Positions 1 through 64,000 of a DNA stretch of 64,000 nucleotides are shown in pieces. The position numbers and the translations under genes are program-made. The stretch spans positions 3,352,001 to 3,416,000 of the forward strand of contig NZ_CP009928.1 of assembly GCF_001021975.1 (NCBI RefSeq). The letters are read 5' to 3'. Numbering within the stretch: position 1 is the stretch's first letter; every line of letters starts with the position of its first letter. Origin of the DNA: Chryseobacterium gallinarum (lineage in GTDB: Bacteria > Bacteroidota > Bacteroidia > Flavobacteriales > Weeksellaceae). Below the pieces are notes generated by a model. It ran no database searches, was not told where the DNA came from, and saw only the letters and a program-made list of their open reading frames with translations.

Positions 1-172
1 GTAACGTACTCGTATTGAGTGTGTTGTGTGTATCATTTTTTGGTTAAAATTATACATACAAATATATTTTTAAATAATCAATACCTGCAATATTTTTTTT
101 TAAAAAGAAAAAATTGGACCTTTGTCTTCCTTCAAAAAAACAGTACTAACGAACAATTAATCGGGGCTAAAT

Positions 173-1627
173 ATGGATGAAAATTTAATGATGATATGGC
201 AGAGGTGTCTTCAGTTTATGCGTGATAATTTGAACGCGGCTGAGGATAATTCTGATTTAAAAAAGCTTGAAAAATCTTTTGATTTATTGTTTGATAAAGT
301 ACAGCCATTTTCATTGGTTGATAACAACCTGACCTTGATGGTTCCCAGTGATTTCTATAAAGAATATATAGAAGACAATTACTTATCGCTTCTTTCAGCA
401 GCCCTGAAAAAAAATATTGGAAAAGGCGTTAAATTATGGTATTCAGTAATGGAAAACAGGCCAAGTGGACTGGAGAAACCTGTTACCATGAATATGAAAG
501 GAAAAAGTGTACCGACTCCTAAAGTGCAGGAGACGATGCCGCAAGGATTCTCATCCAATATTGTAAATCCGTTTGTAGTGCCGGGAATCAAGAAAGTAAA
601 TATTGATTCTAATTTGAAGGCCGACTTCTCTTTCGATAATTATGTGGAAGGAGAAAGTAATAAATTTGCCGCTACGGTTGCAAGATCAATCGCAAAAAGA
701 CCCGGTGCAACAGCTTTTAACCCGTTATTTTTATATGGAGGTTATGGAGTAGGGAAAACCCACTTAGGCCAGGCGGTAGGACTGGAAGTAAAAAACCAGT
801 TTCCTGATAAGGTAGTTCTTTATTTGTCTTCAGAGAAATTTATCCAGCAATTCATCTCTGCTGCGAAAGCTCATAAGCAGACAGAATTTGCCAACTTCTA
901 CCAGATGGTGGATGTATTGATTATTGATGATATCCAGTTCTTATCCGGAAAATCTGCTACTCAGGACAGTTTCTTCCATATTTTTGATCACCTGCATCAA
1001 AATGGAAAACAAATTATCCTTACGTCAGATAAAGCGCCTGCTGACATCATGGATATTCAGGACAGAATTGTTTCCCGTTTCAAATGGGGACTTTCTGCAG
1101 AAATCAAATCTCCTGACCTTACTACACGGAAGAAAATTATTGAGAATAAACTGAGCAGGGACGGAATTGTTCTTCCTGATGATATGCTTGAGTTCCTTGC
1201 TGCAGAAGCTAAAACCAATGTAAGAGAACTTATCGGGATTATTAACTCTGTGATTGCTTATTCTACTATTTATAAAACAGATCTTAGCTTAGAATTATTA
1301 AAAGAGACTATTAATAAGATTGCTGCCAATCAAAAGAAAATTATCAATATTCCTTATATACAGGAAGTTGTTTGTGATTATTTCGGGATCAAAAAAGAGC
1401 AGCTTTTATCTAAAACAAGAAAAAGAGAAATTGCGCTTCCAAGACAGCTGGCTATGTATTTTTCAAAAGAATTTACCAACGCTACCTTTACCAAAATTGG
1501 TGAAGAAATGGGAGGAAAAGACCATTCTACTGTAATGTATGCCTGTGATACCATCAAGGATGTATCAAAAATTGATAAAGAAGTCAAGAAGTATGTAAAA
1601 GACCTTACAGAAAGAATCAAAAGTTAG
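173..1627 (+). CDS. dnaA: Chromosomal replication initiator protein DnaA
   Basis: Initiates chromosome replication by binding DnaA boxes and melting the origin. The 484-residue length is normal for a Bacteroidetes DnaA. An N-terminal helicase-interaction domain (about 1-90) and a linker are followed by the AAA+ module, with Walker A GGYGVGKTH near residue 189 and Walker B VLIIDDIQFL near 248. Domain IV carries the box-binding signature GGKDHSTVMYA near 447. The start gives a typical N-terminus and no upstream in-frame start was found. I see no clear DnaA boxes in the 172 bases upstream, so this gene need not mark oriC here. It stands alone on its strand before the phosphatase gene. Confidence 0.98.
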   Translation: MDENLMMIWQRCLQFMRDNLNAAEDNSDLKKLEKSFDLLFDKVQPFSLVDNNLTLMVPSDFYKEYIEDNYLSLLSAALKKNIGKGVKLWYSVMENRPSGLEKPVTMNMKGKSVPTPKVQETMPQGFSSNIVNPFVVPGIKKVNIDSNLKADFSFDNYVEGESNKFAATVARSIAKRPGATAFNPLFLYGGYGVGKTHLGQAVGLEVKNQFPDKVVLYLSSEKFIQQFISAAKAHKQTEFANFYQMVDVLIIDDIQFLSGKSATQDSFFHIFDHLHQNGKQIILTSDKAPADIMDIQDRIVSRFKWGLSAEIKSPDLTTRKKIIENKLSRDGIVLPDDMLEFLAAEAKTNVRELIGIINSVIAYSTIYKTDLSLELLKETINKIAANQKKIINIPYIQEVVCDYFGIKKEQLLSKTRKREIALPRQLAMYFSKEFTNATFTKIGEEMGGKDHSTVMYACDTIKDVSKIDKEVKKYVKDLTERIKS

Positions 1628-1755
1628 GAAATAATAGTTTAGTTGAAATAGAAAAGTGGAGAATAGTTTTTATTCTTCATTTTTTATTTAGTTTTGTCAG
1701 GATAAAAAGGCTTGTAGGCCTTTGTTTCCTACTTTTAAATAGCAAAAGATAAAAT

Positions 1756-2205
1756 ATGAATATATTAATGATCTGTTTAGGAAATATATGCAGAAGCCCT
1801 TTGGCAGAGGGAATTATGAAAACCAAGGTTCCGGCTGATTTTCTGGTAGATTCTGCAGGAACCATTTCATTACATGAAGGGGAGCATCCTGATAAAAGGG
1901 CAATTAAGACAGCTGCCAATCATGGTATTGATATTTCCAGTCAAAGATCAAGACCGATCAACAGGAGAGACTTTGAAATCTTCGATAAAATATACTGTAT
2001 GGATATTGATGTATTCGAGGACGTGATTTCCAAAGCTAAAAATGAAGCGGAGCGTCAGAAGGTCTCTTTATTTTTAGAAGTACTGGGGGATCATAAAAAT
2101 TCAGAAGTGCCTGACCCTTACTGGGGAAGTATGGAAGACTTTGAAAAAGTATTCCAGCTATTGGAAAAAGGCTGCAATGAAATCAGTAACCAGATACTTA
2201 AATAA
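1756..2205 (+). CDS. Low-molecular-weight protein tyrosine phosphatase
   Basis: A cytosolic phosphatase of the LMW-PTP fold, 149 residues, which is the family's usual size. The P-loop CX5R is complete at C7-LGNIC-R13 followed by SP. The general-acid motif DPY is present at about D120 in DPYWGS. The substrate is unknown; family members dephosphorylate phosphotyrosine or, in ArsC-type paralogues, reduce arsenate, but nothing nearby suggests arsenic resistance. The next gene starts 85 bases downstream on the same strand, so the two may be co-transcribed. The call rests on the two catalytic motifs. Confidence 0.93.
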   Translation: MNILMICLGNICRSPLAEGIMKTKVPADFLVDSAGTISLHEGEHPDKRAIKTAANHGIDISSQRSRPINRRDFEIFDKIYCMDIDVFEDVISKAKNEAERQKVSLFLEVLGDHKNSEVPDPYWGSMEDFEKVFQLLEKGCNEISNQILK

Positions 2206-2290
2206 AAAAATCTGCTGCTTTTTATATGGACCGGTCTGAATATTTCCCACAACCCTTTATTACATAAAAGAACTAAAAAAAATTAATACA

Positions 2291-2989
2291 ATGCTTTTTT
2301 TACTCCCTGCTTACTTATCAGAAAATACGCCTCTTACTCATTTTTCTCCTGTTCTGAAAGAATATATCATGCGAACAGATTATTTCTTTGTAGAAAATGA
2401 AAAGACCGCAAGAAAGGTAATCAAATTTTTTGCTCCTGAAAAAAAGCAGGCAGATCTGAAACTGTTCTTATTGGATAAATACACTGAAAATGCTGATATC
2501 AAAGAAGCTCAAGACCTGATGCTTAAAGGTCAGGATTTTGGGTTGCTTTCAGAAGCCGGCTTACCCTGTATTGCTGATCCGGGAAATCTTATTGTAAAAT
2601 GGTGCCACGAAAAAAATGTCAGGGTGATTCCTGTTTCAGGACCTTCATCCATTATTCTCGCCTTAATTTCCAGTGGATTCAACGGACAGGAATTTACCTT
2701 CCATGGTTACCTTCCTATTGATAAAGGGGAAAAAAAGAAACAGATTATGAATCTGGAAGGGTTGGTCCAGAAAACCGGATATTCACAGATTTTTATGGAG
2801 ACTCCTTACAGGAACAACCAGCTTTTTGAAGACCTGTGTAAATTCTTATCACCTAATACCAGGCTATGTATAGCTGCTAATATCAATGATGCAGAACATG
2901 AATTTATTAAAACAAAAACGATAAAGGACTGGCAGAAACAAAGGCCTGAGCTTCACAAGATTCCGGCAGTATTTGTATTGGGGAAATAA
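2291..2989 (+). CDS. SAM-dependent methyltransferase, tetrapyrrole methylase (RsmI-like) family
   Basis: The 232-residue protein has the glycine- and proline-rich signatures of the tetrapyrrole methylase fold: LLSEAGLPCIADPG around residue 83-96 and VIPVSGPSSIILAL around 115-128. RsmI, the best-known relative, 2'-O-methylates C1402 of 16S rRNA. This protein is shorter than classical RsmI (about 280 residues) and matches the Bacteroidetes short form, so rRNA methylation is an inference from family. It is probably cytosolic, with no signal peptide. It follows the phosphatase gene in the same orientation. Confidence 0.85.
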   Translation: MLFLLPAYLSENTPLTHFSPVLKEYIMRTDYFFVENEKTARKVIKFFAPEKKQADLKLFLLDKYTENADIKEAQDLMLKGQDFGLLSEAGLPCIADPGNLIVKWCHEKNVRVIPVSGPSSIILALISSGFNGQEFTFHGYLPIDKGEKKKQIMNLEGLVQKTGYSQIFMETPYRNNQLFEDLCKFLSPNTRLCIAANINDAEHEFIKTKTIKDWQKQRPELHKIPAVFVLGK

Positions 2990-3146
2990 GTAAAATGATG
3001 TTGATAGTAAATTGAGCGGTAATCTGTTTCTTCCTGTTTCGGTCTCTTCCAATTCTATTTTTACCTTTAAAAATATTTAACAGCCCTTAACGTATGCTTT
3101 GCATTATTCTTGATTTTTACAAGGTATAATCCTAAAAGAATAAATT

Positions 3147-3524
3147 ATGTCTGACAAAAAATTAGCAGGAATATGGATCGACACAGAAAAGGCTATCGTA
3201 GTAAAAAATCATGATGCCCAAAATGTTTCGGAGTTCTTTCTCTGCAAACCTGTGAAAGCAGAGATACAGCATGGCAATTCCAGTGAAAATGCAGGAAATA
3301 ATGCTGAAATTACCAATAGAAATAAATTTTTTAAAGAAGTTGAACGCCTGCTGACCAATACCCAGGAATTGTTTATCACCGGTCCTGGTGTTACCCAGGA
3401 GGAGTTGAAGCATTTCCTGCACGATACAGCTCAATACAGGGATCTTGAGATTACATTGGGTACCTCCCAGCAAATGTCTGATGAAAAAGTATTGGAAACA
3501 GTAAAGGATCATTTTAATAGCTAG
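3147..3524 (+). CDS. Small eRF1/pelota-domain-like protein of unknown function
   Basis: A 125-residue cytosolic protein beginning GIWIDTEKAIVV, with a later LFITGPGVTQEELKHFL segment and a C-terminal DEKVLETVKDHF. This spacing resembles small bacterial proteins with an eRF1-domain-3-like (pelota-like) fold that are often labelled translational-machinery or host-attachment proteins. That resemblance is from memory and not a domain hit. It has its own strong terminator immediately downstream, so it is probably expressed as a single-gene unit. Function unknown. Confidence 0.7.
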   Translation: MSDKKLAGIWIDTEKAIVVKNHDAQNVSEFFLCKPVKAEIQHGNSSENAGNNAEITNRNKFFKEVERLLTNTQELFITGPGVTQEELKHFLHDTAQYRDLEITLGTSQQMSDEKVLETVKDHFNS

Positions 3525-3533
3525 TTAAAAATA

Positions 3534-3564
3534 AAAATCCGGGCATCGGAGATGCCCGGATTTT
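3534..3564 (+). terminator. Rho-independent terminator after the eRF1-like gene
   Basis: A perfect 14-bp stem (AAAATCCGGGCATC at 3534-3547 against 3551-3564) closes a GGA loop. The A-tract and T-tract flank it, so it can work in both directions and may also stop the leftward DUF4349 transcript. Confidence 0.93.
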
Positions 3565-3702
3565 ATATGATTATTCGAAAAATACTAGAATACGGGATAA
3601 AACAGATGAATGGTGATCTTTTATAGATTCATACTTCCATCTCCTTGCTTCCATCTTGATTAATCAAAATTTCTATCCCGAACTGACGTTATTTAGGAAT
3701 GT

Positions 3703-4578
3703 TTACTTATTCCGTTTTCTCAACTTCCACTTACGCCAGAGAAATATCATAAAAGGAATAATCAAAAAGAAAGGCCATAGTGAAATGACACCAAGAAAAA
3801 AACTTACAAAACTGTTCCAACCTTCGGTGAAAGAGTCTGTAAAACGGCTTCCAAAACCAATTTTAGAAGTTGCCGAGCTTCTTACCTTTTCCTTGTATAA
3901 GCTAAGGTTCAAAGTGCTGTAATTAACCCGGTCATCAATGAAACGAAGCCTTCCTTCGGCTACATCGATTTCGTCTTCCAGTCCCCGGATTTTTTCCTGT
4001 ATTTCCAACATGTCCTTTGTGGTGGAGGCTCTTTTGAGCATGTCAAGGTATTTTTCAAGATAAATTTTCTTATTGGCTAATTTGATGGAAATATCAGTAT
4101 ATTCTTCAGTAACATCATTGGATGAAATATTTTTTGATAAAACAGAACCTACACCGTCTGAGAAAGAATTGATAAGAATATCAAAGCTTTTGTAAGGAAC
4201 CCTGATAACGAGATTAAGATTTTCATCCATGTCTGTATTCTGGAAATCCTCTTTCTGGATATAAGCGTTATTTTTCTTTAGAATATCATTAACCTGGTTT
4301 TGTGCTTTTTTAATATCGCCTACCTGAATTCTCATATCTCCGTTTTTGATGACTTTTCGGGAGATAGTATCTACTTTATGCTCTGAAATAGAGGTTGTGG
4401 TTGACTTTTCATCCGGAAGAAGCTTTTCAGAAATCGAACTTGGTGGCGGTACATTGGCAGAAACTTTGTCTTCAGAGATCATGTCTACCAAATCAGCTTT
4501 AGCTTCCTGTTGAGACGGTCCTGATTTACTACAATTGATAAGGATAAGGCAAAGTGAAGATAAAATAATACTCTTCAT
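3703..4578 (-). CDS. DUF4349 family lipoprotein
   Basis: A 291-residue envelope protein. The N-terminus has a lipoprotein signal peptide with lipobox LINC, Cys16 being the predicted lipidated residue. A long charged, helical middle part (about 75-250) contains the DUF4349 pattern, including VIKNGDMRIQV and an ISIKLANKKIYLEKYL...EIQEKIRGLEDEIDVAEGRL coiled-coil. A C-terminal membrane segment (about 258-280) is followed by the basic tail RKWKLRKRNK. Lipid anchor plus C-terminal transmembrane helix is typical of the family; function is not established. It reads towards the eRF1-like gene and shares the bidirectional terminator region. Confidence 0.85.
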   Translation of the reverse strand: MKSIILSSLCLILINCSKSGPSQQEAKADLVDMISEDKVSANVPPPSSISEKLLPDEKSTTTSISEHKVDTISRKVIKNGDMRIQVGDIKKAQNQVNDILKKNNAYIQKEDFQNTDMDENLNLVIRVPYKSFDILINSFSDGVGSVLSKNISSNDVTEEYTDISIKLANKKIYLEKYLDMLKRASTTKDMLEIQEKIRGLEDEIDVAEGRLRFIDDRVNYSTLNLSLYKEKVRSSATSKIGFGSRFTDSFTEGWNSFVSFFLGVISLWPFFLIIPFMIFLWRKWKLRKRNK

Positions 4579-4659
4579 AGTTGTTTTTCCAAGATACCAT
4601 CAAAAAGTATGCTTAAAATCTATGAGCAATTGCTTATTGTTAATTACTGATAACTTTGA

Positions 4660-5133
4660 TTAATATCTGATTCCCGTTTTTTTAAGAATAAAACCTAATA
4701 ACCAAATGGGCCCTATTAATAAAAATTGAAGATCCTTCAGAAAGGAAGGTTTCTGGCCCTCTATTTTATGTCCTATCAACTGAAAAATCCATGTGATGAT
4801 GAAAATAATGAGATAGATCACCCATGATTGTTTGCCAAATTGAATATTGGTGAGGTAAATAAAGTGTTCCATCAGAAACATCAAAAAAAGCATAATAATG
4901 CTTATCCGTAAAGAAAGCCTAAGGTAGAAGAAAGTAATCAGTATGACGGTAATAAGGCTTGCGACACTGATGCATCCGAAGTAAGAAATACAGAGATGCG
5001 GTGCCGGAATCAGGGATACAAAACCCAGAATTGTCCAGAAAATCAAAGGTACACAGATCCAATGGATGAATTTGTTGGTTGCGTTTCTATGGCTCTTGCT
5101 ATATTCCGCAAATAATAAATCAACCTTTCTCAT
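4660..5133 (-). CDS. DUF962/Mpo1-like integral membrane protein
   Basis: A 157-residue polytopic membrane protein starting with the family signature LFAEYSKSHRNATNKFIHWICVPLIFW, in which conserved His residues (H15, H24) sit before and within the first membrane helix. Four or five hydrophobic segments follow, and a second His pair occurs in LIGHKIEGQKPSFL. Yeast Mpo1 is an Fe(II)-dependent dioxygenase acting on 2-hydroxy fatty acids; the bacterial homologues are less studied, so enzyme activity here is inferred. It is divergent from the AraC-type regulator gene. Confidence 0.8.
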   Translation of the reverse strand: MRKVDLLFAEYSKSHRNATNKFIHWICVPLIFWTILGFVSLIPAPHLCISYFGCISVASLITVILITFFYLRLSLRISIIMLFLMFLMEHFIYLTNIQFGKQSWVIYLIIFIITWIFQLIGHKIEGQKPSFLKDLQFLLIGPIWLLGFILKKTGIRY

Positions 5134-5170
5134 AGTAACGTAGAATTTGGTAAACGCTAAAATAATAAAA

Positions 5171-5203
5171 TTTTGTAATCACTGGTAAGATTGCTTACAT
5201 TTG
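5171..5203 (+). promoter_or_regulatory. Bacteroidetes-type promoter for the AraC regulator, with a nearly leaderless start
   Basis: TTTTG at 5171-5175 lies 20 bases upstream of TACATTTG at 5196-5203, an exact match to TANNTTTG. The ATG begins only five bases after the box, so the mRNA should have almost no 5' leader. Confidence 0.75.
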
Positions 5204-5207
5204 TGTT

Positions 5208-6053
5208 ATGTCTGCCTTAGAAAAGTTCGGCGTTGAAATTTTTACACAGCGTAATATTTTTGAGAGAATTGCTGTTGATAAACCTTTCCGTCCCGATAAT
5301 CCGGCATTTATTTTCATAAAATCCGGGACAATCAAGCTTCGCCAGCACTTCAGTGATCTGGAAGTTTCTGCCAATATGTTTATGGTAACCGATCCTCAGA
5401 CCATTTACGAAGTTGTTTCCGTAAGCGATGATTTTCAGTCCCGTATGGTTTCTTATAAAAGGGAATTCATCTCGGCCCTGTCTTTGAAATTCAACCGGCT
5501 GATCACCTACCGTTACTTCAGGCAACAAATGAATAAAGGAGTCCCTTTTCCTGAAAATGAAATGGAAGTAGTCTGGAAAAGTGTCAATTTCCTGAAATAT
5601 ATCCTGGATTCTGAAACGGAAATGCTATATAAAAAGGAAATGGTAGAACATCTGTTTTCCGTCTTCTGTTATCAGATGGCCGGAATAATTTCCAAGGAAG
5701 ATAATAACTCCATGAACCAGATGACAAGACAGGAAGAAATTGTTTTCCTGTTTCTTACAGACCTTTCGAAATACCATCTTACAGAAAAAACAGTGGAGTT
5801 TTATGCCGAACGGCAATCAATTACAACCAGACATCTTTCCTCAGTAGTGAAGTCAATTACAGGAAAGTCTGCCAGCCAGATTATTGCCCTAATTGTAATC
5901 AATGAAGCAAAGGTTCTTTTAAACTCGTCTAATAAACCGGTTTCAGAGATTTCTTCAATCCTTGGATTCAGTGATCAGTATTCATTTTCACACTTTTTTA
6001 AAAAACATCTTGGGGTAAGCCCTACACAATACAGACATCAGTTTGAAAACTGA
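5208..6053 (+). CDS. AraC-family transcriptional regulator
   Basis: A 281-residue regulator with a cupin-like N-terminal sensing half (FRPDNPAFIFIKSGTIKLRQ onward) and a C-terminal AraC-type double helix-turn-helix. The second HTH is clear in SEISSILGFSDQYSFSHFFKKHLGVSPTQYR in two parts, ending the protein as in the family. The effector is unknown. It lies directly upstream of, and on the same strand as, a TolC-HlyD-MFS efflux operon with its own promoter. It is therefore the likely activator of that operon, which is an inference from position. Confidence 0.92.
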   Translation: MSALEKFGVEIFTQRNIFERIAVDKPFRPDNPAFIFIKSGTIKLRQHFSDLEVSANMFMVTDPQTIYEVVSVSDDFQSRMVSYKREFISALSLKFNRLITYRYFRQQMNKGVPFPENEMEVVWKSVNFLKYILDSETEMLYKKEMVEHLFSVFCYQMAGIISKEDNNSMNQMTRQEEIVFLFLTDLSKYHLTEKTVEFYAERQSITTRHLSSVVKSITGKSASQIIALIVINEAKVLLNSSNKPVSEISSILGFSDQYSFSHFFKKHLGVSPTQYRHQFEN

Positions 6054-6091
6054 AATCTTACATTTGAACATCTTTTTCCAAAAATCAAACA

Positions 6092-6122
6092 TTTGATTGA
6101 TTTTGTTGTTAGCCTAACTTTG
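6092..6122 (+). promoter_or_regulatory. Promoter of the tripartite efflux operon
   Basis: TTTG at 6092-6095, a 19-base spacer and TAACTTTG at 6115-6122 match both parts of the Bacteroidetes promoter consensus. The ATG of the TolC gene follows 20 bases later. Confidence 0.8.
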
Positions 6123-6142
6123 CATCTGTAAAACAAGGTAAA

Positions 6143-7453
6143 ATGACAAAGAAAATAAAAACAGCACTATCAGTTCTGATAGCAGCTTTCCCTGCGCTGT
6201 TTTTTTCACAACAAATTAAACAGATGACCGCAGGTGAGGTTGCCGAACTGGCAGTCCGAAACCATCAGCAGTTAAAAGTTTCAGCGCAAAATATAGATAT
6301 TGCGAAACAAAACACAAATATTGTCAAGCTTCAGAAGCTTCCTACGATTACTGCATCTACAAGCCAGTTTTATCTGGGGGATGCCGTTGCCATCGATAAA
6401 GATTTTTCGAATTCTGCCAAAGTTCCGATGCCTCATTATGGAAGTTCTTATGCTGTACAGGCTACACAATTGATCTTCAAAGGAGGATTGGTCAACAAGT
6501 CTATAGAAATGGCCGGACTTCGTGAGCAGCTTTCTGAGCTGGATCTTGAAAAAAACAAACAGGATGTGAAATTTTTAGTGATTTCAAATTATCTGGATGT
6601 TTATAAAATCATGAACCAGGAAGAAGTGTTTCAGAACAACAAAAAACTGGCTTTGGAACGCCTTAAGAATATTCAGAAATTCTATCAGCAGGGTATGGTA
6701 ACCCGAAATGAAGTGATCCGTGCCGAACTGGCTATTAAAAATTTAGACCAGGGAATCCTGGCGTTGGCCAATAACAGGAAAATCCTTACCTATAATTTAA
6801 ATATTGCGCTAGGTTTATCTTCTGATACGGAAATCGTTCCAACGGAAAGTTTAGAAAATAAAGATGCAGGAATCGGAATGGAATATTATACCCATCTTGC
6901 TCATGACAGCAATCCCTTGCTCAAATCAGCGAAAAAGAATATAGATGTTGCCGACAAAAATATAGAAATTATTAAAACCGATAATATGCCTACCATCGCA
7001 GGATTTGGTGGATATACCTTACAAAGACCTATTACTACAAGAAATCCTGTCCTGGATATGTATTCAGGAGGCTGGCAGACGGGTGTTTCTTTAAGTTATA
7101 ACATAGACAGTCTTTATAAGACGAAAGAAAAAGTAAAATTGGGTGAGCTGCAAAAAAATCAGGCGAATGATGCAATGACTTTAGTACAGCAAAACGTGGA
7201 TATGAGTGTGAATGCGGCTTATACAAAATACCAGGAAGCTATTCAGCAGGCTGAAATTCTGAACGATTCCAAAAGACTGGCAGAAGAGAACTACAAAATT
7301 ACAGAAGCGAAGTATTTGAATCAGTTGGCGGTACAGGCGGAAATGATTGATGCGCAAAACCAGAAACTACAGTCAGAACTGGATTATGCCAATGCAGAGA
7401 TCAATGTCTTGTATCAATATTATAACCTTTTGAAATCTACGGGAACACTTTAA
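6143..7453 (+). CDS. TolC-family outer membrane efflux protein
   Basis: A 436-residue protein with a signal peptide (cleavage near residue 21, after LFFSQQ-type sequence). It has the two-fold repeated long coiled-coil and beta-strand pattern of outer membrane factors: AEVAELAVRNHQQLKVSAQNIDIAKQ-type helices early and the repeated NAAYTKYQEAIQQAEILNDSKRLAEENYKI segment late. It should form the trimeric outer-membrane exit duct for the HlyD/MFS pump encoded immediately downstream (25-base gap). Substrates are unknown. Confidence 0.93.
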   Translation: MTKKIKTALSVLIAAFPALFFSQQIKQMTAGEVAELAVRNHQQLKVSAQNIDIAKQNTNIVKLQKLPTITASTSQFYLGDAVAIDKDFSNSAKVPMPHYGSSYAVQATQLIFKGGLVNKSIEMAGLREQLSELDLEKNKQDVKFLVISNYLDVYKIMNQEEVFQNNKKLALERLKNIQKFYQQGMVTRNEVIRAELAIKNLDQGILALANNRKILTYNLNIALGLSSDTEIVPTESLENKDAGIGMEYYTHLAHDSNPLLKSAKKNIDVADKNIEIIKTDNMPTIAGFGGYTLQRPITTRNPVLDMYSGGWQTGVSLSYNIDSLYKTKEKVKLGELQKNQANDAMTLVQQNVDMSVNAAYTKYQEAIQQAEILNDSKRLAEENYKITEAKYLNQLAVQAEMIDAQNQKLQSELDYANAEINVLYQYYNLLKSTGTL

Positions 7454-7477
7454 TTTTTTAAACTGAAAATCAACACA

Positions 7478-8590
7478 ATGGAAAACAAGGAACAAACCAC
7501 TCAAAATACAGCACCAGTAAGACCAAGCGGTGAAGGCAAAAAAAAGCAAAATAAGAAAAATAAAATCAGGGCAGTCATTTCCAATATCATCGTTTTTCTG
7601 GTGATTGGCTTCGGATTATTCTGGTTAATACGTGAATATTTCCACATCGGAAACAAAACCTACACGGAAGCAGCTCAGGTAGAGGAATTTATTAATCCGA
7701 TCAATACAAGGGTATCTGCTTATATTAAAGAAATTAAATTCATTGAGCATCAAAAAGTTAAAAAAGGAGATACTTTGGTGATTCTTGACAACCGGGAAAT
7801 CCTTACCCAATTAGGACAGGCTGAAGCGGCTTATCAAAATGCAATGGCCCAGAAAACAGCGACAAGCTCTTCCGTTAATACCGTTTCCAATAATATTAAC
7901 GTAATGGAGTCCAATATTGCCGGAGCAAAGGCAAGATTGTGGAATGCGGAACAGAATTTAAACCGGTATAAAAACCTTTTGGCTGCAGAAGCTGTTACCA
8001 GACAACAATATGACCAGGTAAAAACAGAATATGATGCTCAAAAAGCAGCGTATGAAACGCTGGTTAATCAAAAACAATCAGCCAGCCTTTCCACAACAGA
8101 GGTTAAAAGTAAACTGGGGATCAATGATGCTGAAATTAAAAGAACAAAATCTGCCTTGGATATGGCAAGGATCAACCTTTCTTATACTGTTATTACCGCT
8201 CCTTATGACGGTGTGATGGGAAGAAGAACAATTTCTGAAGGCCAACTGATTCAACCGGGACAACAGGTAGCTACAATTGTATTAAACGGACAAAAATGGG
8301 TGACCGCAAACTTCCTTGAAAGTCAGATGCCTAATATTAAAGTGGGAGAGAAGATCACCATGACTGCTGATGCTTTAGGAGGAAAGAAATTTGAAGGAGT
8401 AGTAACAGCAATTTCTGCGGCTACCGGATCAAGATATTCCAGTGTACCTACAGATAACTCTACCGGAAACTTTATCAAAGTACAGCAAAGAATTCCTGTA
8501 AGAATTGAATTTACAGCTTCCAATAAAAAAGAAGACCTGGATAAGCTGAGTGCAGGAATGAATATGAATGTGAATATCAATCAGGACTAA
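7478..8590 (+). CDS. HlyD/EmrA-type membrane fusion protein
   Basis: A 370-residue periplasmic adaptor. A basic cytosolic N-terminus is followed by one membrane helix (about 30-50). A biotinyl-lipoyl-like half-motif (VSAYIKEIKFIEHQKVKKGDTLVILD) and a long alpha-hairpin (about 105-215) come next. The second half-motif and beta-barrel follow: ITAPYDGVMGRRTISEGQLIQPGQQ. This is the EmrA/HlyD order. It bridges the MFS pump and the TolC protein and is in one operon with both. No truncation is seen. Confidence 0.94.
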   Translation: MENKEQTTQNTAPVRPSGEGKKKQNKKNKIRAVISNIIVFLVIGFGLFWLIREYFHIGNKTYTEAAQVEEFINPINTRVSAYIKEIKFIEHQKVKKGDTLVILDNREILTQLGQAEAAYQNAMAQKTATSSSVNTVSNNINVMESNIAGAKARLWNAEQNLNRYKNLLAAEAVTRQQYDQVKTEYDAQKAAYETLVNQKQSASLSTTEVKSKLGINDAEIKRTKSALDMARINLSYTVITAPYDGVMGRRTISEGQLIQPGQQVATIVLNGQKWVTANFLESQMPNIKVGEKITMTADALGGKKFEGVVTAISAATGSRYSSVPTDNSTGNFIKVQQRIPVRIEFTASNKKEDLDKLSAGMNMNVNINQD

Positions 8591-8684
8591 AAAGATCGAA
8601 GATATCAGATTCAGACAAAGTGTAAGGAATCTGAAGACGAACAAGTCTGCTATCTGGTATCTGAAATCTGTTATCTAAAAAATC

Positions 8685-10277
8685 ATGTACAATAAAGGAT
8701 TATATAACGATTGGGTACCCAAACCCATACAGCTGTTACTGATTGTATTGCTGCTTGCTGTGGTAATGCCGTTGGGAGGTGTGTATACGGGAAATATCAG
8801 CTATCTGGTAAGCGGAACCGGATCGTTAACAGAATATTTTATGTGGGCGAATTATGCAACCACAATCGGAATGGGAGCCTGTATGCCTGTTGTCCTCAGA
8901 ATTAAAATGAGGTTCAAAGTCAGAGATAAAATGGTCTTACTGCTGATATTGTTAGGATTGTTGAGCTATGTGAATGCAACGACTCTTCAGCCAATGATTT
9001 TTGTAGCAACCTCCCTGTGTATCGGGTTTATGAAAATGATGGTCACAATAGAGCTCTTCCTGCCATTGATGGTTATGATTGGAAACCGGGGAATGTTTTA
9101 TGGCGTGTTTTATACGTTTGTGCTGGTGATGAACCAGGTAGCAGCATACTATGCAGCAAAATTTTCCCTTCTTTATAACTGGCAGCAGTTTTATATACTG
9201 GCATCTGTTTTATGCTTTATGCTCGCATTGATTCATTGGATTTTTATGCATAATAAATACTTCGCCCTGAAAGTACCTTTACATTATATTGATTGGCTGA
9301 GTATTCTGCTGTTTATATCTACATTCATGTTTTCAGCCTATGTATATGCTTTCGGAAGACAGCATGACTGGCTGAACTCAAAGAATATCATTAATGCAAG
9401 TATAGCGGCTTTTGTAAGTTTTGCATTGCTTTCCATCCGGCAGTTAACATTAAAACGTCCGTATCTGTCTTTCAGGATTTTTACCAAAAATAATGTTCAG
9501 CATGGTTTATTTATGTTGTTCTGGCTGGGGATGTTTTTAGGAACGGCTTCTCTTCAGACTACATTTGCTGTAGGGGTTCTGGGGTATGATCAGGTCACAA
9601 ATGCAGGACTGAGTGTGTTGATGGTTCCGGGAATTATTATGGCGGGTGTCATTGCTGTATTCTGGTTTAAAAAAGAAAAGCCATTGAAAATGTATATTTT
9701 TTCAGGTTTTGCTGCTATGACAGCTTATGCTATTATTATGTACTTTTCTATGGTATTGGAGTTCAATTATGACTATTGGTATCTGCCTATGTTCTTAAAA
9801 GGATATGGAATGTGCTCCTTATTTATTTCAGTATGGTTCTATACACTGGACAAACTTGAAATGGATGAAATGCTTGCTGCCATAGGATTGGTACTAGTTT
9901 GGAGGACCTTTTTGGCAGTAGGGATTTTTTCAACATTATACTCTTGGTTCCAATACCGTTTTCAGGTGGTTGCGGTAGGAGATCTGGCCGTTTATATGGA
10001 TGGAATGGCAGTGAGTCCCCAGAATGTAGCCGCTAATATGAAAACAATTCAGCTTAACGCTGTTATTATAGCGACCAAAAAAATATTCGGATATATTACG
10101 CTGGCGGGTTTTGGAGTATTATTTTATGTTATCACACATCATTTCGGAGCAAAACGGTTCCGGTATTTCAGATTTGTGAGAGTGCTTGGAGGTAAATCAG
10201 TGATCGCAAGAAGAAGACTTCGTGAACGGAAAAAATTATTAGAAGAAATTAAAGACGCAGCCGGCCCTGCGGTATAA
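8685..10277 (+). CDS. MFS drug transporter, EmrB/DHA2-like inner membrane pump
   Basis: A 530-residue polytopic protein with about 14 hydrophobic segments, the DHA2 (EmrB) topology, ending in a basic cytosolic tail (RRRLRERKKLLEEIKD). With the preceding HlyD adaptor and TolC duct it should form a proton-driven tripartite exporter. The classical MFS motif A is weak, as in many Bacteroidetes members. The start at 8685 gives MYNKGLYNDWVPKPIQ and then the first helix. The 94-base gap before it holds short repeated GATATCAGAT/ATCTGAAATC words, but no promoter was recognised. Confidence 0.9.
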   Translation: MYNKGLYNDWVPKPIQLLLIVLLLAVVMPLGGVYTGNISYLVSGTGSLTEYFMWANYATTIGMGACMPVVLRIKMRFKVRDKMVLLLILLGLLSYVNATTLQPMIFVATSLCIGFMKMMVTIELFLPLMVMIGNRGMFYGVFYTFVLVMNQVAAYYAAKFSLLYNWQQFYILASVLCFMLALIHWIFMHNKYFALKVPLHYIDWLSILLFISTFMFSAYVYAFGRQHDWLNSKNIINASIAAFVSFALLSIRQLTLKRPYLSFRIFTKNNVQHGLFMLFWLGMFLGTASLQTTFAVGVLGYDQVTNAGLSVLMVPGIIMAGVIAVFWFKKEKPLKMYIFSGFAAMTAYAIIMYFSMVLEFNYDYWYLPMFLKGYGMCSLFISVWFYTLDKLEMDEMLAAIGLVLVWRTFLAVGIFSTLYSWFQYRFQVVAVGDLAVYMDGMAVSPQNVAANMKTIQLNAVIIATKKIFGYITLAGFGVLFYVITHHFGAKRFRYFRFVRVLGGKSVIARRRLRERKKLLEEIKDAAGPAV

Positions 10278-10300
10278 AAAATAACCTTGTTTTTCACAGT

Positions 10301-10340
10301 AAGATCCTGGTCCTTCATTGGGCTGGGATCTTGCGCTTTT
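10301..10340 (+). terminator. Terminator of the efflux operon
   Basis: AAGATCC at 10301-10307 pairs with GGATCTT at 10326-10332, with an interrupted inner stem, followed by GCGCTTTT. The distance from the pump stop codon is short. Confidence 0.65.
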
Positions 10341-10477
10341 ATTAGAAAAGCTGGAGACCTCCATGGGAAATTATGATAACGTTTATAGCTTATATTCGTA
10401 GGAACTTCCTTCTTATAATCTTTATAACAGCAATGAAAAATTTCCCCATCTTATTTTTATTCTTTCTAAATAAGAAT

Positions 10478-10485
10478 TATCTTTG
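10478..10485 (+). promoter_or_regulatory. TANNTTTG promoter box of the TonB receptor gene
   Basis: TATCTTTG matches the -7 consensus exactly; the -33 part is only a T-rich stretch. It lies 29 bases before the ATG. No Fur-like palindrome was recognised. Confidence 0.6.
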
Positions 10486-10514
10486 CAGGATTATAAAAAC
10501 TTTTATTAAAAGGA

Positions 10515-12728
10515 ATGAAAAAGCAGTATGCATTCATAGGTCTATTGGCATCGGGTTTAATGTTTTCCCAGACCATTACAGATTCTATAGCCTCTAAAGG
10601 TATTGACGATGTGGTGATTGTAGCCTCCAGAAAACCAACAAAAATTTCAGAAATTCCGGGTACGGTTTGGGTGGTACAGAAAGAAAAAATACAGGAGCAG
10701 GCAAAGAGTGGTGTTCCTATTAAGGAAATGCTTTCTATTCTGGTTCCGGGTATGGATATCGGCCCACAAGGGAGAACTAACTACGGACAAAATATGAGGG
10801 GACGCTCCGCTTTGGTTATGATTGACGGGGTTTCTTTGAACAGTATCCGGGCAATCAGCCGTCAGCTGGATGCTATTGACCCTTTCAATATCGAAAGAAT
10901 TGAGATCCTTTCCGGGGCAAGCTCAATTTATGGCGGCAATGCTACCGGAGGAATCATCAATATCATTACCAAAATTCCTTCCAAAAACGGAATCAGTGGA
11001 GAAACCGAATTGGGTGTGCGTACAGGTTTTATGGGGAAAGATGATCATGATTTCCGTGCTGCTCAATCTATTGCTGGAAAAGGAGAAAAGCTTTTTGGAA
11101 GATTGGGGGTTGCTTATCAACAAAATGGAGGGGCTTACGGGGCAGACAAGAAACAACTTTTTACCGATATTACACAAACTGATCTTCAGTACAATCAATC
11201 TATAGATATTTTAGCTACTGGAGGGTATCAGTTTAATAATAAACATAAAATAACAGCTTCAGTTCAATATTACAATTCAAAATTCAATGGAGACAGAAGT
11301 TTGTTTTTAGGTGAAAACCTAGGTGCTTTCACTCAGAAGAATGCATCTTTACTCGAAATGAGGGACGGTTTTTCTTCTGATAAAAATATAGGTACGGAAC
11401 GTTATATGGGAACTGTAGCATATACCGGAAACGGGATATTGGGAGGACAGGATCTGTATGTACAATTTGCTACCCGCGGTGAAAAACTGGGGTTTTATCC
11501 CTTCCCGGGAAATGTAACTTTACAGCAAAATAAAAAAATTGCTTATATGTCTTCTTCCCAGCAAGATACCTATTATTCGGGAATCAAAGCCTTGTTATCC
11601 AAATCCTGGCGCGGACTGAACGTTACGTACGGAGCCGATATCGATTTTGAAAAATTTGAAGGAAACCAATCAGTCTATGATATTTCTAAAACCATGTCCA
11701 GCGGTGGCTTGATTAATGAAACACAATACAGGCTGGGAAGATACCCTACCAATCATTCACAAAGTTATGCAGGATATATTCAGGCAAAATACAATATCTT
11801 CCCCAAATTACAGCTCAATGCAGGAGTACGTTATCAGAATATCACAGTTAAAATGGATGATTTTGTAGGCTCAGAGCAGCAGACGCAGATGGCAATGGGA
11901 TATGGGCAATCAGCATCAGCGATTCCGGGAGGCCAAAGTTCGTATAATGTAACTCTGGTTAATGCAGGATTATTGTATAAGCTTAATGACCAGCACCAGA
12001 TCTGGGGAACGTTTTCTCAAGGAGCAAGTCTGGCTGATCCTGCAAAATATTATGGAATTGGAAAATATGAAATCAACGGTACCCATTGGAATGTTGTATC
12101 CAGTATTAATGTGAAAGATCAGCCATTACAGGCGATTAAAACCAATCAGTTTGAAGTGGGGTACCGTGTTAATAAAGGAGGTTTGAGAGCCCAGGTGGCC
12201 GGTTTTTTAAGTAATTCGGATAAAAGTGTCACTGTAGATAAAAAGACTTTCCAGATTCTGGTCAATGACCTGAAATTAAGAAATATGGGAATTGAAGCTG
12301 AAATTTCTTACGCTTTGGGTAATGGTGTTTACTTCGGAGCGAGCGGGCTTTTGATCAAGTCTGAGGTCGACAATAAAGGAGAATGGAAAAAGCAGGAGAT
12401 TTATAATGCTTCGCCATCAAAATTGGTTACCTACATTGGGTACAATGTGAAAAACTGGTCATTCAGATTTCAGTCGTTACAGAATTTCAAGTTGACAGAT
12501 GAGTTGAATAATGTGATTGATGGATATAATACCTCAGATTTAATGATAGGATACCGGTTCAATTGGGGTAAACTCAATTTAGGGATCCAAAACCTGTTTA
12601 ACACGGATTACCAGACTATCTGGAGTAAACGTTCCCAGGTTTTATATTCTTCCTACGGACTTCCGGAATTATTTAATTATAAAGGAAGAGGGAGAACATT
12701 TAATCTGTCCTATACTTTCGAATTTTAA
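10515..12728 (+). CDS. TonB-dependent outer membrane siderophore receptor
   Basis: A 737-residue receptor with a signal peptide ending near residue 19 (SGLMFSQ). The plug domain follows (about 30-150: VVIVASRKPTKISEIPGTVWVV...RIEILSGASSIYGGNATGGIINIITK). The rest is a 22-strand barrel pattern ending in an aromatic C-terminal strand (FNLSYTFEF). There is no N-terminal carboxypeptidase-like domain, so it belongs to the siderophore-type receptors rather than SusC. It is followed by a siderophore-interacting reductase gene, which supports ferric-siderophore uptake. The specific siderophore cannot be read from the sequence. Confidence 0.92.
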   Translation: MKKQYAFIGLLASGLMFSQTITDSIASKGIDDVVIVASRKPTKISEIPGTVWVVQKEKIQEQAKSGVPIKEMLSILVPGMDIGPQGRTNYGQNMRGRSALVMIDGVSLNSIRAISRQLDAIDPFNIERIEILSGASSIYGGNATGGIINIITKIPSKNGISGETELGVRTGFMGKDDHDFRAAQSIAGKGEKLFGRLGVAYQQNGGAYGADKKQLFTDITQTDLQYNQSIDILATGGYQFNNKHKITASVQYYNSKFNGDRSLFLGENLGAFTQKNASLLEMRDGFSSDKNIGTERYMGTVAYTGNGILGGQDLYVQFATRGEKLGFYPFPGNVTLQQNKKIAYMSSSQQDTYYSGIKALLSKSWRGLNVTYGADIDFEKFEGNQSVYDISKTMSSGGLINETQYRLGRYPTNHSQSYAGYIQAKYNIFPKLQLNAGVRYQNITVKMDDFVGSEQQTQMAMGYGQSASAIPGGQSSYNVTLVNAGLLYKLNDQHQIWGTFSQGASLADPAKYYGIGKYEINGTHWNVVSSINVKDQPLQAIKTNQFEVGYRVNKGGLRAQVAGFLSNSDKSVTVDKKTFQILVNDLKLRNMGIEAEISYALGNGVYFGASGLLIKSEVDNKGEWKKQEIYNASPSKLVTYIGYNVKNWSFRFQSLQNFKLTDELNNVIDGYNTSDLMIGYRFNWGKLNLGIQNLFNTDYQTIWSKRSQVLYSSYGLPELFNYKGRGRTFNLSYTFEF

Positions 12729-12778
12729 AAAATCAGATTAGGCTCTATAGTCCTGATCTGAACTACAATACTTTCTAT

Positions 12779-12816
12779 AAATCCGGTTTCTGATGTTGAT
12801 CGGAAACCGGATTTTA
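12779..12816 (+). terminator. Terminator between the receptor and SIP genes
   Basis: ATCCGGTTTC at 12781-12790 pairs perfectly with GAAACCGGAT at 12803-12812, extended by AA/TT and followed by TTTT. The next gene starts only 18 bases later, so its expression may depend on read-through. Confidence 0.85.
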
Positions 12817-12833
12817 ATTTAAAAAATTCAGTT

Positions 12834-13646
12834 ATGGCTAAAATTCCAACCGGGCAGATTATTGCCGAAGTAACCAGAAAAGAATATATTACTGATCATT
12901 TTATCAGAGTTTATCTGTATTCACCGGAGGTTTCCTTATTTAAAGAAACTACTGTAGGAGATAATAATAAAATTGCTGTTCCGCCGGCCGGGCTCAATGA
13001 AATTCATTTCCCTATGCTTGATGATAATCATCAGTGGGTATATCCGGCTAAAGAAATTGCCCCGGCAATCAGAACCTACACTCACAGAGGAATTGATCTG
13101 GAGAAAAATGAGCTGATCATTGACTTTGTAGACCATGGAGATGGTGGACCCGCATCAAGATGGGTGAGAAAAGCTGAAGCGGGCTCAAAATTAGGGATCA
13201 TGATGCGCCGGGATGGGAAAGAGCTTTATCCTGAGGCGGAATGGTATTTGCTGGTAGGGGATGCTACGGCTATTCCTGTTCTCAGCGTTATCCTAGAAAC
13301 ACTACCCGAAACCGCAAAAGGAATTTGTATCATGGAAGTTCACGGAAAAGAAGATGAACAGGCACTTCATACTAAAGCTGATATAGAATTTAAATGGCTC
13401 CATAATGCTGAACCTCATTTGAAAAGTGAGATTGCTGATGCTGTTAAAAGTATTGCCATTCCTGAGGCCAGCAAATTTGGTTATGTAGCTTGTGAGTTTT
13501 CAAGTGTCAAAGAAATCCGTACTTATCTTAGAAAAGAAAAGAACTGGACTTCACAAGAGTTGTACGCTTATTCATACTGGAAAGCCGGTGCCACTGAAAA
13601 TGAATCTCAGCCAGACAGGCATAAAGAAAAAGAATCGATGGGATAA
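12834..13646 (+). CDS. Siderophore-interacting protein (FAD-dependent ferric-siderophore reductase)
   Basis: A 270-residue cytosolic reductase of the SIP family. The FAD-binding beta-barrel motif is RTYTHR at residues 79-84, followed by the second FAD signature DFVDHGDGGPASRWV. The NAD(P)H-binding half contains YLLVGDATAIPVLSVILETLP and ends with the typical KEKNW...AYWKAG pattern (YSYWKAGATE). It should release iron from imported siderophores by reduction to Fe(II). The position just behind a TonB receptor fits that role, although a hairpin terminator separates the two. Confidence 0.93.
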   Translation: MAKIPTGQIIAEVTRKEYITDHFIRVYLYSPEVSLFKETTVGDNNKIAVPPAGLNEIHFPMLDDNHQWVYPAKEIAPAIRTYTHRGIDLEKNELIIDFVDHGDGGPASRWVRKAEAGSKLGIMMRRDGKELYPEAEWYLLVGDATAIPVLSVILETLPETAKGICIMEVHGKEDEQALHTKADIEFKWLHNAEPHLKSEIADAVKSIAIPEASKFGYVACEFSSVKEIRTYLRKEKNWTSQELYAYSYWKAGATENESQPDRHKEKESMG

Positions 13647-13710
13647 CAAAGTTTGAATCAACATCAGATAAACATAAAGATGAAGGTTGAAGCTTAAGAG
13701 TAATGATGAT

Positions 13711-13743
13711 TTTTGAACTTTGGACCCTGAAGTCTTATCTTTG
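13711..13743 (+). promoter_or_regulatory. Promoter with leaderless-type start for the small methyltransferase
   Basis: TTTTG at 13711-13715, a 20-base spacer and TATCTTTG at 13736-13743. The ATG at 13748 begins five bases after the box, the same geometry as at 5171-5208. This decides the start in favour of 13748 over the in-frame ATG at 13703, which lies upstream of the promoter. Confidence 0.75.
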
Positions 13744-13747
13744 TACC

Positions 13748-14452
13748 ATGAAAGATTTAATGGGCAGAGCAATCTGGGATTATTACCATAATGAAAATCC
13801 TGAAGATTTGCAGACCGAAACTTCAATTTCTGAACTGGATGAACTTCCGGTAGATTATTTATTCAGAGGTTTTGAAGAAATGAATGCTATTGAGCAAAAA
13901 GCATTGAGATTATCAAAAGGGAAAATCCTGGATATAGGCGCTGGAGCTGGTTCTCACGCATTGTATCTTCAGAACGAAAGAAATCTTGATGTAACAGCTT
14001 TAGATATTTCTCCAAAATCTATTGAGGTTTGCAAGCTGAGAGGCATCAAAAAAACAATTTGTGAAAATATACTTGATTTTTCAGGAGAAACCTTCGATAC
14101 CATTTTACTGCTGATGAATGGTACAGGAATCTTCGAAAGCCTTTCTAAAATTGATACGTATCTTCAAAAGCTGTATGCTTTATTAAATGACAAAGGACAA
14201 ATTTTAATTGACAGTACGGATATCCTTTATATGTTCGACCGTGATGAGGATGGGGGAATCTATATTCCCGCCGGTGGATATTATGGAGAACTGGATTATG
14301 TAGTTCATTATAAAGGAGAATCCGAAGAGCCGATTACCTGGCTGTACCTGGATTTTAATACTTTAAAAAATGCAGCTCAGCACAATGGTTTTGCCATAGA
14401 AAGAATCATGAAGGATGAAGATTCTTATTTGGCAAAACTGATTAAGGTATGA
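13748..14452 (+). CDS. Class I SAM-dependent methyltransferase
   Basis: A 234-residue Rossmann-fold methyltransferase. Motif I is ILDIGAGAGSHALYL near residue 60-74, and motif II ends with VTALDISPKSIEVCK, with the acidic Asp that binds the SAM ribose. Motif IV is TILLLMNGTGIF. The substrate is unknown; the closest recognisable shape is the generic Methyltransf_25 type. The start at 13748 is chosen because the promoter box lies just upstream; an ATG 45 bases further upstream would extend the protein through the promoter. Confidence 0.85.
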   Translation: MKDLMGRAIWDYYHNENPEDLQTETSISELDELPVDYLFRGFEEMNAIEQKALRLSKGKILDIGAGAGSHALYLQNERNLDVTALDISPKSIEVCKLRGIKKTICENILDFSGETFDTILLLMNGTGIFESLSKIDTYLQKLYALLNDKGQILIDSTDILYMFDRDEDGGIYIPAGGYYGELDYVVHYKGESEEPITWLYLDFNTLKNAAQHNGFAIERIMKDEDSYLAKLIKV

Positions 14453-14518
14453 TTTGAAAGCCATTCTGTAATGAATGGAAACAATATTTAAATCTTAAAA
14501 CATATTCAACATCAATAG

Positions 14519-14546
14519 AAACGGACTTTTGGTCCGTTTTATTTTT
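14519..14546 (+). terminator. Terminator downstream of the methyltransferase
   Basis: AAACGGAC at 14519-14526 pairs with GTCCGTTT at 14532-14539 around a five-base loop, followed by TATTTTT. Confidence 0.9.
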
Positions 14547-14650
14547 ATGTTTTCATTTTCCATTAGTTTTAGCCCAAACCTGTCTCTAGAAAGAATATGT
14601 ACATCTATCGGAGAACAAATATGAATGAATTAGGGCTCATATTATAAAGA

Positions 14651-14682
14651 AAAGGCTATTTCATAAGAAACAGCCTTTAGTC
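14651..14682 (-). terminator. metG terminator
   Basis: AAAGGCT at 14651-14657 pairs with AGCCTTT at 14672-14678. An inner TTTC/GAAA stem continues the helix past one A-C mismatch. On the minus strand the hairpin ends in a T-rich run; it lies about 20 bases after the metG stop. Confidence 0.8.
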
Positions 14683-14699
14683 TTTTTATAGGAATGTAA

Positions 14700-16733
14700 T
14701 TATCCGATTTCGATACCGTTTTCAACATTGTCGTCCGGTGTAACGAAAGATAATTTTCCGTCCGGTTTAGTAGTTAATAATAACATACCCTGGGATTCAA
14801 TTCCTCTGATTTTTCTTGGAGCAAGGTTTAATAAAATCATTACCTGTTTGCCAATGACTTCTTCAGGAGTGAAGCTTTCTGCAATCCCTGAAACCACCGT
14901 TCTTACGTCTACGCCTGTATCTACGGTAAGTTTTAATAATTTATCTGCTTTTTCCACTTTTTCAGCTTCTAAAATCGTTGCTGTTCTTAAGTCTATTTTC
15001 GTAAAATCATCAAAGGTGATCTCTTCTTTCATTGGGTTGGCGTTAGGATTTGTTTTTTTATTGTTTTGCTTTGTGTTTTCAAGCTTTTGGATCTGAGCTT
15101 CAATCACATTGTCTTCAATTTTTGAGAAAAGAAGAGAAGCTTCATTAATTTTATGGCCTGTTTCAATTAAAACCGACTGTGTTTCAACATCATTCCAGGT
15201 TTTCTTTTCAACATTGAACATATTCAATAGCTTTTCAGAACTGAACGGCATGAATGGTTCACATAACTGAGCCAAAGCAACGGCAATTTGTGCTCCTACG
15301 AATAAAGATTGGGCTGCCTTTTCAGGGGTATCTTTAATGGTTTTCCATGGTTCTTCTGTCTGAAGATACTGATTTCCGAAACGGGCAAGATTCATTAAAG
15401 CGGATAACGCATTTCTGAATTCGTAATTTTCAAGGAATCCTGAAATTTCTTTTGCAGCTTTATTTATTTCCTGTAATTCAGGACTGTTTACATCACCTTT
15501 CGGAACAATACCGTCATAATATTTATGGATAAGAACTGCAACTCTATTGATAAAGTTTCCGAAGATACCTACCAGCTCAGAATTATTCTTCGTCTGGAAA
15601 TCCTTCCAGGTAAAGTTATTATCTTTTGTTTCCGGAGCTGATGAAAGAAGGGCATATCTTAAAACATCCTGCTGACCAGGGAAATCTTCTACATATTCAT
15701 GAGCCCAAACTGCCCAGTTTCTTGAAGTGGAAATTTTATCGTTCTCAAGGTTCAGGAATTCAAAGGCCGGAACGTTTTTTGGCATGATGTAATCTCCGTG
15801 AGCTTTCATCATTGATGGGAAAATAATACAGTGGAATACGATATTGTCTTTTCCGATAAAGTGTACCAGATCACTGTCTTCACTTTGCCAGTAATCTTTC
15901 CAGTTTTTTCCGTTTTTCTCTGCCCATTCTTTAGTGAAAGAAATATATCCGATCGGTGCATCAAACCACACGTACAATACTTTACCCTCAGCATTCGGAA
16001 GTGGAACAGGAACACCCCAGTTCAGGTCTCTGGTCATGGCACGTGGTTTTAATCCATCATTTAACCAGGATTTAACCTGACCATATACGTTCGGTTTCCA
16101 GTCGTCTTTGTGACCTTCAATGATCCACTCATTCAGGAAATCTTCATATTCATTTAAAGGAAGGTACCAGTTTTTGGTTTCTTTAAGGATAGGAACATTT
16201 CCGCTCAGCATTGATTTCGGGTTGATTAATTCTGAAGGAGAAAGGGTAGAGCCACATTTTTCACATTGATCACCGTATGCATTTTCGTTGCCACAATTTG
16301 GACAGGTTCCTACAATATAACGGTCAGCCAGAAACTCTCCTGCCTGTTCATCGAAATATTGCTCCGAAACTTCTTCTGTGAATTTTCCTTTTTCATACAA
16401 AACTTTAAAGAAGTCCTGGCTGGTCTCATAATGCTTTTGGGAAGTCGTTCTTGAATATTCATCAAATGAGATTCCCAGATCAGAAAACGATTTTTTAATG
16501 ATTTCGTGATATTTGTCAACGATATCCTGTGGAGTAACACCTTCCTTTTTTGCTCTTATGGTAATAGGAATCCCATGCTCATCCGAACCACAGATAAACG
16601 CTACATCTTTTCCTAATCTTCTCTGAAATCTTGCGTAAACATCCGCAGGAATATAAACACCTGCCAAATGTCCTATATGAACAGGGCCGTTTGCATAAGG
16701 CAAAGCTGCCGTAATCATCTTTCTGTTTGACAT
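14700..16733 (-). CDS. metG: Methionyl-tRNA synthetase
   Basis: Charges tRNA-Met in the cytosol. The 677-residue class I synthetase has the HIGH motif as PVHIGH (17-22). The zinc-knuckle cysteines are in CPNCGNENAYGDQCEKCG (about 144-161). The KMSKS loop is present in the variant form DKISTS (about 335-340). An anticodon-binding helical region follows, then a C-terminal Trbp111/EMAP-type tRNA-binding domain (about 575-677: FTKIDLRTATILEAEKVE...GIESQGMLLLTT) that promotes dimerisation. The length equals the long bacterial form. An exact TATCTTTG box lies 21 bases upstream. Confidence 0.98.
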   Translation of the reverse strand: MSNRKMITAALPYANGPVHIGHLAGVYIPADVYARFQRRLGKDVAFICGSDEHGIPITIRAKKEGVTPQDIVDKYHEIIKKSFSDLGISFDEYSRTTSQKHYETSQDFFKVLYEKGKFTEEVSEQYFDEQAGEFLADRYIVGTCPNCGNENAYGDQCEKCGSTLSPSELINPKSMLSGNVPILKETKNWYLPLNEYEDFLNEWIIEGHKDDWKPNVYGQVKSWLNDGLKPRAMTRDLNWGVPVPLPNAEGKVLYVWFDAPIGYISFTKEWAEKNGKNWKDYWQSEDSDLVHFIGKDNIVFHCIIFPSMMKAHGDYIMPKNVPAFEFLNLENDKISTSRNWAVWAHEYVEDFPGQQDVLRYALLSSAPETKDNNFTWKDFQTKNNSELVGIFGNFINRVAVLIHKYYDGIVPKGDVNSPELQEINKAAKEISGFLENYEFRNALSALMNLARFGNQYLQTEEPWKTIKDTPEKAAQSLFVGAQIAVALAQLCEPFMPFSSEKLLNMFNVEKKTWNDVETQSVLIETGHKINEASLLFSKIEDNVIEAQIQKLENTKQNNKKTNPNANPMKEEITFDDFTKIDLRTATILEAEKVEKADKLLKLTVDTGVDVRTVVSGIAESFTPEEVIGKQVMILLNLAPRKIRGIESQGMLLLTTKPDGKLSFVTPDDNVENGIEIG

Positions 16734-16753
16734 TTATAGTAAAGTTTTAACTG

Positions 16754-16761
16754 CAAAGATA
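16754..16761 (-). promoter_or_regulatory. metG promoter -7 box
   Basis: On the minus strand the sequence reads TATCTTTG, an exact TANNTTTG match, 20 bases before the metG ATG. No clear -33 element. Confidence 0.6.
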
Positions 16762-17064
16762 AGGATTATCTCTTGAATACCGCTATTTGTGGAGTTATTA
16801 TGATTTTTAATACTAATTTAAAGGCCAAAGATGAAATTAGGTTAAACAGTTGTTTAACTTAATGATAAATCAAAACCTATATTATGTAGAACATAGTATC
16901 CTTTAATATATTGAATGTTAGATATTTAATTTATAAAAGTATCGTAATATACATAATTTTATCCTAATTTATATTAAATTTATGATAATTCTATTTTTTT
17001 TATAAATTGCAAAGCTGGCTTCTTGCCAAAATGAACAAAAACGAAACTATATAAAAATAAAATT
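16762..17064. other. AT-rich divergent intergenic region between metG and susC
   Basis: About 300 bases with no gene. It should hold the control region of the starch locus. The only ordered signal I see is the palindrome at 16841-16858; a seven-codon open frame at 17031-17054 (ATG to TAA) precedes the GTG start of susC by ten bases and is probably not translated. Confidence 0.5.
16841..16858. promoter_or_regulatory. Palindrome, candidate operator of the starch locus
   Basis: GTTAAACA, a GT spacer, then TGTTTAAC: a perfect 8-bp inverted repeat of operator size about 206 bases upstream of susC. The binding protein is unknown; no regulator gene is present in the locus. Confidence 0.4.
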
Positions 17065-19848
17065 GTGAAGAATTTTACAACGGTATTAAAAGTTGCGCCC
17101 GCTTTTTTATTGGCCAGTACAATAATGCATGCGCAGACAACAGACTCTGTCACAAAGGAGAAGAAGATTGAAGAAGTTGTATTGATCGGGTATGGAAAAC
17201 AGAAAAAATCTGATCTTACAGGGTCTATTACTTCTGTAACGGCAAAAGACTTCAATGGAGGTGCTACTTCTGCCGGACAACTGATCCAGGGTAAAACACC
17301 GGGAGTACAGGTTACCAATAACAGTGGTGCTCCAGGGTCTGGTACTAAAATCAGGATTAGAGGGGCATCTTCTTTAAGCGGAGAAAACTCGCCCTTAATT
17401 GTAATTGATGGTGTTCCCCAGGATTTTGTAGGAGTCAATGGAGTTTCAGATCCATTAGCTTTAATTAATCCTAATGATATTGAAACATTTGATATCCTGA
17501 AAGATGCTTCAGCCACTGCAATCTATGGTAACAGAGCTTCTAACGGAGTTATTTTGATTACTACCAAAAAAGGAAGTTCCGGAAGATTTAAGGTGAATTT
17601 TTCAACAGTAACTTCCTTATCTACAAAAATGGGTAATGTGGATGTACTCAATGCTGAAGAATTCAGAAATTTTGTAAATACCTATGCTCCGGACAGCTAT
17701 AAACAACGACTTGGAAATTCAAATACCAACTGGCAGGATGTTATTTACCAGACTGCATGGGGAACAGACAATAATGTTGCCTTCACAGGAGGAATTAAAG
17801 GATTGCCTTATCGTTTGTCTTTAGGATATAACGAACAAAATGGTATTGTTAAAACAAACTCATTCCGAAGAACATCCGTAGGTTTGAATTTGAATCCTAA
17901 ATTCTTTGACAATCATTTATCAGTGAATGTGAATGCTAAAGGAACTTTTACTGACAACAGATTTGTGGACGGAGGAGTAATTAAAGCCGCAACCTATTTT
18001 GACCCTACACAATCCGTTTATGACAATACGAATATTGTACCGGGTAATGGAGGCTATTATGAATGGTTTGTAACAGAAGATAAAAATGGGGTTCTTACAA
18101 ATAAATTGAATGGTAATGCCAATGCAAACCCCTTATCAATGCTGAATGCAGTTCGTGATGTTTCTTCGGTAACCAGAGGGCTAGGGAATATTCAATTAGA
18201 TTATAAATTTCATTTTCTCCCGGATTTGCGTTTTAATGTTAATGCCGGTTATGACTATACAAAAAGTGAGGGACATAAATTTAAAGATGGAAGATACAAA
18301 TCAGGCTTTGATGACAAAGGAAGCTCTAACTTCTATTCTATGGAGAAGAAAAATAAGTTGTTGGAAACCTATTTAAATTATGTCAAAAATATATCAGCAA
18401 TTAACACAGGAGTAGATATTACAGCTGGATATGCCTATCAGGATTTTCGTATTTCAATTCCAGGAGCAATAACATATAGAGGAAATGGTAATAATGTGAC
18501 TGACCTGGATTTTGCTTCTCAAAACACACTGATATCTTTCTATGGTAGAGCAATTTTCACTATAGATAACAAATATATCTTATCAGGGTCTATTCGTAAA
18601 GATGGTTCATCAAGATTCTTTAACGGAACCAGAGATAATGTATGGGGTGTTTTCCCGGGAGTTTCTGTAGCCTGGAAACTCAATGAAGAAAACTTCATTA
18701 AAAATGTATCAGCCATCAGTACTTTAAAGCTGAGAGCAGGATGGGGTAAAACAGGGCAACAGGAATTGCCTGCACTGGGAATTAACGGTAATAAGCCTAA
18801 TAATTACCCGGCTTTTGCAGCTTACAATCCTAGTTATCCGGGAGCCGGTTATCAGTTCGGAAACGAATTTTATTATATGTTCAGACCGGCTAATTACAAT
18901 CCAAACCTTACCTGGGAAACAACTACTACGAAAAACTTAGGGTTAGATTTTGGATTTAGTAAAAACAGGATTACAGGTTCCATTGATGTGTTTAGAAAAG
19001 ATACCAAAGATCTTCTTGTATATGCGGATGAACCTGCAGGAGGTTTAAGTAATGCAAGCTGGCAGAACATCGGTGATATGAAGAATGAAGGTATTGAAGG
19101 AAGTATTACGGTAATCCCTGTTAAAACTGAAAAAACAACCTGGGAAGTAAGCTTTAATGCGACCCATTACAAACCTATTATTACAAAATTAAAAGACCGG
19201 GCAGATGAATCATTTAATATGGAAGTCGGAGGGATAGAAGGAGCGGCTGGAAACAGAATCCAGGCTCATGCTGTAGGATATGCCCCTAATTCATTCTGGG
19301 TATACCAGCAGGTATATGATGCCAACGGGAAGCCGGTTGATGGTGCATATGTAGACAGAAACGGAGATGGAGCAATCACTACAAAAGACATGTATTATTA
19401 TAAATCGACTACCCCTGATGCTATTTTAGGTTTCTCTACTAAAGTCTCTCACAAAAACTGGGATTTTGCATTAAGCGCAAGGGCTGTATTAGGAAATTAT
19501 GTGTATAATAATGCAGCATCAAACAGCTCTCTGCAGTCGGCTTCTACAAATGAGTACCTTCAGAATGTATTTTCAACGGCACCACAGTATAAGTTTGCTG
19601 TTCCTCAGTATAAATCCGATATTTATGTGGAGAATGCCTCATTCCTGAGATTAGACAATATCAATATCGGCTACAACTTTGGTGAAATTTTCTCTAAAGG
19701 AAGCAATCTGAAAGTATATGGAATGGCACAGAATGTTTTTGTCATTACTAAATACTCAGGAGTAGATCCTGAAGTGTTTGGTGGAATAGACAATGGTTAC
19801 TATCAAATGCCTAGAATTTATTCCTTAGGCTTTAACTTTCAATTTTAA
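17065..19848 (+). CDS. SusC/RagA family TonB-linked outer membrane protein
   Basis: TonB-dependent importer of oligosaccharides, forming a lid-and-barrel pair with SusD. The 927-residue protein starts with GTG, because in-frame codons upstream soon reach a stop. A signal peptide ends near HAQ (residue 23). The SusC signature follows directly: EEVVLIGYGKQKKSDLTGSI, then the plug with GQLIQGKTPGVQV, VIDGVP and ATAIYGNRASNGVILITTKKG. The carboxypeptidase-D-like domain found at the N-terminus of most SusC proteins is missing. The barrel ends in the aromatic strand SLGFNFQF. It is the first gene of a starch/maltodextrin operon. Confidence 0.95.
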   Translation: MKNFTTVLKVAPAFLLASTIMHAQTTDSVTKEKKIEEVVLIGYGKQKKSDLTGSITSVTAKDFNGGATSAGQLIQGKTPGVQVTNNSGAPGSGTKIRIRGASSLSGENSPLIVIDGVPQDFVGVNGVSDPLALINPNDIETFDILKDASATAIYGNRASNGVILITTKKGSSGRFKVNFSTVTSLSTKMGNVDVLNAEEFRNFVNTYAPDSYKQRLGNSNTNWQDVIYQTAWGTDNNVAFTGGIKGLPYRLSLGYNEQNGIVKTNSFRRTSVGLNLNPKFFDNHLSVNVNAKGTFTDNRFVDGGVIKAATYFDPTQSVYDNTNIVPGNGGYYEWFVTEDKNGVLTNKLNGNANANPLSMLNAVRDVSSVTRGLGNIQLDYKFHFLPDLRFNVNAGYDYTKSEGHKFKDGRYKSGFDDKGSSNFYSMEKKNKLLETYLNYVKNISAINTGVDITAGYAYQDFRISIPGAITYRGNGNNVTDLDFASQNTLISFYGRAIFTIDNKYILSGSIRKDGSSRFFNGTRDNVWGVFPGVSVAWKLNEENFIKNVSAISTLKLRAGWGKTGQQELPALGINGNKPNNYPAFAAYNPSYPGAGYQFGNEFYYMFRPANYNPNLTWETTTTKNLGLDFGFSKNRITGSIDVFRKDTKDLLVYADEPAGGLSNASWQNIGDMKNEGIEGSITVIPVKTEKTTWEVSFNATHYKPIITKLKDRADESFNMEVGGIEGAAGNRIQAHAVGYAPNSFWVYQQVYDANGKPVDGAYVDRNGDGAITTKDMYYYKSTTPDAILGFSTKVSHKNWDFALSARAVLGNYVYNNAASNSSLQSASTNEYLQNVFSTAPQYKFAVPQYKSDIYVENASFLRLDNINIGYNFGEIFSKGSNLKVYGMAQNVFVITKYSGVDPEVFGGIDNGYYQMPRIYSLGFNFQF

Positions 19849-19860
19849 ATAAGAATTAAG

Positions 19861-21462
19861 ATGAGACTCAATAAGATCAAACTTAAAAATATAGTATTAC
19901 CTCTTTCTGCAGTATTTTTATTAACTGCAACTTCATGTGTTAAAGATCTTGAAAGAGAGCCGATTACAGACGTTACTTCAGCAAGCGTTTATAAGGATTT
20001 TGCCAATTATAAAAATATCCTGGCAAAGCTTTACGGAGGATTAGCCATGGGAGGACAAATCAGTGGAGACGGGGACCAGCCGGATAGCGATATTAATGGA
20101 ATCAATGGTGGATTCTCCCAGTATACAAGACTATTGTACAACCTGAACGTAGTGACAACTGATGAAGCTGTAATCGGGTGGAACGATGGAAACCTTCATA
20201 CCCTTCACAAAATGACATGGGATGCTTCCAATGAGTTCATTGCAGCAATGTATTACAGGGTATTTACAGAAATTGCTTATTGTAATGAATTTCTGAGAAA
20301 TGTGACGGATGAAAAATTAGCATCCAATGGGATTTCCGGAGATAATCTTACCCAGGCAAAACTGATGAGAGCTGAAGCTCGTTTCCTGAGAGCACAATCA
20401 TATTACCATGCGATTGATATGTTCGGAAACGTACCTTTTGTAGATGAATCCTATATGCCGGGCTCTAAAAATCCCCCTCAGAGAATAGAAAGAAAAGCTT
20501 TATTTAATTTTATCGAATCTGAACTTCTTGCCGTAGCCAATGAACTAAAAGATCCCAGAACCAATGAATACGGAAGAGCAGATAAAGCCGCCGTATGGTC
20601 TTTACTGGCAAAATTATATTTAAATGCTGAGGTGTATACAGGAACCCAGAGAAATACAGACTGTATCACTTATTGTAATAAAGTAATTGCAGCTGGTTAT
20701 TCTTTAAAACCTAAGTACGATGAGCTTTTCCTTGCAGATAATAATGTTAATAATCCGGAGCAGATCCTGAGCGTAAACTTTGATGGAATCAATACACAGA
20801 CCAACGGGGGAACAACTTATATGGTGCATGCTGCGGTTGGAGGAACAATGCCTTCTTCTGATTTCGGGATCAATGTTGGATGGGGTGGTTTAAGAACTAC
20901 AAAGGCTTTTGTAGGCCTGTTTCCAGCTAACGGAAGTGATAAAAGAGGAAGATTCTATACATCTGGACAGAATTTGGAAATCAATGATCTTGGGTCTTTC
21001 AATGATGGATATGCATTTATCAAATACAAAAACATTAAAAGCAATGGATCAGCTGGAGCTCATAACAACTGGGTAGAAGCAGATATTCCGTTATATCGTT
21101 TAGCAGATATCTACCTGATGTATGCAGAAGCTGTACTTAGAGGAGGTGCCGGCGGAAATCAGGCTACTGCCATTGGATATATTAACCAGCTCAGAGAACG
21201 TGCTTATGGCAATACAAACGGCAACGTATCTTCTATCAATCTTGATTTTATTTTAGATGAAAGAGCAAGAGAATTGTCATGGGAAATGACCCGGAGAAGT
21301 GATCTTATCCGTTTCAACAGGTTTACAACAGGAGATTATCTATGGCCATGGAAAGGAAATGTAAAAGACGGTAAAGCCGTGGAAAGCTATAGAAATCTAT
21401 TCCCGATACCGGCTAAAGACATTGTTGCGAATCCTAACCTGATTCAGAATCCCGGATATTAA
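19861..21462 (+). CDS. SusD/RagB family nutrient-binding outer membrane lipoprotein
   Basis: Surface lipoprotein that caps the SusC barrel and binds glycan. The 533-residue protein has a lipoprotein signal peptide with predicted lipidated Cys26 (TATSCVKD). Helical SusD repeats follow, including AKLMRAEARFLRAQSYYHAIDMFGNVPFV and ADKAAVWSLLAKLYLNAEVY. The conserved C-terminal block is LDFILDERARELSWEMTRRSDLIRFNRF, ending in NPNLIQNPGY. It starts 12 bases after susC, so it is co-transcribed. Confidence 0.96.
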   Translation: MRLNKIKLKNIVLPLSAVFLLTATSCVKDLEREPITDVTSASVYKDFANYKNILAKLYGGLAMGGQISGDGDQPDSDINGINGGFSQYTRLLYNLNVVTTDEAVIGWNDGNLHTLHKMTWDASNEFIAAMYYRVFTEIAYCNEFLRNVTDEKLASNGISGDNLTQAKLMRAEARFLRAQSYYHAIDMFGNVPFVDESYMPGSKNPPQRIERKALFNFIESELLAVANELKDPRTNEYGRADKAAVWSLLAKLYLNAEVYTGTQRNTDCITYCNKVIAAGYSLKPKYDELFLADNNVNNPEQILSVNFDGINTQTNGGTTYMVHAAVGGTMPSSDFGINVGWGGLRTTKAFVGLFPANGSDKRGRFYTSGQNLEINDLGSFNDGYAFIKYKNIKSNGSAGAHNNWVEADIPLYRLADIYLMYAEAVLRGGAGGNQATAIGYINQLRERAYGNTNGNVSSINLDFILDERARELSWEMTRRSDLIRFNRFTTGDYLWPWKGNVKDGKAVESYRNLFPIPAKDIVANPNLIQNPGY

Positions 21463-21479
21463 TTTAAATTCTGCTAAAA

Positions 21480-22598
21480 ATGAAAAATCTATTCAAAATA
21501 TTAGCCCTGGTTTTCACCGGACTATTAATTTTTTCCTGTGAGAAAGATGAAGATCAGGCTGTCATTAATGAAACATCTGCCGGTAAAATGACTGCGGATA
21601 AAAGTGCAATTATTCTTAATGAACTTAATGCCAATGATCCTGTCATCACATTTACATGGACAAAACCTATATTTAATATTGCTGTCGTTCCCAATCAGAA
21701 AGTAGAGTTCGGAATCAAAGGTGATAACTTCAAAAAAAGTGCAACCATCGATTTCTCCAACGACCTTGTGACGGGTACAGCTACCCATGCCGCTATTAAT
21801 GCAGCAATGTTCAACATTGGTGCAAAACCGGATATAGTGAATGACATCGAAGTAAGATTGAAAACTTCTGTGGGATCAGCTGTTTTTTATTCCAATATTA
21901 TAGCCCTTAAAGTAACTCCCTATACTCCTAATCCGGATTTGGTATACCCTAAAATCAATGTGCCAGGTAGCTATGCTGGGGCAGCGGGTTATGCAAACTG
22001 GGCTCCGGATAATTCACCTAATCTGTTTTCCCCTGAGAAAAATGACAAATACAGAGGGTTTATCTGGATCAATACCGTAACCGGTGACGAGGATGGAAAA
22101 TATAAATTTTCTATCAATCAGGATTGGCCGGGAAATAAAGGAGATGACGGAACCCTTTCAGGCAAATTGAAGCTGGATGGAGACAATATCAAAGCACCTG
22201 CAGCAGGAACATACTATATTAAAGTAGATTGGGCAGCCAATACCTATTCCTCCGTGTTGGCAAACTTTGGTGTGATCGGTGATGCAACTCCTACAGGATG
22301 GAATTCAGATACTGATTTTGTATACAATCCTTCCACAAAGACTTATGTCATCAATTCCATCGCATTGAGCAATGCCGGGTCATTTAAGTTCAGAGCCAAC
22401 GATGACTGGACTTTTAAAATTCAGCCTAAGAATGCTGATGAAACCCTGATTTCAGGAAAAGGAGTACAAACCTATTTCAATGCTGAAGGTACGGTAACTG
22501 ATGACCATGGATATAAGGTTTCAGAAGCAGGTAACTATAAAATAGAACTGGATTTGCATAATTCAGCGTATTATAAGTTAACCATTACAAAATTATAA
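21480..22598 (+). CDS. SusE/SusF-like surface starch-binding lipoprotein
   Basis: A 372-residue lipoprotein (lipobox ending at Cys20, IFSCEKDED). The N-terminal SusE-type domain (DPVITFTWTKP...) is followed by two beta-sandwich modules of the SusE/SusF starch-binding type. The last module is recognisable in GDATPTGWNSDTDFVYN...KFRANDDWTFKI. Such proteins hold starch on the cell surface but are not enzymes. The position, 17 bases after susD and before the operon-internal terminator, is the usual susCDE order. Confidence 0.87.
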   Translation: MKNLFKILALVFTGLLIFSCEKDEDQAVINETSAGKMTADKSAIILNELNANDPVITFTWTKPIFNIAVVPNQKVEFGIKGDNFKKSATIDFSNDLVTGTATHAAINAAMFNIGAKPDIVNDIEVRLKTSVGSAVFYSNIIALKVTPYTPNPDLVYPKINVPGSYAGAAGYANWAPDNSPNLFSPEKNDKYRGFIWINTVTGDEDGKYKFSINQDWPGNKGDDGTLSGKLKLDGDNIKAPAAGTYYIKVDWAANTYSSVLANFGVIGDATPTGWNSDTDFVYNPSTKTYVINSIALSNAGSFKFRANDDWTFKIQPKNADETLISGKGVQTYFNAEGTVTDDHGYKVSEAGNYKIELDLHNSAYYKLTITKL

Positions 22599-22619
22599 TA
22601 AGTATTACATTGATAAAGC

Positions 22620-22653
22620 AAAGTGCTGCTTTATTGCAGCACTTTATTTATTT
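22620..22653 (+). terminator. Terminator after the susCDE-like trio
   Basis: AAAGTGCTGC at 22620-22629 pairs perfectly with GCAGCACTTT at 22636-22645 around TTTATT, followed by a T-rich run. It splits the locus into binding/import genes and enzyme genes and may set their expression ratio. Confidence 0.92.
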
Positions 22654-22674
22654 TTTTAAGTATAAATAGTCATT

Positions 22675-24831
22675 ATGAAGAAAATTACAGTTGGAGCACT
22701 TTTGCTCTCAATGATGTTTGCAGGCGTAAAAGCTCAATCCTTGAAATCCCCGGACGGAAAGTTTGAAATGAACTTTCAGTTAAAAGAAGGGGTACCTTAC
22801 TATAACCTGAAATACAATGGGGCTATAGTGGTTGAAGATTCTAAACTGGGATTAAGATTATTTAAAGACAAAGCCATAAAATTTGCTTCTGAAATAGCCA
22901 AGCCGGAAGATGCAAAGTTCGATCTGAATAACGGTTTTGCAAAAATCGATGAAAAAAGAGATTCTAAAAATGAAACCTGGCAGCCGGTTTTAGGAGAAAA
23001 GAAAAATTATATTAACCACTATAATGAGCTGGCAATTACGCTGAATCAGGCTTCTACAGACAGGAGTATTGTGGTAAAATTCAGATTGTTCAATGATGGA
23101 TTAGGATTCAGGTATGAATTCCCACAACAGAAAAACCTGAACTATTTCGTAATCAGGGAAGAAGATTCTGAAATCGATTTTCCTACCGATATGAAAGCAT
23201 GGTGGATCGTAGCAGATTACGATTCCCAGGAATATCAGTACCAGGAAACAAAAGTGTCTGAAATTCCCGCGCAATGGGATAAAGCATTTGACGCCAATGC
23301 TTCACAGACCTTAGTGAAGAATGCAGTGCAGTCTCCGTTAATGCTTAAGAAAGAAGGAAAAAATCCTTTATACATCAACGTTGCTGAAGCAGCAGTATTA
23401 GATTACCCTGCTTCACACCTTGAAGTGGATGCACAGAATTTTAAATTCAAAACCCATTTAACGGCTGACAGGCAAGGAGCAAAAGGATATATCCAGACTC
23501 CATCGGTAACACCCTGGAGAACCATCATCGTTGCTCCAAAAGCAGAAGAAGTGATGGATTCTAAAATGATCTTCAACCTTAATGAGCCTACAAAATATAC
23601 CGATACGTCTTACATTCATCCTACAAAATACATGGGAGTATGGTGGGAAATGATCATCGGAAAATCCCAATGGGCATATTCTACGGCTGAAAACGTACAC
23701 TTAGGCAAAACAGACTTTACAAAGCTTACTCCAAACGGAAAACATGCCGCAAACAATACAAAAGTTAAAGAATACATAGACTTCGCAGCGGAAAACGGAT
23801 TCCAGGGACTTCTGATTGAAGGATGGAACATCGGTTGGGAAGACTGGTTCGGGAATTCCAAAGAATATGTTTTTGACTTCATTACCCCTTATCCGGATTT
23901 TGATATCAAAATGCTGAATGAGTATGCTCATTCCAAAGGAATTAAGCTGATTATGCATCATGAAACTTCAGGTTCTGCAACGAATTATGAAAGATGGGCA
24001 GATAAAGCTTTCCAGACAATGAATAAATATGGATATGACGCTGTAAAAACCGGATATGTAGGAGATATTATTCCGAGAGGAGAGCACCATTATTCTCAAT
24101 GGACCATCAATCATTATTATAGAATTGCTGAAAAAGCAAACGACTATAAAATTATGATAAACTCTCACGAATCTGTACGTCCAACAGGAGAGAGCCGCAC
24201 CTATCCGAACTATATTTCTGCAGAAGCAGCCCGTGGAACAGAATATGAAGCATTCGGAGGAAATAAGCCTGATCATCAGACCGTACTTCCGTTTACAAGA
24301 TGGATGGGTGGCTCTATGGATTACACACCGGGAATTTTCCAGACTAAGCTGGATTATTACTTCCCTGGAGATAAGCGTTTTGTAAAAACTACATTGGCTA
24401 AGCAATTGGCACTGTATGTAACGATGTACATGCCTCTTCAGATGGCGGCAGACCTTCCGGAGAACTACAAAAAGCATATGGATGCATTTCAGTTTATCAA
24501 GGATGTAGCAGCAGATTGGGATGATACGAAAATCTTATCTGCAGAGCCGGGAGATTATGTAATCACTGCAAGAAAAGCAAAAGGTACCGAAAACTGGTTT
24601 GTAGGAGGTATTACCGATGAAAACAAACGTGATTATACTGTAGATTTCTCATTCCTGGATAAAGGAAAAAAATATGTAGCGACAGTTTATGAAGATGGAA
24701 AAGATGCGGATTATATCGACAATCCTCAAAGCTATAATATCTATAAAAAAGAAATTACCAGCAAATCAAAAATTAATTTTAAAATGGCGAGAAGCGGAGG
24801 TTTTGCAATCTCTGTTAAACCTGTAAAATAA
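22675..24831 (+). CDS. Glycoside hydrolase family 97 alpha-glucosidase (SusB-like)
   Basis: Periplasmic enzyme releasing glucose from maltooligosaccharides. The 718-residue protein has a signal peptide (about 1-20, ending VKAQS) and the three GH97 parts: an N-terminal beta-supersandwich, a (beta/alpha)8 barrel and a C-terminal beta domain. Barrel signatures include KYMGVWWEMIIGKSQW, GLLIEGWNIGWEDW, IMHHETSG and INSHESVRPTGESRTYPN, followed by EAARGTEYE. The Glu residues of these motifs match the calcium-binding and inverting catalytic residues of SusB. GH97 also has retaining alpha-galactosidases, but the Glu pattern and the starch context favour alpha-glucosidase. Confidence 0.94.
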   Translation: MKKITVGALLLSMMFAGVKAQSLKSPDGKFEMNFQLKEGVPYYNLKYNGAIVVEDSKLGLRLFKDKAIKFASEIAKPEDAKFDLNNGFAKIDEKRDSKNETWQPVLGEKKNYINHYNELAITLNQASTDRSIVVKFRLFNDGLGFRYEFPQQKNLNYFVIREEDSEIDFPTDMKAWWIVADYDSQEYQYQETKVSEIPAQWDKAFDANASQTLVKNAVQSPLMLKKEGKNPLYINVAEAAVLDYPASHLEVDAQNFKFKTHLTADRQGAKGYIQTPSVTPWRTIIVAPKAEEVMDSKMIFNLNEPTKYTDTSYIHPTKYMGVWWEMIIGKSQWAYSTAENVHLGKTDFTKLTPNGKHAANNTKVKEYIDFAAENGFQGLLIEGWNIGWEDWFGNSKEYVFDFITPYPDFDIKMLNEYAHSKGIKLIMHHETSGSATNYERWADKAFQTMNKYGYDAVKTGYVGDIIPRGEHHYSQWTINHYYRIAEKANDYKIMINSHESVRPTGESRTYPNYISAEAARGTEYEAFGGNKPDHQTVLPFTRWMGGSMDYTPGIFQTKLDYYFPGDKRFVKTTLAKQLALYVTMYMPLQMAADLPENYKKHMDAFQFIKDVAADWDDTKILSAEPGDYVITARKAKGTENWFVGGITDENKRDYTVDFSFLDKGKKYVATVYEDGKDADYIDNPQSYNIYKKEITSKSKINFKMARSGGFAISVKPVK

Positions 24832-24855
24832 TTTTAAAGAATAAACATTAAGGTG

Positions 24856-24890
24856 CCCCGGTTCATTGTTTTCAATGTCCGGGGTATTTT
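24856..24890 (+). terminator. Terminator after the GH97 gene
   Basis: CCCCGG at 24856-24861 pairs with CCGGGG at 24879-24884. A small internal loop leads to an inner CATTG/CAATG stem, and the hairpin is followed by TATTTTAT. Confidence 0.8.
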
Positions 24891-25028
24891 ATATATGTTT
24901 GTTTTTTCTAAAGAACTTTAGATACGTGAATATTTTCAATAAAAAATTTTAAAAATGTTGGGTATAAGGCATGAATTCTAATATATTGCAGGAATATTTG
25001 AAAATTTAATGCTAAATTGAACTTTAAT

Positions 25029-26888
25029 ATGAAGACAATATATGCAGTACTCACCCTCTCCATAGCTTCTGCCGCTTTTTCTCAGAAAACACTGGAAAGA
25101 GTAGAACCGGCTTTCTGGTGGAAGGGAATGAAAAATCCCGAACTTCAGATCCTGGTGTATGGAAAAGATATTGCCCATAATGAAATTTCACTTTCAGATG
25201 GTATCCGTGTTAAAGATATTCAGAAAGTAGAAAATCCTAATTATGCTTTTATTACCGTAAATACCAATGAAATTAATGTTCCAAAGTTTACCATCAATGT
25301 TAAAAAGGGTAAAAAAAGCCTGGAAACTTATACCTATGAACTGAAGCAGAGAAACCCCGGATCTGCAGATCGTGAATCTTTTACCTCTAAGGATGTTATG
25401 TATCTGATTATGCCGGATCGTTTCGCTAATGGAGATGAAAAAAATGACTCAAACCCGGAATTAACTGAAAAGGCAGATCGGAACCTGCCTAACGGAAGAC
25501 ACGGTGGAGACCTTAAAGGGATTATCAACAACCTTGATTATATTCAGAATCTTGGCGCTACGGCAGTATGGCTTACACCAGTGAATGAAGACAATGAGAA
25601 AGTTTACTCTTATCATGGCTATGCTCAAACCGATTTATATAAAATTGATGCCCGCTATGGCACGAATGAAGAATACAGAAATCTTTCCCGTGAACTGAAT
25701 AAAAGAAATATGAAGCTGGTTATGGATTACGTAACCAACCACTGGGGCGTTTCACACTGGATGATCAAAGATCTTCCCGCAAAAGACTGGATCCATTGGT
25801 TTAATGACGGAGATAAAGGCTTCAAACGCTCAAACTATAAAACAACCACCCAGTTTGATACCAATGCTTCAGAAATTGATAAAAAATATGCACTGGACGG
25901 ATGGTTTGATACAACAATGCCTGATATCAACCAGAAAAATCCATTGGTTTTAAAATATTTGACCCAAAATGCCATCTGGTGGATTGAATATGCAGAATTA
26001 GGCGGTTTCCGTGTAGATACTTATCCTTACAATGACAAGGATGCTATGGCAAAATGGGCGAAAGCTATTACCGATGAATACCCGAAGTTTAATATTGTAG
26101 GAGAAACCTGGTTGTATACGGCAGGGCAAATTTCAGCGTGGCAGAAAAATTCTAAAACGGGAGAAGCAGCAGGATATAATTCTAATTTGCCGTCTGTAAT
26201 GGATTTTATGCTGTTCGCAGATATGCCTAAAGCCCTGAAAGAAAAAGAAGGCTGGAATACAGGAATGATCAGAATTTACGACTCTTTTACCAGCGATTTC
26301 CTCTATCCGGATATCAATAATATCCTGGTTTTCTTTGAAAATCATGATACAGAAAGATGGAATGAAATCTTTAATGCAGATCCTAAGGCATACAAAATGG
26401 GTCTTACCCTGATTTCAACGGTACGTGGCATTCCCCAGATTTATTACGGATCAGAAATCGGAATGCGGGGCGACAAAAATAAAGGGGGTGATGCAGATAT
26501 TCGCAGAGATTTTCCGGGTGGCTGGAAGTCCGATAAGCAAAACGCATTTAACCCTGCAGGGCAGACGCCGGAACAACAAGACTTCTTTCAATTTACCCAA
26601 AAATTACTGAATTGGAGAAAAGGCAAAGAGGTAATTCATACCGGGAAAACTAAAAATTATGTTCCTCAGGATGGCGTCTTTACCTATTTCAGATACAATG
26701 AAAAAGAAAGTATTATGGTGATCCTTAACAATAATGAAAAAGATCAGGCGTTAGATTTGAAACGTTTTGAAGAATCATTAAAAGGATTTTCAAAAGGAAA
26801 AGACGTGATTTCAGGAAAGGAATGGATGCTTCATAACAACATTGTCATTCCTGCAAAAACTTCATTGATTATTGAGCTTGAAAAATAA
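25029..26888 (+). CDS. Glycoside hydrolase family 13 alpha-amylase/neopullulanase (SusA-like)
   Basis: Cleaves alpha-1,4 links of starch fragments, probably in the periplasm. It is 619 residues from the ATG at 25029; a TTG twelve bases upstream is also in frame but the ATG gives a clean signal peptide (ending AAFSQ). An N-terminal immunoglobulin-like domain (about 20-110) is typical of neopullulanases. The GH13 motifs are all present: DYVTNHWG, GFRVDTYPY (nucleophile Asp), IVGETW (acid/base Glu) and FFENHDTERW. It is the third catalytic component of the locus after GH97 and binding proteins. Confidence 0.95.
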   Translation: MKTIYAVLTLSIASAAFSQKTLERVEPAFWWKGMKNPELQILVYGKDIAHNEISLSDGIRVKDIQKVENPNYAFITVNTNEINVPKFTINVKKGKKSLETYTYELKQRNPGSADRESFTSKDVMYLIMPDRFANGDEKNDSNPELTEKADRNLPNGRHGGDLKGIINNLDYIQNLGATAVWLTPVNEDNEKVYSYHGYAQTDLYKIDARYGTNEEYRNLSRELNKRNMKLVMDYVTNHWGVSHWMIKDLPAKDWIHWFNDGDKGFKRSNYKTTTQFDTNASEIDKKYALDGWFDTTMPDINQKNPLVLKYLTQNAIWWIEYAELGGFRVDTYPYNDKDAMAKWAKAITDEYPKFNIVGETWLYTAGQISAWQKNSKTGEAAGYNSNLPSVMDFMLFADMPKALKEKEGWNTGMIRIYDSFTSDFLYPDINNILVFFENHDTERWNEIFNADPKAYKMGLTLISTVRGIPQIYYGSEIGMRGDKNKGGDADIRRDFPGGWKSDKQNAFNPAGQTPEQQDFFQFTQKLLNWRKGKEVIHTGKTKNYVPQDGVFTYFRYNEKESIMVILNNNEKDQALDLKRFEESLKGFSKGKDVISGKEWMLHNNIVIPAKTSLIIELEK

Positions 26889-26900
26889 ATGATTAGCTAT

Positions 26901-27416
26901 ATGAAAAAATTATTAACCGCTTATGTGATTCTTTTCCTTGGATTTACCGGGCTTTCAGCACAATCTAAAAACGGGTTTGAAAAGGAGAAAACAGAAATCA
27001 GTACAATGCTTGATGCTTTCAATGTAGCAGCAGCAAAGGCAGATTACAATACTTACTTTAATTATTTTGCTGACGAGTCCACCTTCATCGGGACCGATGC
27101 CACAGAAATCTGGGATAAAAAAGCTTTCATGATTTGGGCAAAACCCCATTTTGATAAAAAGAAAACCTGGAATTTTACCGCTCTTAAAAGGAATGTTTAT
27201 TTCAGTAAAGACGGAAAACTGGCCTGGTTTGATGAATTACTGGATACCCAGATGAAAATATGCAGAGGCTCCGGGGTGGTAGAAAAAATCAATGGAAGCT
27301 GGAAGATCAGACAATATGTACTGTCTATGACGGTTCCTAATGAAGTGGTAGATAAAGTAGTGGCTGAAAAAACACCTCTTGAAGAGGTATTGATCCGGCA
27401 ACTGAAAACCAAATAA
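26901..27416 (+). CDS. Exported NTF2-like (DUF4440/SnoaL-type) protein
   Basis: A 171-residue protein with a signal peptide (MKKLLTAYVILFLGFTGLSAQS), then an NTF2-like cone fold: AFNVAAAKADYNTYFNYFADESTFIGTDATEIWDKKAF and a later GSGVVEKINGSWKIRQYVLSMTVPN. The DUF4440/SnoaL fold often binds small ligands and has no fixed activity. An ATG at 26889 directly abutting the amylase stop is also in frame, but 26901 gives the better signal sequence. It lies between amylase and sugar transporter genes, so a role in the same pathway is likely but unproven. Confidence 0.8.
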   Translation: MKKLLTAYVILFLGFTGLSAQSKNGFEKEKTEISTMLDAFNVAAAKADYNTYFNYFADESTFIGTDATEIWDKKAFMIWAKPHFDKKKTWNFTALKRNVYFSKDGKLAWFDELLDTQMKICRGSGVVEKINGSWKIRQYVLSMTVPNEVVDKVVAEKTPLEEVLIRQLKTK

Positions 27417-27432
27417 TACATTGGAAGATAAT

Positions 27433-28815
27433 ATGGCAAAAAAAATAAAACCGGAACTTTCACTTGCCCAGATCATCAATATGAGTATGGGATTCTTAGG
27501 TATTCAGATGGCATTCGGACTACAAAATGGAAATGCGAGCCGCATTCTTGGTAATTTAGGAGCTGATGTTCATGAATTATCATGGTTCTGGTTAGTGGCG
27601 CCCATTACAGGATTAATCGTTCAGCCTATCATTGGGCATATGGGAGATAATACCTGGAGCCCCTTAGGGAGAAGGAAACCGTATTTCCTGATAGGTGCTG
27701 TTCTGTGTGCCATAGGATTGGTATTGTTGCCGAATGCAGCATCAGTTACTCAGATGTTTGCTGCGAATGCCCTTTTACTGGCTGTTATTTTTTTGGCGAT
27801 GATGGACGCCTCTGTCAATATCGCTATGGAGCCTTTCAGGGCGCTGGTGGGGGATATGCTCCCAAAACATCAGGGGACAATAGGTTTTTCAGTGCAAACA
27901 ATTTTAATAGGTATCGGTGCGGTATTGGGTTCGTATTTGCCGGATTGGCTTACCAAACTTGGAATTTCCAATGAAGCTCCCAAAGGGTATGTGGCAGATA
28001 ACGTGATCTATTCTTTTTATGTAGGTGCTGCGTTACTTATTATAGCCATTTTATATACCATCATTACAACCAGGGAATACTCTCCGGAAGAATTTGCTGA
28101 ATTTGAAGATGGAAAAGCAATAGAAAAAAAACAATCCGGATTTTCAGATATTTTTAAGGATTTTGCAACTATCCCTGTACAAATGAAAAAACTGGGTATT
28201 GTTCAGTTTTTCTCCTGGTTTGCACTCTTCACCATGTGGGTGTTTACAACCAGCGCTCTGGCCACGCATCATATGGGACTTTCCCCGGAAGATACACATT
28301 CAAAAGCATTTAATGATGCAGGAGACCTGACAGGAAAACTCTTCGGAATGTATAATCTCTGGGCTATTCCTTTTGCGTTTTTGCTGACTCCTATTGCAAA
28401 ATGGATCGGAAAGAAACAAACCCATGCCCTGGCGTTGTTTTGTGGAGGTTTAGGACTCATTTCCATGTATTTTATCAAAGATGTGAACAATTTATGGATC
28501 TCAATGGTAGGATTAGGATTTGCCTGGGCAAGTATCCTTGCCATGCCTTATGCCATGCTGATTGAAGTCATCCCACAAAAGAAAATGGGAGTGTATATGG
28601 GAATATTCAACTTCTTTATTGTCATACCACAGATCATCAACGGATTATTCGGAGGTCCTGTTGTAAGCAGCATTTTTGGCAAACAGGCAATGGATTATGT
28701 AGTTGTTGGTGGAATTTGTATGCTGATTGGAGCATTAGTAACCATGATCTTTATTAAATCTGAAGATGAAACTCCTAAGGAAATTGAAGAAGAGATTCAA
28801 CAGGTACATTTTTAA
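27433..28815 (+). CDS. MFS sugar transporter (SLC45/GPH-like), probable maltose uptake
   Basis: A 460-residue inner-membrane permease with 12 predicted helices. The first loop has the MFS signature GHMGDNTWSPLGRRKPYF, and the partly repeated second-half motif occurs in PIAKWIGKKQTHAL. Similar Bacteroidetes transporters in maltose loci carry glucose or maltooligosaccharides from periplasm to cytosol; substrate here is inferred from the adjacent amylase and alpha-glucosidase. A TTG at 27421 is in frame but the ATG at 27433 is a more normal start. Last gene of the locus. Confidence 0.9.
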   Translation: MAKKIKPELSLAQIINMSMGFLGIQMAFGLQNGNASRILGNLGADVHELSWFWLVAPITGLIVQPIIGHMGDNTWSPLGRRKPYFLIGAVLCAIGLVLLPNAASVTQMFAANALLLAVIFLAMMDASVNIAMEPFRALVGDMLPKHQGTIGFSVQTILIGIGAVLGSYLPDWLTKLGISNEAPKGYVADNVIYSFYVGAALLIIAILYTIITTREYSPEEFAEFEDGKAIEKKQSGFSDIFKDFATIPVQMKKLGIVQFFSWFALFTMWVFTTSALATHHMGLSPEDTHSKAFNDAGDLTGKLFGMYNLWAIPFAFLLTPIAKWIGKKQTHALALFCGGLGLISMYFIKDVNNLWISMVGLGFAWASILAMPYAMLIEVIPQKKMGVYMGIFNFFIVIPQIINGLFGGPVVSSIFGKQAMDYVVVGGICMLIGALVTMIFIKSEDETPKEIEEEIQQVHF

Positions 28816-28848
28816 ATTAATTTAATAGAATTCAAATTACATATTAAT

Positions 28849-28982
28849 AAAGCTATCCATAAACATCTGTGAAAATCAGAGTCATCTGTGGTTAAAATTA
28901 AAACTACAAAAGTCGCAAGAGTTTTGAACACTTTAGTATTTTAAGTTAAAAGCATTAGCGTTTAGAAGTACACAAAAGCTTA
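28849..28982 (+). repeat. Dispersed intergenic repeat, copy 1
   Basis: About 130 bases beginning AAAGCTATCC, containing ATCTGTGGTTA and ACAAAAGTCGCAA and ending near TTAAGTTAAAA. It is similar along its whole length to the block starting 186 bases downstream. It has no coding capacity. The phrase resembles degenerate intergenic repeats common in flavobacterial genomes. Confidence 0.75.
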
Positions 28983-29034
28983 AAAAATCCAAGATTTTTA
29001 TTATTAAACTGGTGTGTTTACTTACTTGTGTGCT

Positions 29035-29165
29035 AAAGCTATCCGTAAACATCTGTGTCAATCTGCGTCATCTGTGGTTAGAACTCAACCACAAAAGTCG
29101 CAAAAATTTTTTAGTCTTTTTAAGTTAAAAATATTGCATTTGAAGTGTACCCAAGTTTAAAATTA
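29035..29165 (+). repeat. Dispersed intergenic repeat, copy 2
   Basis: Second copy of the direct repeat, again starting AAAGCTATCC with the ATCTGCGTCATCTGTGGTTA core, then ACAAAAGTCGCAA and TTAAGTTAAAAA. The copies are diverged (roughly 75-80 percent alike by eye). Together they fill most of the 512-base gap between the sugar transporter and the pirin gene; I see nothing else there. Confidence 0.75.
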
Positions 29166-29299
29166 AAGATTTACAAATCTGCGGTATTGCTTAATCGAAT
29201 AACATACATTCATACCGCAAAATAATCAGTCATTTCATTGCCTTTTGCTGCCCAATTCCTTTCTTAACCTACATCAACTTTTTTACCGTCCGCATCCCG

Positions 29300-29307
29300 T
29301 ACATTTG
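29300..29307 (+). promoter_or_regulatory. Promoter -7 box of the pirin gene
   Basis: TACATTTG, an exact TANNTTTG match, 20 bases before the ATG; the region 20 bases further upstream is T-rich without a clear TTTG. Confidence 0.6.
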
Positions 29308-29327
29308 CATCATAAATAATCACAGAA

Positions 29328-30056
29328 ATGAAAACAGTATATCATAAAGCAGATTCAAGAGGCCATGCCAATCACGGCTGGTTAAACTCTTACCACACAT
29401 TCAGTTTTGCAAACTATCAAAACAGGGACCGAATGAATTTTGGGGTATTGAGAGTGTTAAACGATGACACCGTTTCCCAGGGAATGGGATTCGGAACCCA
29501 CCCGCACAGGGATATGGAAATTATTTCCATTCCTCTGGAAGGAGATTTGGAACATAAAGATTCGATGGGAACTACTGCAGTAATCAGAAAAGGTGAAATC
29601 CAGGTGATGAGTGCCGGAACCGGGGTTATGCACAGCGAATACAACAAAAATAAAGATGAAGAAGTAAAATTTTTGCAGATCTGGGTTTTTCCAAGAGAAT
29701 TAAATGTAGAGCCAAGATATGATCAGAAAAGTATCAAAGAAGGTGAAAAAATCAACGGATTTCAACAGATTTTATCCCCGAATAAAAATGATGATGGGGT
29801 CTGGATCCATCAGGACGCATGGTTTAATATAGCCAACTTTAAAAAAGGCAATGGTAAAAATTATATGCTCAACAAAAAAGGAAACGGGGTGTACGCATTT
29901 GTTTTGAAAGGGAGTGCAAAAGTAGGGGACCGTGTTCTGAATGAAAGAGACGGATTAGGAATCTGGGATACCCAAAGCTTTAATATCGAAGCAGTGGAAG
30001 ACACAGAAATATTATTAATGGAAGTACCCATGGAATTGCCTTCTTATCTTAAATAA
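29328..30056 (+). CDS. Pirin family protein
   Basis: A 242-residue bicupin. The N-terminal cupin keeps the metal ligands seen in YhaK/quercetinase-type pirins: HPHRDMEI near residue 57-64 and VMSAGTGVMHSEYN near 93-106, providing three His and one Glu. The C-terminal cupin is degenerate, as usual. Bacterial pirins may act as quercetin 2,3-dioxygenases or redox sensors; the role here is unknown. It is a single-gene unit with its own promoter and a downstream terminator. Confidence 0.92.
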   Translation: MKTVYHKADSRGHANHGWLNSYHTFSFANYQNRDRMNFGVLRVLNDDTVSQGMGFGTHPHRDMEIISIPLEGDLEHKDSMGTTAVIRKGEIQVMSAGTGVMHSEYNKNKDEEVKFLQIWVFPRELNVEPRYDQKSIKEGEKINGFQQILSPNKNDDGVWIHQDAWFNIANFKKGNGKNYMLNKKGNGVYAFVLKGSAKVGDRVLNERDGLGIWDTQSFNIEAVEDTEILLMEVPMELPSYLK

Positions 30057-30203
30057 AAAACTAAATTTGTATCCTTTAAACTTAAACTTAAACTTACATA
30101 ATCGGCGAAACCAAAAGTAAAAAAAATAATCACTATGCGCTCCACTTTATCATTGGAAACTACACCTTATTTAAATGATATTTAAAGACCATTTAAATAA
30201 TAA

Positions 30204-30231
30204 AAAAATGCACTCAACTGAGTGCATTTTT
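30204..30231 (+). terminator. Terminator downstream of the pirin gene
   Basis: AAAAATGCACTC pairs with GAGTGCATTTTT around AACT. Flanked by A- and T-tracts, so it is probably bidirectional. Confidence 0.88.
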
Positions 30232-30305
30232 ATTAATTTCTAGTCATTAATTGACCTTACGGAAATCCGTTTTAATCAGCCAAAATATCAGTATAATTTT
30301 ACTTT

Positions 30306-30536
30306 ATGAAACATATTGAAAAAATTATAATAGATTATCTGGCAGACGGGTACAGCCAGTATGAAATCGCTGAAAAATTAAAAGAGCAGGGGATCAAGCC
30401 CAATAGTTTAAGCTCCATTGAGAAGCATTTAAATAAAATCAAGGAAAATTATGAAGCTAAATCGCTCTTTCACTTGGCTTGCATTCTCCATAAGTTAGAA
30501 ATTTTAGGAAATACGGATTCCCATAAAGGTGATTAA
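30306..30536 (+). CDS. Small LuxR-type helix-turn-helix protein
   Basis: A 76-residue protein consisting almost only of a DNA-binding helical segment: IIDYLADGYSQYEIAEKLKEQGIKPNSLSSIEKHLNKIKENYEAKSLFHLACI. This has the spacing of the C-terminal HTH of LuxR/NarL regulators. There is no receiver or sensor domain. It lies 62 bases upstream of a secreted peptide gene and may regulate it, which is a guess from proximity. Confidence 0.7.
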   Translation: MKHIEKIIIDYLADGYSQYEIAEKLKEQGIKPNSLSSIEKHLNKIKENYEAKSLFHLACILHKLEILGNTDSHKGD

Positions 30537-30597
30537 TTTTTTATTTGTATAATTGTACGATTGCAATCACGAACATTAATTTAAAAATCATTCAATT

Positions 30598-30807
30598 ATG
30601 AAAAAAACAATTTTACTGAGCGCTTTACTAGTAGCAGGTGTAGTAAGTGCATTTCCGTTTAGAACTTCCTGCGGGAGAGTATTACAAATTAGTCAAACTA
30701 TAGCTGATAATATGACCCTTGATCAATTAGGAAATTACCTTGGTGATGTCAATAGCCAGGCATGCCCCGGAACTGGGCCAGTTGCTATAAAAATCTATTA
30801 CCATTAA
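30598..30807 (+). CDS. Small exported peptide with two cysteines
   Basis: A 69-residue precursor. The signal peptide (about 1-19, ending VVSAFP) leaves a mature peptide of about 50 residues with exactly two Cys (in TSCGRV and SQACPG), suited to one disulphide, and a C-terminal KIYYH. I do not recognise the family. A strong terminator separates it from the GLPGLI gene 57 bases later, so the peptide mRNA should be more abundant than the mRNA of its neighbour. Confidence 0.65.
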   Translation: MKKTILLSALLVAGVVSAFPFRTSCGRVLQISQTIADNMTLDQLGNYLGDVNSQACPGTGPVAIKIYYH

Positions 30808-30818
30808 AAATGAATGTT

Positions 30819-30850
30819 AGACCGTCATATATGTATATGGCGGTCTTTTT
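30819..30850 (+). terminator. Terminator/attenuator between peptide and GLPGLI genes
   Basis: AGACCG at 30819-30824 pairs with CGGTCT at 30841-30846, continued by a T-G wobble and CATAT/ATATG, with loop ATGT. TTTTT follows. It sits 13 bases upstream of the GLPGLI start codon. Confidence 0.88.
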
Positions 30851-30863
30851 AAAGTTAATATAA

Positions 30864-31643
30864 ATGAAAAAGATTATCCTACTAATCAATTTTTTTATAA
30901 TGATATTTATTTTGGGACAGAAGCCGTTTCCTGTTGTTTATGAGGCTGATTACAAGTTAAACTACAGAATGTCCAATGCCACCAATTATAAAAAAGAAAC
31001 AACTTTTGCCCTGCTTATTAATGAAAATTCCTCCTTCTTTAAGGATATGCATCGATATGTATCGGATTCTCTAATGGTAGAGAAAAAACTTAATTCATTA
31101 GAGGAAGCAATGAAGTATATGACAGATTTTAGAGGTTATATTGGGACCACAGCAGCAAAATTATATGTTACTGATGAAATCAATTATACATACTTTGAAT
31201 ACGAAGAACCTAATAATATAAGTTGGAAAATCAAAAACGAGTTTAAAACTGTCGCGGGATATAAAAGCCAAAGAGCTGAAACAACAAAATACGGCAGAAC
31301 CTGGGTTGCATGGTTCACTCAGGACATACCTTTTCAATTTGGGCCTTATAAATTTAATGGACTTCCAGGATTGATTACTGAAATATATGATACTAAAGAT
31401 GACTATCATTATACATTATATACGTTTAGAAAAAGAAAATATATATGTAGATCTGCCAATATAGCAGTCAACGTAAAAAAATTAACTAAAGAAAAAGTCG
31501 TAGAGGTATTTAAAAACAGACTGTCAGGTAAATTAAGACTTAATGAACAATACATCGAAAATAAAGAAGATCTTGAGATGTTGAGGCGTAACGCATTGCT
31601 TGCAGAGAAAAATTATAATCCTATTGAACTAAGTATTTATTAA
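30864..31643 (+). CDS. GLPGLI family protein
   Basis: A 259-residue exported Bacteroidetes protein. It carries the family-defining motif in FGPYKFNGLPGLITEIYD (about residue 163-180) and a signal peptide (about 1-19). The C-terminus NPIELSIY resembles the usual family ending. The function of GLPGLI proteins is unknown; they often occur next to small exported peptides, as here. The gene is intact even though the prophage begins immediately downstream. Confidence 0.92.
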   Translation: MKKIILLINFFIMIFILGQKPFPVVYEADYKLNYRMSNATNYKKETTFALLINENSSFFKDMHRYVSDSLMVEKKLNSLEEAMKYMTDFRGYIGTTAAKLYVTDEINYTYFEYEEPNNISWKIKNEFKTVAGYKSQRAETTKYGRTWVAWFTQDIPFQFGPYKFNGLPGLITEIYDTKDDYHYTLYTFRKRKYICRSANIAVNVKKLTKEKVVEVFKNRLSGKLRLNEQYIENKEDLEMLRRNALLAEKNYNPIELSIY

Positions 31644-31686
31644 AAAAAAACAGCACCTAATTATATGATTAGGTGCTGTTTTTTTT
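31642..31686. terminator. Bidirectional terminator at the host/prophage junction
   Basis: AACAGCACCTAAT at 31649-31661 pairs perfectly (13 bp) with 31668-31680 around TATATG. Nine A's precede and eight T's follow, so it can end both the rightward GLPGLI transcript and the leftward phage late operon. Confidence 0.92.
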
Positions 31687-31788
31687 AATTGTTGCTTGTT
31701 TTAGCTGCCCGCCATCCCTGAATACCTCATTTGCCGGGCTCATTCCGTTCGCCCGGCAAACACCCGTGTTAGTATTTGGATTTGCCAT
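31669..31788 (-). CDS. Small phage ORF at the end of the late operon
   Basis: A 39-residue frame beginning MANPNTNTGVCRANGM and continuing SPANEVFRDGGQLKQ, starting seven bases after the tail-spike stop. The sequence looks protein-like, and its spacing suggests translation as the last gene of the late operon. Its final codons run into the terminator hairpin at the host junction. Either the phage edge lies left of 31669 or the frame ends in host DNA. Function unknown. Confidence 0.45.
   Translation of the reverse strand: MANPNTNTGVCRANGMSPANEVFRDGGQLKQATIKKNST
31731..31759. other. GC-rich hairpin near the prophage left edge
   Basis: TTGCCGGGC at 31731-31739 pairs with GCCCGGCAA at 31751-31759 over an 11-base loop. 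It has no T-tract and lies inside the 39-residue frame. It might be a transposase-binding or mRNA-end structure; unassigned. Confidence 0.4.
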
Positions 31789-31795
31789 TTCATTT

Positions 31796-33625
31796 TTAAT
31801 AATTCAATTCAGTAATATTATTACCGTGAGATCTTTTATCAAGAAAAATGTTTCCTACCAAGGCTCCCGGCTGTCTCACAGTTTCTCTACGCGAAAAGCT
31901 TGCATTCGTGTCTGTGTCATCTGATTTAAATGTATTTCCGACAAACAGCACTGAAGCCTCTGATAATGCCGGATCCACGTTCCCTCCATTAGTCTGATTG
32001 GCGTCATGCAAAACGATTGAAGCCCCGCCTTTTGAGTAAATCTCGCAGTTGAAAACCTCTAACCTTTGAGCGGTAATTCCATTTTGAACTTGATTGTGCC
32101 AATATAAAGAACCTCCGTTTGCTGTTGTATTGTTTTTTAAGAACTTGCAATTCCTGAATCGCAATGTATGGCCTTGCCAGGAACCAGCACCATAATTATG
32201 TTGATTCTGTACATCGTTAATGAAATCACAATTGAAGAATTCAATTAATGCCGGAGCAGTTCCGAAGTCTGAGTGTACCGAATAAGATGAAGGGTCTGCG
32301 ATTCCTTCCGTTTGCGTAGATTTGAATGTAATATTCTCGAAATAAGCATTGATATTAACTTGCATCGGAGCAGCATGGTAGTCTCCTTTGTTCATAACAA
32401 TCGTCACATCTTTTTTCGAATATCCTATAAAGGAAAGTTCCAATCCCGGATTAACCGCATTACTAAACAAGTCTATCGACTCATTATATATGCCCGGATT
32501 GATCCTGAAAAAGAATTTCCCTGTTTTGTTTTTTATAGAATTAATAGCTGAATTGATTGAATTGAACTTGCCGGCAAATTGATCAATCGTAATTACATTA
32601 CTTGAAACCTCAACATCAGCGGCTAATTTTTCAAATAAATCTATCGGAGTATAACCTTTTCTTTGGATATCTGAAACTTCTAGCTCCATTGCCAAATCAA
32701 AATCATTGTTAGTTGCCACGTCCCCATTATATCCTGCCGTTTCGTACATAATGCCAGTCTTTCCTGCCTTAGAATTCCAAGCCATTCCGGATGAAGGTGT
32801 TTTTAACGCAATTCGCTCACCTTTATAAAGAATATCATCAATTGGATATGTCTTAATTCCAGCAGGCAAAGCAACGCTAAAACTAAAAGTTTTCCTTTCA
32901 ACAAATTTTTTATTAATAACTGATCCAAAAGCAAAAACAACCTGGCCGGCACTTTCCGCATGCATTTTTATGCTAGAAACCTGTTTATCCGAATCAAATG
33001 ATCTATTATTGAAATAATATGCCTCAAAGTCCACCAAACTGAATCGCGTTGTAAAATCAGTACTGCCATTTAAAATTGTGTTAGACAACTCTATACTTTC
33101 TATATAATTGGCTATCTGTTTTCCTCCTTGTGGTTTAATGTCTGTAATTGGATCAAAATCTGGTGAAACTGTTTCTCCAGGCATTTTACTTTCCGATTTC
33201 GTCCACGATGCCCCGTTCTTATAAAACATGGTATTGTACCCCTGTTTAGCTCTAAGATTCCCGGCATTTGGATAGGGTGTGCCCCAATCTACCGCACTGT
33301 CAGGATTTTCCGGTTTATCAAGTTCAGAAGATATTGAAGGTTTATATGAACCGTTGTCGGTTGGTTCGGGATCTGTTGGAGACAATACTCCTTTAAAGTC
33401 TGTTTCCACTTGCGCTACGACATTATCAAAAGCTTTTAAGAGCGTTTCTTGCACACTCAGATCTAATTTATTATCTAATGTATTCTGCAAGCTTTTTACT
33501 GCCGAAATATCAATGAGTTCATCCTTATGCCAGTACGAATCAAACATATTATAAAATGCTTCCTGTGCTGGCTTTAAGCCTTTAGCAAAAAGTTGTCTGA
33601 GGTTTATTTTTGAGATTTTAGGCAT
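31796..33625 (-). CDS. Tail spike/fibre protein with predicted beta-helix
   Basis: A 609-residue receptor-binding protein candidate. The N-terminal 60 residues (SKINLRQLFAKGLKPAQEAFYNMFDSYWHKDEL) look like a particle-attachment segment. From about 345 to 570 there is a pectinesterase-like right-handed beta-helix pattern: AGKFNSINSAINSIKN, then RINPGIYNESI and SFIGYSKKDVTIV, with later repeated short strands (IEFFNCDFINDV, LRFRNCKFLKNN, LEVFNCEIYSKG). It probably binds or degrades surface glycans. Its start overlaps the previous gene's stop as TAATG. It is the last large gene of the leftward late operon. Confidence 0.8.
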   Translation of the reverse strand: MPKISKINLRQLFAKGLKPAQEAFYNMFDSYWHKDELIDISAVKSLQNTLDNKLDLSVQETLLKAFDNVVAQVETDFKGVLSPTDPEPTDNGSYKPSISSELDKPENPDSAVDWGTPYPNAGNLRAKQGYNTMFYKNGASWTKSESKMPGETVSPDFDPITDIKPQGGKQIANYIESIELSNTILNGSTDFTTRFSLVDFEAYYFNNRSFDSDKQVSSIKMHAESAGQVVFAFGSVINKKFVERKTFSFSVALPAGIKTYPIDDILYKGERIALKTPSSGMAWNSKAGKTGIMYETAGYNGDVATNNDFDLAMELEVSDIQRKGYTPIDLFEKLAADVEVSSNVITIDQFAGKFNSINSAINSIKNKTGKFFFRINPGIYNESIDLFSNAVNPGLELSFIGYSKKDVTIVMNKGDYHAAPMQVNINAYFENITFKSTQTEGIADPSSYSVHSDFGTAPALIEFFNCDFINDVQNQHNYGAGSWQGHTLRFRNCKFLKNNTTANGGSLYWHNQVQNGITAQRLEVFNCEIYSKGGASIVLHDANQTNGGNVDPALSEASVLFVGNTFKSDDTDTNASFSRRETVRQPGALVGNIFLDKRSHGNNITELNY

Positions 33626-34404
33626 TATCCTTTGTAAATTATATAGTTAACAATTCGATAGGGATCTAACGTTTTAAGAGGTTCAGAAAGCCCCAGAACT
33701 TCAGTTTCTATCTGTGTTCCATTAGGGGTTGTTCCTATGTTATCCATCGGCCCTGTGTCATCAACCAGCCTTCCCCCATTAGTATAGATAGAGGTTCCTA
33801 TTTTGACTTGTGGCAAATTCATCTTTTGGATTATAGAGGTTTTACTTCCGCCAGTGGCTCCAAGCACACTGAAATCTGAATCCATAGGATCTCTTCCTAC
33901 TAAAGTTTTGCCCGCTGATCCTGTCCATTCCTCATAACCAGAAGGAATTTCATTGGCAGGTTTCAAAAATAGAATAGGGCTATTCCCTTCAAGTATGGGT
34001 TTGGCTATTTTTTCTAATTTTGCCAACCGGTCCTCAATTGTATTAAGTGGGGTAACTCTTTTAAAATCGTTCCATGTATAGGCGGAAGTAGAATAACCAA
34101 AAGTAGCGAATCGATATTTTTCAAATGGTTTTATGCTGCCATCTTCAAAAGCTACCTGTGTATTTTCTTCTTTTATAATGACTGTAGATTGTTTTACACC
34201 TCCTTTGAATTCCAGGAGTTCTCCGTTAATAATCACATAGCCGTCACCAACATTGACTCCCAAGTCTTCACAACCTGAAACAATAGCCTTTTCTCCTGCC
34301 ATTCTAGCCACGCCGGAATAAATGGAATAAGCATCCTGCAAGCCTGCTAGTATTTCAGTTACCAATTTAAAACCTCCCGTCTGATTAAAGTTAAATGTTT
34401 TCAT
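33625..34404 (-). CDS. Tail fibre/collar-like protein
   Basis: A 259-residue structural protein between the baseplate genes and the tail spike. The N-terminal part resembles fibre-attachment regions (KLVTEILAGLQDAYSIYSG). The C-terminal part has the tail-collar style sequence EIPSGYEEWTGSAGKTLVGRDP...GATGGSKTSIIQKMNLPQVKI and the ending PYRIVNYIIYKG, seen in microcystin-dependent/collar fibre tips. Start and stop overlap the neighbours by 14 and 1 bases, so translation is coupled. Probable fibre or fibre adaptor. Confidence 0.72.
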   Translation of the reverse strand: MKTFNFNQTGGFKLVTEILAGLQDAYSIYSGVARMAGEKAIVSGCEDLGVNVGDGYVIINGELLEFKGGVKQSTVIIKEENTQVAFEDGSIKPFEKYRFATFGYSTSAYTWNDFKRVTPLNTIEDRLAKLEKIAKPILEGNSPILFLKPANEIPSGYEEWTGSAGKTLVGRDPMDSDFSVLGATGGSKTSIIQKMNLPQVKIGTSIYTNGGRLVDDTGPMDNIGTTPNGTQIETEVLGLSEPLKTLDPYRIVNYIIYKG

Positions 34405-34858
34405 TTACTACTATTTTATAGCGTTTGCTCGCTAGTTTATAAAAATCTATTAATGCTTTTATTTCGACCTGGTAATTTTTCAAATCACCTGGAATCATTA
34501 CAGTAAAATCAACGCCGGATCCTTCTGTCTCTTCTTGGGTATAAAGGACCATTTCACCAAGATATTTAGGCTTTTGTTCAGCATTCGTATAGATGTACTT
34601 AGGTTTTTTGAGTACTCCGTCAACAATCTGTATTCTTCGCTCATAATCAAATGTATCATTCAAAATTTTTCGAAGTTTGCAGACTTGTGAATTATGTACA
34701 ATTTTTGTAATATTTTGTTTTCTATTTGTCAAAAAGCTCAGATTTAAGTCTGAAATTTCATCAGAAATCAAGGATAAAAAAGAACTAAAAAGAGGCGTTC
34801 TTAAAAAAGTAACCCAGGTTTGTAAAATCTGAATTTGACCGTTTAATTTATACCACAT
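34391..34858 (-). CDS. Baseplate-proximal tail protein, unknown family
   Basis: A 155-residue protein if the ATG at 34858 is used (MWYKLNGQIQILQTWVTFLRTP...). A longer open frame reaches upstream through the baseplate gene, but 34858 gives the usual 11-base overlap. The C-terminal half contains SGVDFTVMIPGDLKNYQVEIKALIDFYKLASKRYKI. Its place after the baseplate J-like gene corresponds to Mu gp48 or P2 gpI, so it may be a baseplate protein. No family is recognised with confidence. Confidence 0.6.
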   Translation of the reverse strand: MWYKLNGQIQILQTWVTFLRTPLFSSFLSLISDEISDLNLSFLTNRKQNITKIVHNSQVCKLRKILNDTFDYERRIQIVDGVLKKPKYIYTNAEQKPKYLGEMVLYTQEETEGSGVDFTVMIPGDLKNYQVEIKALIDFYKLASKRYKIVVNENI

Positions 34859-35687
34859 ATTCAATTTCACTGTTTTCAAAATCAATTGTAAAGTAACCGC
34901 TAACAGGTATTTTGGAAATTTCAATAATTTCATAACTTCCGTAATTTCCTGCAATTGGATCTATCCAGGCTGTTTTTACTGTTATAAGATGTGGATTAAT
35001 TACGCCATCTATAATTTGTAATTTATCTACCATCTTATTAAGTATTAATTCGCCATTAAAAGGCAATTCTTTCATAAACTGTTGAAGTGCTTCTTTAACA
35101 GGTTCATTTCCGGTTATTATTGACACACCATTAGAATCAATAACATTAGGATCTCTTTTGATCTTTAAAAACACTCGAAGTTTATCCGGCAGGTAATTAA
35201 TAACTGTTGTTTGTACGCCTGCATCACGTACCTCAGAGATATAATACTCAAAAGCAGTTTTTTGATCTTCTGTTATTGGTTGCAAGATTCCTCCTGACTC
35301 AGTGGCTATTTTTATAATCAACCGGCTTTCTTTTTCGGCTTCAGTGACGGCACAATATTTAATGATTTTATACGGTAAAATCTCCTCAGCACTCAGACCC
35401 CTATTGTCAAACTGGTCAGAATCAATTAATAAAGGAAAACCATGCTGAAATGCTAAAGCCATTTTTCTGTACCACTTTGGTGTATGTGCTTTTTCTTCAT
35501 TGATTTGCTGCGAAACTTCCTGCTTATGTTGTGCAAAGATCTGTTCATGTGTCCAGATCAGAAATGCAACGACATAGAGGATATTTCTCCATACAGCTGT
35601 ATTAGATGTTGAATTTAATGCGTCTAAAGCCGGGTAAGTGGCTTTTCTTTCTAGCAAACTGTTGTATATTTCGTCTAGTGTTCTCAT
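34848..35687 (-). CDS. Baseplate J-like protein (Mu gp47-like position)
   Basis: A 279-residue structural protein starting MRTLDEIYNSLLERKATYPALDALNSTSNTAVWRNILYVVAFLIW, which is like the N-terminus of baseplate J proteins in Bacteroidetes phages. A domain with IIKIATESGGILQPITEDQKTAFEYYISEVRDAGVQTTVI follows. It lies between a LysM-like tail protein and the smaller baseplate gene, as expected for the wedge protein J. It should build the baseplate rim. Assignment is by position and partial resemblance. Confidence 0.7.
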   Translation of the reverse strand: MRTLDEIYNSLLERKATYPALDALNSTSNTAVWRNILYVVAFLIWTHEQIFAQHKQEVSQQINEEKAHTPKWYRKMALAFQHGFPLLIDSDQFDNRGLSAEEILPYKIIKYCAVTEAEKESRLIIKIATESGGILQPITEDQKTAFEYYISEVRDAGVQTTVINYLPDKLRVFLKIKRDPNVIDSNGVSIITGNEPVKEALQQFMKELPFNGELILNKMVDKLQIIDGVINPHLITVKTAWIDPIAGNYGSYEIIEISKIPVSGYFTIDFENSEIEYVV

Positions 35688-35987
35688 TTATTGTATTTCA
35701 AACGTCTCTCCAATTTCCCAATATCCCACACCTTCCAGCGGTTTAACTTCAACCAAATTACTCTCCAAAGCTGTAGCCGGTTGATATCCTCTATAAGAAA
35801 AAAAAGTTACCACGTCAATATCCGTATCAAGTGCATCCGGGATAGTGATCTCCATTCCGGGTGTTAAAATTTCAGTGACTGAAAGATCATTATGAAAGGC
35901 GATAATAAAGCTATTCTCAACCTTTCCGGTGTACTGAATTGCGATATCTAATAAGGACTGATTATGCAGAGCTGTTATTATCTCCAT
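35688..35987 (-). CDS. LysM-like tail protein (tail protein X-like)
   Basis: A 99-residue protein with an N-terminal LysM-like unit: QSLLDIAIQYTGKVENSFIIAFHNDLSVTEILTPGMEITIPD. Small LysM proteins of this size are common near the hub in P2/Mu-type phages and help join tail tube and hub or contact peptidoglycan. It overlaps the holin gene by 26 bases at its start and abuts the baseplate J-like gene at its stop. Confidence 0.7.
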   Translation of the reverse strand: MEIITALHNQSLLDIAIQYTGKVENSFIIAFHNDLSVTEILTPGMEITIPDALDTDIDVVTFFSYRGYQPATALESNLVEVKPLEGVGYWEIGETFEIQ

Positions 35988-36504
35988 CAGTTATATCTTT
36001 TATTGTTGTTATACCAGACTTTATTTTTGCGGTAATTTTTTTAAAATAGCTCCAGATATCAAAGCCGGCCCTAGGTAGATTTTCAAAAAATATTGAGTAA
36101 AACTCAACTGCGCAAGCTATTGCAATAGATACAAGTGATAATGTTAAATCATGATCGGTATAATTATTGGACCCAAAACTTTTTATTCTGAAAATCACCT
36201 CTATACCATATGAGCAAATGATAAAAAAGAAATAAGTAACACTCTTTATAATTGACAATCTTATTCGGGAACTTGAAAAGCCGTAACGCCAAAAATTACT
36301 TTGTATCTTTGAATTTTTCCACATATTCCAGGAGGCCAGAACCCCCGTAATAAAATCTACAGTCATAAGGCCGAGCAAAAGAAAAATGCCCAAAATAGAG
36401 TCCGAAAATGTTACAAGACCTAGTGTTGGCACTACAATTGCCGGTTTCTCTACAGCAGCCAATAAAGCAATTGCATTTTTTTTATAAATAAGTAATTCTT
36501 TCAT
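35962..36504 (-). CDS. Phage holin
   Basis: A 180-residue membrane protein with four hydrophobic segments. They include VTFSDSILGIFLLLGLMTVDFITGVLASW and the second-half SLVSIAIACAVEFYSIFFENL. The pattern (VDFITGV...W, RIRLSIIKSVTYFF, EFYSIFFENLPR) matches the toxin-secretion/phage-lysis holin type (holin_4) found in Bacteroidetes phages. It should permeabilise the inner membrane at lysis. Its place inside the baseplate operon, far from the M15 endolysin gene at 54.3 kb, is unusual but ensures late expression. Confidence 0.82.
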   Translation of the reverse strand: MKELLIYKKNAIALLAAVEKPAIVVPTLGLVTFSDSILGIFLLLGLMTVDFITGVLASWNMWKNSKIQSNFWRYGFSSSRIRLSIIKSVTYFFFIICSYGIEVIFRIKSFGSNNYTDHDLTLSLVSIAIACAVEFYSIFFENLPRAGFDIWSYFKKITAKIKSGITTIKDITDGDNNSSA

Positions 36505-36788
36505 ATATTAATTTTCAAATTTTCATAACCCCCGGTTAAGTCAATGTCAGGATTATTATATCCGTCATATTCCAATTGAATGTTTAAATCACGTTTAAAC
36601 TGATTATCATTCCGGTTTTTCTTCAGTTGCAGAACCGCTGCAAATCCAAGCATCGGAGCCCTTTTATATTCTCCCGGATGGGCAAACGTAATATCAATTA
36701 CATGCTGCCGGTCGGATTCACCAATTACGAAATCTCCGTTTCGAATTAGAGGCTCATAGTTTTCATTTATTAGGATATCATTTCTCAT
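36501..36788 (-). CDS. Baseplate wedge gp25/gpW-like protein (Mu gp46-like)
   Basis: A 95-residue protein beginning MRNDILINENYEPLIRNGDFVIGESDRQHV, the usual N-terminus of Mu gp46 and related GPW/gp25 baseplate proteins. LGFAAVLQLKKNRNDNQFKRDLNIQLEYDGY follows. It sits before the baseplate J-like region, interrupted by the LysM and holin genes. Start overlaps nothing; its stop overlaps the holin start by four bases. Confidence 0.72.
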   Translation of the reverse strand: MRNDILINENYEPLIRNGDFVIGESDRQHVIDITFAHPGEYKRAPMLGFAAVLQLKKNRNDNQFKRDLNIQLEYDGYNNPDIDLTGGYENLKINI

Positions 36789-36800
36789 TATTATGATATT

Positions 36801-37628
36801 TTACCGTCCAACATATTTGTAAATCATTATATCTTCATATCCATTTCCATCACCAGTAGAGGCGTATACTGTTTTTGTTGTTGCAACATTAAAAGGACTT
36901 TCTTTATATTGATTAACATGAAGCCAGTCTAGAAGTTCTATAATCTGACTTTTACTGCTAGTAAAGTAAAAGAAAGACCTATCCTCAATCGTTTTTAAAA
37001 CATCCAAGTAATTAGTAAGTTTCCAATAACCCATATTCTTGTATCTTGTTACATCTGTGGATAAATATGGAGGATCTAACAAAAAAATTATATTATTGTA
37101 CTCTTTATACTTTTTAAACAATTCCCTATAATCTTTTGTAACTATTTCAACACCGTTTAAATAATTCTCCGAATTGTAATCAGTATTTACAATACGGTTA
37201 TAAAACGATTGTTTTTCGAGTTCTTTTAAGTTATCAGCAACACGCCCACTAAATAAAATGTTAGATGATAATGTAATGTAATCAACAAAACATGATTCGG
37301 TTTTTATACGCTCAATTATTTCTATCCGTTTTACATCATTTACTTTACTGTTATAAGGCACGTCGGAAAGTATTGTACGAATATCTTTGATGAGATTATT
37401 TGTTTTATCAATATTCTTTAATCTCTCAGAATATTTATCAAAATCATTATATATGACATGAGAATTAGGATAAAATGTTTTTACTGTATGTGATAGTAAT
37501 CCTGATCCTCCAAACAGATCAATATATATAGCATCTTCTGGAAACTCATTTAACGCTTCTTTGAATTTGTTTAAAAAATTTCTTTTTTGCCCCTGAAATG
37601 GCAATGGTGCTTTATTATATTTTTTCAT
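36801..37628 (-). CDS. D12-class DNA adenine methyltransferase
   Basis: A 275-residue N6-adenine methyltransferase of the Dam/D12 class. The N-terminal PFQGQKRNFLNKF is the motif X-like SAM site. YIDLFGGSGLLSH is motif I (F-G-G), and FLLDPPYLSTD is the catalytic motif IV DPPY. No partner restriction endonuclease is nearby, so it is an orphan enzyme, perhaps protecting phage DNA from host restriction. It lies between baseplate genes of the late operon, with 12- and 6-base gaps, and is more AT-rich than the adjacent structural genes, suggesting a later insertion. Confidence 0.9.
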   Translation of the reverse strand: MKKYNKAPLPFQGQKRNFLNKFKEALNEFPEDAIYIDLFGGSGLLSHTVKTFYPNSHVIYNDFDKYSERLKNIDKTNNLIKDIRTILSDVPYNSKVNDVKRIEIIERIKTESCFVDYITLSSNILFSGRVADNLKELEKQSFYNRIVNTDYNSENYLNGVEIVTKDYRELFKKYKEYNNIIFLLDPPYLSTDVTRYKNMGYWKLTNYLDVLKTIEDRSFFYFTSSKSQIIELLDWLHVNQYKESPFNVATTKTVYASTGDGNGYEDIMIYKYVGR

Positions 37629-37634
37629 TTTAAG

Positions 37635-37838
37635 TTATTCTATACTGCCTGTTCCGGTAAAAGGTCCCTGATTACTGGTTCCTGTAATTGTTACTTTAGC
37701 ACTCATTAAATACTCCTTAATGATCATAAGCAGCTTTTGTGCATATAATTCTCTGGCAGATGCCTTGTCGGTGTAGCCTTCCATTTCAGACTGTAGGTCT
37801 ACTATTCTTTGAATAAATTGAGTGTCGTTTAATGGCAT
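37635..37838 (-). CDS. Small phage protein of unknown function
   Basis: A 67-residue protein with a helical N-terminal part (TQFIQRIVDLQSEMEGYTDKASARELYAQKLLMIIKEYL) and a C-terminal strand-rich tail (KVTITGTSNQGPFTGTGSIE). It is placed two bases after the spike-like gene and before the methyltransferase in the baseplate cluster. No family recognised; probably a structural accessory. Confidence 0.55.
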   Translation of the reverse strand: MPLNDTQFIQRIVDLQSEMEGYTDKASARELYAQKLLMIIKEYLMSAKVTITGTSNQGPFTGTGSIE

Positions 37839-37840
37839 TT

Positions 37841-38335
37841 TTATTTAAATAATTGGGTTGTTTTATTTTTCAGGTCTTCAAACTTTTGTTTATTGATATC
37901 AGAAAACTGCCCAGGACCTGACGGTGTAGTTATCACAGCATTTTTAAGATTATCAAATCCCTCTGTTAAAATTTCCTTCAGATTGCTTTCCTGGTTCTTT
38001 AGTTCAAACTTACCGCTTGACATTTCAAAGCGGGCTCCGCTTAATGTTATCAAGACTTTATCAATCTGCGTATATTTGACAATGGCTGTTTCTGCGGGTT
38101 CATTTTCCACAACCAGGCAAAGAACTTCAGAGCCAATGGCCGGATAAATCAAAATACAATCATCAAAATTTTTATCTATAGCATTAAGCCGGACATCATA
38201 AAGAGGGGGAAGGTCTTCACGTTCAACGGTACAGGTTACCCCTGTAATTTCCGTAACGGTCCCCAGTGATGTAAACCTGTTAACAGGTAAAGCCCGTTGA
38301 CTTTCTTTCCTTATAACCTCAAGAAACTTCTCCAC
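37841..38335 (-). CDS. Baseplate assembly/spike protein V-like (Mu gp45 position)
   Basis: A 164-residue protein with an OB-fold style segment (TVTEITGVTCTVEREDLPPLYDVRLNAIDKNFDDCILIYPAIGSEVLCLVVEN). A repetitive beta stretch (VLITLSGARFEMSSGKFELKNQESNLKEIL) follows. This is the order seen in gpV/gp45 membrane-piercing spikes: OB domain then triple-stranded helix. The C-terminus is short and helical rather than the usual metal-binding tip. It follows the hub gene and the spanin gene, which is the correct place in Mu-type order. Confidence 0.7.
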   Translation of the reverse strand: MEKFLEVIRKESQRALPVNRFTSLGTVTEITGVTCTVEREDLPPLYDVRLNAIDKNFDDCILIYPAIGSEVLCLVVENEPAETAIVKYTQIDKVLITLSGARFEMSSGKFELKNQESNLKEILTEGFDNLKNAVITTPSGPGQFSDINKQKFEDLKNKTTQLFK

Positions 38336-38841
38336 GGTATTTTATATAGAATGAACCCTATTAAACCGAATAGAATAATTTTCCCGATCCAAATACAAAT
38401 TTTCTGAAAAAGGGTCAGCTCTGCCTGAACCGGAACCTTTTCAATGACTGGATAAGGGACCGATATCGTTTTGTTGTGCTCTTTAGTTTCCTGGACATAT
38501 TGCTCTTTCCACTTTAAGAAGAGCTTTTGAGCTTCAGTATTAACCAGAATTGTGAGCTTTCCATTATTTAAATTAACATCGGATTTGACTCCGGTTGTTT
38601 TTTTCTCTTCGGGATCTCTGAGCACCGGTTTATTATTGATACATTCGATATACGCTTCATAATAGAGACTATCCGGCACCGATACCAGTACTGTATCTTT
38701 TACAATGACAGTAACCTTTTTGGTGTTTAAAATGCTATCCTTTTCTATTTTTGGAGGAGGCAGTTCCGGATTGCTTTTTCTTACGTTGCACCCTTGGAGT
38801 AATAGTAATATGACCATAAGTAGGCCGATTATATTCTTCAT
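38311..38841 (-). CDS. Candidate unimolecular spanin (lipoprotein with C-terminal TM helix)
   Basis: A 176-residue envelope protein. The N-terminus is a lipoprotein signal with lipobox LLQGC (lipidated Cys18). The middle (about 30-140) is a charged periplasmic stretch, and residues about 148-168 (ICIWIGKIILFGLIGFILYKI, in two parts) form one transmembrane helix near the C-terminus. Outer-membrane lipid anchor plus inner-membrane helix in one chain is the defining layout of u-spanins, which fuse the two membranes in the last lysis step. It overlaps the hub gene by 107 bases and the spike gene by 25 bases. Family by architecture only. Confidence 0.7.
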   Translation of the reverse strand: MKNIIGLLMVILLLLQGCNVRKSNPELPPPKIEKDSILNTKKVTVIVKDTVLVSVPDSLYYEAYIECINNKPVLRDPEEKKTTGVKSDVNLNNGKLTILVNTEAQKLFLKWKEQYVQETKEHNKTISVPYPVIEKVPVQAELTLFQKICIWIGKIILFGLIGFILYKIPWRSFLRL

Positions 38842-39847
38842 TGCTTTTAATTTTAAATGATAATTTATTTTGTCTTTTTATTCCGTCTGAGTCATTGATC
38901 GTTGTTGTAACACCATCAATGAAATATTGACCGTCACGATATCCCGTAGGATAGTTTGGATCTTTAATATTAGCACCGTCACCGACTTCTGTACGGGGAT
39001 AAAACCATCCGTCAACACTTCCCTCATAACCATCAAAAACAACCGAATTATAATACTTCTCTGCCCATTCCTTGAGCTGTTGTTGATCCAGGTTCAGAGG
39101 AGCATGTAATGAAATCTCACTTTCTCCAACGTCTCCAAATTCATACGTTACCTTTTTATTCGCACTACCTTTTTGCATGGAAACAGCCTTAATATAGCGT
39201 TTGCGGCTTGCCTTTGTTTTATATTTCAGATCCGTACTTTCCCGGATATTTTTCCCAAAGGTGAAATCATGCATAACCTGTGGTTTAAAGTCAACGGTAA
39301 GACCTGCATATAAAACTTTTCCCTTAAAGAAGCACCTAACCCCATATTTATCTTTCAGATCTTCAATGACCTTGTAAGGTGTAGCCCTTTCAATCATATA
39401 TTTGCCCACAGGCATGTCTAAAGCGTTAACCTGATAGCCGGGTGCAATAAACTGTAAAACCTCCTTTAGATTGGCAGATTTGAATGTATGATTGATCAGA
39501 GGCATTTTTTTTAGCTTAAACATTTCATCTTCACATTCCAGAACTATGGGGATTTCTGCGCCTACCTCAGAAATGTATCCGGTAAACTCAGTAAATAATT
39601 CTCCATTATACCCCGCCTCAATGACGATAGAATCCCCAACTTTTATATATTCCAGCAAGTTCTTGCGTTCCAGAGATAAGCGAACATCATTTTCAACTGC
39701 TTTTTTAAACTCTCTTGGGAGCTCAATACTGGCGGTATCAGACAATTTTTCAATGGTACTTTCAATAGTGATAGACTTAGCCACGTAGAACTGAATCCGC
39801 TCAGCAATGGTAATCCTGATATCAATATTGTAATAATGGCGATACAT
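38735..39847 (-). CDS. Tail hub protein, late control gpD-like (Mu gp44 position)
   Basis: A 370-residue baseplate hub candidate. The N-terminal half is rich in beta strands with KVGDSIVIEAGYNGELFTEFTGYISEV, the common hub/phage late-control D pattern. The middle contains KVIEDLKDKYGVRCFFKGKVLYAGLTVD, and the tail is basic (RVQRKKKQSGTASSKNRKG). It should form the trimeric cup at the tail tip. Start shares one base with the stop of the previous gene (TAATG). The last 107 bases also encode the spanin start in another frame. Confidence 0.78.
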   Translation of the reverse strand: MYRHYYNIDIRITIAERIQFYVAKSITIESTIEKLSDTASIELPREFKKAVENDVRLSLERKNLLEYIKVGDSIVIEAGYNGELFTEFTGYISEVGAEIPIVLECEDEMFKLKKMPLINHTFKSANLKEVLQFIAPGYQVNALDMPVGKYMIERATPYKVIEDLKDKYGVRCFFKGKVLYAGLTVDFKPQVMHDFTFGKNIRESTDLKYKTKASRKRYIKAVSMQKGSANKKVTYEFGDVGESEISLHAPLNLDQQQLKEWAEKYYNSVVFDGYEGSVDGWFYPRTEVGDGANIKDPNYPTGYRDGQYFIDGVTTTINDSDGIKRQNKLSFKIKSNEEYNRPTYGHITITPRVQRKKKQSGTASSKNRKG

Positions 39848-40458
39848 TAGTTAGGATTTAATAGCGTAAAGTTCACTTCATTAATACTCGAAGCAGTCAG
39901 CGTAAACTGTATAGTATCCTGAAAGCCTTCGACTGTGGTAATAGAAACATCTTTTAAAAAGATATTTTTAATATTTTTATCCATAAACTGCCCACCTACA
40001 ACAGCTATTGTGTCGTTGTGTTCAAAGAAACGGCAGAGTTGTTGAATTTTTTTTGATGGATAACTCCTATTTTCTACATCAATTAAAATCCCTCTAATTT
40101 CAATGTCCCAGGGCTTGGTTCCCCACCTTTCAATCACTACCATATCGCCTCCGGAAACCTGTGTTTCAATTAAATTTTTTCCACGGTTAAAATTCATCAT
40201 TAATGGCGGTGCATAGATAGAACTATCATCCCCCTCCAGCATTTTGGCAAATTTTAATTCAATTGCATCTTTAGCAGGACCGTAAGACATTGTTACAGCT
40301 TCAAAATCAGGATCGAAATCCTCATATACCTCCACATTATATTGGTTGTCTTTCCTATTGATTACCGCCTGGTTAATCCTGTTATTAATTGCCATTATTC
40401 CGAAAGCAGCGGCATATCTGGCAGCTAAATTGATTACTATTGATTCTCCGTTTGTCAT
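39847..40458 (-). CDS. Tail/baseplate protein, DUF6046-like
   Basis: A 203-residue protein placed between the tail chaperone and the hub, where DNA-circularisation or tail-tip proteins are found in Mu-type phages. The C-terminal half (FNRGKNLIETQVSGGDMVVIERWGTKPWDIEIRGILIDVENRSYPSKKIQQLCRFFEHND) resembles the DUF6046 type of Bacteroidetes phages; this is recall, not a search. ATG overlaps the stop of the frameshift extension of the upstream gene as TAATG, implying translational coupling to the frameshifted product. Confidence 0.62.
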   Translation of the reverse strand: MTNGESIVINLAARYAAAFGIMAINNRINQAVINRKDNQYNVEVYEDFDPDFEAVTMSYGPAKDAIELKFAKMLEGDDSSIYAPPLMMNFNRGKNLIETQVSGGDMVVIERWGTKPWDIEIRGILIDVENRSYPSKKIQQLCRFFEHNDTIAVVGGQFMDKNIKNIFLKDVSITTVEGFQDTIQFTLTASSINEVNFTLLNPN

Positions 40459-40963
40459 TACTGAAGTTTTTTAACACTTAATATTCCCATATCTGCGAGC
40501 CATCCAATCTGCGCCCATTTAATGGCCCAGGTGTCGTCATCCAGTTCCTCCGGGAAAGGAATATGAAGGAAATGGCTGATCAGTGCATCTGCCTTCATAT
40601 ATAAATCACTTTCCTGATTATAGCTTAGCCCGGAACAGCCCTCTAAACTTTCCCAAACTTTCCCTGCCTGATCGGAATTAATTCAGTTAGAAGCCCGGCA
40701 GCGGCATAGAAGAGACCATCATCAGCCAAAACACGTTCTTTATCTGTAAGAATGCAGTTTTTTACTAATATCTCCTGTCCTTTTTTGGGATCAGTATTCA
40801 TAAACTTCATCGACTGCCCTACAACAGAGCGGGAAGGCACAAGGGCCAATACTTCGATTTCTTCCGTAGAATCATCATCCAAAGGAAGGATTAACGATTT
40901 TAGCTTATCTCCATGCTCTTTTTTAAGATTTTCTTTTGTCTCCTGATTAATTTCCTGTAACAT
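40458..40963 (-). CDS. Tail assembly chaperone, -1 frameshift fusion product (gpGT-type)
   Basis: After the first 102 codons, a shift of one base backwards at 40658 opens a frame of 66 codons (VWESLEGCSGLSYNQESDL... to ...LADMGILSVKKLQ), giving a 168-residue protein. The extension ends with a TAA that overlaps the next ATG, so the whole otherwise unexplained gap 40459-40642 is used. It contains Trp-rich, protein-like sequence (DDTWAIKWAQIGWLAD), a common feature of the T-part of tail chaperones. The same expression strategy is known for lambda G/GT and Mu gp41/42. Confidence 0.82.
40643..40963 (-). CDS. Tail assembly chaperone, frame-0 product
   Basis: A 106-residue product (MLQEINQETKENLKKEHGDKLKSL...IPIRQGKFGKV). 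It follows the tail tube gene, where lambda gpG- and Mu gp41-type chaperones are encoded. Such proteins bind the tape measure before tube assembly. Codons 100-102 read CAG GGA AAG and contain a slippery heptamer, after which frame 0 continues for only four sense codons. The longer product is listed separately. Confidence 0.82.
   Translation of the reverse strand: MLQEINQETKENLKKEHGDKLKSLILPLDDDSTEEIEVLALVPSRSVVGQSMKFMNTDPKKGQEILVKNCILTDKERVLADDGLFYAAAGLLTELIPIRQGKFGKV
40658..40664 (-). promoter_or_regulatory. Programmed -1 ribosomal frameshift site G GGA AAG
   Basis: The minus strand reads GGGAAAG with the frame-0 codons GGA AAG, exactly the lambda gpG/gpGT slippery heptamer. A second GGGAAAG eight to ten bases downstream is in another frame. 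The -1 frame stays open exactly to the next gene. Confidence 0.82.
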
Positions 40964-41002
40964 TTTAAAATTTTTTTTAAGATTAAATGATTGAATTATT
41001 TA

Positions 41003-41419
41003 TTATGGGAATACATCGAGATCCACTTTCAAAGCAAATAGATCAAATTGTTTTTCGAGGCCCATATCCCCGGTAACGTCACGACCATTGCTCTGGAATT
41101 TCGCTATGATCTTATCGACAACAATCACATTGAATTCATTCACAAACTCAACAGTAATAATAAAAGGCTTGACTTTTAACAGATCACCTCCGGCCGCCCG
41201 TTCTAACGGCACTAAGTCGGCCATCATTAAGGTCATTGATGCAGATGGGGTTTTCTTTCCCCAGGACCATGAGGTGGCATCAATCCCCAACGTATGGTTT
41301 AATTGATGTTCCTGCTCATTCCCGTAAGTGATAGCCTTAACATTGACAGGAACCGCATTAATTTGGACCTTGACATCAGCACTGTCATAGGCTTTGCCAT
41401 TTCTTATAATATCACTCAT
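41003..41419 (-). CDS. Tail tube protein
   Basis: A 138-residue protein (MSDIIRNGKAYDSADVKVQINAVPV...DKIIAKFQSNGRDVTGDMGLEKQFDLFALKVDLDVFP). Size, beta-rich composition and place directly after the sheath gene are as for Mu gpM/gp40-type tube proteins. It polymerises into the inner tube of the contractile tail. Start overlaps the sheath stop by one base (TAATG). Confidence 0.75.
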   Translation of the reverse strand: MSDIIRNGKAYDSADVKVQINAVPVNVKAITYGNEQEHQLNHTLGIDATSWSWGKKTPSASMTLMMADLVPLERAAGGDLLKVKPFIITVEFVNEFNVIVVDKIIAKFQSNGRDVTGDMGLEKQFDLFALKVDLDVFP

Positions 41420-42660
41420 TACAATTGTGTTTTAAGGTTAACAGTTCCGTTTATTTCACCAATATTGCCTTTTGGGACGATTTTAAAGCCAATGTTGAGA
41501 ACCTTTGTCACAATCACATCACTATCCGGGTCAACATAGGTTTTACCCCCTGAAATCTCTCCGGCTCTCTCCATATCGGCAAAAACACTGTCGCCTATGG
41601 CTTCAAAGGCGACCACAACACCAGGAAGCATTTTTCCGGTTTCCGGATTGACGGCCGGGTCTGTTTTGACTTTTGGCAGATACATTGTTCTTAATGCTCT
41701 CCTGGCTTTCTTTGCCGTTCTTCCATATGCTACCGTATGTTCGTTGATGTTATTATCATCATCGAGGATAATAGGCGCACAAACGTGGTCATTATTAAGT
41801 CTTACCCCAGCCATTCCTGTATAGGTAAGCCCAAAAACATAACCTTTATTCTCTAATGTCTGAAGGTCAGAAAACTGTTCTTTGATGGTTTTGTGATTCG
41901 ATAATCCTGGATTAACAAGGAGTTTTTTAGATTCATGGGTAAGGTTTTTAGTTTCATTTTCCCCAATATTCTGATTAACAGAACATGAAGCGCAAACTCC
42001 TAAAACAGTACCTATAAATGCATACTTCTGAGCGTGTCCGGTCTTCTTTTCTGCAATATCGAAATCCTGTCCGATTACAAGGGTCACCCCTTCAGCGGAA
42101 AGATTTTCCAAATCTCTAAGATTGGCAGAGCTGGCGGCAGAACCACCATAACTATACCCTTCAAGGAAAATAGAAACCGGCATGAAATTATCTTCACTCC
42201 ATTCTTCTAACACTTTAGCCTTTGCAATGGAATTATACACATCATCCGGCAAGCCGTTAAGCATGGTAATGGTTGCTTCAGGTTCCAGGTTTAACCCGAT
42301 TGCTAATTGCTTAATTTTACCCTGAGCAAAGATTAAAAGCTTTTTAGCCGGCTGTTCACAAAGGTCAACAAGTTTTTTTGTCTGGTCTTCAAGGATCAGG
42401 TACAACTCTGTTCCAGTAGGTGCAAAGCGGAAAAACTCATAAAGATGCTCATACACATGCACATTGTTTGTTGTGTCATACTCCTTTGTAATTCCCAGGC
42501 TTTCAACATCGTCAATGTTGTAAACTACTATAGGGGTATCAAGCTCCATATTAGCCGGCTTAGGACCGGTTATAATAATACCGGAAATCGCATCATCACT
42601 ACCAAGTCTGTTGGTTCCGACTTTTCCTTTTTTAAAATTAACGCCGTTTATATTTGACAT
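41419..42660 (-). CDS. Tail sheath protein, DUF2586-like
   Basis: A 413-residue protein beginning with SNINGVNFKKGKVGTNRLGSDDAISGIIITGPKP, the N-terminal pattern of DUF2586 proteins that act as contractile sheath subunits in Bacteroidetes Mu-like phages. The C-terminal half (VKTDPAVNPETGKMLPGVVVAFEAIGDSVFADMERAGEISGGKTYVDPDSDVI) is typical of sheath domains. A contractile tail is therefore expected. It is followed directly by the tube gene. Confidence 0.82.
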   Translation of the reverse strand: MSNINGVNFKKGKVGTNRLGSDDAISGIIITGPKPANMELDTPIVVYNIDDVESLGITKEYDTTNNVHVYEHLYEFFRFAPTGTELYLILEDQTKKLVDLCEQPAKKLLIFAQGKIKQLAIGLNLEPEATITMLNGLPDDVYNSIAKAKVLEEWSEDNFMPVSIFLEGYSYGGSAASSANLRDLENLSAEGVTLVIGQDFDIAEKKTGHAQKYAFIGTVLGVCASCSVNQNIGENETKNLTHESKKLLVNPGLSNHKTIKEQFSDLQTLENKGYVFGLTYTGMAGVRLNNDHVCAPIILDDDNNINEHTVAYGRTAKKARRALRTMYLPKVKTDPAVNPETGKMLPGVVVAFEAIGDSVFADMERAGEISGGKTYVDPDSDVIVTKVLNIGFKIVPKGNIGEINGTVNLKTQL

Positions 42661-42669
42661 TTTTTGAAT

Positions 42670-42882
42670 TTATTTAGGTTGATCTTCAGCAGGATCAATC
42701 TTCTGACCTTGTTTGATCGTTTCGATTTTCCCTTCCCTTTGGCCTTCCTTATTTTTTGGAAGGCTATTATTTGCATAGTTGATATCTGTGAACCACTCAC
42801 CCTGAGGATTCAAGTGAAGCTCCTTAACAGCTTTATTTTCTTTAAAAAACTGTTGTGCATATTCTTTCTGTGCCTTTGTCAT
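42670..42882 (-). CDS. Small head-to-tail region protein
   Basis: A 70-residue hydrophilic protein (MTKAQKEYAQQFFKENKAVKELHLNPQGEWFT...) rich in Lys, Glu and Gln, located between major capsid and sheath genes. Similar small proteins occupy this place in Mu-like phages (head accessory or completion). No family recognised. Confidence 0.62.
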   Translation of the reverse strand: MTKAQKEYAQQFFKENKAVKELHLNPQGEWFTDINYANNSLPKNKEGQREGKIETIKQGQKIDPAEDQPK

Positions 42883-42893
42883 GATTCAGCTAT

Positions 42894-43820
42894 TTAAGGT
42901 GTAACATTATCTGAAATAATAGCTCCAAAACCGTGATCTTGTTTTTTATCACAAAGACCATAACAGTGAAGTCTTAATTCAGAGGTTGGATCTTTAGAGC
43001 GCGTGTCCTGTGCCATTGGCTTTAATAATGTTTTAACAGCCTCAATCCAGTATACTGTATTTGGAGCATAGAAAAATACAGATGCTGATTGATCTCCGGC
43101 AGCAGGTGTTGAGCCTAGAGATTTTAATATTCCCTGAGCGTTGTATTTTGGAGTTACTGTATTTTCAAAAATCTGCAAATTGAAAAACCTCTTTAACTCT
43201 CCGGTATTTTTATCAATTTCAAGATCACGGTAATTGTTTGTATTAGCTCGATCATGCACTAAATCGGCCTTGTGCATATCATCTAGGGTTAAATAAAACT
43301 GGTTTTTATCTTTAAGATTCAGTTTTACGAGTTCTTCAAAAAGGAAGCGATTAAGATCAGCGTATGTTAATCTTTTTCTACCGTTGAACTCCTCTCCTGT
43401 AGTTCTGATAACAGGCATTTTACCGGCTGTGTGTTCCTTAGGCGCAAGTTTACTTAATGCGTAATCCCTTACTCCGATTTTAAAAGAGTTGGTATGTTCT
43501 ACTCTTAAAGCTGCTTCTTTGTCGAAGGCCATCGCTCTGAGCTCCGCATCTGTGTATGAGGTTGGTGTAGTGTCTAATTTATCCCACGGAACATGCCCCT
43601 TTGCTCCCGTCATGGCCAAAGGAGTAAAATCAACTGTTGCATTAACTACAAAACCAACATTATTGATCAGTTTATTAAATTTAATCCCGTCTGCATCAAT
43701 AGCAGCCGGATTTGGCCTTTTTAGCACTCCAATGAAGGAATCATTATAGTTCCTAAAGTCTTCTAATAACTGTGGGTCGACATAGGTTCTGGTCCACAAA
43801 CCGTCTTCAAATTCTGGCAT
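42894..43820 (-). CDS. Major head (capsid) protein
   Basis: A 308-residue protein directly after the head protease/scaffold gene (three-base gap), matching the size and place of Mu gpT. It contains LRAMAFDKEAALRVEHTNSFKIGVRDYALSKLAP and FYAPNTVYWIEAVKTLLKP. I identify it as the capsid subunit from context and size; the fold (HK97) cannot be proven by eye. Confidence 0.75.
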   Translation of the reverse strand: MPEFEDGLWTRTYVDPQLLEDFRNYNDSFIGVLKRPNPAAIDADGIKFNKLINNVGFVVNATVDFTPLAMTGAKGHVPWDKLDTTPTSYTDAELRAMAFDKEAALRVEHTNSFKIGVRDYALSKLAPKEHTAGKMPVIRTTGEEFNGRKRLTYADLNRFLFEELVKLNLKDKNQFYLTLDDMHKADLVHDRANTNNYRDLEIDKNTGELKRFFNLQIFENTVTPKYNAQGILKSLGSTPAAGDQSASVFFYAPNTVYWIEAVKTLLKPMAQDTRSKDPTSELRLHCYGLCDKKQDHGFGAIISDNVTP

Positions 43821-43823
43821 TTT

Positions 43824-45011
43824 TTATTGATATTTAGCGTTAAACAAATTTTTGAATTTCTCAGGCTCCTGTGTAGCCATTTTTTCAAGTCCTTTCGGGT
43901 CTTCTTTCTGCCACTGGGCAAAATCCCAACCCTCCCGGCCTGCCGTTACTGCTCCCTTATTACCCACCTGGATAGCCGCTGAAATATTAGGAGCCTGCGG
44001 TTTACTTACGGTTTTAAAGACCAATTCAAGAGCTTCCACTCCTGAAGTAGCACCGATTGTTTCATAAGTTTTTCTTTCATCTTCTGTGAAAGTTTTTCCA
44101 AGACCGGCCGCTGCACCATCAATAATGGCTTTGATTCTGCCATCTTCGTATTCTTTGAGTTTGGCCTCTGCTGTAGTTTTTGCAGTTTCAGCCGTTCTTT
44201 TTTCGGCTTCCAAATCATTGATCTTTTGTTGAATTGCACCTATTACGGCAGTATCAGAGCTTTGAGCATTGACCGTATGCAGCGCAAGGGCTGTGATTAA
44301 TAACTGTTTCATATCGTCGTTAAAATTTGATTGAGATTGAGTTTCTTGTGTTGGAAAGTCCATAAAAGCATTTACCGCCGGAGTTGAATATTTCATCAAA
44401 CTCACCGCCGGTGTAGGAATAGAGGTCAAAAGTGCCGCATACATATTGAAAACTTCTGTTTCTCCGACCTCTTCAGGAATAAATGAAGGATAAACCGTCT
44501 CAACAGATGCCGGGATCACTTCAGAAACCAAACCAAGATCTAATGCTTCCTGAGCGCTTAACCAGGTATCAGTGTCTAGCCAGGCCATTACCTCATCCTT
44601 AGATTTTCCGGTTCTAAGCATTAATTTCTCTGTAAAGTTCTGTTCCATCAAACGCAATAATTTTGCGGCTGATTCGTGATCTTTAGCATTACCATAAGAA
44701 CCGCTAGAAGGTGCGTGAATCATGACGTATCCGTTATTTACAATTTTCACATTCTTGGAGGACAGTATAATAACAGCACCCATCGAAGCGGCTAGACCAT
44801 CAATAATAATAGTAATGTTTGCGTTTGATCGTTCTATTGCATTACACATTAGATTCCCGGCGAAAACACTGCCGCCATAAGTGTGCATTCTAATGGTGAT
44901 TTCAGAATACTTGCTTTCAAGTTGATTTAAATAGTACACGAAATCTTGTCCATCATATTCCCAGATGGTTCCGTACATAGTCAGCGTGTTGTCTTTAATA
45001 CCGAATATCAT
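43824..45011 (-). CDS. Head maturation protease with C-terminal scaffold (ClpP-like)
   Basis: A 395-residue protein from ATG 45011. The N-terminal 180 residues are a ClpP/S14-type protease: IRMHTYGGSVFAGNL, then catalytic Ser76 in GLAASMGAV and His99 in YVMIHAPSSG. The C-terminal part is a helical scaffold with coiled-coil (DLEAEKRTAETAKTTAEAKLKEYEDGRI), as in Mu gpI/Z. It cleaves itself and head proteins in the procapsid. In-frame starts at 45068 (ATG) and 45125 (TTG) would add up to 38 residues, but the fold starts at MIFGIKDNTLTMYG. The divergent terminase gene starts 124 bases away. Confidence 0.88.
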   Translation of the reverse strand: MIFGIKDNTLTMYGTIWEYDGQDFVYYLNQLESKYSEITIRMHTYGGSVFAGNLMCNAIERSNANITIIIDGLAASMGAVIILSSKNVKIVNNGYVMIHAPSSGSYGNAKDHESAAKLLRLMEQNFTEKLMLRTGKSKDEVMAWLDTDTWLSAQEALDLGLVSEVIPASVETVYPSFIPEEVGETEVFNMYAALLTSIPTPAVSLMKYSTPAVNAFMDFPTQETQSQSNFNDDMKQLLITALALHTVNAQSSDTAVIGAIQQKINDLEAEKRTAETAKTTAEAKLKEYEDGRIKAIIDGAAAGLGKTFTEDERKTYETIGATSGVEALELVFKTVSKPQAPNISAAIQVGNKGAVTAGREGWDFAQWQKEDPKGLEKMATQEPEKFKNLFNAKYQ

Positions 45012-45134
45012 GTGTTTGCTTGATTTTTCAGCAATATTAAAGCTCAAAAACAGGGGTTGGTAAATCATCCGCAAGGGTTGCCACTTTTTAAAAAAAGGGA
45101 CCTTTTTATTTGGAAGTTTGCCCAAAAGTGTACA

Positions 45135-45578
45135 ATGGCAAAGAGAGTTAATAATGAGCCCTTACGGGCTATGGCTGAAAGAATGTTTGTCGAGGAAGGC
45201 ATGACCGCAAAAGCAATTGCCGCAACTATTGATGTAACTGAGCAAACTATAGGAAGGTGGCGGAAAGGTATTCAGGGAGATATCTCCTGGGATGAAAAAA
45301 GAAAACAGTACTTAACCGCTCCCAACAATATTAAAAAGGTGTTAATGACAGAGCTCGGTGATCTTGCTGAGGGAAAAGATTCACGAATTGATGTTAAAGC
45401 AATAGCAGCCGTCACAAAAGCAATCGAACTTCTCTCTGATAAAGTTTCGGCGCAGATCGCTATGGCGGTTTTTAAAGAATTCGATTCCTGGATGGCCGTG
45501 CAGGACCCTGAAGCGGCTGTCTCATTTCTGGAATGGCATAAGATGTTTCTCCTGTATAAAGCACAACAAGAACAATAA
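45135..45578 (+). CDS. Terminase small subunit-like DNA-binding protein
   Basis: A 147-residue protein from ATG 45135 (MAKRVNNEPLRAMAERMFVEEG). A helix-turn-helix is clear in MTAKAIAATIDVTEQTIGRWRKG (about 23-45), as in DUF1804/Mu gp27-type small terminases. It should recognise phage DNA for packaging. An upstream TTG extension (45057) reads through the divergent promoter region and is not used here. Stop and the ATG of the large terminase gene overlap by one base. Confidence 0.78.
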   Translation: MAKRVNNEPLRAMAERMFVEEGMTAKAIAATIDVTEQTIGRWRKGIQGDISWDEKRKQYLTAPNNIKKVLMTELGDLAEGKDSRIDVKAIAAVTKAIELLSDKVSAQIAMAVFKEFDSWMAVQDPEAAVSFLEWHKMFLLYKAQQEQ

Positions 45579-47173
45579 TGAGCGCTACAGATGTAAAATT
45601 GACAAAGGTATATGAAAAGATGCTCCGTGATTACGATGAGCATTGTAAAAGTATACATCAATCTACAGGCTCCGGCCTCAATCCGAACGAAACACCCACA
45701 GAAAGAAGAAAACAGCGGTTGGAGTGGGAAAAAGATTATATTACGTGGTTTGAGGAAATGTTTCCGCATTATGCTAAAGTAAAATGCGCATGGTTTCATA
45801 AAAGGCTTGCGGATTTAATTATTAATAATCCTGTTTGTGATGTCCTGGCGGAAATTTACCGATCGGGCGCAAAATCCGTGCATATTGATTTAGGGATTCC
45901 CTTATATCTTTATGTTACTGATCAGCTTCATTTCATGCTTCTTTTTGGTCAAACGGACCTGAAAGCAAAAAAGCTTATTTCTGATATCCAGTCAGAGTTA
46001 GTTTACAATCAAAAATTTATCCACTATTACGGTAAAAAATTTAAATTTGGAGATTGGTCGGATGGTGACTTTACCACTACAGACGGGGCGAAGTTTATGA
46101 CCTCAACGCCGGGTCAGTCTCCCAGAGGATTACGTGAAGGAACCTCCCGTCCGGACTATATTGTTTTTGATGACGTTGATACCAGACAGAGGGTGAACAA
46201 TGATGATCTTTCCAAAAAATTATTTGATTTTGCCTGGGAAGATGCAAGAGGTACGTTTGATGAGGGATCTCAATACCGCCGTTTTGTAGTAGCTAATAAT
46301 AACTTTCATAAAAATACGCTGATCAATCAGCTTAAAGAGGAGTTTAAATTGATCACCCTAAGATTAAAACAGGCTGGAATAAAATCTACTTTCTTTCATC
46401 TACATGTCCCTGCTGTTAAAGATCTTACAACCTTTGAGCCCAATTGGCCGGAAAAAACAACGGCTGCATACTGGAAAGAAAAATATCTGTCCACGCCGTA
46501 CAGGTCATTTATGCGTGAGTATATGCATGTACATATTGTTGAGGGTACAATCTTTAAGAATGAATGGATTCAATACAAACCACGATTACAGTTTCGATCT
46601 TATGATGCCCTGGTATTCTATGGAGATTTATCATACAAAGATGCCGGAGATTATAAAGCAATGATTTTTGCCGGAAAGACCGGACGCGAATTTCATGTGC
46701 TAAATTCCTTTGTGCGACAAACCTCAAAATATAATGTAGCAAGATGGTTATATGAATATGTTCAGGATAACAATCTTTTGAACTACAATATTTCTTACTT
46801 CATTGAGGGGCTTTTTGCGCAAGATGAATTCGTAAGTGATTTTGATGCTGTAGGTGATGAAATGGGCTGGCATATTCCGGTTGTTGCCGATGAAAAAACA
46901 AAATCCGGTAAGTTTGACCGTATTGAAAGTATGCAGGGATATTTCCAACGTGGGAATATCTGGTTTAATGAAAAAAACAAAGATTCAACAGACAATCAGG
47001 AGCTTATTAATCAACTACTAGCCTTCTCAAAAGGCAGCGGAGCTCATGACGACGGTCCCGATGCCTTACAAAGCGCCATAAGCAAATTAAATGTTGCAGC
47101 GACTCACAATAAAATACCTCCCCGGACAACAAGTCGGAAGGAACTCCAAAATCGTAACCCTAACAGATTTTAA
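45578..47173 (+). CDS. Terminase large subunit
   Basis: A 531-residue packaging motor. The ATPase half has a Walker-B-like RPDYIVFDDVDTRQRV (about 188-204). The nuclease half begins with DALVFYGDLSYKDAGDYKAMI (acidic residues D and D about 347-355) and ends with HDDGPDALQSAISKL, where the conserved Asp pair completes an RNase-H-like active site. The P-loop is not canonical. Length and order (small, large, gp36-like, portal) match Mu-like phages. Confidence 0.9.
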   Translation: MSATDVKLTKVYEKMLRDYDEHCKSIHQSTGSGLNPNETPTERRKQRLEWEKDYITWFEEMFPHYAKVKCAWFHKRLADLIINNPVCDVLAEIYRSGAKSVHIDLGIPLYLYVTDQLHFMLLFGQTDLKAKKLISDIQSELVYNQKFIHYYGKKFKFGDWSDGDFTTTDGAKFMTSTPGQSPRGLREGTSRPDYIVFDDVDTRQRVNNDDLSKKLFDFAWEDARGTFDEGSQYRRFVVANNNFHKNTLINQLKEEFKLITLRLKQAGIKSTFFHLHVPAVKDLTTFEPNWPEKTTAAYWKEKYLSTPYRSFMREYMHVHIVEGTIFKNEWIQYKPRLQFRSYDALVFYGDLSYKDAGDYKAMIFAGKTGREFHVLNSFVRQTSKYNVARWLYEYVQDNNLLNYNISYFIEGLFAQDEFVSDFDAVGDEMGWHIPVVADEKTKSGKFDRIESMQGYFQRGNIWFNEKNKDSTDNQELINQLLAFSKGSGAHDDGPDALQSAISKLNVAATHNKIPPRTTSRKELQNRNPNRF

Positions 47174-47176
47174 ATT

Positions 47177-47596
47177 ATGTTTATAACAGATGACGATTAC
47201 AGCGTACTGGTACGCAGAGAAATAAAAGATATACTCCTGGAAAATTATTCTGAAACCAAAATAAGGGCCGCCGAACAGATGGCCATACACCAGGTTAAAA
47301 ATTATCTTTCCGGCAAATATGATGTTGGAAAGATCTTTTCTAAAACAGGAGTCGAAAGAAACAGCCACATTGTAATGATTACACTTGACTGTGCACTTTA
47401 CCACCTTTATACCCCATTCCCCCGAAAGATGCCGGAAATAAGGGCTCAAAGATATCAAGATGCTATTGATTGGCTCAAATTGGCGGCAAAAGGTGAAAAT
47501 ACTGCCGATTTGCCACCTATTACAGATGATAACGGAAATAATCTGGTAGGAATAAAAATCAGTTCAAAATACACTCCCGAAAACAATCGCTGGTAA
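47177..47596 (+). CDS. DUF1320 (Mu gp36-like) head/tail-completion protein
   Basis: A 139-residue protein: MFITDDDYSVLVRREIKDILL, followed by AEQMAIHQVKNYLSGKYDVGKIF and ALYHLYTPFPRKMPEIRAQRYQDAIDWLKLAAKGE. These are the marks of DUF1320/gp36 proteins, thought to act at the head-tail connector. In Mu this gene lies after the capsid gene; here it sits between terminase and portal. Confidence 0.85.
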   Translation: MFITDDDYSVLVRREIKDILLENYSETKIRAAEQMAIHQVKNYLSGKYDVGKIFSKTGVERNSHIVMITLDCALYHLYTPFPRKMPEIRAQRYQDAIDWLKLAAKGENTADLPPITDDNGNNLVGIKISSKYTPENNRW

Positions 47597-47653
47597 AAAC
47601 AATGTTTAAACGCCCTTTAAGCTCTCTTTAAATCCATTTTTAAATTAATTCTA

Positions 47654-50170
47654 ATGAGAATATTAGGTTTTGATATAACACGTAAAAAAAGCCCCGTTTC
47701 TGCCGTTCCTGAAAAAAAGACTCAGGCAAGAAAAAACCCTAAAATAACACAGGTTGTTGAAAGCTTCAAAGACAACAGCCGGAAAGATATCCAAAAATGG
47801 CGGCAGGCGTTAACTGCTGCCACCAACCTGGAAGATCCAAAATTTAGCCTTTATTATGATTTGATTGATGACCTGATGAATGACGGGCATCTCCAGTCAC
47901 AAATTGAGATGAGAAAGTCATCAACACTAAATACAGATCACCAGGTTATCAACAGGAAAACAAAAAAAGTAAATGAAGAAATTACTTTTATTTTACAGCA
48001 ACAATGGTTTTATAAATTTCTGGATGGGACAATTGATGAGACAATAAAGGGAACAAATTTAGCTGAGTTCCTTTCTTTTCAGGCTGAAAAAATAGAACTT
48101 AATTTTATCCCCCGCCGGAATGTGGTTCCTACCAGAAAGAAAATTTTCCCAGACATTACAAAGCCGCAGTTTATTGACTACAGTAATCCGGCGTTTGATC
48201 CGTGGCTGCTTCAGATTGGGGATGATTTCAATCTGGGTATCATTAATAATATCATTCCTAACCTAATCTGGAAAAGAAACGTAATGCAGGCGTGGGCTGA
48301 ATTCTGCGAGAAATTTGGAATGCCTTTAATTACAGCTACAACCAATACAACAGATTCAAAAGTGGTTGACGCTGTACACGAAATGCTGTTGAATCTAGGC
48401 CAAGCATCTGTTGGTACTTTTCCATTAGGTACAGACATTAAGTTCCAGGAAGCCAACCGACAAGATGCGTATCGGGTGTACATGGAGTTTATGCAGGCGA
48501 ATTCAAACGAAATATCAAAAGTACTTGTAGGATCTACCATGTTGAGTGATCAGGGAACCAATAGATCTCAAACTGAAGTACACGAAAGGTCATTAGACAA
48601 CAGAATTGCTCAGGCTGATAAAAGAAAGATACAGTTTATAGTTAATGATCAGTTATTTCCACTTTTGAGATTACAAGGTTACAATATAGGTGAAGATGAT
48701 ATTTTTGAATGGAAGACAGCTGAGCAGGAAACTTCTTTAACTGAGCTATGGACTATTACCAACGGCTTAATTACTAACGGCTATGAAGTAAAGCAGGAAT
48801 GGATCTCACAAACTTTCAATATTCCAATTGAAGGAAAAAAAACACAGCCAGGACAGCAGGTAAATATTGCAGCTCGCTACTTTCCGTCAGGTCCTGTAAA
48901 TAGCATCGCTGCGAACAGATATGATTTTCATTGTACTTGTGGCAATCATCTTGAGCCCATTGATGCAGTTTCAGGCGATACCATAAAAAAGCTCGTTAAA
49001 AAGCTAATTCGTGCAGTATACGACAAAAAGGAAATTTTGGGAGCTAAAGGACAATTGATTGCTTCTGAAGCCTTACTCATGATCAAAGGACTGAGAGACA
49101 ATTTCAAAACTTACAATCCGTACACCGGACCGGATCAACTTGTTTTACAAATGATGGAATACAATGTCTTTGAATTTTCAGCAAGCAAAACAGAGGCCCG
49201 GTATGCAGCAATGATGGATCTTATCACTGATGGTGAGGCAGGGATCAGATCATATAATGATTTTGAAAAATTATGTCTTGAAAAAACGAATGATCTTGAT
49301 ACCAGGTATTTAGAAACTGAATATAATTTAGCAGTAGCAGTAGGCCAGAATTCTGCGGCTTATGTCCGTTTTATGGCTGAAAAAGACACCGTCACAAATT
49401 TAGTACAATATCAAACCGGAGGAGATGAAAACGTAAGAGAAGCACATCAGATCTTAGACGGTAAAATATTTTCCCTGGAGGACAAAGAAGCAATGAAACT
49501 TTGGCCACCTAACGGGTACGGATGCAGGTGTGAAATGCTTCAGTACATCGGCCCAGGGAAACCGATATCAGGAAGAGCCGGAACAGAGCTGATTTATTCG
49601 CGTGATGTAAAATATAAAAACTCCCAGTTTGAAATCAACCGCGGAGATCTCAAACAAGTATTTACACAAAAACAGTTCTACAGTGACAATAAGGGGCTGC
49701 CTGCTCAGCTCAATAAAATGACTTATGATAAGTACGGACTAAATAAATGGGCTGATTTTAAAGATGATTTAAAGCCCATTAGCCTGGATAACAGTATTAC
49801 ATCTGATAATGTCAAAGAGTTATTCAAAAAAGAGAAAAAAACCAACTATATGGGCTTTTCTGATTACATGGGTAGAAAAATGGTCCTTCCTGAAAAAACC
49901 TTTAACATCAATACATCAGGAAATGCACTCAAAGATGATAAACACAAGGTATTTACTCATGTACAGGACATATTAAAAAATCCTGATGAGGTTTGGCTCA
50001 ATGAATATGACAAAAATAAGTTTGGATCTCACTATGTGAAATTCTACGGCGACAGGTCCGTAATTGTCAAAGTTCATCTTAACAACAAAATGGAAGGGCT
50101 TGAGATCCTTGACTGGTATAACCTAAATAATGATGATGCCAAGCAAAGAACCGGCATCAGGATAAAATAA
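47654..50170 (+). CDS. Portal (DUF935) - MuF head morphogenesis - PBECR2-type nuclease fusion
   Basis: An 838-residue multi-domain virion protein. Residues about 30-410 match DUF935/Mu gp29 portal (WRQALTAATNLEDPKFSLYYDLIDDLMNDGHL; FGMPLITATTNTTDSKVVDAVHEML). About 500-650 is a Mu F/gp30 domain with the signature GGDENVREAHQILDG and WPPNGYGCRCEM. The last 110 residues (from about 725) carry DILKNPDEVWLNEYDKN, VKFYGDRSVIVKVHLN and LEILDWYNL, the pattern of the PBECR2 (Barnase/EndoU/ColicinE5-like) nuclease domain. In most Mu phages portal and MuF are separate. A CTCGNH segment sits near residue 426. Confidence 0.85.
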   Translation: MRILGFDITRKKSPVSAVPEKKTQARKNPKITQVVESFKDNSRKDIQKWRQALTAATNLEDPKFSLYYDLIDDLMNDGHLQSQIEMRKSSTLNTDHQVINRKTKKVNEEITFILQQQWFYKFLDGTIDETIKGTNLAEFLSFQAEKIELNFIPRRNVVPTRKKIFPDITKPQFIDYSNPAFDPWLLQIGDDFNLGIINNIIPNLIWKRNVMQAWAEFCEKFGMPLITATTNTTDSKVVDAVHEMLLNLGQASVGTFPLGTDIKFQEANRQDAYRVYMEFMQANSNEISKVLVGSTMLSDQGTNRSQTEVHERSLDNRIAQADKRKIQFIVNDQLFPLLRLQGYNIGEDDIFEWKTAEQETSLTELWTITNGLITNGYEVKQEWISQTFNIPIEGKKTQPGQQVNIAARYFPSGPVNSIAANRYDFHCTCGNHLEPIDAVSGDTIKKLVKKLIRAVYDKKEILGAKGQLIASEALLMIKGLRDNFKTYNPYTGPDQLVLQMMEYNVFEFSASKTEARYAAMMDLITDGEAGIRSYNDFEKLCLEKTNDLDTRYLETEYNLAVAVGQNSAAYVRFMAEKDTVTNLVQYQTGGDENVREAHQILDGKIFSLEDKEAMKLWPPNGYGCRCEMLQYIGPGKPISGRAGTELIYSRDVKYKNSQFEINRGDLKQVFTQKQFYSDNKGLPAQLNKMTYDKYGLNKWADFKDDLKPISLDNSITSDNVKELFKKEKKTNYMGFSDYMGRKMVLPEKTFNINTSGNALKDDKHKVFTHVQDILKNPDEVWLNEYDKNKFGSHYVKFYGDRSVIVKVHLNNKMEGLEILDWYNLNNDDAKQRTGIRIK

Positions 50171-50174
50171 GTAT

Positions 50175-52169
50175 ATGGCAACTTCAAAATTACAAATGCT
50201 TGTCTCGTTATCAACGAGATTGTTTAATAATGGTTTGCAGAGGTTACAAAATCGATGGAATCAGGGCGTTGATAAGATGAAACAAAAATATCAATCTTTG
50301 ATTGATATGGTTCCGGGGCTTGATGGGGCCCTGGATAAATTAAAAAATCCCTCTTTGATTTTTGGAGCTGCTTTTATGGCTGCCGTTGGATTCCTCGGAA
50401 AAGCTACCAAAATGGCGAATGATTGGGAGGTCAAAATGGCAGAAATCAATGTCACCGCCGGTCTCTCCAAAAAGGAGCTCCGGGGATTGTCAGATCAGCT
50501 CCTGGATATCGGGGCCCGGAACTCTTCCAATCTTGACGAAGTTCCTAAAGCTTTCACCCGGATCATTAGTGCCGGGTTAGATGTGGACCAATCCCTGAAA
50601 GCGTTGGAGCCAACCATGCGAGCAGCAAAAGCAGGATTCACAGATGTTGAAACGGTAGCGGGTGCGGGAATTGCTACAATGATGTCATCAGGAAAAGACA
50701 TCAATAAGGTTTATGATGTGCTCTTTGAAACTGTAAAAGAAGGTAATGCAGAATTCAAAGATATTGCGCGTTACTTGCCAAAAGTAATACCATTGGCCCG
50801 CAGTATCGGTTATGAGCTGGAATCAACCGCCGGGGCCTACGCTTCGTTAACAACAAAATTAAGCGCCGAGCAGTCTACAACTGCCTTGGAAGGTATTATG
50901 AGAACGCTTTCAAATGCAGATGTGGCATTCGGTAAGGTTGACAGCAAAACAGGAAAATATATCAGTGGTTTCCGAGCCTTGGGAATTAATATTTTTACCT
51001 CTGCCGGCAAAATCAGACCTCTTATTGATATCGTTCAGGAAATCAATAAGCAGATGGATGGGCTTACTGACGCCCAGAAAATTAGAAAATTAAGTGCTCT
51101 TGGATTTGATCAATCTACTGCATTAGGATTCCAAACACTTGCTCAGGATGTCGAAGGATTAAAAAAAGCCACTATTGCTACTTCTAACGCTCAGGGGTCA
51201 TTAAACCAGGCTTACATTGACTCAATGACGCCAACTGAAAAATATGAGATGATTCAGAATAATATCAAAGCATCAATGATTAAGCTGGGGCAGGAAGCAC
51301 TTCCTTATGTTACTGCTGCACTTGAAAAAATAGCACCTTTATTTCAATGGATGTATAGAAATGTAGATACTTTAATTCCTCTTTTTGGAACCTTTACAGC
51401 AGTATTAGGTATTCTTACTGTAGCGACATGGGCCTGGAATTCCGCTTTACTGGCAAATCCGGTGACATGGATCGTTATAGGGATTTCAGCGCTGATCGCC
51501 ATTATTGTGCTGGCTATCGCAAAATATAACGAATGGGGCGCAACCTTGTTGTTATTCCTGGGACCTATTGGACGTGTAATTTCTGCTTTTAAATTAATTT
51601 ATGACCATTGGGATAGTATTAAGGCAGCTTTTAAAGATGAGGGCATTATTGGGGGGCTTAAAAGAATAGGAATCGTTTTACTGGATGTTATTATACAGCC
51701 TATTGAACAACTTCTGAAATTGTTAAGCTATCTGCCAGGTTCTCTGGGAGCGGCCGCCAAAGAAATGCAGGGATCAGTCAGAAAGTTCCGGGAAGATTTG
51801 AACCTTGTTGATACTCCCGAAGAAGCATTAGTAAAAAAGAGACCGGAATACATGGAGGCTATGAAAGCCCACAGCGAAAAGCTTATAAAGAAACCATTTG
51901 ATCCCAGCTCACTCTATGGAACTAAACCCGGAGATTTTAATACTCAGCCGGGTGAAGATAAAGAGAAAAAGAAAAAGCTTAAAGATGGTGTAAACAAAGT
52001 AACCGGCGAGGCTAAACAGGTTAGAAACATTACAATCAATATTGGATCGTTAAACAATGGCGGTATTAATGCTAAAGCGGATGAGTTCAAAGGTATGACA
52101 AAACAGGATATTGAAGACTGGTTTAATGAAGCAATGATGAGAATTATGAGAAACGTAGAAACATCGTAA
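50175..52169 (+). CDS. Tail tape measure protein
   Basis: A 664-residue protein with the TP901-type tape-measure core: AFMAAVGFLGKATKMANDWEVKMAEINVTAGLSKKELRGLSDQLLDIGARN and VAGAGIATMMSSGKDINKVYDVLFETVKEG. Hydrophobic segments follow at about 390-460 (LIPLFGTFTAVLGILTVATWAW; WIVIGISALIAIIVLAIAKY). At the usual ~1.5 angstrom per residue the length implies a tail of about 100 nm. Unusually it is not next to the tail chaperone, which lies 9 kb away on the opposite strand. Confidence 0.9.
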   Translation: MATSKLQMLVSLSTRLFNNGLQRLQNRWNQGVDKMKQKYQSLIDMVPGLDGALDKLKNPSLIFGAAFMAAVGFLGKATKMANDWEVKMAEINVTAGLSKKELRGLSDQLLDIGARNSSNLDEVPKAFTRIISAGLDVDQSLKALEPTMRAAKAGFTDVETVAGAGIATMMSSGKDINKVYDVLFETVKEGNAEFKDIARYLPKVIPLARSIGYELESTAGAYASLTTKLSAEQSTTALEGIMRTLSNADVAFGKVDSKTGKYISGFRALGINIFTSAGKIRPLIDIVQEINKQMDGLTDAQKIRKLSALGFDQSTALGFQTLAQDVEGLKKATIATSNAQGSLNQAYIDSMTPTEKYEMIQNNIKASMIKLGQEALPYVTAALEKIAPLFQWMYRNVDTLIPLFGTFTAVLGILTVATWAWNSALLANPVTWIVIGISALIAIIVLAIAKYNEWGATLLLFLGPIGRVISAFKLIYDHWDSIKAAFKDEGIIGGLKRIGIVLLDVIIQPIEQLLKLLSYLPGSLGAAAKEMQGSVRKFREDLNLVDTPEEALVKKRPEYMEAMKAHSEKLIKKPFDPSSLYGTKPGDFNTQPGEDKEKKKKLKDGVNKVTGEAKQVRNITINIGSLNNGGINAKADEFKGMTKQDIEDWFNEAMMRIMRNVETS

Positions 52170-52171
52170 TT

Positions 52172-52696
52172 ATGAGCATAGAATTTAATACAGACTTCTT
52201 TGAAAGGCTTGAAAAGGTTAATAAATCAGCCTTTCTCAATAGATGTATAGGCCGGGTCGGAGTTATTGCCGTTAATTTTTCAAAAGAGAGGTTTGTTCAA
52301 AAAAATTGGATAGATCAAAGCCGGGAAGCCTGGAAGCCCCGCAAACGTCCTGCCCGCGGTTCCATATTGGTGAGATCCGCTAGGCTAAAGCGTAGCATTA
52401 GAAAACTATCCCAGGGAAGCTATTATGTTTATATAGGGACTGACGTTCCTTACGCCAGAATCCATAATGAAGGAGGGCAGATCAATAAAACTGCCAATGT
52501 CAAAGCTCATACCAGGAGAGCAAGAGCAGGTCGAAGAGGCGGAGTGACACAAAATGTAAAAGCCCATACCAGGCGAATGAATGTGCGAATCCCAAAACGA
52601 CAGTTTTTAGGTGAATCAGCATTATTAAATCGTAGAATCGAAAGATTTTTATCACGTGAATTAGATAATGAAATAAGCAGAAACGGAAACTCATGA
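52172..52696 (+). CDS. Virion morphogenesis protein, Mu gpG-like
   Basis: A 174-residue basic protein with WKPRKRPARGSILVRSARLKRSIRKLS and YVYIGTDVPYARIHNEGG, the hallmarks of phage virion morphogenesis (gpG/tail completion, HK97 gp10-like) proteins. Its C-terminal half has a duplicated NVKAHTRR unit (about residues 109-116 and 126-133) and extreme Arg density. Two bases separate it from the tape measure gene and its stop overlaps the next start. Confidence 0.8.
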   Translation: MSIEFNTDFFERLEKVNKSAFLNRCIGRVGVIAVNFSKERFVQKNWIDQSREAWKPRKRPARGSILVRSARLKRSIRKLSQGSYYVYIGTDVPYARIHNEGGQINKTANVKAHTRRARAGRRGGVTQNVKAHTRRMNVRIPKRQFLGESALLNRRIERFLSRELDNEISRNGNS

Positions 52697-53199
52697 AAGC
52701 ATTTTACAGTGAACTTATTAAAACATTTCAAAAAGAGGAGATAAAGAACGAATACACATCAAAAGGCGTGTTATATCCCCAATTCATTGATTTATACGGA
52801 GGTCAGGATCTTGAGCCGGAAAGCTTCGATATTTATCCGCAACCTGCAATTTTTGTGAGTTGGAGTATTGACCACAGGCAAAAACCTGCTTTAGTGACAA
52901 TTACTTTTCGCCTTTGCTTTGAGCAGTATCGCGATACCAGTAATCTGGGTAGAAATACCGAAGAAGCATTAAAATTTATTGATTATAAAGAGATCACAGA
53001 TAATATCCTGCGAAAATTTGAAAGTCCTGATACTGGAAAATTAACCCCGGCAACTGAAGAATTAAATATTGAACCTGTTATAACAGATCAGTATATATTA
53101 GTGTACAACTGTAGCTATAAAAACAATATTACCCCCGAATCCAGGGGGGAATATAATGAGATCAATATTAAAAGTGATTTATTCACAAAAATGTTTTAA
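52693..53199 (+). CDS. Tail terminator-like phage protein
   Basis: A 168-residue protein (MKAFYSELIKTFQKEEIKNEYTSKGVLYPQFIDLYGGQDLEPESFDIYPQPAIFVSWSIDH...). Its place after the gpG-like gene and its size are as for Mu gp37-type tail terminator or minor tail proteins; no motif proves this. ATGA overlap with the previous gene. It is the last gene of the rightward late operon and meets the leftward cargo genes tail to tail with a four-base overlap of stops. Confidence 0.58.
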   Translation: MKAFYSELIKTFQKEEIKNEYTSKGVLYPQFIDLYGGQDLEPESFDIYPQPAIFVSWSIDHRQKPALVTITFRLCFEQYRDTSNLGRNTEEALKFIDYKEITDNILRKFESPDTGKLTPATEELNIEPVITDQYILVYNCSYKNNITPESRGEYNEINIKSDLFTKMF

Positions 53200-53540
53200 A
53201 TTTCGGTATTATCAACGTACCATTTACCGTGTTTTCTATAAACCTTTAATTGGTACGTTTTTAAATCGGTATAACCATTTAAACGGTGTTTAAAGAACTT
53301 TTCAACACGGGTTTTTACTTCCGATGAAAGCTGTTTGTCTGCAAATACTAATCCATACATTGTTTTTTTAACAATAATCATCCCTGAATAATCGAGATTT
53401 TCTGTAGGTTTCTCAGGACGATGCTTGAAAACTTCGCCTTTACTTCGTGCCGGATTGACCTGAGCAAAAATAAAGCAACTAAAGAGTAACATCATCAATG
53501 AAATTCTTTTTTTAAAATCCAAGTCTCCAAAAACCTTCAT
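53196..53540 (-). CDS. Exported phage-encoded protein, unknown function (second cargo gene)
   Basis: A 114-residue protein from ATG 53540, with a basic start, a hydrophobic stretch (ISLMMLLFSCFIFAQ) and likely signal-peptidase cleavage after FAQ. The mature part is basic and short (VNPARSKGEVFKHRPEKPTENLDYSGMIIVKKTMYG...). The open frame extends five codons further upstream to 53555, but 53540 gives the better signal. It overlaps the preceding gene by 29 bases, so the pair is translated together. No family recognised. Confidence 0.65.
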   Translation of the reverse strand: MKVFGDLDFKKRISLMMLLFSCFIFAQVNPARSKGEVFKHRPEKPTENLDYSGMIIVKKTMYGLVFADKQLSSEVKTRVEKFFKHRLNGYTDLKTYQLKVYRKHGKWYVDNTEI

Positions 53541-53952
53541 CGTTAAATCGATCAAAATATCCTTTTTTTAGTATTACAAACCCTTTTTTATTTACAGCTT
53601 CAATATTAGCCGCTGGATCAACATATTTTTTATAAATTGGAAATAAGGCAAGATATTTACCATATATGGTGGAAATCGCCCATTTCTTAATCCCCTTAAC
53701 TTCAAAATCTTTATTTTCTCCATCCATATAAGTGCCATATTTTATTAAAAGTATGTCCGATTTATCATCTACATTAACAAACTTGATATTATCCTTATCA
53801 TCATCCTGGCGGTTAATAACTAACTGATAATTTCTTCCTGTATCCTTCACTAATTGGTCAACAGTTTGTTTGAATTGTAAGGAATCCAGTGTTTTAAAAT
53901 CAGTCTGGGAAAAGGCTATTATTGGGAATAACAGGAATAATAATTTTTTCAT
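53512..53952 (-). CDS. Exported phage-encoded protein, unknown function (first cargo gene)
   Basis: A 146-residue protein with a clear signal peptide (MKKLLFLLFPIIAFSQ) and a mature part resembling a TPM-like region: FKQTVDQLVKDTGRNYQLVINRQDDDKDNIKFVNVDDKSDILLIKYG. The TPM likeness is weak. It has its own TACCTTTG promoter and is insulated upstream by a terminator, so it can be expressed in the lysogen. Together with its overlapping partner it is the best candidate for lysogenic-conversion cargo. Confidence 0.68.
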   Translation of the reverse strand: MKKLLFLLFPIIAFSQTDFKTLDSLQFKQTVDQLVKDTGRNYQLVINRQDDDKDNIKFVNVDDKSDILLIKYGTYMDGENKDFEVKGIKKWAISTIYGKYLALFPIYKKYVDPAANIEAVNKKGFVILKKGYFDRFNDEGFWRLGF

Positions 53953-53971
53953 ATTAAATATTTAGATTTCA

Positions 53972-53979
53972 CAAAGGTA
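53972..53979 (-). promoter_or_regulatory. Promoter of the exported cargo pair
   Basis: The minus strand reads TACCTTTG, an exact TANNTTTG match, 19 bases before the ATG at 53952. The -33 region is a T-run from the adjacent terminator. Confidence 0.65.
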
Positions 53980-53989
53980 GAAATTAATC

Positions 53990-54017
53990 ATAAAAAAAAT
54001 TGCGGTTTCCCGCAATT
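53990..54017 (-). terminator. Terminator of the phage early operon
   Basis: AATTGCGG at 53998-54005 pairs with CCGCAATT at 54010-54017 around TTTC. On the minus strand the hairpin runs straight into eight T's, four bases after the stop of the last early gene. Confidence 0.92.
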
Positions 54018-54021
54018 CTTA

Positions 54022-54351
54022 TTATTGTAATTGTTGATGTAACTGATTTTTGACTATCATCAACGTATTTCCTTCATAACTTCCTGCTGCTGCATCAAAA
54101 AAAATATCAAATTCAATCAGGTAATTTAACAGAGCTTCAGCCATATAAAATTTTAGCTTCAATTTAAACTCCTTTTTATTGGTCCTTGTGGATATCGCTT
54201 TTTTGAGAAGCTTTTCCCGTAATTCAATACAGATAGATACAATTGTCTTTAAATTCCTTTTTAAGCCCGAAAATTCAATTGTATCGAGTGCAGACATTAC
54301 ATTATTGATAACACATAAACCGGCATAGTCAATATTTACAGTTACATTCAT
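54022..54351 (-). CDS. Phage protein of unknown function, end of early operon
   Basis: A 109-residue, mostly helical protein (MNVTVNIDYAGLCVINNVMSALDTIEFSGLKRNLKTIVSICIELREKLLKKAIST...). No family recognised. Its start overlaps the endolysin stop by four bases and its stop is followed by a strong terminator, so it is the last gene of the leftward early operon and probably co-expressed with the endolysin. No signal peptide or transmembrane helix. Confidence 0.65.
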   Translation of the reverse strand: MNVTVNIDYAGLCVINNVMSALDTIEFSGLKRNLKTIVSICIELREKLLKKAISTRTNKKEFKLKLKFYMAEALLNYLIEFDIFFDAAAGSYEGNTLMIVKNQLHQQLQ

Positions 54352-54821
54352 AGTATTACATAGTTGTTTTTGTCCCGTTTTTTAGAGAGTAAAGTCCGCC
54401 ATTTGTAGCCTTTTTTCTCAAAGTGCGGCAAATCCTTGAAGGTTTTCCAGTTTCCGCCCCAATCCCATCCATGACGGGCAAAAATTTTCACGCACTCATA
54501 CCAGTCTGCAACGCCGTCATTGTCCCAATCCTTTGCTGTATCCCAGCTTGCTGTTTTTCCGTCTATGATCAGTACAATATCAACCGCAAAGCCGTAATTA
54601 TGGATGCTTTGCCCGGCTTTGGCATTGGTTACTTTTTTACCGGCTATTGTCCTTCCTTGTGCATAGAGCTGGTTTTGCTCCTCAAAAGTTCTCAGGCCCT
54701 GGGAAATCCTGACTTGAGCACGGCCGGTTAAACTTGCGTTACACTCGTTAATGATTTTTGTTACTTCTTCTCTTACACTTGGGTGTAGTTTTGAGATTCT
54801 TTCCTGTGTTACTTTGTCCAT
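54348..54821 (-). CDS. Peptidase M15 endolysin (L-Ala-D-Glu or D,D-peptidase type)
   Basis: A 157-residue peptidoglycan peptidase. The zinc site of the M15/VanY-type fold is visible: QSIHNYGFAVDIVLI supplies the first His and the Asp, and KDLPHFEKKGY supplies the second His. The conserved substrate loop SQGLRTFEEQNQLYAQGRT precedes them. It should cut stem peptides at lysis. It lacks a signal peptide, so it depends on the holin. The gene lies in the early operon rather than with the holin. Confidence 0.9.
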   Translation of the reverse strand: MDKVTQERISKLHPSVREEVTKIINECNASLTGRAQVRISQGLRTFEEQNQLYAQGRTIAGKKVTNAKAGQSIHNYGFAVDIVLIIDGKTASWDTAKDWDNDGVADWYECVKIFARHGWDWGGNWKTFKDLPHFEKKGYKWRTLLSKKRDKNNYVIL

Positions 54822-54826
54822 TGTAT

Positions 54827-55066
54827 TTAAAAATTAAAGGTTAATTGATTTCCATTGCTTGTCTCTTTTTCCTGTAATTTTTTCAGTTCCCTTTTTGCCG
54901 GAATACCTAAGTATGTGCCGTATGTACGTATTGAAATGTGAAACTGTGGCTCTATGAACTTGTGGAAAATCTCTTTATAAGTCAATCGCCCGCCAGACTT
55001 ATGCTCTTGCGTGATTTCCTGAATTTTTACAATTTTCTTGTAGTAATTAGTTTTATTATAAGCCAT
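54827..55066 (-). CDS. Small phage protein with HTH-like segment
   Basis: A 79-residue basic protein (MAYNKTNYYKKIVKIQEITQEHKSGGRLTYKEIFHKFIEPQFHISIRTYGTYLGIPAKRELKKL). The TYKEIFHKFIEPQFHISIRTYGTYLGI stretch has the length of a helix-turn-helix and DNA binding is plausible but not shown. It lies five bases upstream of the endolysin. It could be a late-gene activator by position, but no Mor/C resemblance is evident. Confidence 0.6.
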   Translation of the reverse strand: MAYNKTNYYKKIVKIQEITQEHKSGGRLTYKEIFHKFIEPQFHISIRTYGTYLGIPAKRELKKLQEKETSNGNQLTFNF

Positions 55067-55131
55067 ACAGAATTATGAGTATATTTGCAGTGTTCAGATG
55101 CAAGCTCGTGGTCTATATGGCTATGAGCTTT

Positions 55132-55599
55132 TTAATTCTTAGAAGGAAACGGCAGTTTATTTTTGTGATGCCATTCTTTTGTTCCTGGTATTTTTGCTGA
55201 TTTGTTGTATTTTGATCTGAGGCTTTTAAACTGTTTGATAAGCGGCTCAAATTCTTCAGCGGTATAATCTTTCAAAGCTTTTTTTAAAGGGCTCAATTCA
55301 AGCATAAAGCGATTAAATGGAGTCCAGTCACCCGGATCATACAATCCGATATACTGAGCATCTTTTAAAACAATGGATCTAAGGCTTTTTAAATGCTTTT
55401 CAGCGTACTGATTGTTTAATTCTTCATACACAGTCAAATGCTTTGGAAAGAAGGCATAATACAGACTTTCCAGTTCTTCCGGTGTAAGCTCATCAAGATT
55501 CCCGGTTCTTGAGTTGGTGTGCAGCCAGATGGCCGGTTCCAGTTCAGATCTTGAAAACTTCTTTTCAAGGTGGGTCCTCATTACGGCATTTGTGATCAT
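55132..55599 (-). CDS. Phage protein of unknown function
   Basis: A 155-residue soluble protein, strongly charged and helical (MITNAVMRTHLEKKFSRSELEPAIWLHTNSRTGNLDELTPEELESLYYAFFPK...). The basic end (KWHHKNKLPFPSKN type) suggests nucleic-acid contact. No family recognised; its place in the early operon after transposition genes resembles Mu gp16-type regulators. Between its stop and the next gene is a 65-base spacer with an AAGCTC/GAGCTT inverted repeat. Confidence 0.62.
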   Translation of the reverse strand: MITNAVMRTHLEKKFSRSELEPAIWLHTNSRTGNLDELTPEELESLYYAFFPKHLTVYEELNNQYAEKHLKSLRSIVLKDAQYIGLYDPGDWTPFNRFMLELSPLKKALKDYTAEEFEPLIKQFKSLRSKYNKSAKIPGTKEWHHKNKLPFPSKN

Positions 55600-55630
55600 T
55601 TTGGTTCAATTTTTTGTGTTTAAATATTCT

Positions 55631-55771
55631 TTAGTTTTTAACCTTGTTTTTCTTTCCGCATTCTGAGCATTCATAATCCAGACTTCCTCGCAGATCAAAA
55701 AAGCATCCGCAAAAGCTGCATTTTCGCCATATTTCGTGGTTGAAAAATTTAATTATTGTGTATGTTTTCAT
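55631..55771 (-). CDS. Small zinc-ribbon protein
   Basis: A 46-residue protein, MKTYTIIKFFNHEIWRKCSF..., with four cysteines in CSFCGC and CSECGK, 17 residues apart: a textbook zinc ribbon. It lies in the early operon, five bases after the preceding stop region. Small zinc-ribbon proteins are common in phage early regions; the partner is unknown. Confidence 0.62.
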   Translation of the reverse strand: MKTYTIIKFFNHEIWRKCSFCGCFFDLRGSLDYECSECGKKNKVKN

Positions 55772-55776
55772 AATTT

Positions 55777-56229
55777 TTAAAATTCTAAAGAACTTTGATA
55801 AGGGACCTCTAAATCATAATATTTTCTGAAGGCATGCCCCAATTTTTCTTTTATTATTAACCTTTCTTTCTCACTGATATGATTGGCATCTGCTAAATAG
55901 TTGTTATGTAAAACAGCCTTCCAATTTCCTTTCCAAGGTTTTTCATCAATAAAGCTCTGATAGATAGTAAACATTTTATGCCTATATATAGCATCCTCTT
56001 TTTCTTCAAGCGTCTGATACCTGGTGTAAACTATAAACATCCATCTTGATGCTTTTCTCTCATTGTCTTCAGGTAATCCGCAGGTATCATTTTCAAACAT
56101 CACTGTTAAGGCTCTTTTTTTTAATATCTTATTAATCTTAGAAACCCCATAAAAAACACGAAGAGGCTTTTTTTTTAAATAATTCCACCGTTCTTCAATT
56201 TCTTCGGGTGTTAATGGATCATTTAACAT
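55777..56229 (-). CDS. Early phage protein of unknown function downstream of hairpin A
   Basis: A 150-residue soluble protein (MLNDPLTPEEIEERWNYLKKKPLRVFYGVSKINKILKKRALTVMFEND...). No family recognised. The true start is placed at 56229: an upstream ATG at 56271 is in frame, but the 14 codons between would translate the structured repeat element (MEWFDSTPGNK), which also occurs in front of unrelated genes. Chosen start lies exactly 14 bases after the element. Confidence 0.65.
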   Translation of the reverse strand: MLNDPLTPEEIEERWNYLKKKPLRVFYGVSKINKILKKRALTVMFENDTCGLPEDNERKASRWMFIVYTRYQTLEEKEDAIYRHKMFTIYQSFIDEKPWKGNWKAVLHNNYLADANHISEKERLIIKEKLGHAFRKYYDLEVPYQSSLEF

Positions 56230-56243
56230 TACTTTAATTTTGT

Positions 56244-56285
56244 TCCCAGGAGTGGAATCGAACCACTCCATAAAACCGTTTGGGA
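56244..56285 (-). ncRNA. tRNA T-arm/acceptor-like intercistronic element A
   Basis: On the minus strand: TCCCA, an 11-nt bulge beginning AACGG, GGAGTGG, loop TTCGATT, CCACTCC, TGGGA, then ACAAAA. Stems of 5 and 7 bp stack to 12 bp with a 7-nt loop of T-loop type. It begins two bases after a TAG stop and ends 14 bases before the next ATG. Confidence 0.7.
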
Positions 56286-56286
56286 T

Positions 56287-56448
56287 CTAATCTTGCATTT
56301 CTAATACAAAATCTTCAGCCATATGGAAAGGATCTTGACCATCTTCCCAATCCTGCCTAAATGATTCTTTATCAACAGTTCCTTTATATCCTAAACCTCT
56401 GACAAATTCTAGAAATGAATCAATCCACTCTTCAAATGTTTTTTCCAT
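56287..56448 (-). CDS. Small acidic phage protein
   Basis: A 53-residue protein, MEKTFEEWIDSFLEFVRGLG then YKGTVDKESFRQDWEDGQDP and FHMAEDFVLEMQD, strongly acidic and rich in aromatics. No signal peptide. Its stop TAG almost touches hairpin element A. Small acidic early proteins of this kind can be DNA mimics or inhibitors, but that is only a possibility. Family unknown. Confidence 0.62.
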   Translation of the reverse strand: MEKTFEEWIDSFLEFVRGLGYKGTVDKESFRQDWEDGQDPFHMAEDFVLEMQD

Positions 56449-56471
56449 TGTTACTTTTTAATGATTAATTT

Positions 56472-56687
56472 TTAGATTTTTGATACTAGTTTTGTTAGTG
56501 CTTTTTTATATGCTTTATTGAATTCTATTTCTGTTGTTTCCTGCATTTTTTCTTCTATTTTATATTGTTTATATTTATACCATATTTCAATATTTGTATA
56601 GAAAGTATATGTTTTTACATAAGTGATATTCTTTTCTTTATCTACTCTTACGAAGCTGTTATCATCTTTTTTGTAATACTTATTCAT
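56472..56687 (-). CDS. Small basic early phage protein
   Basis: A 71-residue protein (MNKYYKKDDNSFVRVDKEKNITYVKTYTFYTNIEIWYKYKQYKIEEKMQE...), rich in Tyr and Lys. Located ten bases after the preceding gene's stop with no hairpin element between. No family recognised. Confidence 0.6.
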   Translation of the reverse strand: MNKYYKKDDNSFVRVDKEKNITYVKTYTFYTNIEIWYKYKQYKIEEKMQETTEIEFNKAYKKALTKLVSKI

Positions 56688-56697
56688 AATCTTGATT

Positions 56698-56946
56698 TTA
56701 AAATAATTCCGTTTGATTGAAGGATAGTAAAAGTTCTAATGAGCTTTTGGTGCAGCTTTTTTCCTTTAATTTTTGATGTATCTTTAATCTTTCAAGCTTA
56801 CATACTTCTTCAAATGCTTTATCGTGGTATTGAGATACCCAACCACCATCACCAGCAAACACCATAGAAGCAATTCTACCATTTTCAAACTCTGATATAT
56901 CTATTGATGTAGAGTCATTAAATTCTTTTTTTAAAAGGGTTTTCAT
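56698..56946 (-). CDS. Early phage protein of unknown function downstream of hairpin B
   Basis: An 82-residue protein (MKTLLKKEFNDSTSIDISEFENGRIASMVFAGDGGWVSQYHDKAFEEV...). Start 56946 lies exactly 14 bases after hairpin element B. A TTG further upstream (56988) is in frame but would translate the element. The FAGDGGWVSQYHDKAFEE part looks like a compact domain; no family recognised. Confidence 0.62.
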   Translation of the reverse strand: MKTLLKKEFNDSTSIDISEFENGRIASMVFAGDGGWVSQYHDKAFEEVCKLERLKIHQKLKEKSCTKSSLELLLSFNQTELF

Positions 56947-56960
56947 ACAATAAATTTTGT

Positions 56961-57003
56961 TCCCAGGAACGGAATCGAACCACTCCAAAAAAACCGTTTG
57001 GGA
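56961..57003 (-). ncRNA. tRNA T-arm/acceptor-like intercistronic element B
   Basis: Same architecture as element A: TCCCA/TGGGA outer stem, GGAGTGG against CCGTTCC inner stem, TTCGATT loop and a 12-nt bulge. Two stem positions differ from A and C but still pair as G-U and U-G wobbles. The upstream gene's TAA stop directly abuts the element, and the next ATG lies 14 bases downstream. Confidence 0.7.
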
Positions 57004-57384
57004 TTATTCCAGATCATCATAGACAACTATATCAGGTCTATTTCTGAAATCTCTTGGACTTATGCACTTTTGATGATTTAATTCTTCACTTTCATTATTT
57101 TGAAGATTTTCAACTTCAACATTTTCATTGAAAATTTTATTGATGTATCTGATTTCTTCCTCAAAGACAAAAGGAGACCGAAGTTTTATAAATCGATGCC
57201 ATTTTTTATCTACAAATGCATATCTATGCAGGTCTAAATACATGAAATCCTTTTGTCTACTATGAAATTGCTCCATAGCTTTGTAAGACGTAAATTCTTT
57301 TTCTTTTAAATCTTTTCCATCCAAATACTCAAGCTTAAAAGCAGTTGCATTTTCAAAAATTATTCTCTTTTTAAACTTTTTCAT
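57004..57384 (-). CDS. Early phage protein of unknown function between hairpins C and B
   Basis: A 126-residue protein (MKKFKKRIIFENATAFKLEYLDGKDLKEKEFTSYKAMEQFHSRQKDFMYLDLHRYAFVDKKWHRF...). Basic N-terminus, acidic C-terminus (VVYDDLE). The start at 57384 lies 14 bases after element C; the in-frame TTG at 57426 lies inside the element. Its stop abuts element B. No family recognised. Confidence 0.65.
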   Translation of the reverse strand: MKKFKKRIIFENATAFKLEYLDGKDLKEKEFTSYKAMEQFHSRQKDFMYLDLHRYAFVDKKWHRFIKLRSPFVFEEEIRYINKIFNENVEVENLQNNESEELNHQKCISPRDFRNRPDIVVYDDLE

Positions 57385-57398
57385 AAATTTTGTTTTGT

Positions 57399-57440
57399 TC
57401 CCAGGAGTGGAATCGAACCACTCCAAAAAACCGTTTGGGA
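57399..57440 (-). ncRNA. tRNA T-arm/acceptor-like intercistronic element C
   Basis: Nearly identical to element A: outer stem TCCCA/TGGGA, inner stem GGAGTGG/CCACTCC, loop TTCGATT, 11-nt bulge AACGGTTTTTT and downstream ACAAAA. It directly abuts the TAA stop of the upstream gene and ends 14 bases before the next ATG. Confidence 0.7.
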
Positions 57441-57557
57441 TTAGAATTTTTTATTTCCGTAGCATTCTATAACTGCGTAGATTAGCATTCCTAGTAAAAA
57501 ACCTACCATAAAGCAGACAGAACCTACATAAGCTATTAAAAGTTCACTATCTGTCAT
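57441..57557 (-). CDS. Small membrane protein, early phage operon
   Basis: A 38-residue protein, MTDSELLIAYVGSVCFMVGF then LLGMLIYAVIECYGNKKF, with a single transmembrane helix spanning most of its length. It starts two bases after the 238-residue gene's stop codon. Its stop abuts hairpin element C. Single-helix small phage proteins may act in superinfection exclusion or regulation; unknown here. Confidence 0.62.
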   Translation of the reverse strand: MTDSELLIAYVGSVCFMVGFLLGMLIYAVIECYGNKKF

Positions 57558-57559
57558 TA

Positions 57560-58276
57560 TTATGCGTTTTCAATTGGGAATATTTCTTCTATGATAGTGC
57601 CTTCAGGAAAGTCTACGGAGGTAATTGATAGCGGAATAGATTCCTTTTTCCCCTGAGCATTCGTTGTATAAGCTTCAATAAAGAAGGCTGAACGTACAGG
57701 CTTATAGGATGCCTGTATAATATCAACTGCATCAGAGAACTTAGCATCATTGAATTCATCTGCGAGTTGCCTAAGTTCCAGAACTCTTGAAGATTTTAAA
57801 TTGCCTTTAGCATCCTTTTTTAACAGTTTATTGATGGTACTAACAAGCTTTGCGCTATTCTCATCCTTCGCCATACTGTCAATAACTTCTTTGATCTTAT
57901 CAATTCCGGCGTTTACAGTATCATCCCAACCGTCAACAACCCGAAAGCCATAAGTGATACCATTTCCCTTGTCATCGCTGAAAGAGTGCCCCTGTTGGCC
58001 CTGTTTTATATCAAAAACCTCAGATTTCATTTCCAAAAGAATGTTTAAGCCCTGGAAGAGATCAAGTTTAGCTTTTGACAGCATTCCAGAAATGTTTAAC
58101 AGAGTATTGATAAAGCCCGGAACTGCATCTTTTACAGTTTCTTTATAGGCTGCTCTTGCTTCAATTTTGCTGGCTTCTGCCGCTTTTGCAGCAGCTTTTA
58201 ACTCTTCCGGAGAAACACTCTGTAATAGAGCAAGTCTTTCCTCTGGTGATAATGTATTAATGTCTATTGTGCTCAT
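57560..58276 (-). CDS. Early phage protein, possibly DUF3164-like
   Basis: A 238-residue soluble protein. The N-terminal helix (INTLSPEERLALLQSVSPEELKAAAKAAEASKIEARAAYKETVKDA) is coiled-coil-like. The middle carries GQQGHSFSDDKGNGITYGFRVVDGWDD, and the C-terminal half has a LRQLADEFNDAKFSDAVDIIQASYKPVRSAFFIEAY region. Mu-like phages usually carry a DUF3164 protein of this size in this position, and the helical C-terminal half is compatible. I cannot confirm the family by eye. Confidence 0.62.
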   Translation of the reverse strand: MSTIDINTLSPEERLALLQSVSPEELKAAAKAAEASKIEARAAYKETVKDAVPGFINTLLNISGMLSKAKLDLFQGLNILLEMKSEVFDIKQGQQGHSFSDDKGNGITYGFRVVDGWDDTVNAGIDKIKEVIDSMAKDENSAKLVSTINKLLKKDAKGNLKSSRVLELRQLADEFNDAKFSDAVDIIQASYKPVRSAFFIEAYTTNAQGKKESIPLSITSVDFPEGTIIEEIFPIENA

Positions 58277-58291
58277 TTTAAATTAATTTTA

Positions 58292-58450
58292 TTAATATTT
58301 TTTGTTGTTTGCGATTTCTAAATGATGTAGTACAAAGAATACTATAAGAAAGCCCATTATAAGCTGATTAAAGGACCAATATCCAGTTTTTCCATATTGA
58401 GCAAACATTACTACAATGGATACAACTGCTGATAAAATATATTTTTTCAT
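58292..58450 (-). CDS. Small two-helix membrane protein
   Basis: A 52-residue protein, MKKYILSAVVSIVVMFAQYG then KTGYWSFNQLIMGFLIVFFVLHHLEIANNKKY, with two hydrophobic segments. The start overlaps the end of the preceding gene by four bases (ATGA-type). No family recognised. Confidence 0.6.
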   Translation of the reverse strand: MKKYILSAVVSIVVMFAQYGKTGYWSFNQLIMGFLIVFFVLHHLEIANNKKY

Positions 58451-58626
58451 ACTTTAATATTTTGTAATTCTTTTATTTGATGTTCTAATTCTTTTATTCT
58501 ATTCTGTTTTTTTTGAATGATATCCTTATCTATTGCGATACTCAGCTGCCACATAGCCATTTCTTTCCTTCTTTCCCACTCCTTTAATGCTGTAGTTACA
58601 TCAGGAAACTTTTCTAAAGGCTTCAT
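58447..58626 (-). CDS. Small coiled-coil protein, early phage operon
   Basis: A 59-residue protein from ATG 58626 (MKPLEKFPDVTTALKEWERRKEMAMWQLSIAIDKDIIQKKQNRIKELEHQIKELQNIKV) written here only by parts: a helical start and a leucine-zipper-like end ELEHQIKELQ. Another in-frame ATG at 58692 would overlap the upstream gene by 92 bases, so 58626 (26-base overlap) is preferred. Function unknown. Confidence 0.6.
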   Translation of the reverse strand: MKPLEKFPDVTTALKEWERRKEMAMWQLSIAIDKDIIQKKQNRIKELEHQIKELQNIKV

Positions 58627-58972
58627 GTTTTGGCTTTTTAAAATGTTTTTTGAATGAATTTCCGTTAATTTCCCAGACTGTACCATTTTCATTACTCATT
58701 ACCTTTGTGAAATACTCATCCTTTAAGATTCTAAACTCCTTAATTTCAGCTAGGTTGAGAGTATAAGAAATGATCCCTTTTGGATTTTTTTGATTTTCCG
58801 GAATATAAGCTCCTGCATTGGTTGTAAATCTGCGTTTCAAATTCTTGCTATCCTTATGTGAGGCTATGATTTCCCATTCCTGGTTAAGCATAATTTTATG
58901 TTTGGTCAAATAACAATAGCTCTGGACCACTGCAAAGCAGATTTTGTCGTTTAATAATTCTTCTATAATCAT
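58601..58972 (-). CDS. Phage protein of unknown function following the MuB-like gene
   Basis: A 123-residue protein (MIIEELLNDKICFAVVQSYCYLTKHKIMLNQEWEIIASHKDSKNLKRRFTTNAGAYIPENQKNPKG...), basic at the C-terminus (FKKHFKKPKHEAFRKVS). ATGA-type overlap with the MuB-like ATPase gene implies coupled translation. It could act in transposition control or DNA binding; no family recognised. Confidence 0.65.
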   Translation of the reverse strand: MIIEELLNDKICFAVVQSYCYLTKHKIMLNQEWEIIASHKDSKNLKRRFTTNAGAYIPENQKNPKGIISYTLNLAEIKEFRILKDEYFTKVMSNENGTVWEINGNSFKKHFKKPKHEAFRKVS

Positions 58973-59898
58973 ATGTATATATTTTGAAGTTTGATTTTTT
59001 CTCTGATAACCATTCGTTTTAATCTTCGCAGATCTTCAACGACTTTGACGTTCTGAACCTGTTGTTTATCAATTGGGATTTCTTTAAAAATTGGTTTTAA
59101 TTCGTCAAAAATCATTTTTTGTGTAGCAGGATCGTTGACACCATTAGCAGCACATATTTTTTTCACGCAATTGAATGTTGCTCCTATCAGATTGATGTAT
59201 GCGCGGCCAAAACGGCTGTCTAATTCATCAAAGCCTAATTTTTTAAGCCTTACACCTCTTTTGATTCTTTCTTCCAGGTGTGGAGTTCCGGCCATGATAA
59301 GTGCCATTTCGTCCTCACTCTCATTATAAAGGTGAATGAACCATCTTAAGGCTGAATCTTTCAATTTATCAGCTTCATCCACTATCAAAAGAGGTTTTAC
59401 AGAGCCTCTTTTTCGGAAAAAATCACAGACTTTCATTCCTAATTTATCAATGTGCATATAAGATTTTCCAGTGTCTATACCTAACATTGCAGCTAATTCA
59501 GTTAAAAATTCTCTTTTTGCCCATTCACGGCACCTGATATAGAACACCCCGGATTCTGCATTGCTTTGAGAGTATGATTTTAGTGGAGCACTTTTTCCAA
59601 TTCCGGCCTTATCACTGACAACCATAAATAAAGAGTATGATTTTGCATCGTTACAGATAGTAGAAACTTTTCTATAGTTAATTGTTTCAGCAATCTGCCA
59701 TTCCGAATCATCCCAGCCACAAGCTTTACCAACTTTTAGCCATAATTCATCTTTTATCAGCTCCCATTTACCGTTTACCATCTGGGAAATTGTAGCTGTT
59801 GAAACATCGGCTTTTGTAGCTACTTGGCCGTAGCTACCAAGCCGCTCTTTTTCTGTATTAATTGCAATAACTATTGCGGATTTTTGTAAGTTTGTCAT
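58969..59898 (-). CDS. MuB-type AAA+ ATPase, transposition target selector
   Basis: A 309-residue protein. Residues about 20-50 form a helix-turn-helix (GQVATKADVSTATISQMVNGKWE), as at the N-terminus of Mu B. The AAA+ part has Walker A SDKAGIGKSA (about 95-104) and Walker B LLIVDEADKL (about 170-179), then a sensor-like ALIMAGTPHLEERI. Mu B binds DNA in an ATP-dependent way, delivers target DNA to the transposase and gives target immunity. It starts three bases after the transposase stop. Confidence 0.93.
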   Translation of the reverse strand: MTNLQKSAIVIAINTEKERLGSYGQVATKADVSTATISQMVNGKWELIKDELWLKVGKACGWDDSEWQIAETINYRKVSTICNDAKSYSLFMVVSDKAGIGKSAPLKSYSQSNAESGVFYIRCREWAKREFLTELAAMLGIDTGKSYMHIDKLGMKVCDFFRKRGSVKPLLIVDEADKLKDSALRWFIHLYNESEDEMALIMAGTPHLEERIKRGVRLKKLGFDELDSRFGRAYINLIGATFNCVKKICAANGVNDPATQKMIFDELKPIFKEIPIDKQQVQNVKVVEDLRRLKRMVIREKIKLQNIYI

Positions 59899-59901
59899 AT
59901 C

Positions 59902-62031
59902 TTAATAATTTAGAGACGTATTTTTTAAAATTGCGTCCTCGATATCTTCAGGAGAGTAGTCATCTCCTGAAGCTTTTTTAAGAGGAATTGTGTAACCTTC
60001 ATTCAGGTAGTTATCCTCAAACGCATTTGAAATTTGCTTTTCAGTGTACTGGCCCATCAGTTGAGAATCTTCACCAATCATAGACGCTAATTCCTGATCT
60101 CTCAATTCAGCAATCTGTTGAGCTCTTGCTTTTGCTTTTCCAACTGCTGAAAGGTCTTTGTTCGGTCCTTTTGTAATCGGTTTTTCAAATAATTCGGCTT
60201 CACACAGTGATACTAATAGGTTATTAGTTTCGGCCCATAAGAAAACAATTGAAAGATCATTAATATCATAAGTCATTACGATCCTTTTACCATGGTAATT
60301 CTTAATAATATCATAATATGCAGGGCTGATCATATAGGTAAATTCAACTCCCACAATTTCAGTGGTGATCTGCCCATTGTTGCCTAATGTTATTTTTTTA
60401 CGAGCATCGAATAATTTTGATATAGTAGCACCTGAAAGGAATGTAACATGTGGTTTTTCACTATGATCATGCAGTTCAGAAGGTGACTGATGTACTTTTG
60501 AGTGTTTTCTTGAATACTGAGAATAAGGTGTAACCCTGTATTTTTCTATATGTACAGAGGCTTCTTCAATGCTTTTTTCTAAATTCCACCCTTGTTTTTT
60601 AGCCTCTTTTTTAATTCTTTTAAGATACTCAGCAGATCTGTGAGCATATTTTGCTCTTGATTGGATTCCTTCACCATAGAAGTATTTAGAATCCATAAAG
60701 AATACAGATTGCAGGGTTCTGAACCATCTTTCCATTTTTGCTTTATCATTCGCTTTTGAGGTAAATGATATTTTTACTCCCTGTCCCTTCATTCTTTCAA
60801 AAAGATCTGTCATTTGTGGAGTGTTATGTCCTGGAAAACGGTCAGTTATCCATTCAAAAGGTAGATAACCTGCATTTTGAACAGCCATTTTCATAGCTTC
60901 AGTATATACAAAATGATTTTCTTCGTAATCAAAGGAGTATCCCAGGATATCGCCTGAATGTACATCCCGGACAGCAACAACTATAATGTACTTTTCAACT
61001 TTTTTAGTTTTTGAGTTCCCGTTTTTGTCAATCACGGTGATCTCACCTTCATGAGAAATCATATTTACTCTTGTAGCATCCATTTCCCAACAATCCCCAG
61101 CATATAGAGCGTTTTGAGTAGGGATGTATGAGCGGTGTATGTATGATTTTCTGCTGCTTGCTCCGAACCTTTTTAAACCTGTTAAAAACTGTGTTTTGGA
61201 CTGTTCAAATATTGTTTGTCCATACCAACGACGTGAAGGAGCTTTTTTAAGCGTTAATTCACACATTTGAGTAACTTTTCTGATGATATGTTCCTGTGAG
61301 AACGTACTATCATCAGCATACATCTGCATAACCCAGCTGAATACTTCAGGATCATTGTAAATTTCAGCATTATTATTACCTGCACGAGGTAAGCGAATAA
61401 TATCTACAATGGCCTGATCTGTTGTTTCAAGAATGGTTATTTTTTCCTTTAACTTTAAATAGTTATGTGGAATATATTGAAGGTCCATTTCCGACAGAAC
61501 CGGGCTTAAATCCTTATATAATTTGTTAGCAGTTCCCGGATAGTCATCTTTTTCGTCCAGAATGAAATCTAAAACAGCACATGCCTTTGATAAAGCAGCT
61601 CTCTGAATATCATTAACATCTTTGTAAAACTCAGAATATTGGGGAGAAACAAGCTTTAAATGCTTTTTAAACCTTCGTTCTAAGGTTGTTTCCTCTTTTG
61701 ACTGACAAACTGTTTTATAGGCATCAAGTAATGCCTCACCGTCACCAAACATATTTCTGTAATGTTTGGGGGCTTTGTTTGGAATATTATTAAGACAGTA
61801 ATAGAAATGCCCGGAAACCTTTGCCCAACGCCATGACTTGCCAGAATCCGGCATGAAGTCTTTAGCTTTAGCAAGGTCACAAGGCCGAACCGTTTTTTTA
61901 TAGCGGATTCTTGCAACTTTCAAATAACTGTCCTCCAACCCGCAAATTTCAGCAATCAAGCGTTCTGAAAGCCAAATGCTTTCATTACTGCCTGATTGTC
62001 GTATTAATATGTCTGTAGGTTGAAGGTTCAT
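59902..62031 (-). CDS. MuA-type DDE transposase
   Basis: A 709-residue transposase from ATG 62031. The N-terminal half has HTH-type DNA-binding segments (LSERLIAEICGLEDSYLKVARIRYKK). The RNase-H-like core contains the catalytic triad D318 (CWEMDATR), D397 (EWITDRFPGH) and E434 (KAKMERWFRTLQ). A C-terminal beta-barrel and a MuB-interacting tail follow. It joins phage ends to target DNA in replicative and integrative transposition. A TTG at 62097 is in frame, but the 22 codons between would translate hairpin element D. Confidence 0.95.
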   Translation of the reverse strand: MNLQPTDILIRQSGSNESIWLSERLIAEICGLEDSYLKVARIRYKKTVRPCDLAKAKDFMPDSGKSWRWAKVSGHFYYCLNNIPNKAPKHYRNMFGDGEALLDAYKTVCQSKEETTLERRFKKHLKLVSPQYSEFYKDVNDIQRAALSKACAVLDFILDEKDDYPGTANKLYKDLSPVLSEMDLQYIPHNYLKLKEKITILETTDQAIVDIIRLPRAGNNNAEIYNDPEVFSWVMQMYADDSTFSQEHIIRKVTQMCELTLKKAPSRRWYGQTIFEQSKTQFLTGLKRFGASSRKSYIHRSYIPTQNALYAGDCWEMDATRVNMISHEGEITVIDKNGNSKTKKVEKYIIVVAVRDVHSGDILGYSFDYEENHFVYTEAMKMAVQNAGYLPFEWITDRFPGHNTPQMTDLFERMKGQGVKISFTSKANDKAKMERWFRTLQSVFFMDSKYFYGEGIQSRAKYAHRSAEYLKRIKKEAKKQGWNLEKSIEEASVHIEKYRVTPYSQYSRKHSKVHQSPSELHDHSEKPHVTFLSGATISKLFDARKKITLGNNGQITTEIVGVEFTYMISPAYYDIIKNYHGKRIVMTYDINDLSIVFLWAETNNLLVSLCEAELFEKPITKGPNKDLSAVGKAKARAQQIAELRDQELASMIGEDSQLMGQYTEKQISNAFEDNYLNEGYTIPLKKASGDDYSPEDIEDAILKNTSLNY

Positions 62032-62070
62032 TTTTTTATTAAAGTGTCCGACTCTCCGGATCTGTTTTGT

Positions 62071-62110
62071 TCCCGCCGTGGTGTCGAAACCACGCAAGGC
62101 CGTGGCGGGA
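62071..62110 (-). ncRNA. tRNA T-arm/acceptor-like intercistronic element D (divergent copy)
   Basis: On the minus strand: TCCCGCC, a 10-nt bulge starting ACGG, GTGGT, loop TTCGAC, ACCAC, GGCGGGA, then ACAAAA. Stems of 7 and 5 bp give the same 12-bp stack as copies A-C although almost every stem base differs. It starts two bases after the upstream TAA stop; the transposase ATG lies 39 bases downstream. Confidence 0.65.
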
Positions 62111-62112
62111 TT

Positions 62113-62271
62113 TTAAAAAATTTCTGAAATGTCAATTTTTACGATGACTCTATACAATGAAAGCATCTCATCATAAAAATTTTCTTGTACAGCAATTTTA
62201 GACTCTCCTGAACGGAAATATACTTGCTTGCCATATCCAACTAATTCACAAATAATTTTATAGGATCTCAT
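62113..62271 (-). CDS. Small phage protein between ner-like and transposase genes
   Basis: A 52-residue protein: MRSYKIICELVGYGKQVYFR then SGESKIAVQENFYDEMLSLY and RVIVKIDISEIF. It looks like one beta-rich domain. It lies in the early operon immediately before hairpin element D and the transposase gene. Not recognised as a family; Mu has no obvious equivalent at this position. Confidence 0.6.
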   Translation of the reverse strand: MRSYKIICELVGYGKQVYFRSGESKIAVQENFYDEMLSLYRVIVKIDISEIF

Positions 62272-62419
62272 ATTGTTTTAAATGTTTTGCGAATCCTATA
62301 TTTACCAAATAGTAACCACTCGTAACCGATTACCTTTCTGCAAAAATTGTCGTTACTGATACTTGACGACATTTAATAATCGATTGTACTAACTTTTTAA
62401 ATGTTTTCATATTCTATTA
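62272..62419. promoter_or_regulatory. Early control gap with repeats, possible transposition enhancer/operator region
   Basis: About 150 bases between the Ner-like gene and the 52-residue gene. It holds an inverted repeat TGTCGT...ACGACA (62348-62353 and 62366-62371) and direct GTAACC repeats around 62313-62333. A 26-codon frame (62330-62410, minus, beginning MKTFKKLVQS) also lies here but is too short to call. In Mu the operators and enhancer lie in this neighbourhood, so a similar role is possible. Confidence 0.35.
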
Positions 62420-62599
62420 TTATTTATTGTTAGTTAATTTCTTTAATTCGTTCAAAATCTTAAGTCCCTTTCCTCTGGTTGGAATTCGCTCAGCTCTTGC
62501 GATTTTCCCCACATATTCAGCATTAGTATTATGTTTTTTTGCAATAGACTGATATGGGGTTTCACTTCTAAGTTTAATTTTTTTGGCTAACGTCTCCAT
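62420..62599 (-). CDS. Ner/Cro-like small DNA-binding protein
   Basis: A 59-residue basic protein, METLAKKIKLRSETPYQSIA then KKHNTNAEYVGKIARAERIP, with an HTH of Cro/Ner size in PYQSIAKKHNTNAEYVGKIARAE. It is divergent from the repressor gene and first in the leftward early operon, the place of Mu ner. The open frame reaches 62704, but that extension would cover the promoter and operator region, so ATG 62599 is used. It probably shuts down early transcription after induction. Confidence 0.78.
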   Translation of the reverse strand: METLAKKIKLRSETPYQSIAKKHNTNAEYVGKIARAERIPTRGKGLKILNELKKLTNNK

Positions 62600-62610
62600 T
62601 TTTTCTTTAG

Positions 62611-62663
62611 ATTTGTACCGTTTATTGAGTACAAATATATAACAAAGTTGCGAATTACCGCAA
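62611..62663. promoter_or_regulatory. Divergent early promoter and operators
   Basis: Two inverted repeats flank or overlap a minus-strand promoter. ATTTGTAC (62611-62618) pairs with GTACAAAT (62629-62636); TTGCG (62648-62652) pairs with CGCAA (62659-62663). The minus strand reads TATATTTG at 62639-62632 (-7) and TTG at 62663-62661 (-33, 21-base spacer). Repressor or Ner-like binding would cover this promoter. Confidence 0.6.
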
Positions 62664-62718
62664 TAAAAAATGCAAAAAATTGCAATTTTATTACGGTTTC
62701 CCATTTTTATTAATTATC

Positions 62719-63471
62719 ATGCTGAAAATCAAAGAGATACGAGAGAGCAAAAATATTACACAAGACGAAATGGTTTTACGGACAGGAATTCCAAAGCGTT
62801 CTTATGTAGATTATGAGAATGGGAAAAGTGATATCCAACTCAGTAAGTTGCAAAAAATCGCAACAGCATTAAACGTAACTGTAGGTTATTTAATAGGAGA
62901 AACTAAAAGTGAAAATTTAGTTATCATTGAAAACGATAACAATAATGATAACCTTTTTGATAATAAACCAAAAGTAAAAAGTAAGTTATCAATCGATGGA
63001 GAAGTTATCGGAATTAATGAATACAATAGCGAATATATTGAGGTGATGCGAAAGCTCAAATTTGCAGACAGTATTAGTATTACAGATCACGGAGCTCCAT
63101 TCTATGAACTTCCTGTAAGTGCGGGCCGTGTACATGAACTTATCGACATGCAGGAACGACCTACAGGGTATATAAATTTACCTGGAATTAATTGTGATGC
63201 ATTTTTCCCAATTACAGGAGCTTCTTTTGAACCATTTATAAGGGCTGGAGATATAATTGGAATAAACTTTATAGATAAATGGGAGAATTTAGATCCTGAT
63301 TGTATCTATCTAATTATTACATATGATCAAAGAATGATCAAAAGATTAATGAATCACCCTACAGATAGTACATTATTGATATGCGTATCACCAAACTATA
63401 AAGAATTCAATATAGATAAGTTTACAATACGATACATCCATAAGGTCACATTCTGTGGACGTTCTATTTAA
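62719..63471 (+). CDS. Phage repressor: XRE HTH plus S24 (LexA/CI-type) autoprotease
   Basis: A 250-residue repressor from ATG 62719. Residues 1-60 form an XRE helix-turn-helix (ITQDEMVLRTGIPKRSYVDYENGKSDIQLSKLQKIATAL). After a linker the C-terminal half carries the S24 features: a cleavage site Ala135-Gly136 (PVSAGRVHE), nucleophile Ser169 in PITGASFEPFIRAGD and Lys208 in RMIKRL. It should be cleaved on RecA activation, linking induction to DNA damage. Mu itself uses an unrelated repressor. It is divergent from the early operon and the outermost gene on the right. Confidence 0.92.
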   Translation: MLKIKEIRESKNITQDEMVLRTGIPKRSYVDYENGKSDIQLSKLQKIATALNVTVGYLIGETKSENLVIIENDNNNDNLFDNKPKVKSKLSIDGEVIGINEYNSEYIEVMRKLKFADSISITDHGAPFYELPVSAGRVHELIDMQERPTGYINLPGINCDAFFPITGASFEPFIRAGDIIGINFIDKWENLDPDCIYLIITYDQRMIKRLMNHPTDSTLLICVSPNYKEFNIDKFTIRYIHKVTFCGRSI

Positions 63472-63636
63472 TTTAGTTAATAAAATAATATTAAAAAGCG
63501 TTTGAAATTAACATGCAAAGTATTTACCCACTTCTAAAATGAACATTTAATTAATATGAAACTATTGCAAATTAAACTGTTTCAGCTGTTGAGGCCTTTA
63601 CTTTTGGTTTTACCGTCTAAGCTTAAAATAGTATGA

Positions 63637-63663
63637 AATAGCTATCAACCACCGGTAGCTATT
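63637..63663 (+). other. Inverted repeat upstream of the FMN reductase gene
   Basis: AATAGCTA at 63637-63644 pairs with TAGCTATT at 63656-63663 over an 11-base loop; the flanks TATGA/TCATA extend it imperfectly. It is followed by an A-tract, so it could be a terminator for the opposite strand or an operator. The gap 63472-63689 also contains two TTTGCA-N(4-6)-TTTC words on the minus strand near the expected phage end, candidate transposase-binding sites. Confidence 0.4.
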
Positions 63664-63689
63664 CATATAACTTTAAAAAAAAATTATAT

Positions 63690-64000
63690 ATGAAAATCTT
63701 AGCAATAGCAGGAAGTAACTCAGAAGTTTCCATGAACAAACAATTGGTAACCTATGCATCAACATTGTTTGAAAATGCAGAAGTGGAAGTAATCGATCTA
63801 AATCCTTTCGAAATGCCAATCTATAAGCATGAAAGAGAATTGGCAAACGGTGTTCCGCAGGAAGCTTATAATTTTGCAGCAAAAATCGATGGAGCAGAGG
63901 TGTTATTGGTAGCTTTAGGAGAGCATAACGGAACCTATTCCACGGCGTTTAAAAATGTGTTCGACTGGGTGTCAAGAATCAAAGACAGAACCGTATGGAA
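63690..64000 (+). CDS. NADPH-dependent FMN reductase-like flavoprotein (cut by window end)
   Basis: The first 103 residues of a flavodoxin-like protein. The N-terminal FMN-phosphate loop is LAIAGSNSEVSMNKQLVTY, followed by VIDLNPFEMPIYKHERE and VLLVALGEHNGTYSTAFKNVFDWVSR, the conserved core of the FMN_red family (NADPH-dependent FMN reductase/ quinone reductase). The C-terminus lies outside the window. It belongs to the host side of the prophage junction. Confidence 0.88.
   Translation, partial: MKILAIAGSNSEVSMNKQLVTYASTLFENAEVEVIDLNPFEMPIYKHERELANGVPQEAYNFAAKIDGAEVLLVALGEHNGTYSTAFKNVFDWVSRIKDRTVW

Follow-up and report, generated by a model that had tools for sequence, protein, structure and literature searches.

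Among the closest described counterparts of the RNA elements reported here are the tRNA punctuation of polycistronic RNA in mitochondria and the t-elements of plant mitochondria. Two other groups of RNAs invite comparison. In mascRNA/menRNA, a tRNA-like RNA lies within a longer transcript and is cut by tRNA enzymes; in the tymovirus type, a tRNA-like structure occupies the genomic 3′ end of an RNA virus. As to the processing enzymes, RNase P is described as contacting the stacked acceptor and T-stem of its substrate (PMC11221534), and RNase Z as clamping the tRNA elbow, with CCA as its antideterminant (PMC4919913). Set against these systems, the locus described here carries elements that are, with strong support, minimal tRNA-like RNAs in which an acceptor stem is stacked on a T-arm. 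We refer to them as mini-tRNAs.

The stretch of DNA analysed (the window, 64 kb) is part of a 4.63-Mb genome and contains a Mu-like prophage with its early genes on the minus strand: transposase, MuB-like ATPase, DUF3164 protein and accessory genes. The transposase gene (59902..62031, minus strand; 709 residues from the ATG at 62031) matches phrog_310 and phrog_956, and the MuB-like ATPase gene (58969..59898, minus strand) matches AAA_22 and phrog_296, a DNA transposition protein. A probable repressor gene (62680-63471, plus strand) was called by eye only. To judge from its transposase, MuB-like ATPase and DUF3164 genes, present in that order, the carrier is a Mu-like transposable phage that appears Winoviridae-like. 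A matching gene order is described for prophages like fF4 (PMC7761591), and the window transposase is 26.8% identical to that of fF4 over 51% of the query.

Three mini-tRNAs, all on the minus strand, stand between the accessory genes: copy A (56244..56285), copy B (56961..57003) and copy C (57399..57440). An earlier note on this DNA had located three such copies, and both their positions and the particulars that it gave are borne out. Each pairs TCCCA with TGGGA in a 5-bp stem and has a second stem of 7 bp, the loop TTCGATT and a one-sided bulge of 11-12 nt. The upstream stop codon ends 0-1 nt before the element (TAG plus one A at copy A, TAA at B and C), TGGGA is followed by ACAAAA, and the ATG of the next gene comes after exactly 14 nt (at 56229, 56946 and 57384, respectively). 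Copy A reads, 5′ to 3′, TCCCA-AAC-GG-TTTTAT-GGAGTGG-TTCGATT-CCACTCC-TGGGA, and all three share one order: TCCCA, AAC, GG, a T-rich run, a 7-base strand, TTCGATT, the return strand, TGGGA and ACAAAA. The discriminator A of copy A lies at 56243 and is followed by CAAAA. The T-stem of copy B includes one G-T pair, and in copy C the acceptor strand occupies 57440-57436, the GG 57432-57431 and the T-loop 57417-57411.

The neighbouring genes are also on the minus strand. That after copy A (55777..56229, 150 residues) has no Pfam or PHROG match, and that before it (56287..56448, 53 residues) ends 1 nt from the element. Copy B is followed by a gene for 82 residues (56698..56946) with one weak PHROG match, to a tail fiber (E 4e-4), and is touched by the stop codon of the 126-residue gene that separates it from copy C (57004..57384). 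A frame of 38 residues, found by eye and under the cut-off of the list of open reading frames, precedes copy C (57441..57557), with its stop codon touching the element.

Three copies are more than chance would give. A loose descriptor (a TTCGA loop, 11-12 coaxial pairs and a bulge of 6-18) finds 3 matches in the window, compared with a mean of 0.1 and a maximum of 2 over 60 windows simulated with matching dinucleotide composition. Folded singly, copies A and C adopt this structure, at -16.1 kcal/mol and with z of -2.0 and -2.2. The minimum-energy fold of copy B has another pairing (z -1.1), so that the structure would not show from this copy alone.

The same genome holds two further copies. 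Copy D (62071..62110, minus strand), to which the earlier note alludes, is a divergent mini-tRNA in the transposase leader, 39 nt from the transposase ATG, and scores 18 bits (E 0.069) with R1, a covariance model built from A, B, C and L004. Its pairs are TCCCGC/GCGGGA and CGTGG/CCACG (6+5), its loop has 8 nt (TTTCGACA), ACGG lies within the bulge and ACAAAA follows; the same form recurs in relatives as a transposase leader. L004, at 4,303,980, is a strong copy whose ATG is also 14 nt away and in which the T-stem is exchanged for TCGGCGG/CCGCCGA, a set of compensatory changes with respect to A-C. It probably sits in a second prophage, since a neighbouring protein resembles, by eye, the DUF3164 protein of the window. 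The structural genes in the 64-kb window carry no further element recognised by R1 or by a broader model, R2; at E 0.01 R2 detects A-C alone, and R1 detects D as well.

Relatives were gathered with R1, with DNA patterns, one of which gave 74 matches spread over 64 viral contigs, and by transposase homology. The 202 matches carried forward comprise 154, 34 of a further 39 (the five left out, on L205 and L232, repeat other loci) and 14 copies of the D form. Dropping those with identical 30-nt context leaves 176 non-redundant members, among them a few doubtful ones of low score (L055, L150 at 10542, L157, L171 and L198). They stand ahead of early genes in transposable phages of flavobacteria and related bacteria, with up to six copies in one phage, L091. 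Within the genus, 8 of 173 whole genomes have an R1 match of more than 50 bits. Weak matches of 26.3 bits, present in most genomes of the genus, were set aside and do not enter this count; the one example read, L022, proved to be a long-variable-arm tRNA, tRNA-Leu-like as judged by eye. With R2 at E 1e-4 or better, the bacterial family has 32 genomes with matches out of 296, spread over 13 of 33 genera. The order has 7 out of 395, including two that do not belong to the family, and the phylum 3 out of 395. These whole-genome searches used stricter filters, which may have lost weak members. In the phylum set the window's own genome alone was accepted, and matches in G195 and G508 were set aside, L199 showing arrays of tRNA-half-like repeats.

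Among phages, a nucleotide search gave no match and a transposase search gave fF4 only, a Winoviridae phage of Flavobacterium columnare. This has two copies, both unannotated, one at 2400-2444 before the transposase (CDS 2474) and one at 7119-7163 before the CDS at 7209; R2 finds no other elsewhere in the 31,958 bases of this phage. Plasmids gave two weak matches. In Rfam 15, no match to the elements at gathering score was obtained for 40000-64000 of the window (E up to 1) or for 56200-57460 (E up to 10), where overlaps were weak and sub-threshold, and we did not find such elements described in the open-licence literature.

Both stems covary. In a sequence-only MAFFT alignment of 73 of 83 distinct sequences, which leaves out nine forms with 8-nt loops and one host tRNA, 96.8% of 851 cells are paired and two-sided change is seen at 10 of the 12 pairs. 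Double-changed cells number 183, compared with a shuffled mean of 50, and sliding the partners lowers pairing to 36-59%. The members of this alignment had been chosen by a descriptor that requires pairing, and a second test was therefore made on pattern matches whose inner positions were free. There, pairing is seen in 371 of 406 cells, where shuffling gives 241 on average and 272 at most, and 44 of 71 distinct instances are fully paired. RNAalifold, unaided, recovers 10 of the 12 pairs, and L087, like copy B, has another minimum-energy fold. The earlier note would have been contradicted by stems without compensatory change, or by homologues that were merely recent duplications, and neither is the case.

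By eye, three forms can be told apart. The first (AACGGTTTT, loop TTCGATT) is frequent between genes; the second (NNNGGCANNCA, loop TTCGAGT, 5+6 pairs) is frequent near promoter-like boxes; and the third is the D form, with CACGGC and an 8-nt loop, found before transposases. The acceptor end, TCC/GGA, is nearly constant, its 5′ bases being T in 172, C in 176 and C in 175 of 176; this constancy was favoured by the patterns and models used, and is seen also in the leaders found by protein homology. The stacked acceptor and T-stem amount to about 12 pairs. Of the 175 members in which the 3′ strand can be read from T-loop to discriminator, 111 have 12 nt there and 64 have 11.

The proposal, made in the earlier note, that the elements mimic the acceptor/T-arm half of tRNA is strongly supported: to the covarying stems and near-constant T-loop are added two adjacent guanines (GG), a 3′ end like that of the host's tRNA genes and tRNA-like RNAs at the same site in two relatives. 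In tRNA, G18 and G19 of the D-loop dock in the T-loop. The mini-tRNAs have a GG, absent from the earlier note, three bases past the acceptor strand in a D-loop-like position, which we infer also docks in the T-loop. Because several of the other searches demanded GG, its frequency was counted at transposase loci found by protein homology. Sixteen of 17 such loci have a mini-tRNA within 130 nt upstream, and the GG, not required in this search, is present in 15 of the 16 leaders, the exception (L083) reading GA.

The seventeenth locus, L090, has instead a full tRNA-like RNA (RF00005, 43.7 bits) between a repressor-like gene and the transposase. Its anticodon region has 42 nt where the RF00005 model has 9, and ARAGORN makes no tRNA call there. 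In another transposase leader, L187, a three-arm tRNA-like RNA (-26.9 kcal/mol, z -3.7) ends A-CAAAAA and is directly followed by a mini-tRNA; its Rfam matches are all sub-threshold. These two RNAs (L090:7813-7927 and L187:1416-1480) are possible intermediates between tRNA and mini-tRNA. Elsewhere on the first of these contigs a DUF805b RNA (RF02914, over the gathering score; L090:12463-12495) stands between a mini-tRNA (12420-12464), which it follows directly, and the next gene. Other element-bearing phage contigs have matches to c4-2 RNA (RF02944, twice) and RT-17 RNA (RF03020), at L161:900-981, L163:4384-4462 and L146:1240-1325.

The 3′ end is equally characteristic. The base after the acceptor stem is A in 138 and G in 36 of the 176 members (174 purines), followed by C in 175, the sole non-C being in a copy cut at a contig end, and then by A in 171. 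A purine followed by CC, as in the R73-C74-C75 of an RNase P substrate with an RCCA end, is thus not what the elements have, and it is missing also from the host's own tRNA genes: among 75 RF00005 matches, C follows the discriminator in 74 and CC in 2, with A after that C in 44 and T in 26. The tRNA 3′ end is thus half encoded in this host, CCA being present in 2 of the 75 genes. With their purine-C-A, the elements end like these genes. A cloverleaf (RF00005) is not formed, the elements having an acceptor and T-arm only, and ARAGORN finds no tRNA in the window. Elsewhere in the genome (C1:2615133-2616871, L125) it finds ten tRNA genes, some low-scoring, in what looks like a phage tRNA cluster belonging to another element of the genome.

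The elements stand at gene junctions. Taking the first ATG frame of at least 35 residues within 160 nt, one is found for 171 of the 176, compared with 71% of random same-strand positions; the ATG lies at 11-41 nt in 150 of these 171, compared with 19%, and the median is 22. An exact 14 nt, which the earlier note gave as a property of the elements, is true of A-C and L004 and does not extend to the family, being found in only 17 of 171; the range is 7 to about 130 nt. An own-strand ATG frame of at least 100 residues encloses 9 of the 176. An upstream frame was called for 129 elements, and its stop codon falls 0-4 nt before the element in 71. The downstream genes are unrelated, as had been claimed: the 151 downstream frames (at least 40 residues, within 60 nt) form 60 clusters, of which the largest, with 40, is the transposase. 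Gene order leads us to expect that the genes at a junction share one transcript.

Several copies with no close stop codon have, by eye, a promoter-like TAGT(G/A)A box, inside an inverted repeat, some 9-11 nt upstream, so that transcripts may start at these copies. Repeats such as CTATATTT...AAATATAG or ATCACTA...TAGTGAT are about 50 nt or less upstream of promoter-near elements (L085, L161, L188, L197, L209 and others) and flank the presumed early promoter. Their arms vary between phages and remain complementary, as those of repressor operators might.

Three other accounts were set aside. Copies A-C can be translated in the frame of the gene that follows (MEWFDSTPGNK...), as a peptide tag would be, but the spacing of the 171 members covers all three frames (72, 51 and 48). 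A tRNA remnant of integration is ruled out by the Mu-like carrier, the copies inside the early operon and the covarying stems. A terminator was dismissed on sight, the element being followed by an A-rich stretch and a gene start, with no T-run.

What, then, do the mini-tRNAs do? The explanation that we prefer, and to which we would give close to an even chance, is that RNase P and RNase Z cut the early message at these sites, as in tRNA punctuation. A mini-tRNA, consisting of acceptor, T-arm and two D-loop guanines, could be set before any early gene and would probably be cleaved as a tRNA by the host enzymes, the polycistronic early RNA being split at every copy. RNase P is predicted to cut at the element's first base, which often adjoins the stop codon of the preceding gene, and RNase Z to cut behind the purine discriminator; the next message would begin CAAA, with its ATG after some 10-40 bases. 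We infer from this arrangement both cuts and, as their benefit, a separate short A-rich leader for each gene. The host has a class A RNase P RNA (201 bits) and an RNase Z (307 bits, above cut-off). The covarying stems, a 3′ strand near the 12 nt of tRNA, the 3′ end shared with host tRNA genes, the mini-tRNAs in 16 of 17 transposase leaders and the tRNA-like RNAs at L090 and L187 all favour punctuation, and C-A in place of the CCA antideterminant favours cleavage by RNase Z.

Other features count against punctuation. Processing alone does not require a near-constant TCC/GGA; a first pair T1-A72 is unusual in tRNA; RCCA lacks its second C here; the 3′ strand has 11 nt in 64 of 175; and copy B and L087 have other minimum-energy folds. 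Weaker binding to RNase P is reported for truncated substrates (PMC11221534). That enzyme can apparently do without the D-loop (PMC4919913), which leaves the GG unexplained by it. At several copies a 5′ cut would matter little, a promoter-like box (by eye) being close upstream.

The main rival to punctuation, possible but in our view rather unlikely, is that the element is left uncut as a tRNA-like 5′ leader and there enhances translation or stability, as it might by docking at an elbow site on the ribosome or by blocking 5′ decay. Such hosts make little use of Shine-Dalgarno pairing. The concentration of 150 of 171 elements at 11-41 nt before an ATG, well above the level for random positions, would be expected of a leader, and copies just after a promoter-like box (by eye) would form the RNA 5′ end with no cut at all. 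The ribosomal L1 stalk is described as another elbow-binding RNA (PMC4919913). The looseness of the spacing, from 7 to about 130 nt, is harder to reconcile with a leader; a plain stability hairpin needs no T-loop, GG or purine-C-A, and many copies are inside operons, directly after a stop codon.

Conservation of the TCC/GGA end and discriminator as sequence, beyond pairing, together with the use of one mark before genes of 60 clusters, would suit a binding site for a regulatory protein, either of the phage or a tRNA-binding protein of the host, that exerts joint translational control over many early genes in the manner of RNA operators. Such a site would not be expected to have a tRNA-gene-like 3′ end, or a full tRNA-like RNA in the same place, and we consider it improbable. 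Very improbable is a role at the DNA level, as a recombination spacer for exchange of early-gene cassettes or as an operator: near-identical copies between exchangeable genes, and the inverted repeats (by eye) just upstream of several promoter-near copies, agree with it, whereas covarying stems in divergent copies, the T-loop and the host-tRNA-like 3′ end are not predicted. Least probable of all is a sponge or decoy that would occupy tRNA enzymes or tRNA-targeting nucleases, whether of the host or of its defences. One phage has up to six copies, and the nuclease Cas12a3 is described as engaging the tRNA acceptor stem, T-arm and CCA tail (PMC12851939); a decoy, however, need not stand before start codons, the elements have no CCA, and to suppose that CCA is added once they are processed is speculative.

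A structured RNA family with strong covariation, with no Rfam match and unannotated in a named phage, fF4, is a find in itself. If the mini-tRNAs are cut like tRNA, phages shape their own gene expression through the tRNA maturation of the host, and the elements would provide RNase P and RNase Z with minimal substrates of natural origin, could show how much of a tRNA these enzymes can do without, and would make a portable operon-splitting device for Bacteroidota. If they are uncut, they would be 5′ leaders of a new kind, at work in bacteria with little Shine-Dalgarno use. Should the forms be related, full tRNA, three-arm and mini versions still occur at one locus in different phages.

Comparison with the known systems brings out what is particular to these elements. 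With the tymovirus-type structures (RF00233) they share viral mimicry of the acceptor/T-arm stack, but the phage elements are internal, many per genome and in DNA phages, and the one RF00233 match, in L187, is sub-threshold and covers 15 nt. As in mascRNA/menRNA (RF01684), the tRNA-like RNA would lie in a longer transcript; those RNAs differ in being eukaryotic and single-copy and in forming the 3′ ends of long RNAs, and RF01684, the best Rfam match of the L187 three-arm form, scores 18.2 bits there, below its cut-off of 42.5. The pATSer-type minihelices used with RNase P, as described in PMC11221534, likewise have about 12 stacked acceptor and T-stem pairs closed by a loop. They are laboratory constructs, whereas the natural elements add a bulge of 9-15 nt containing GG and have no second C of RCCA. 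In mitochondrial punctuation, tRNA-shaped RNAs stand at gene junctions, and here too cleavage by RNase P and RNase Z would release the messages. The phage marks, whose cleavage is predicted, differ in having no anticodon arm or D-stem, in being repeated copies of one family and in belonging to the early operons of DNA phages. On the wider view, which we put at somewhat less than an even chance, the transposable phages of Bacteroidota may have turned a tRNA into a reusable 42-base mark at which host enzymes split the early transcript, a bacterial counterpart of the mitochondrial system.
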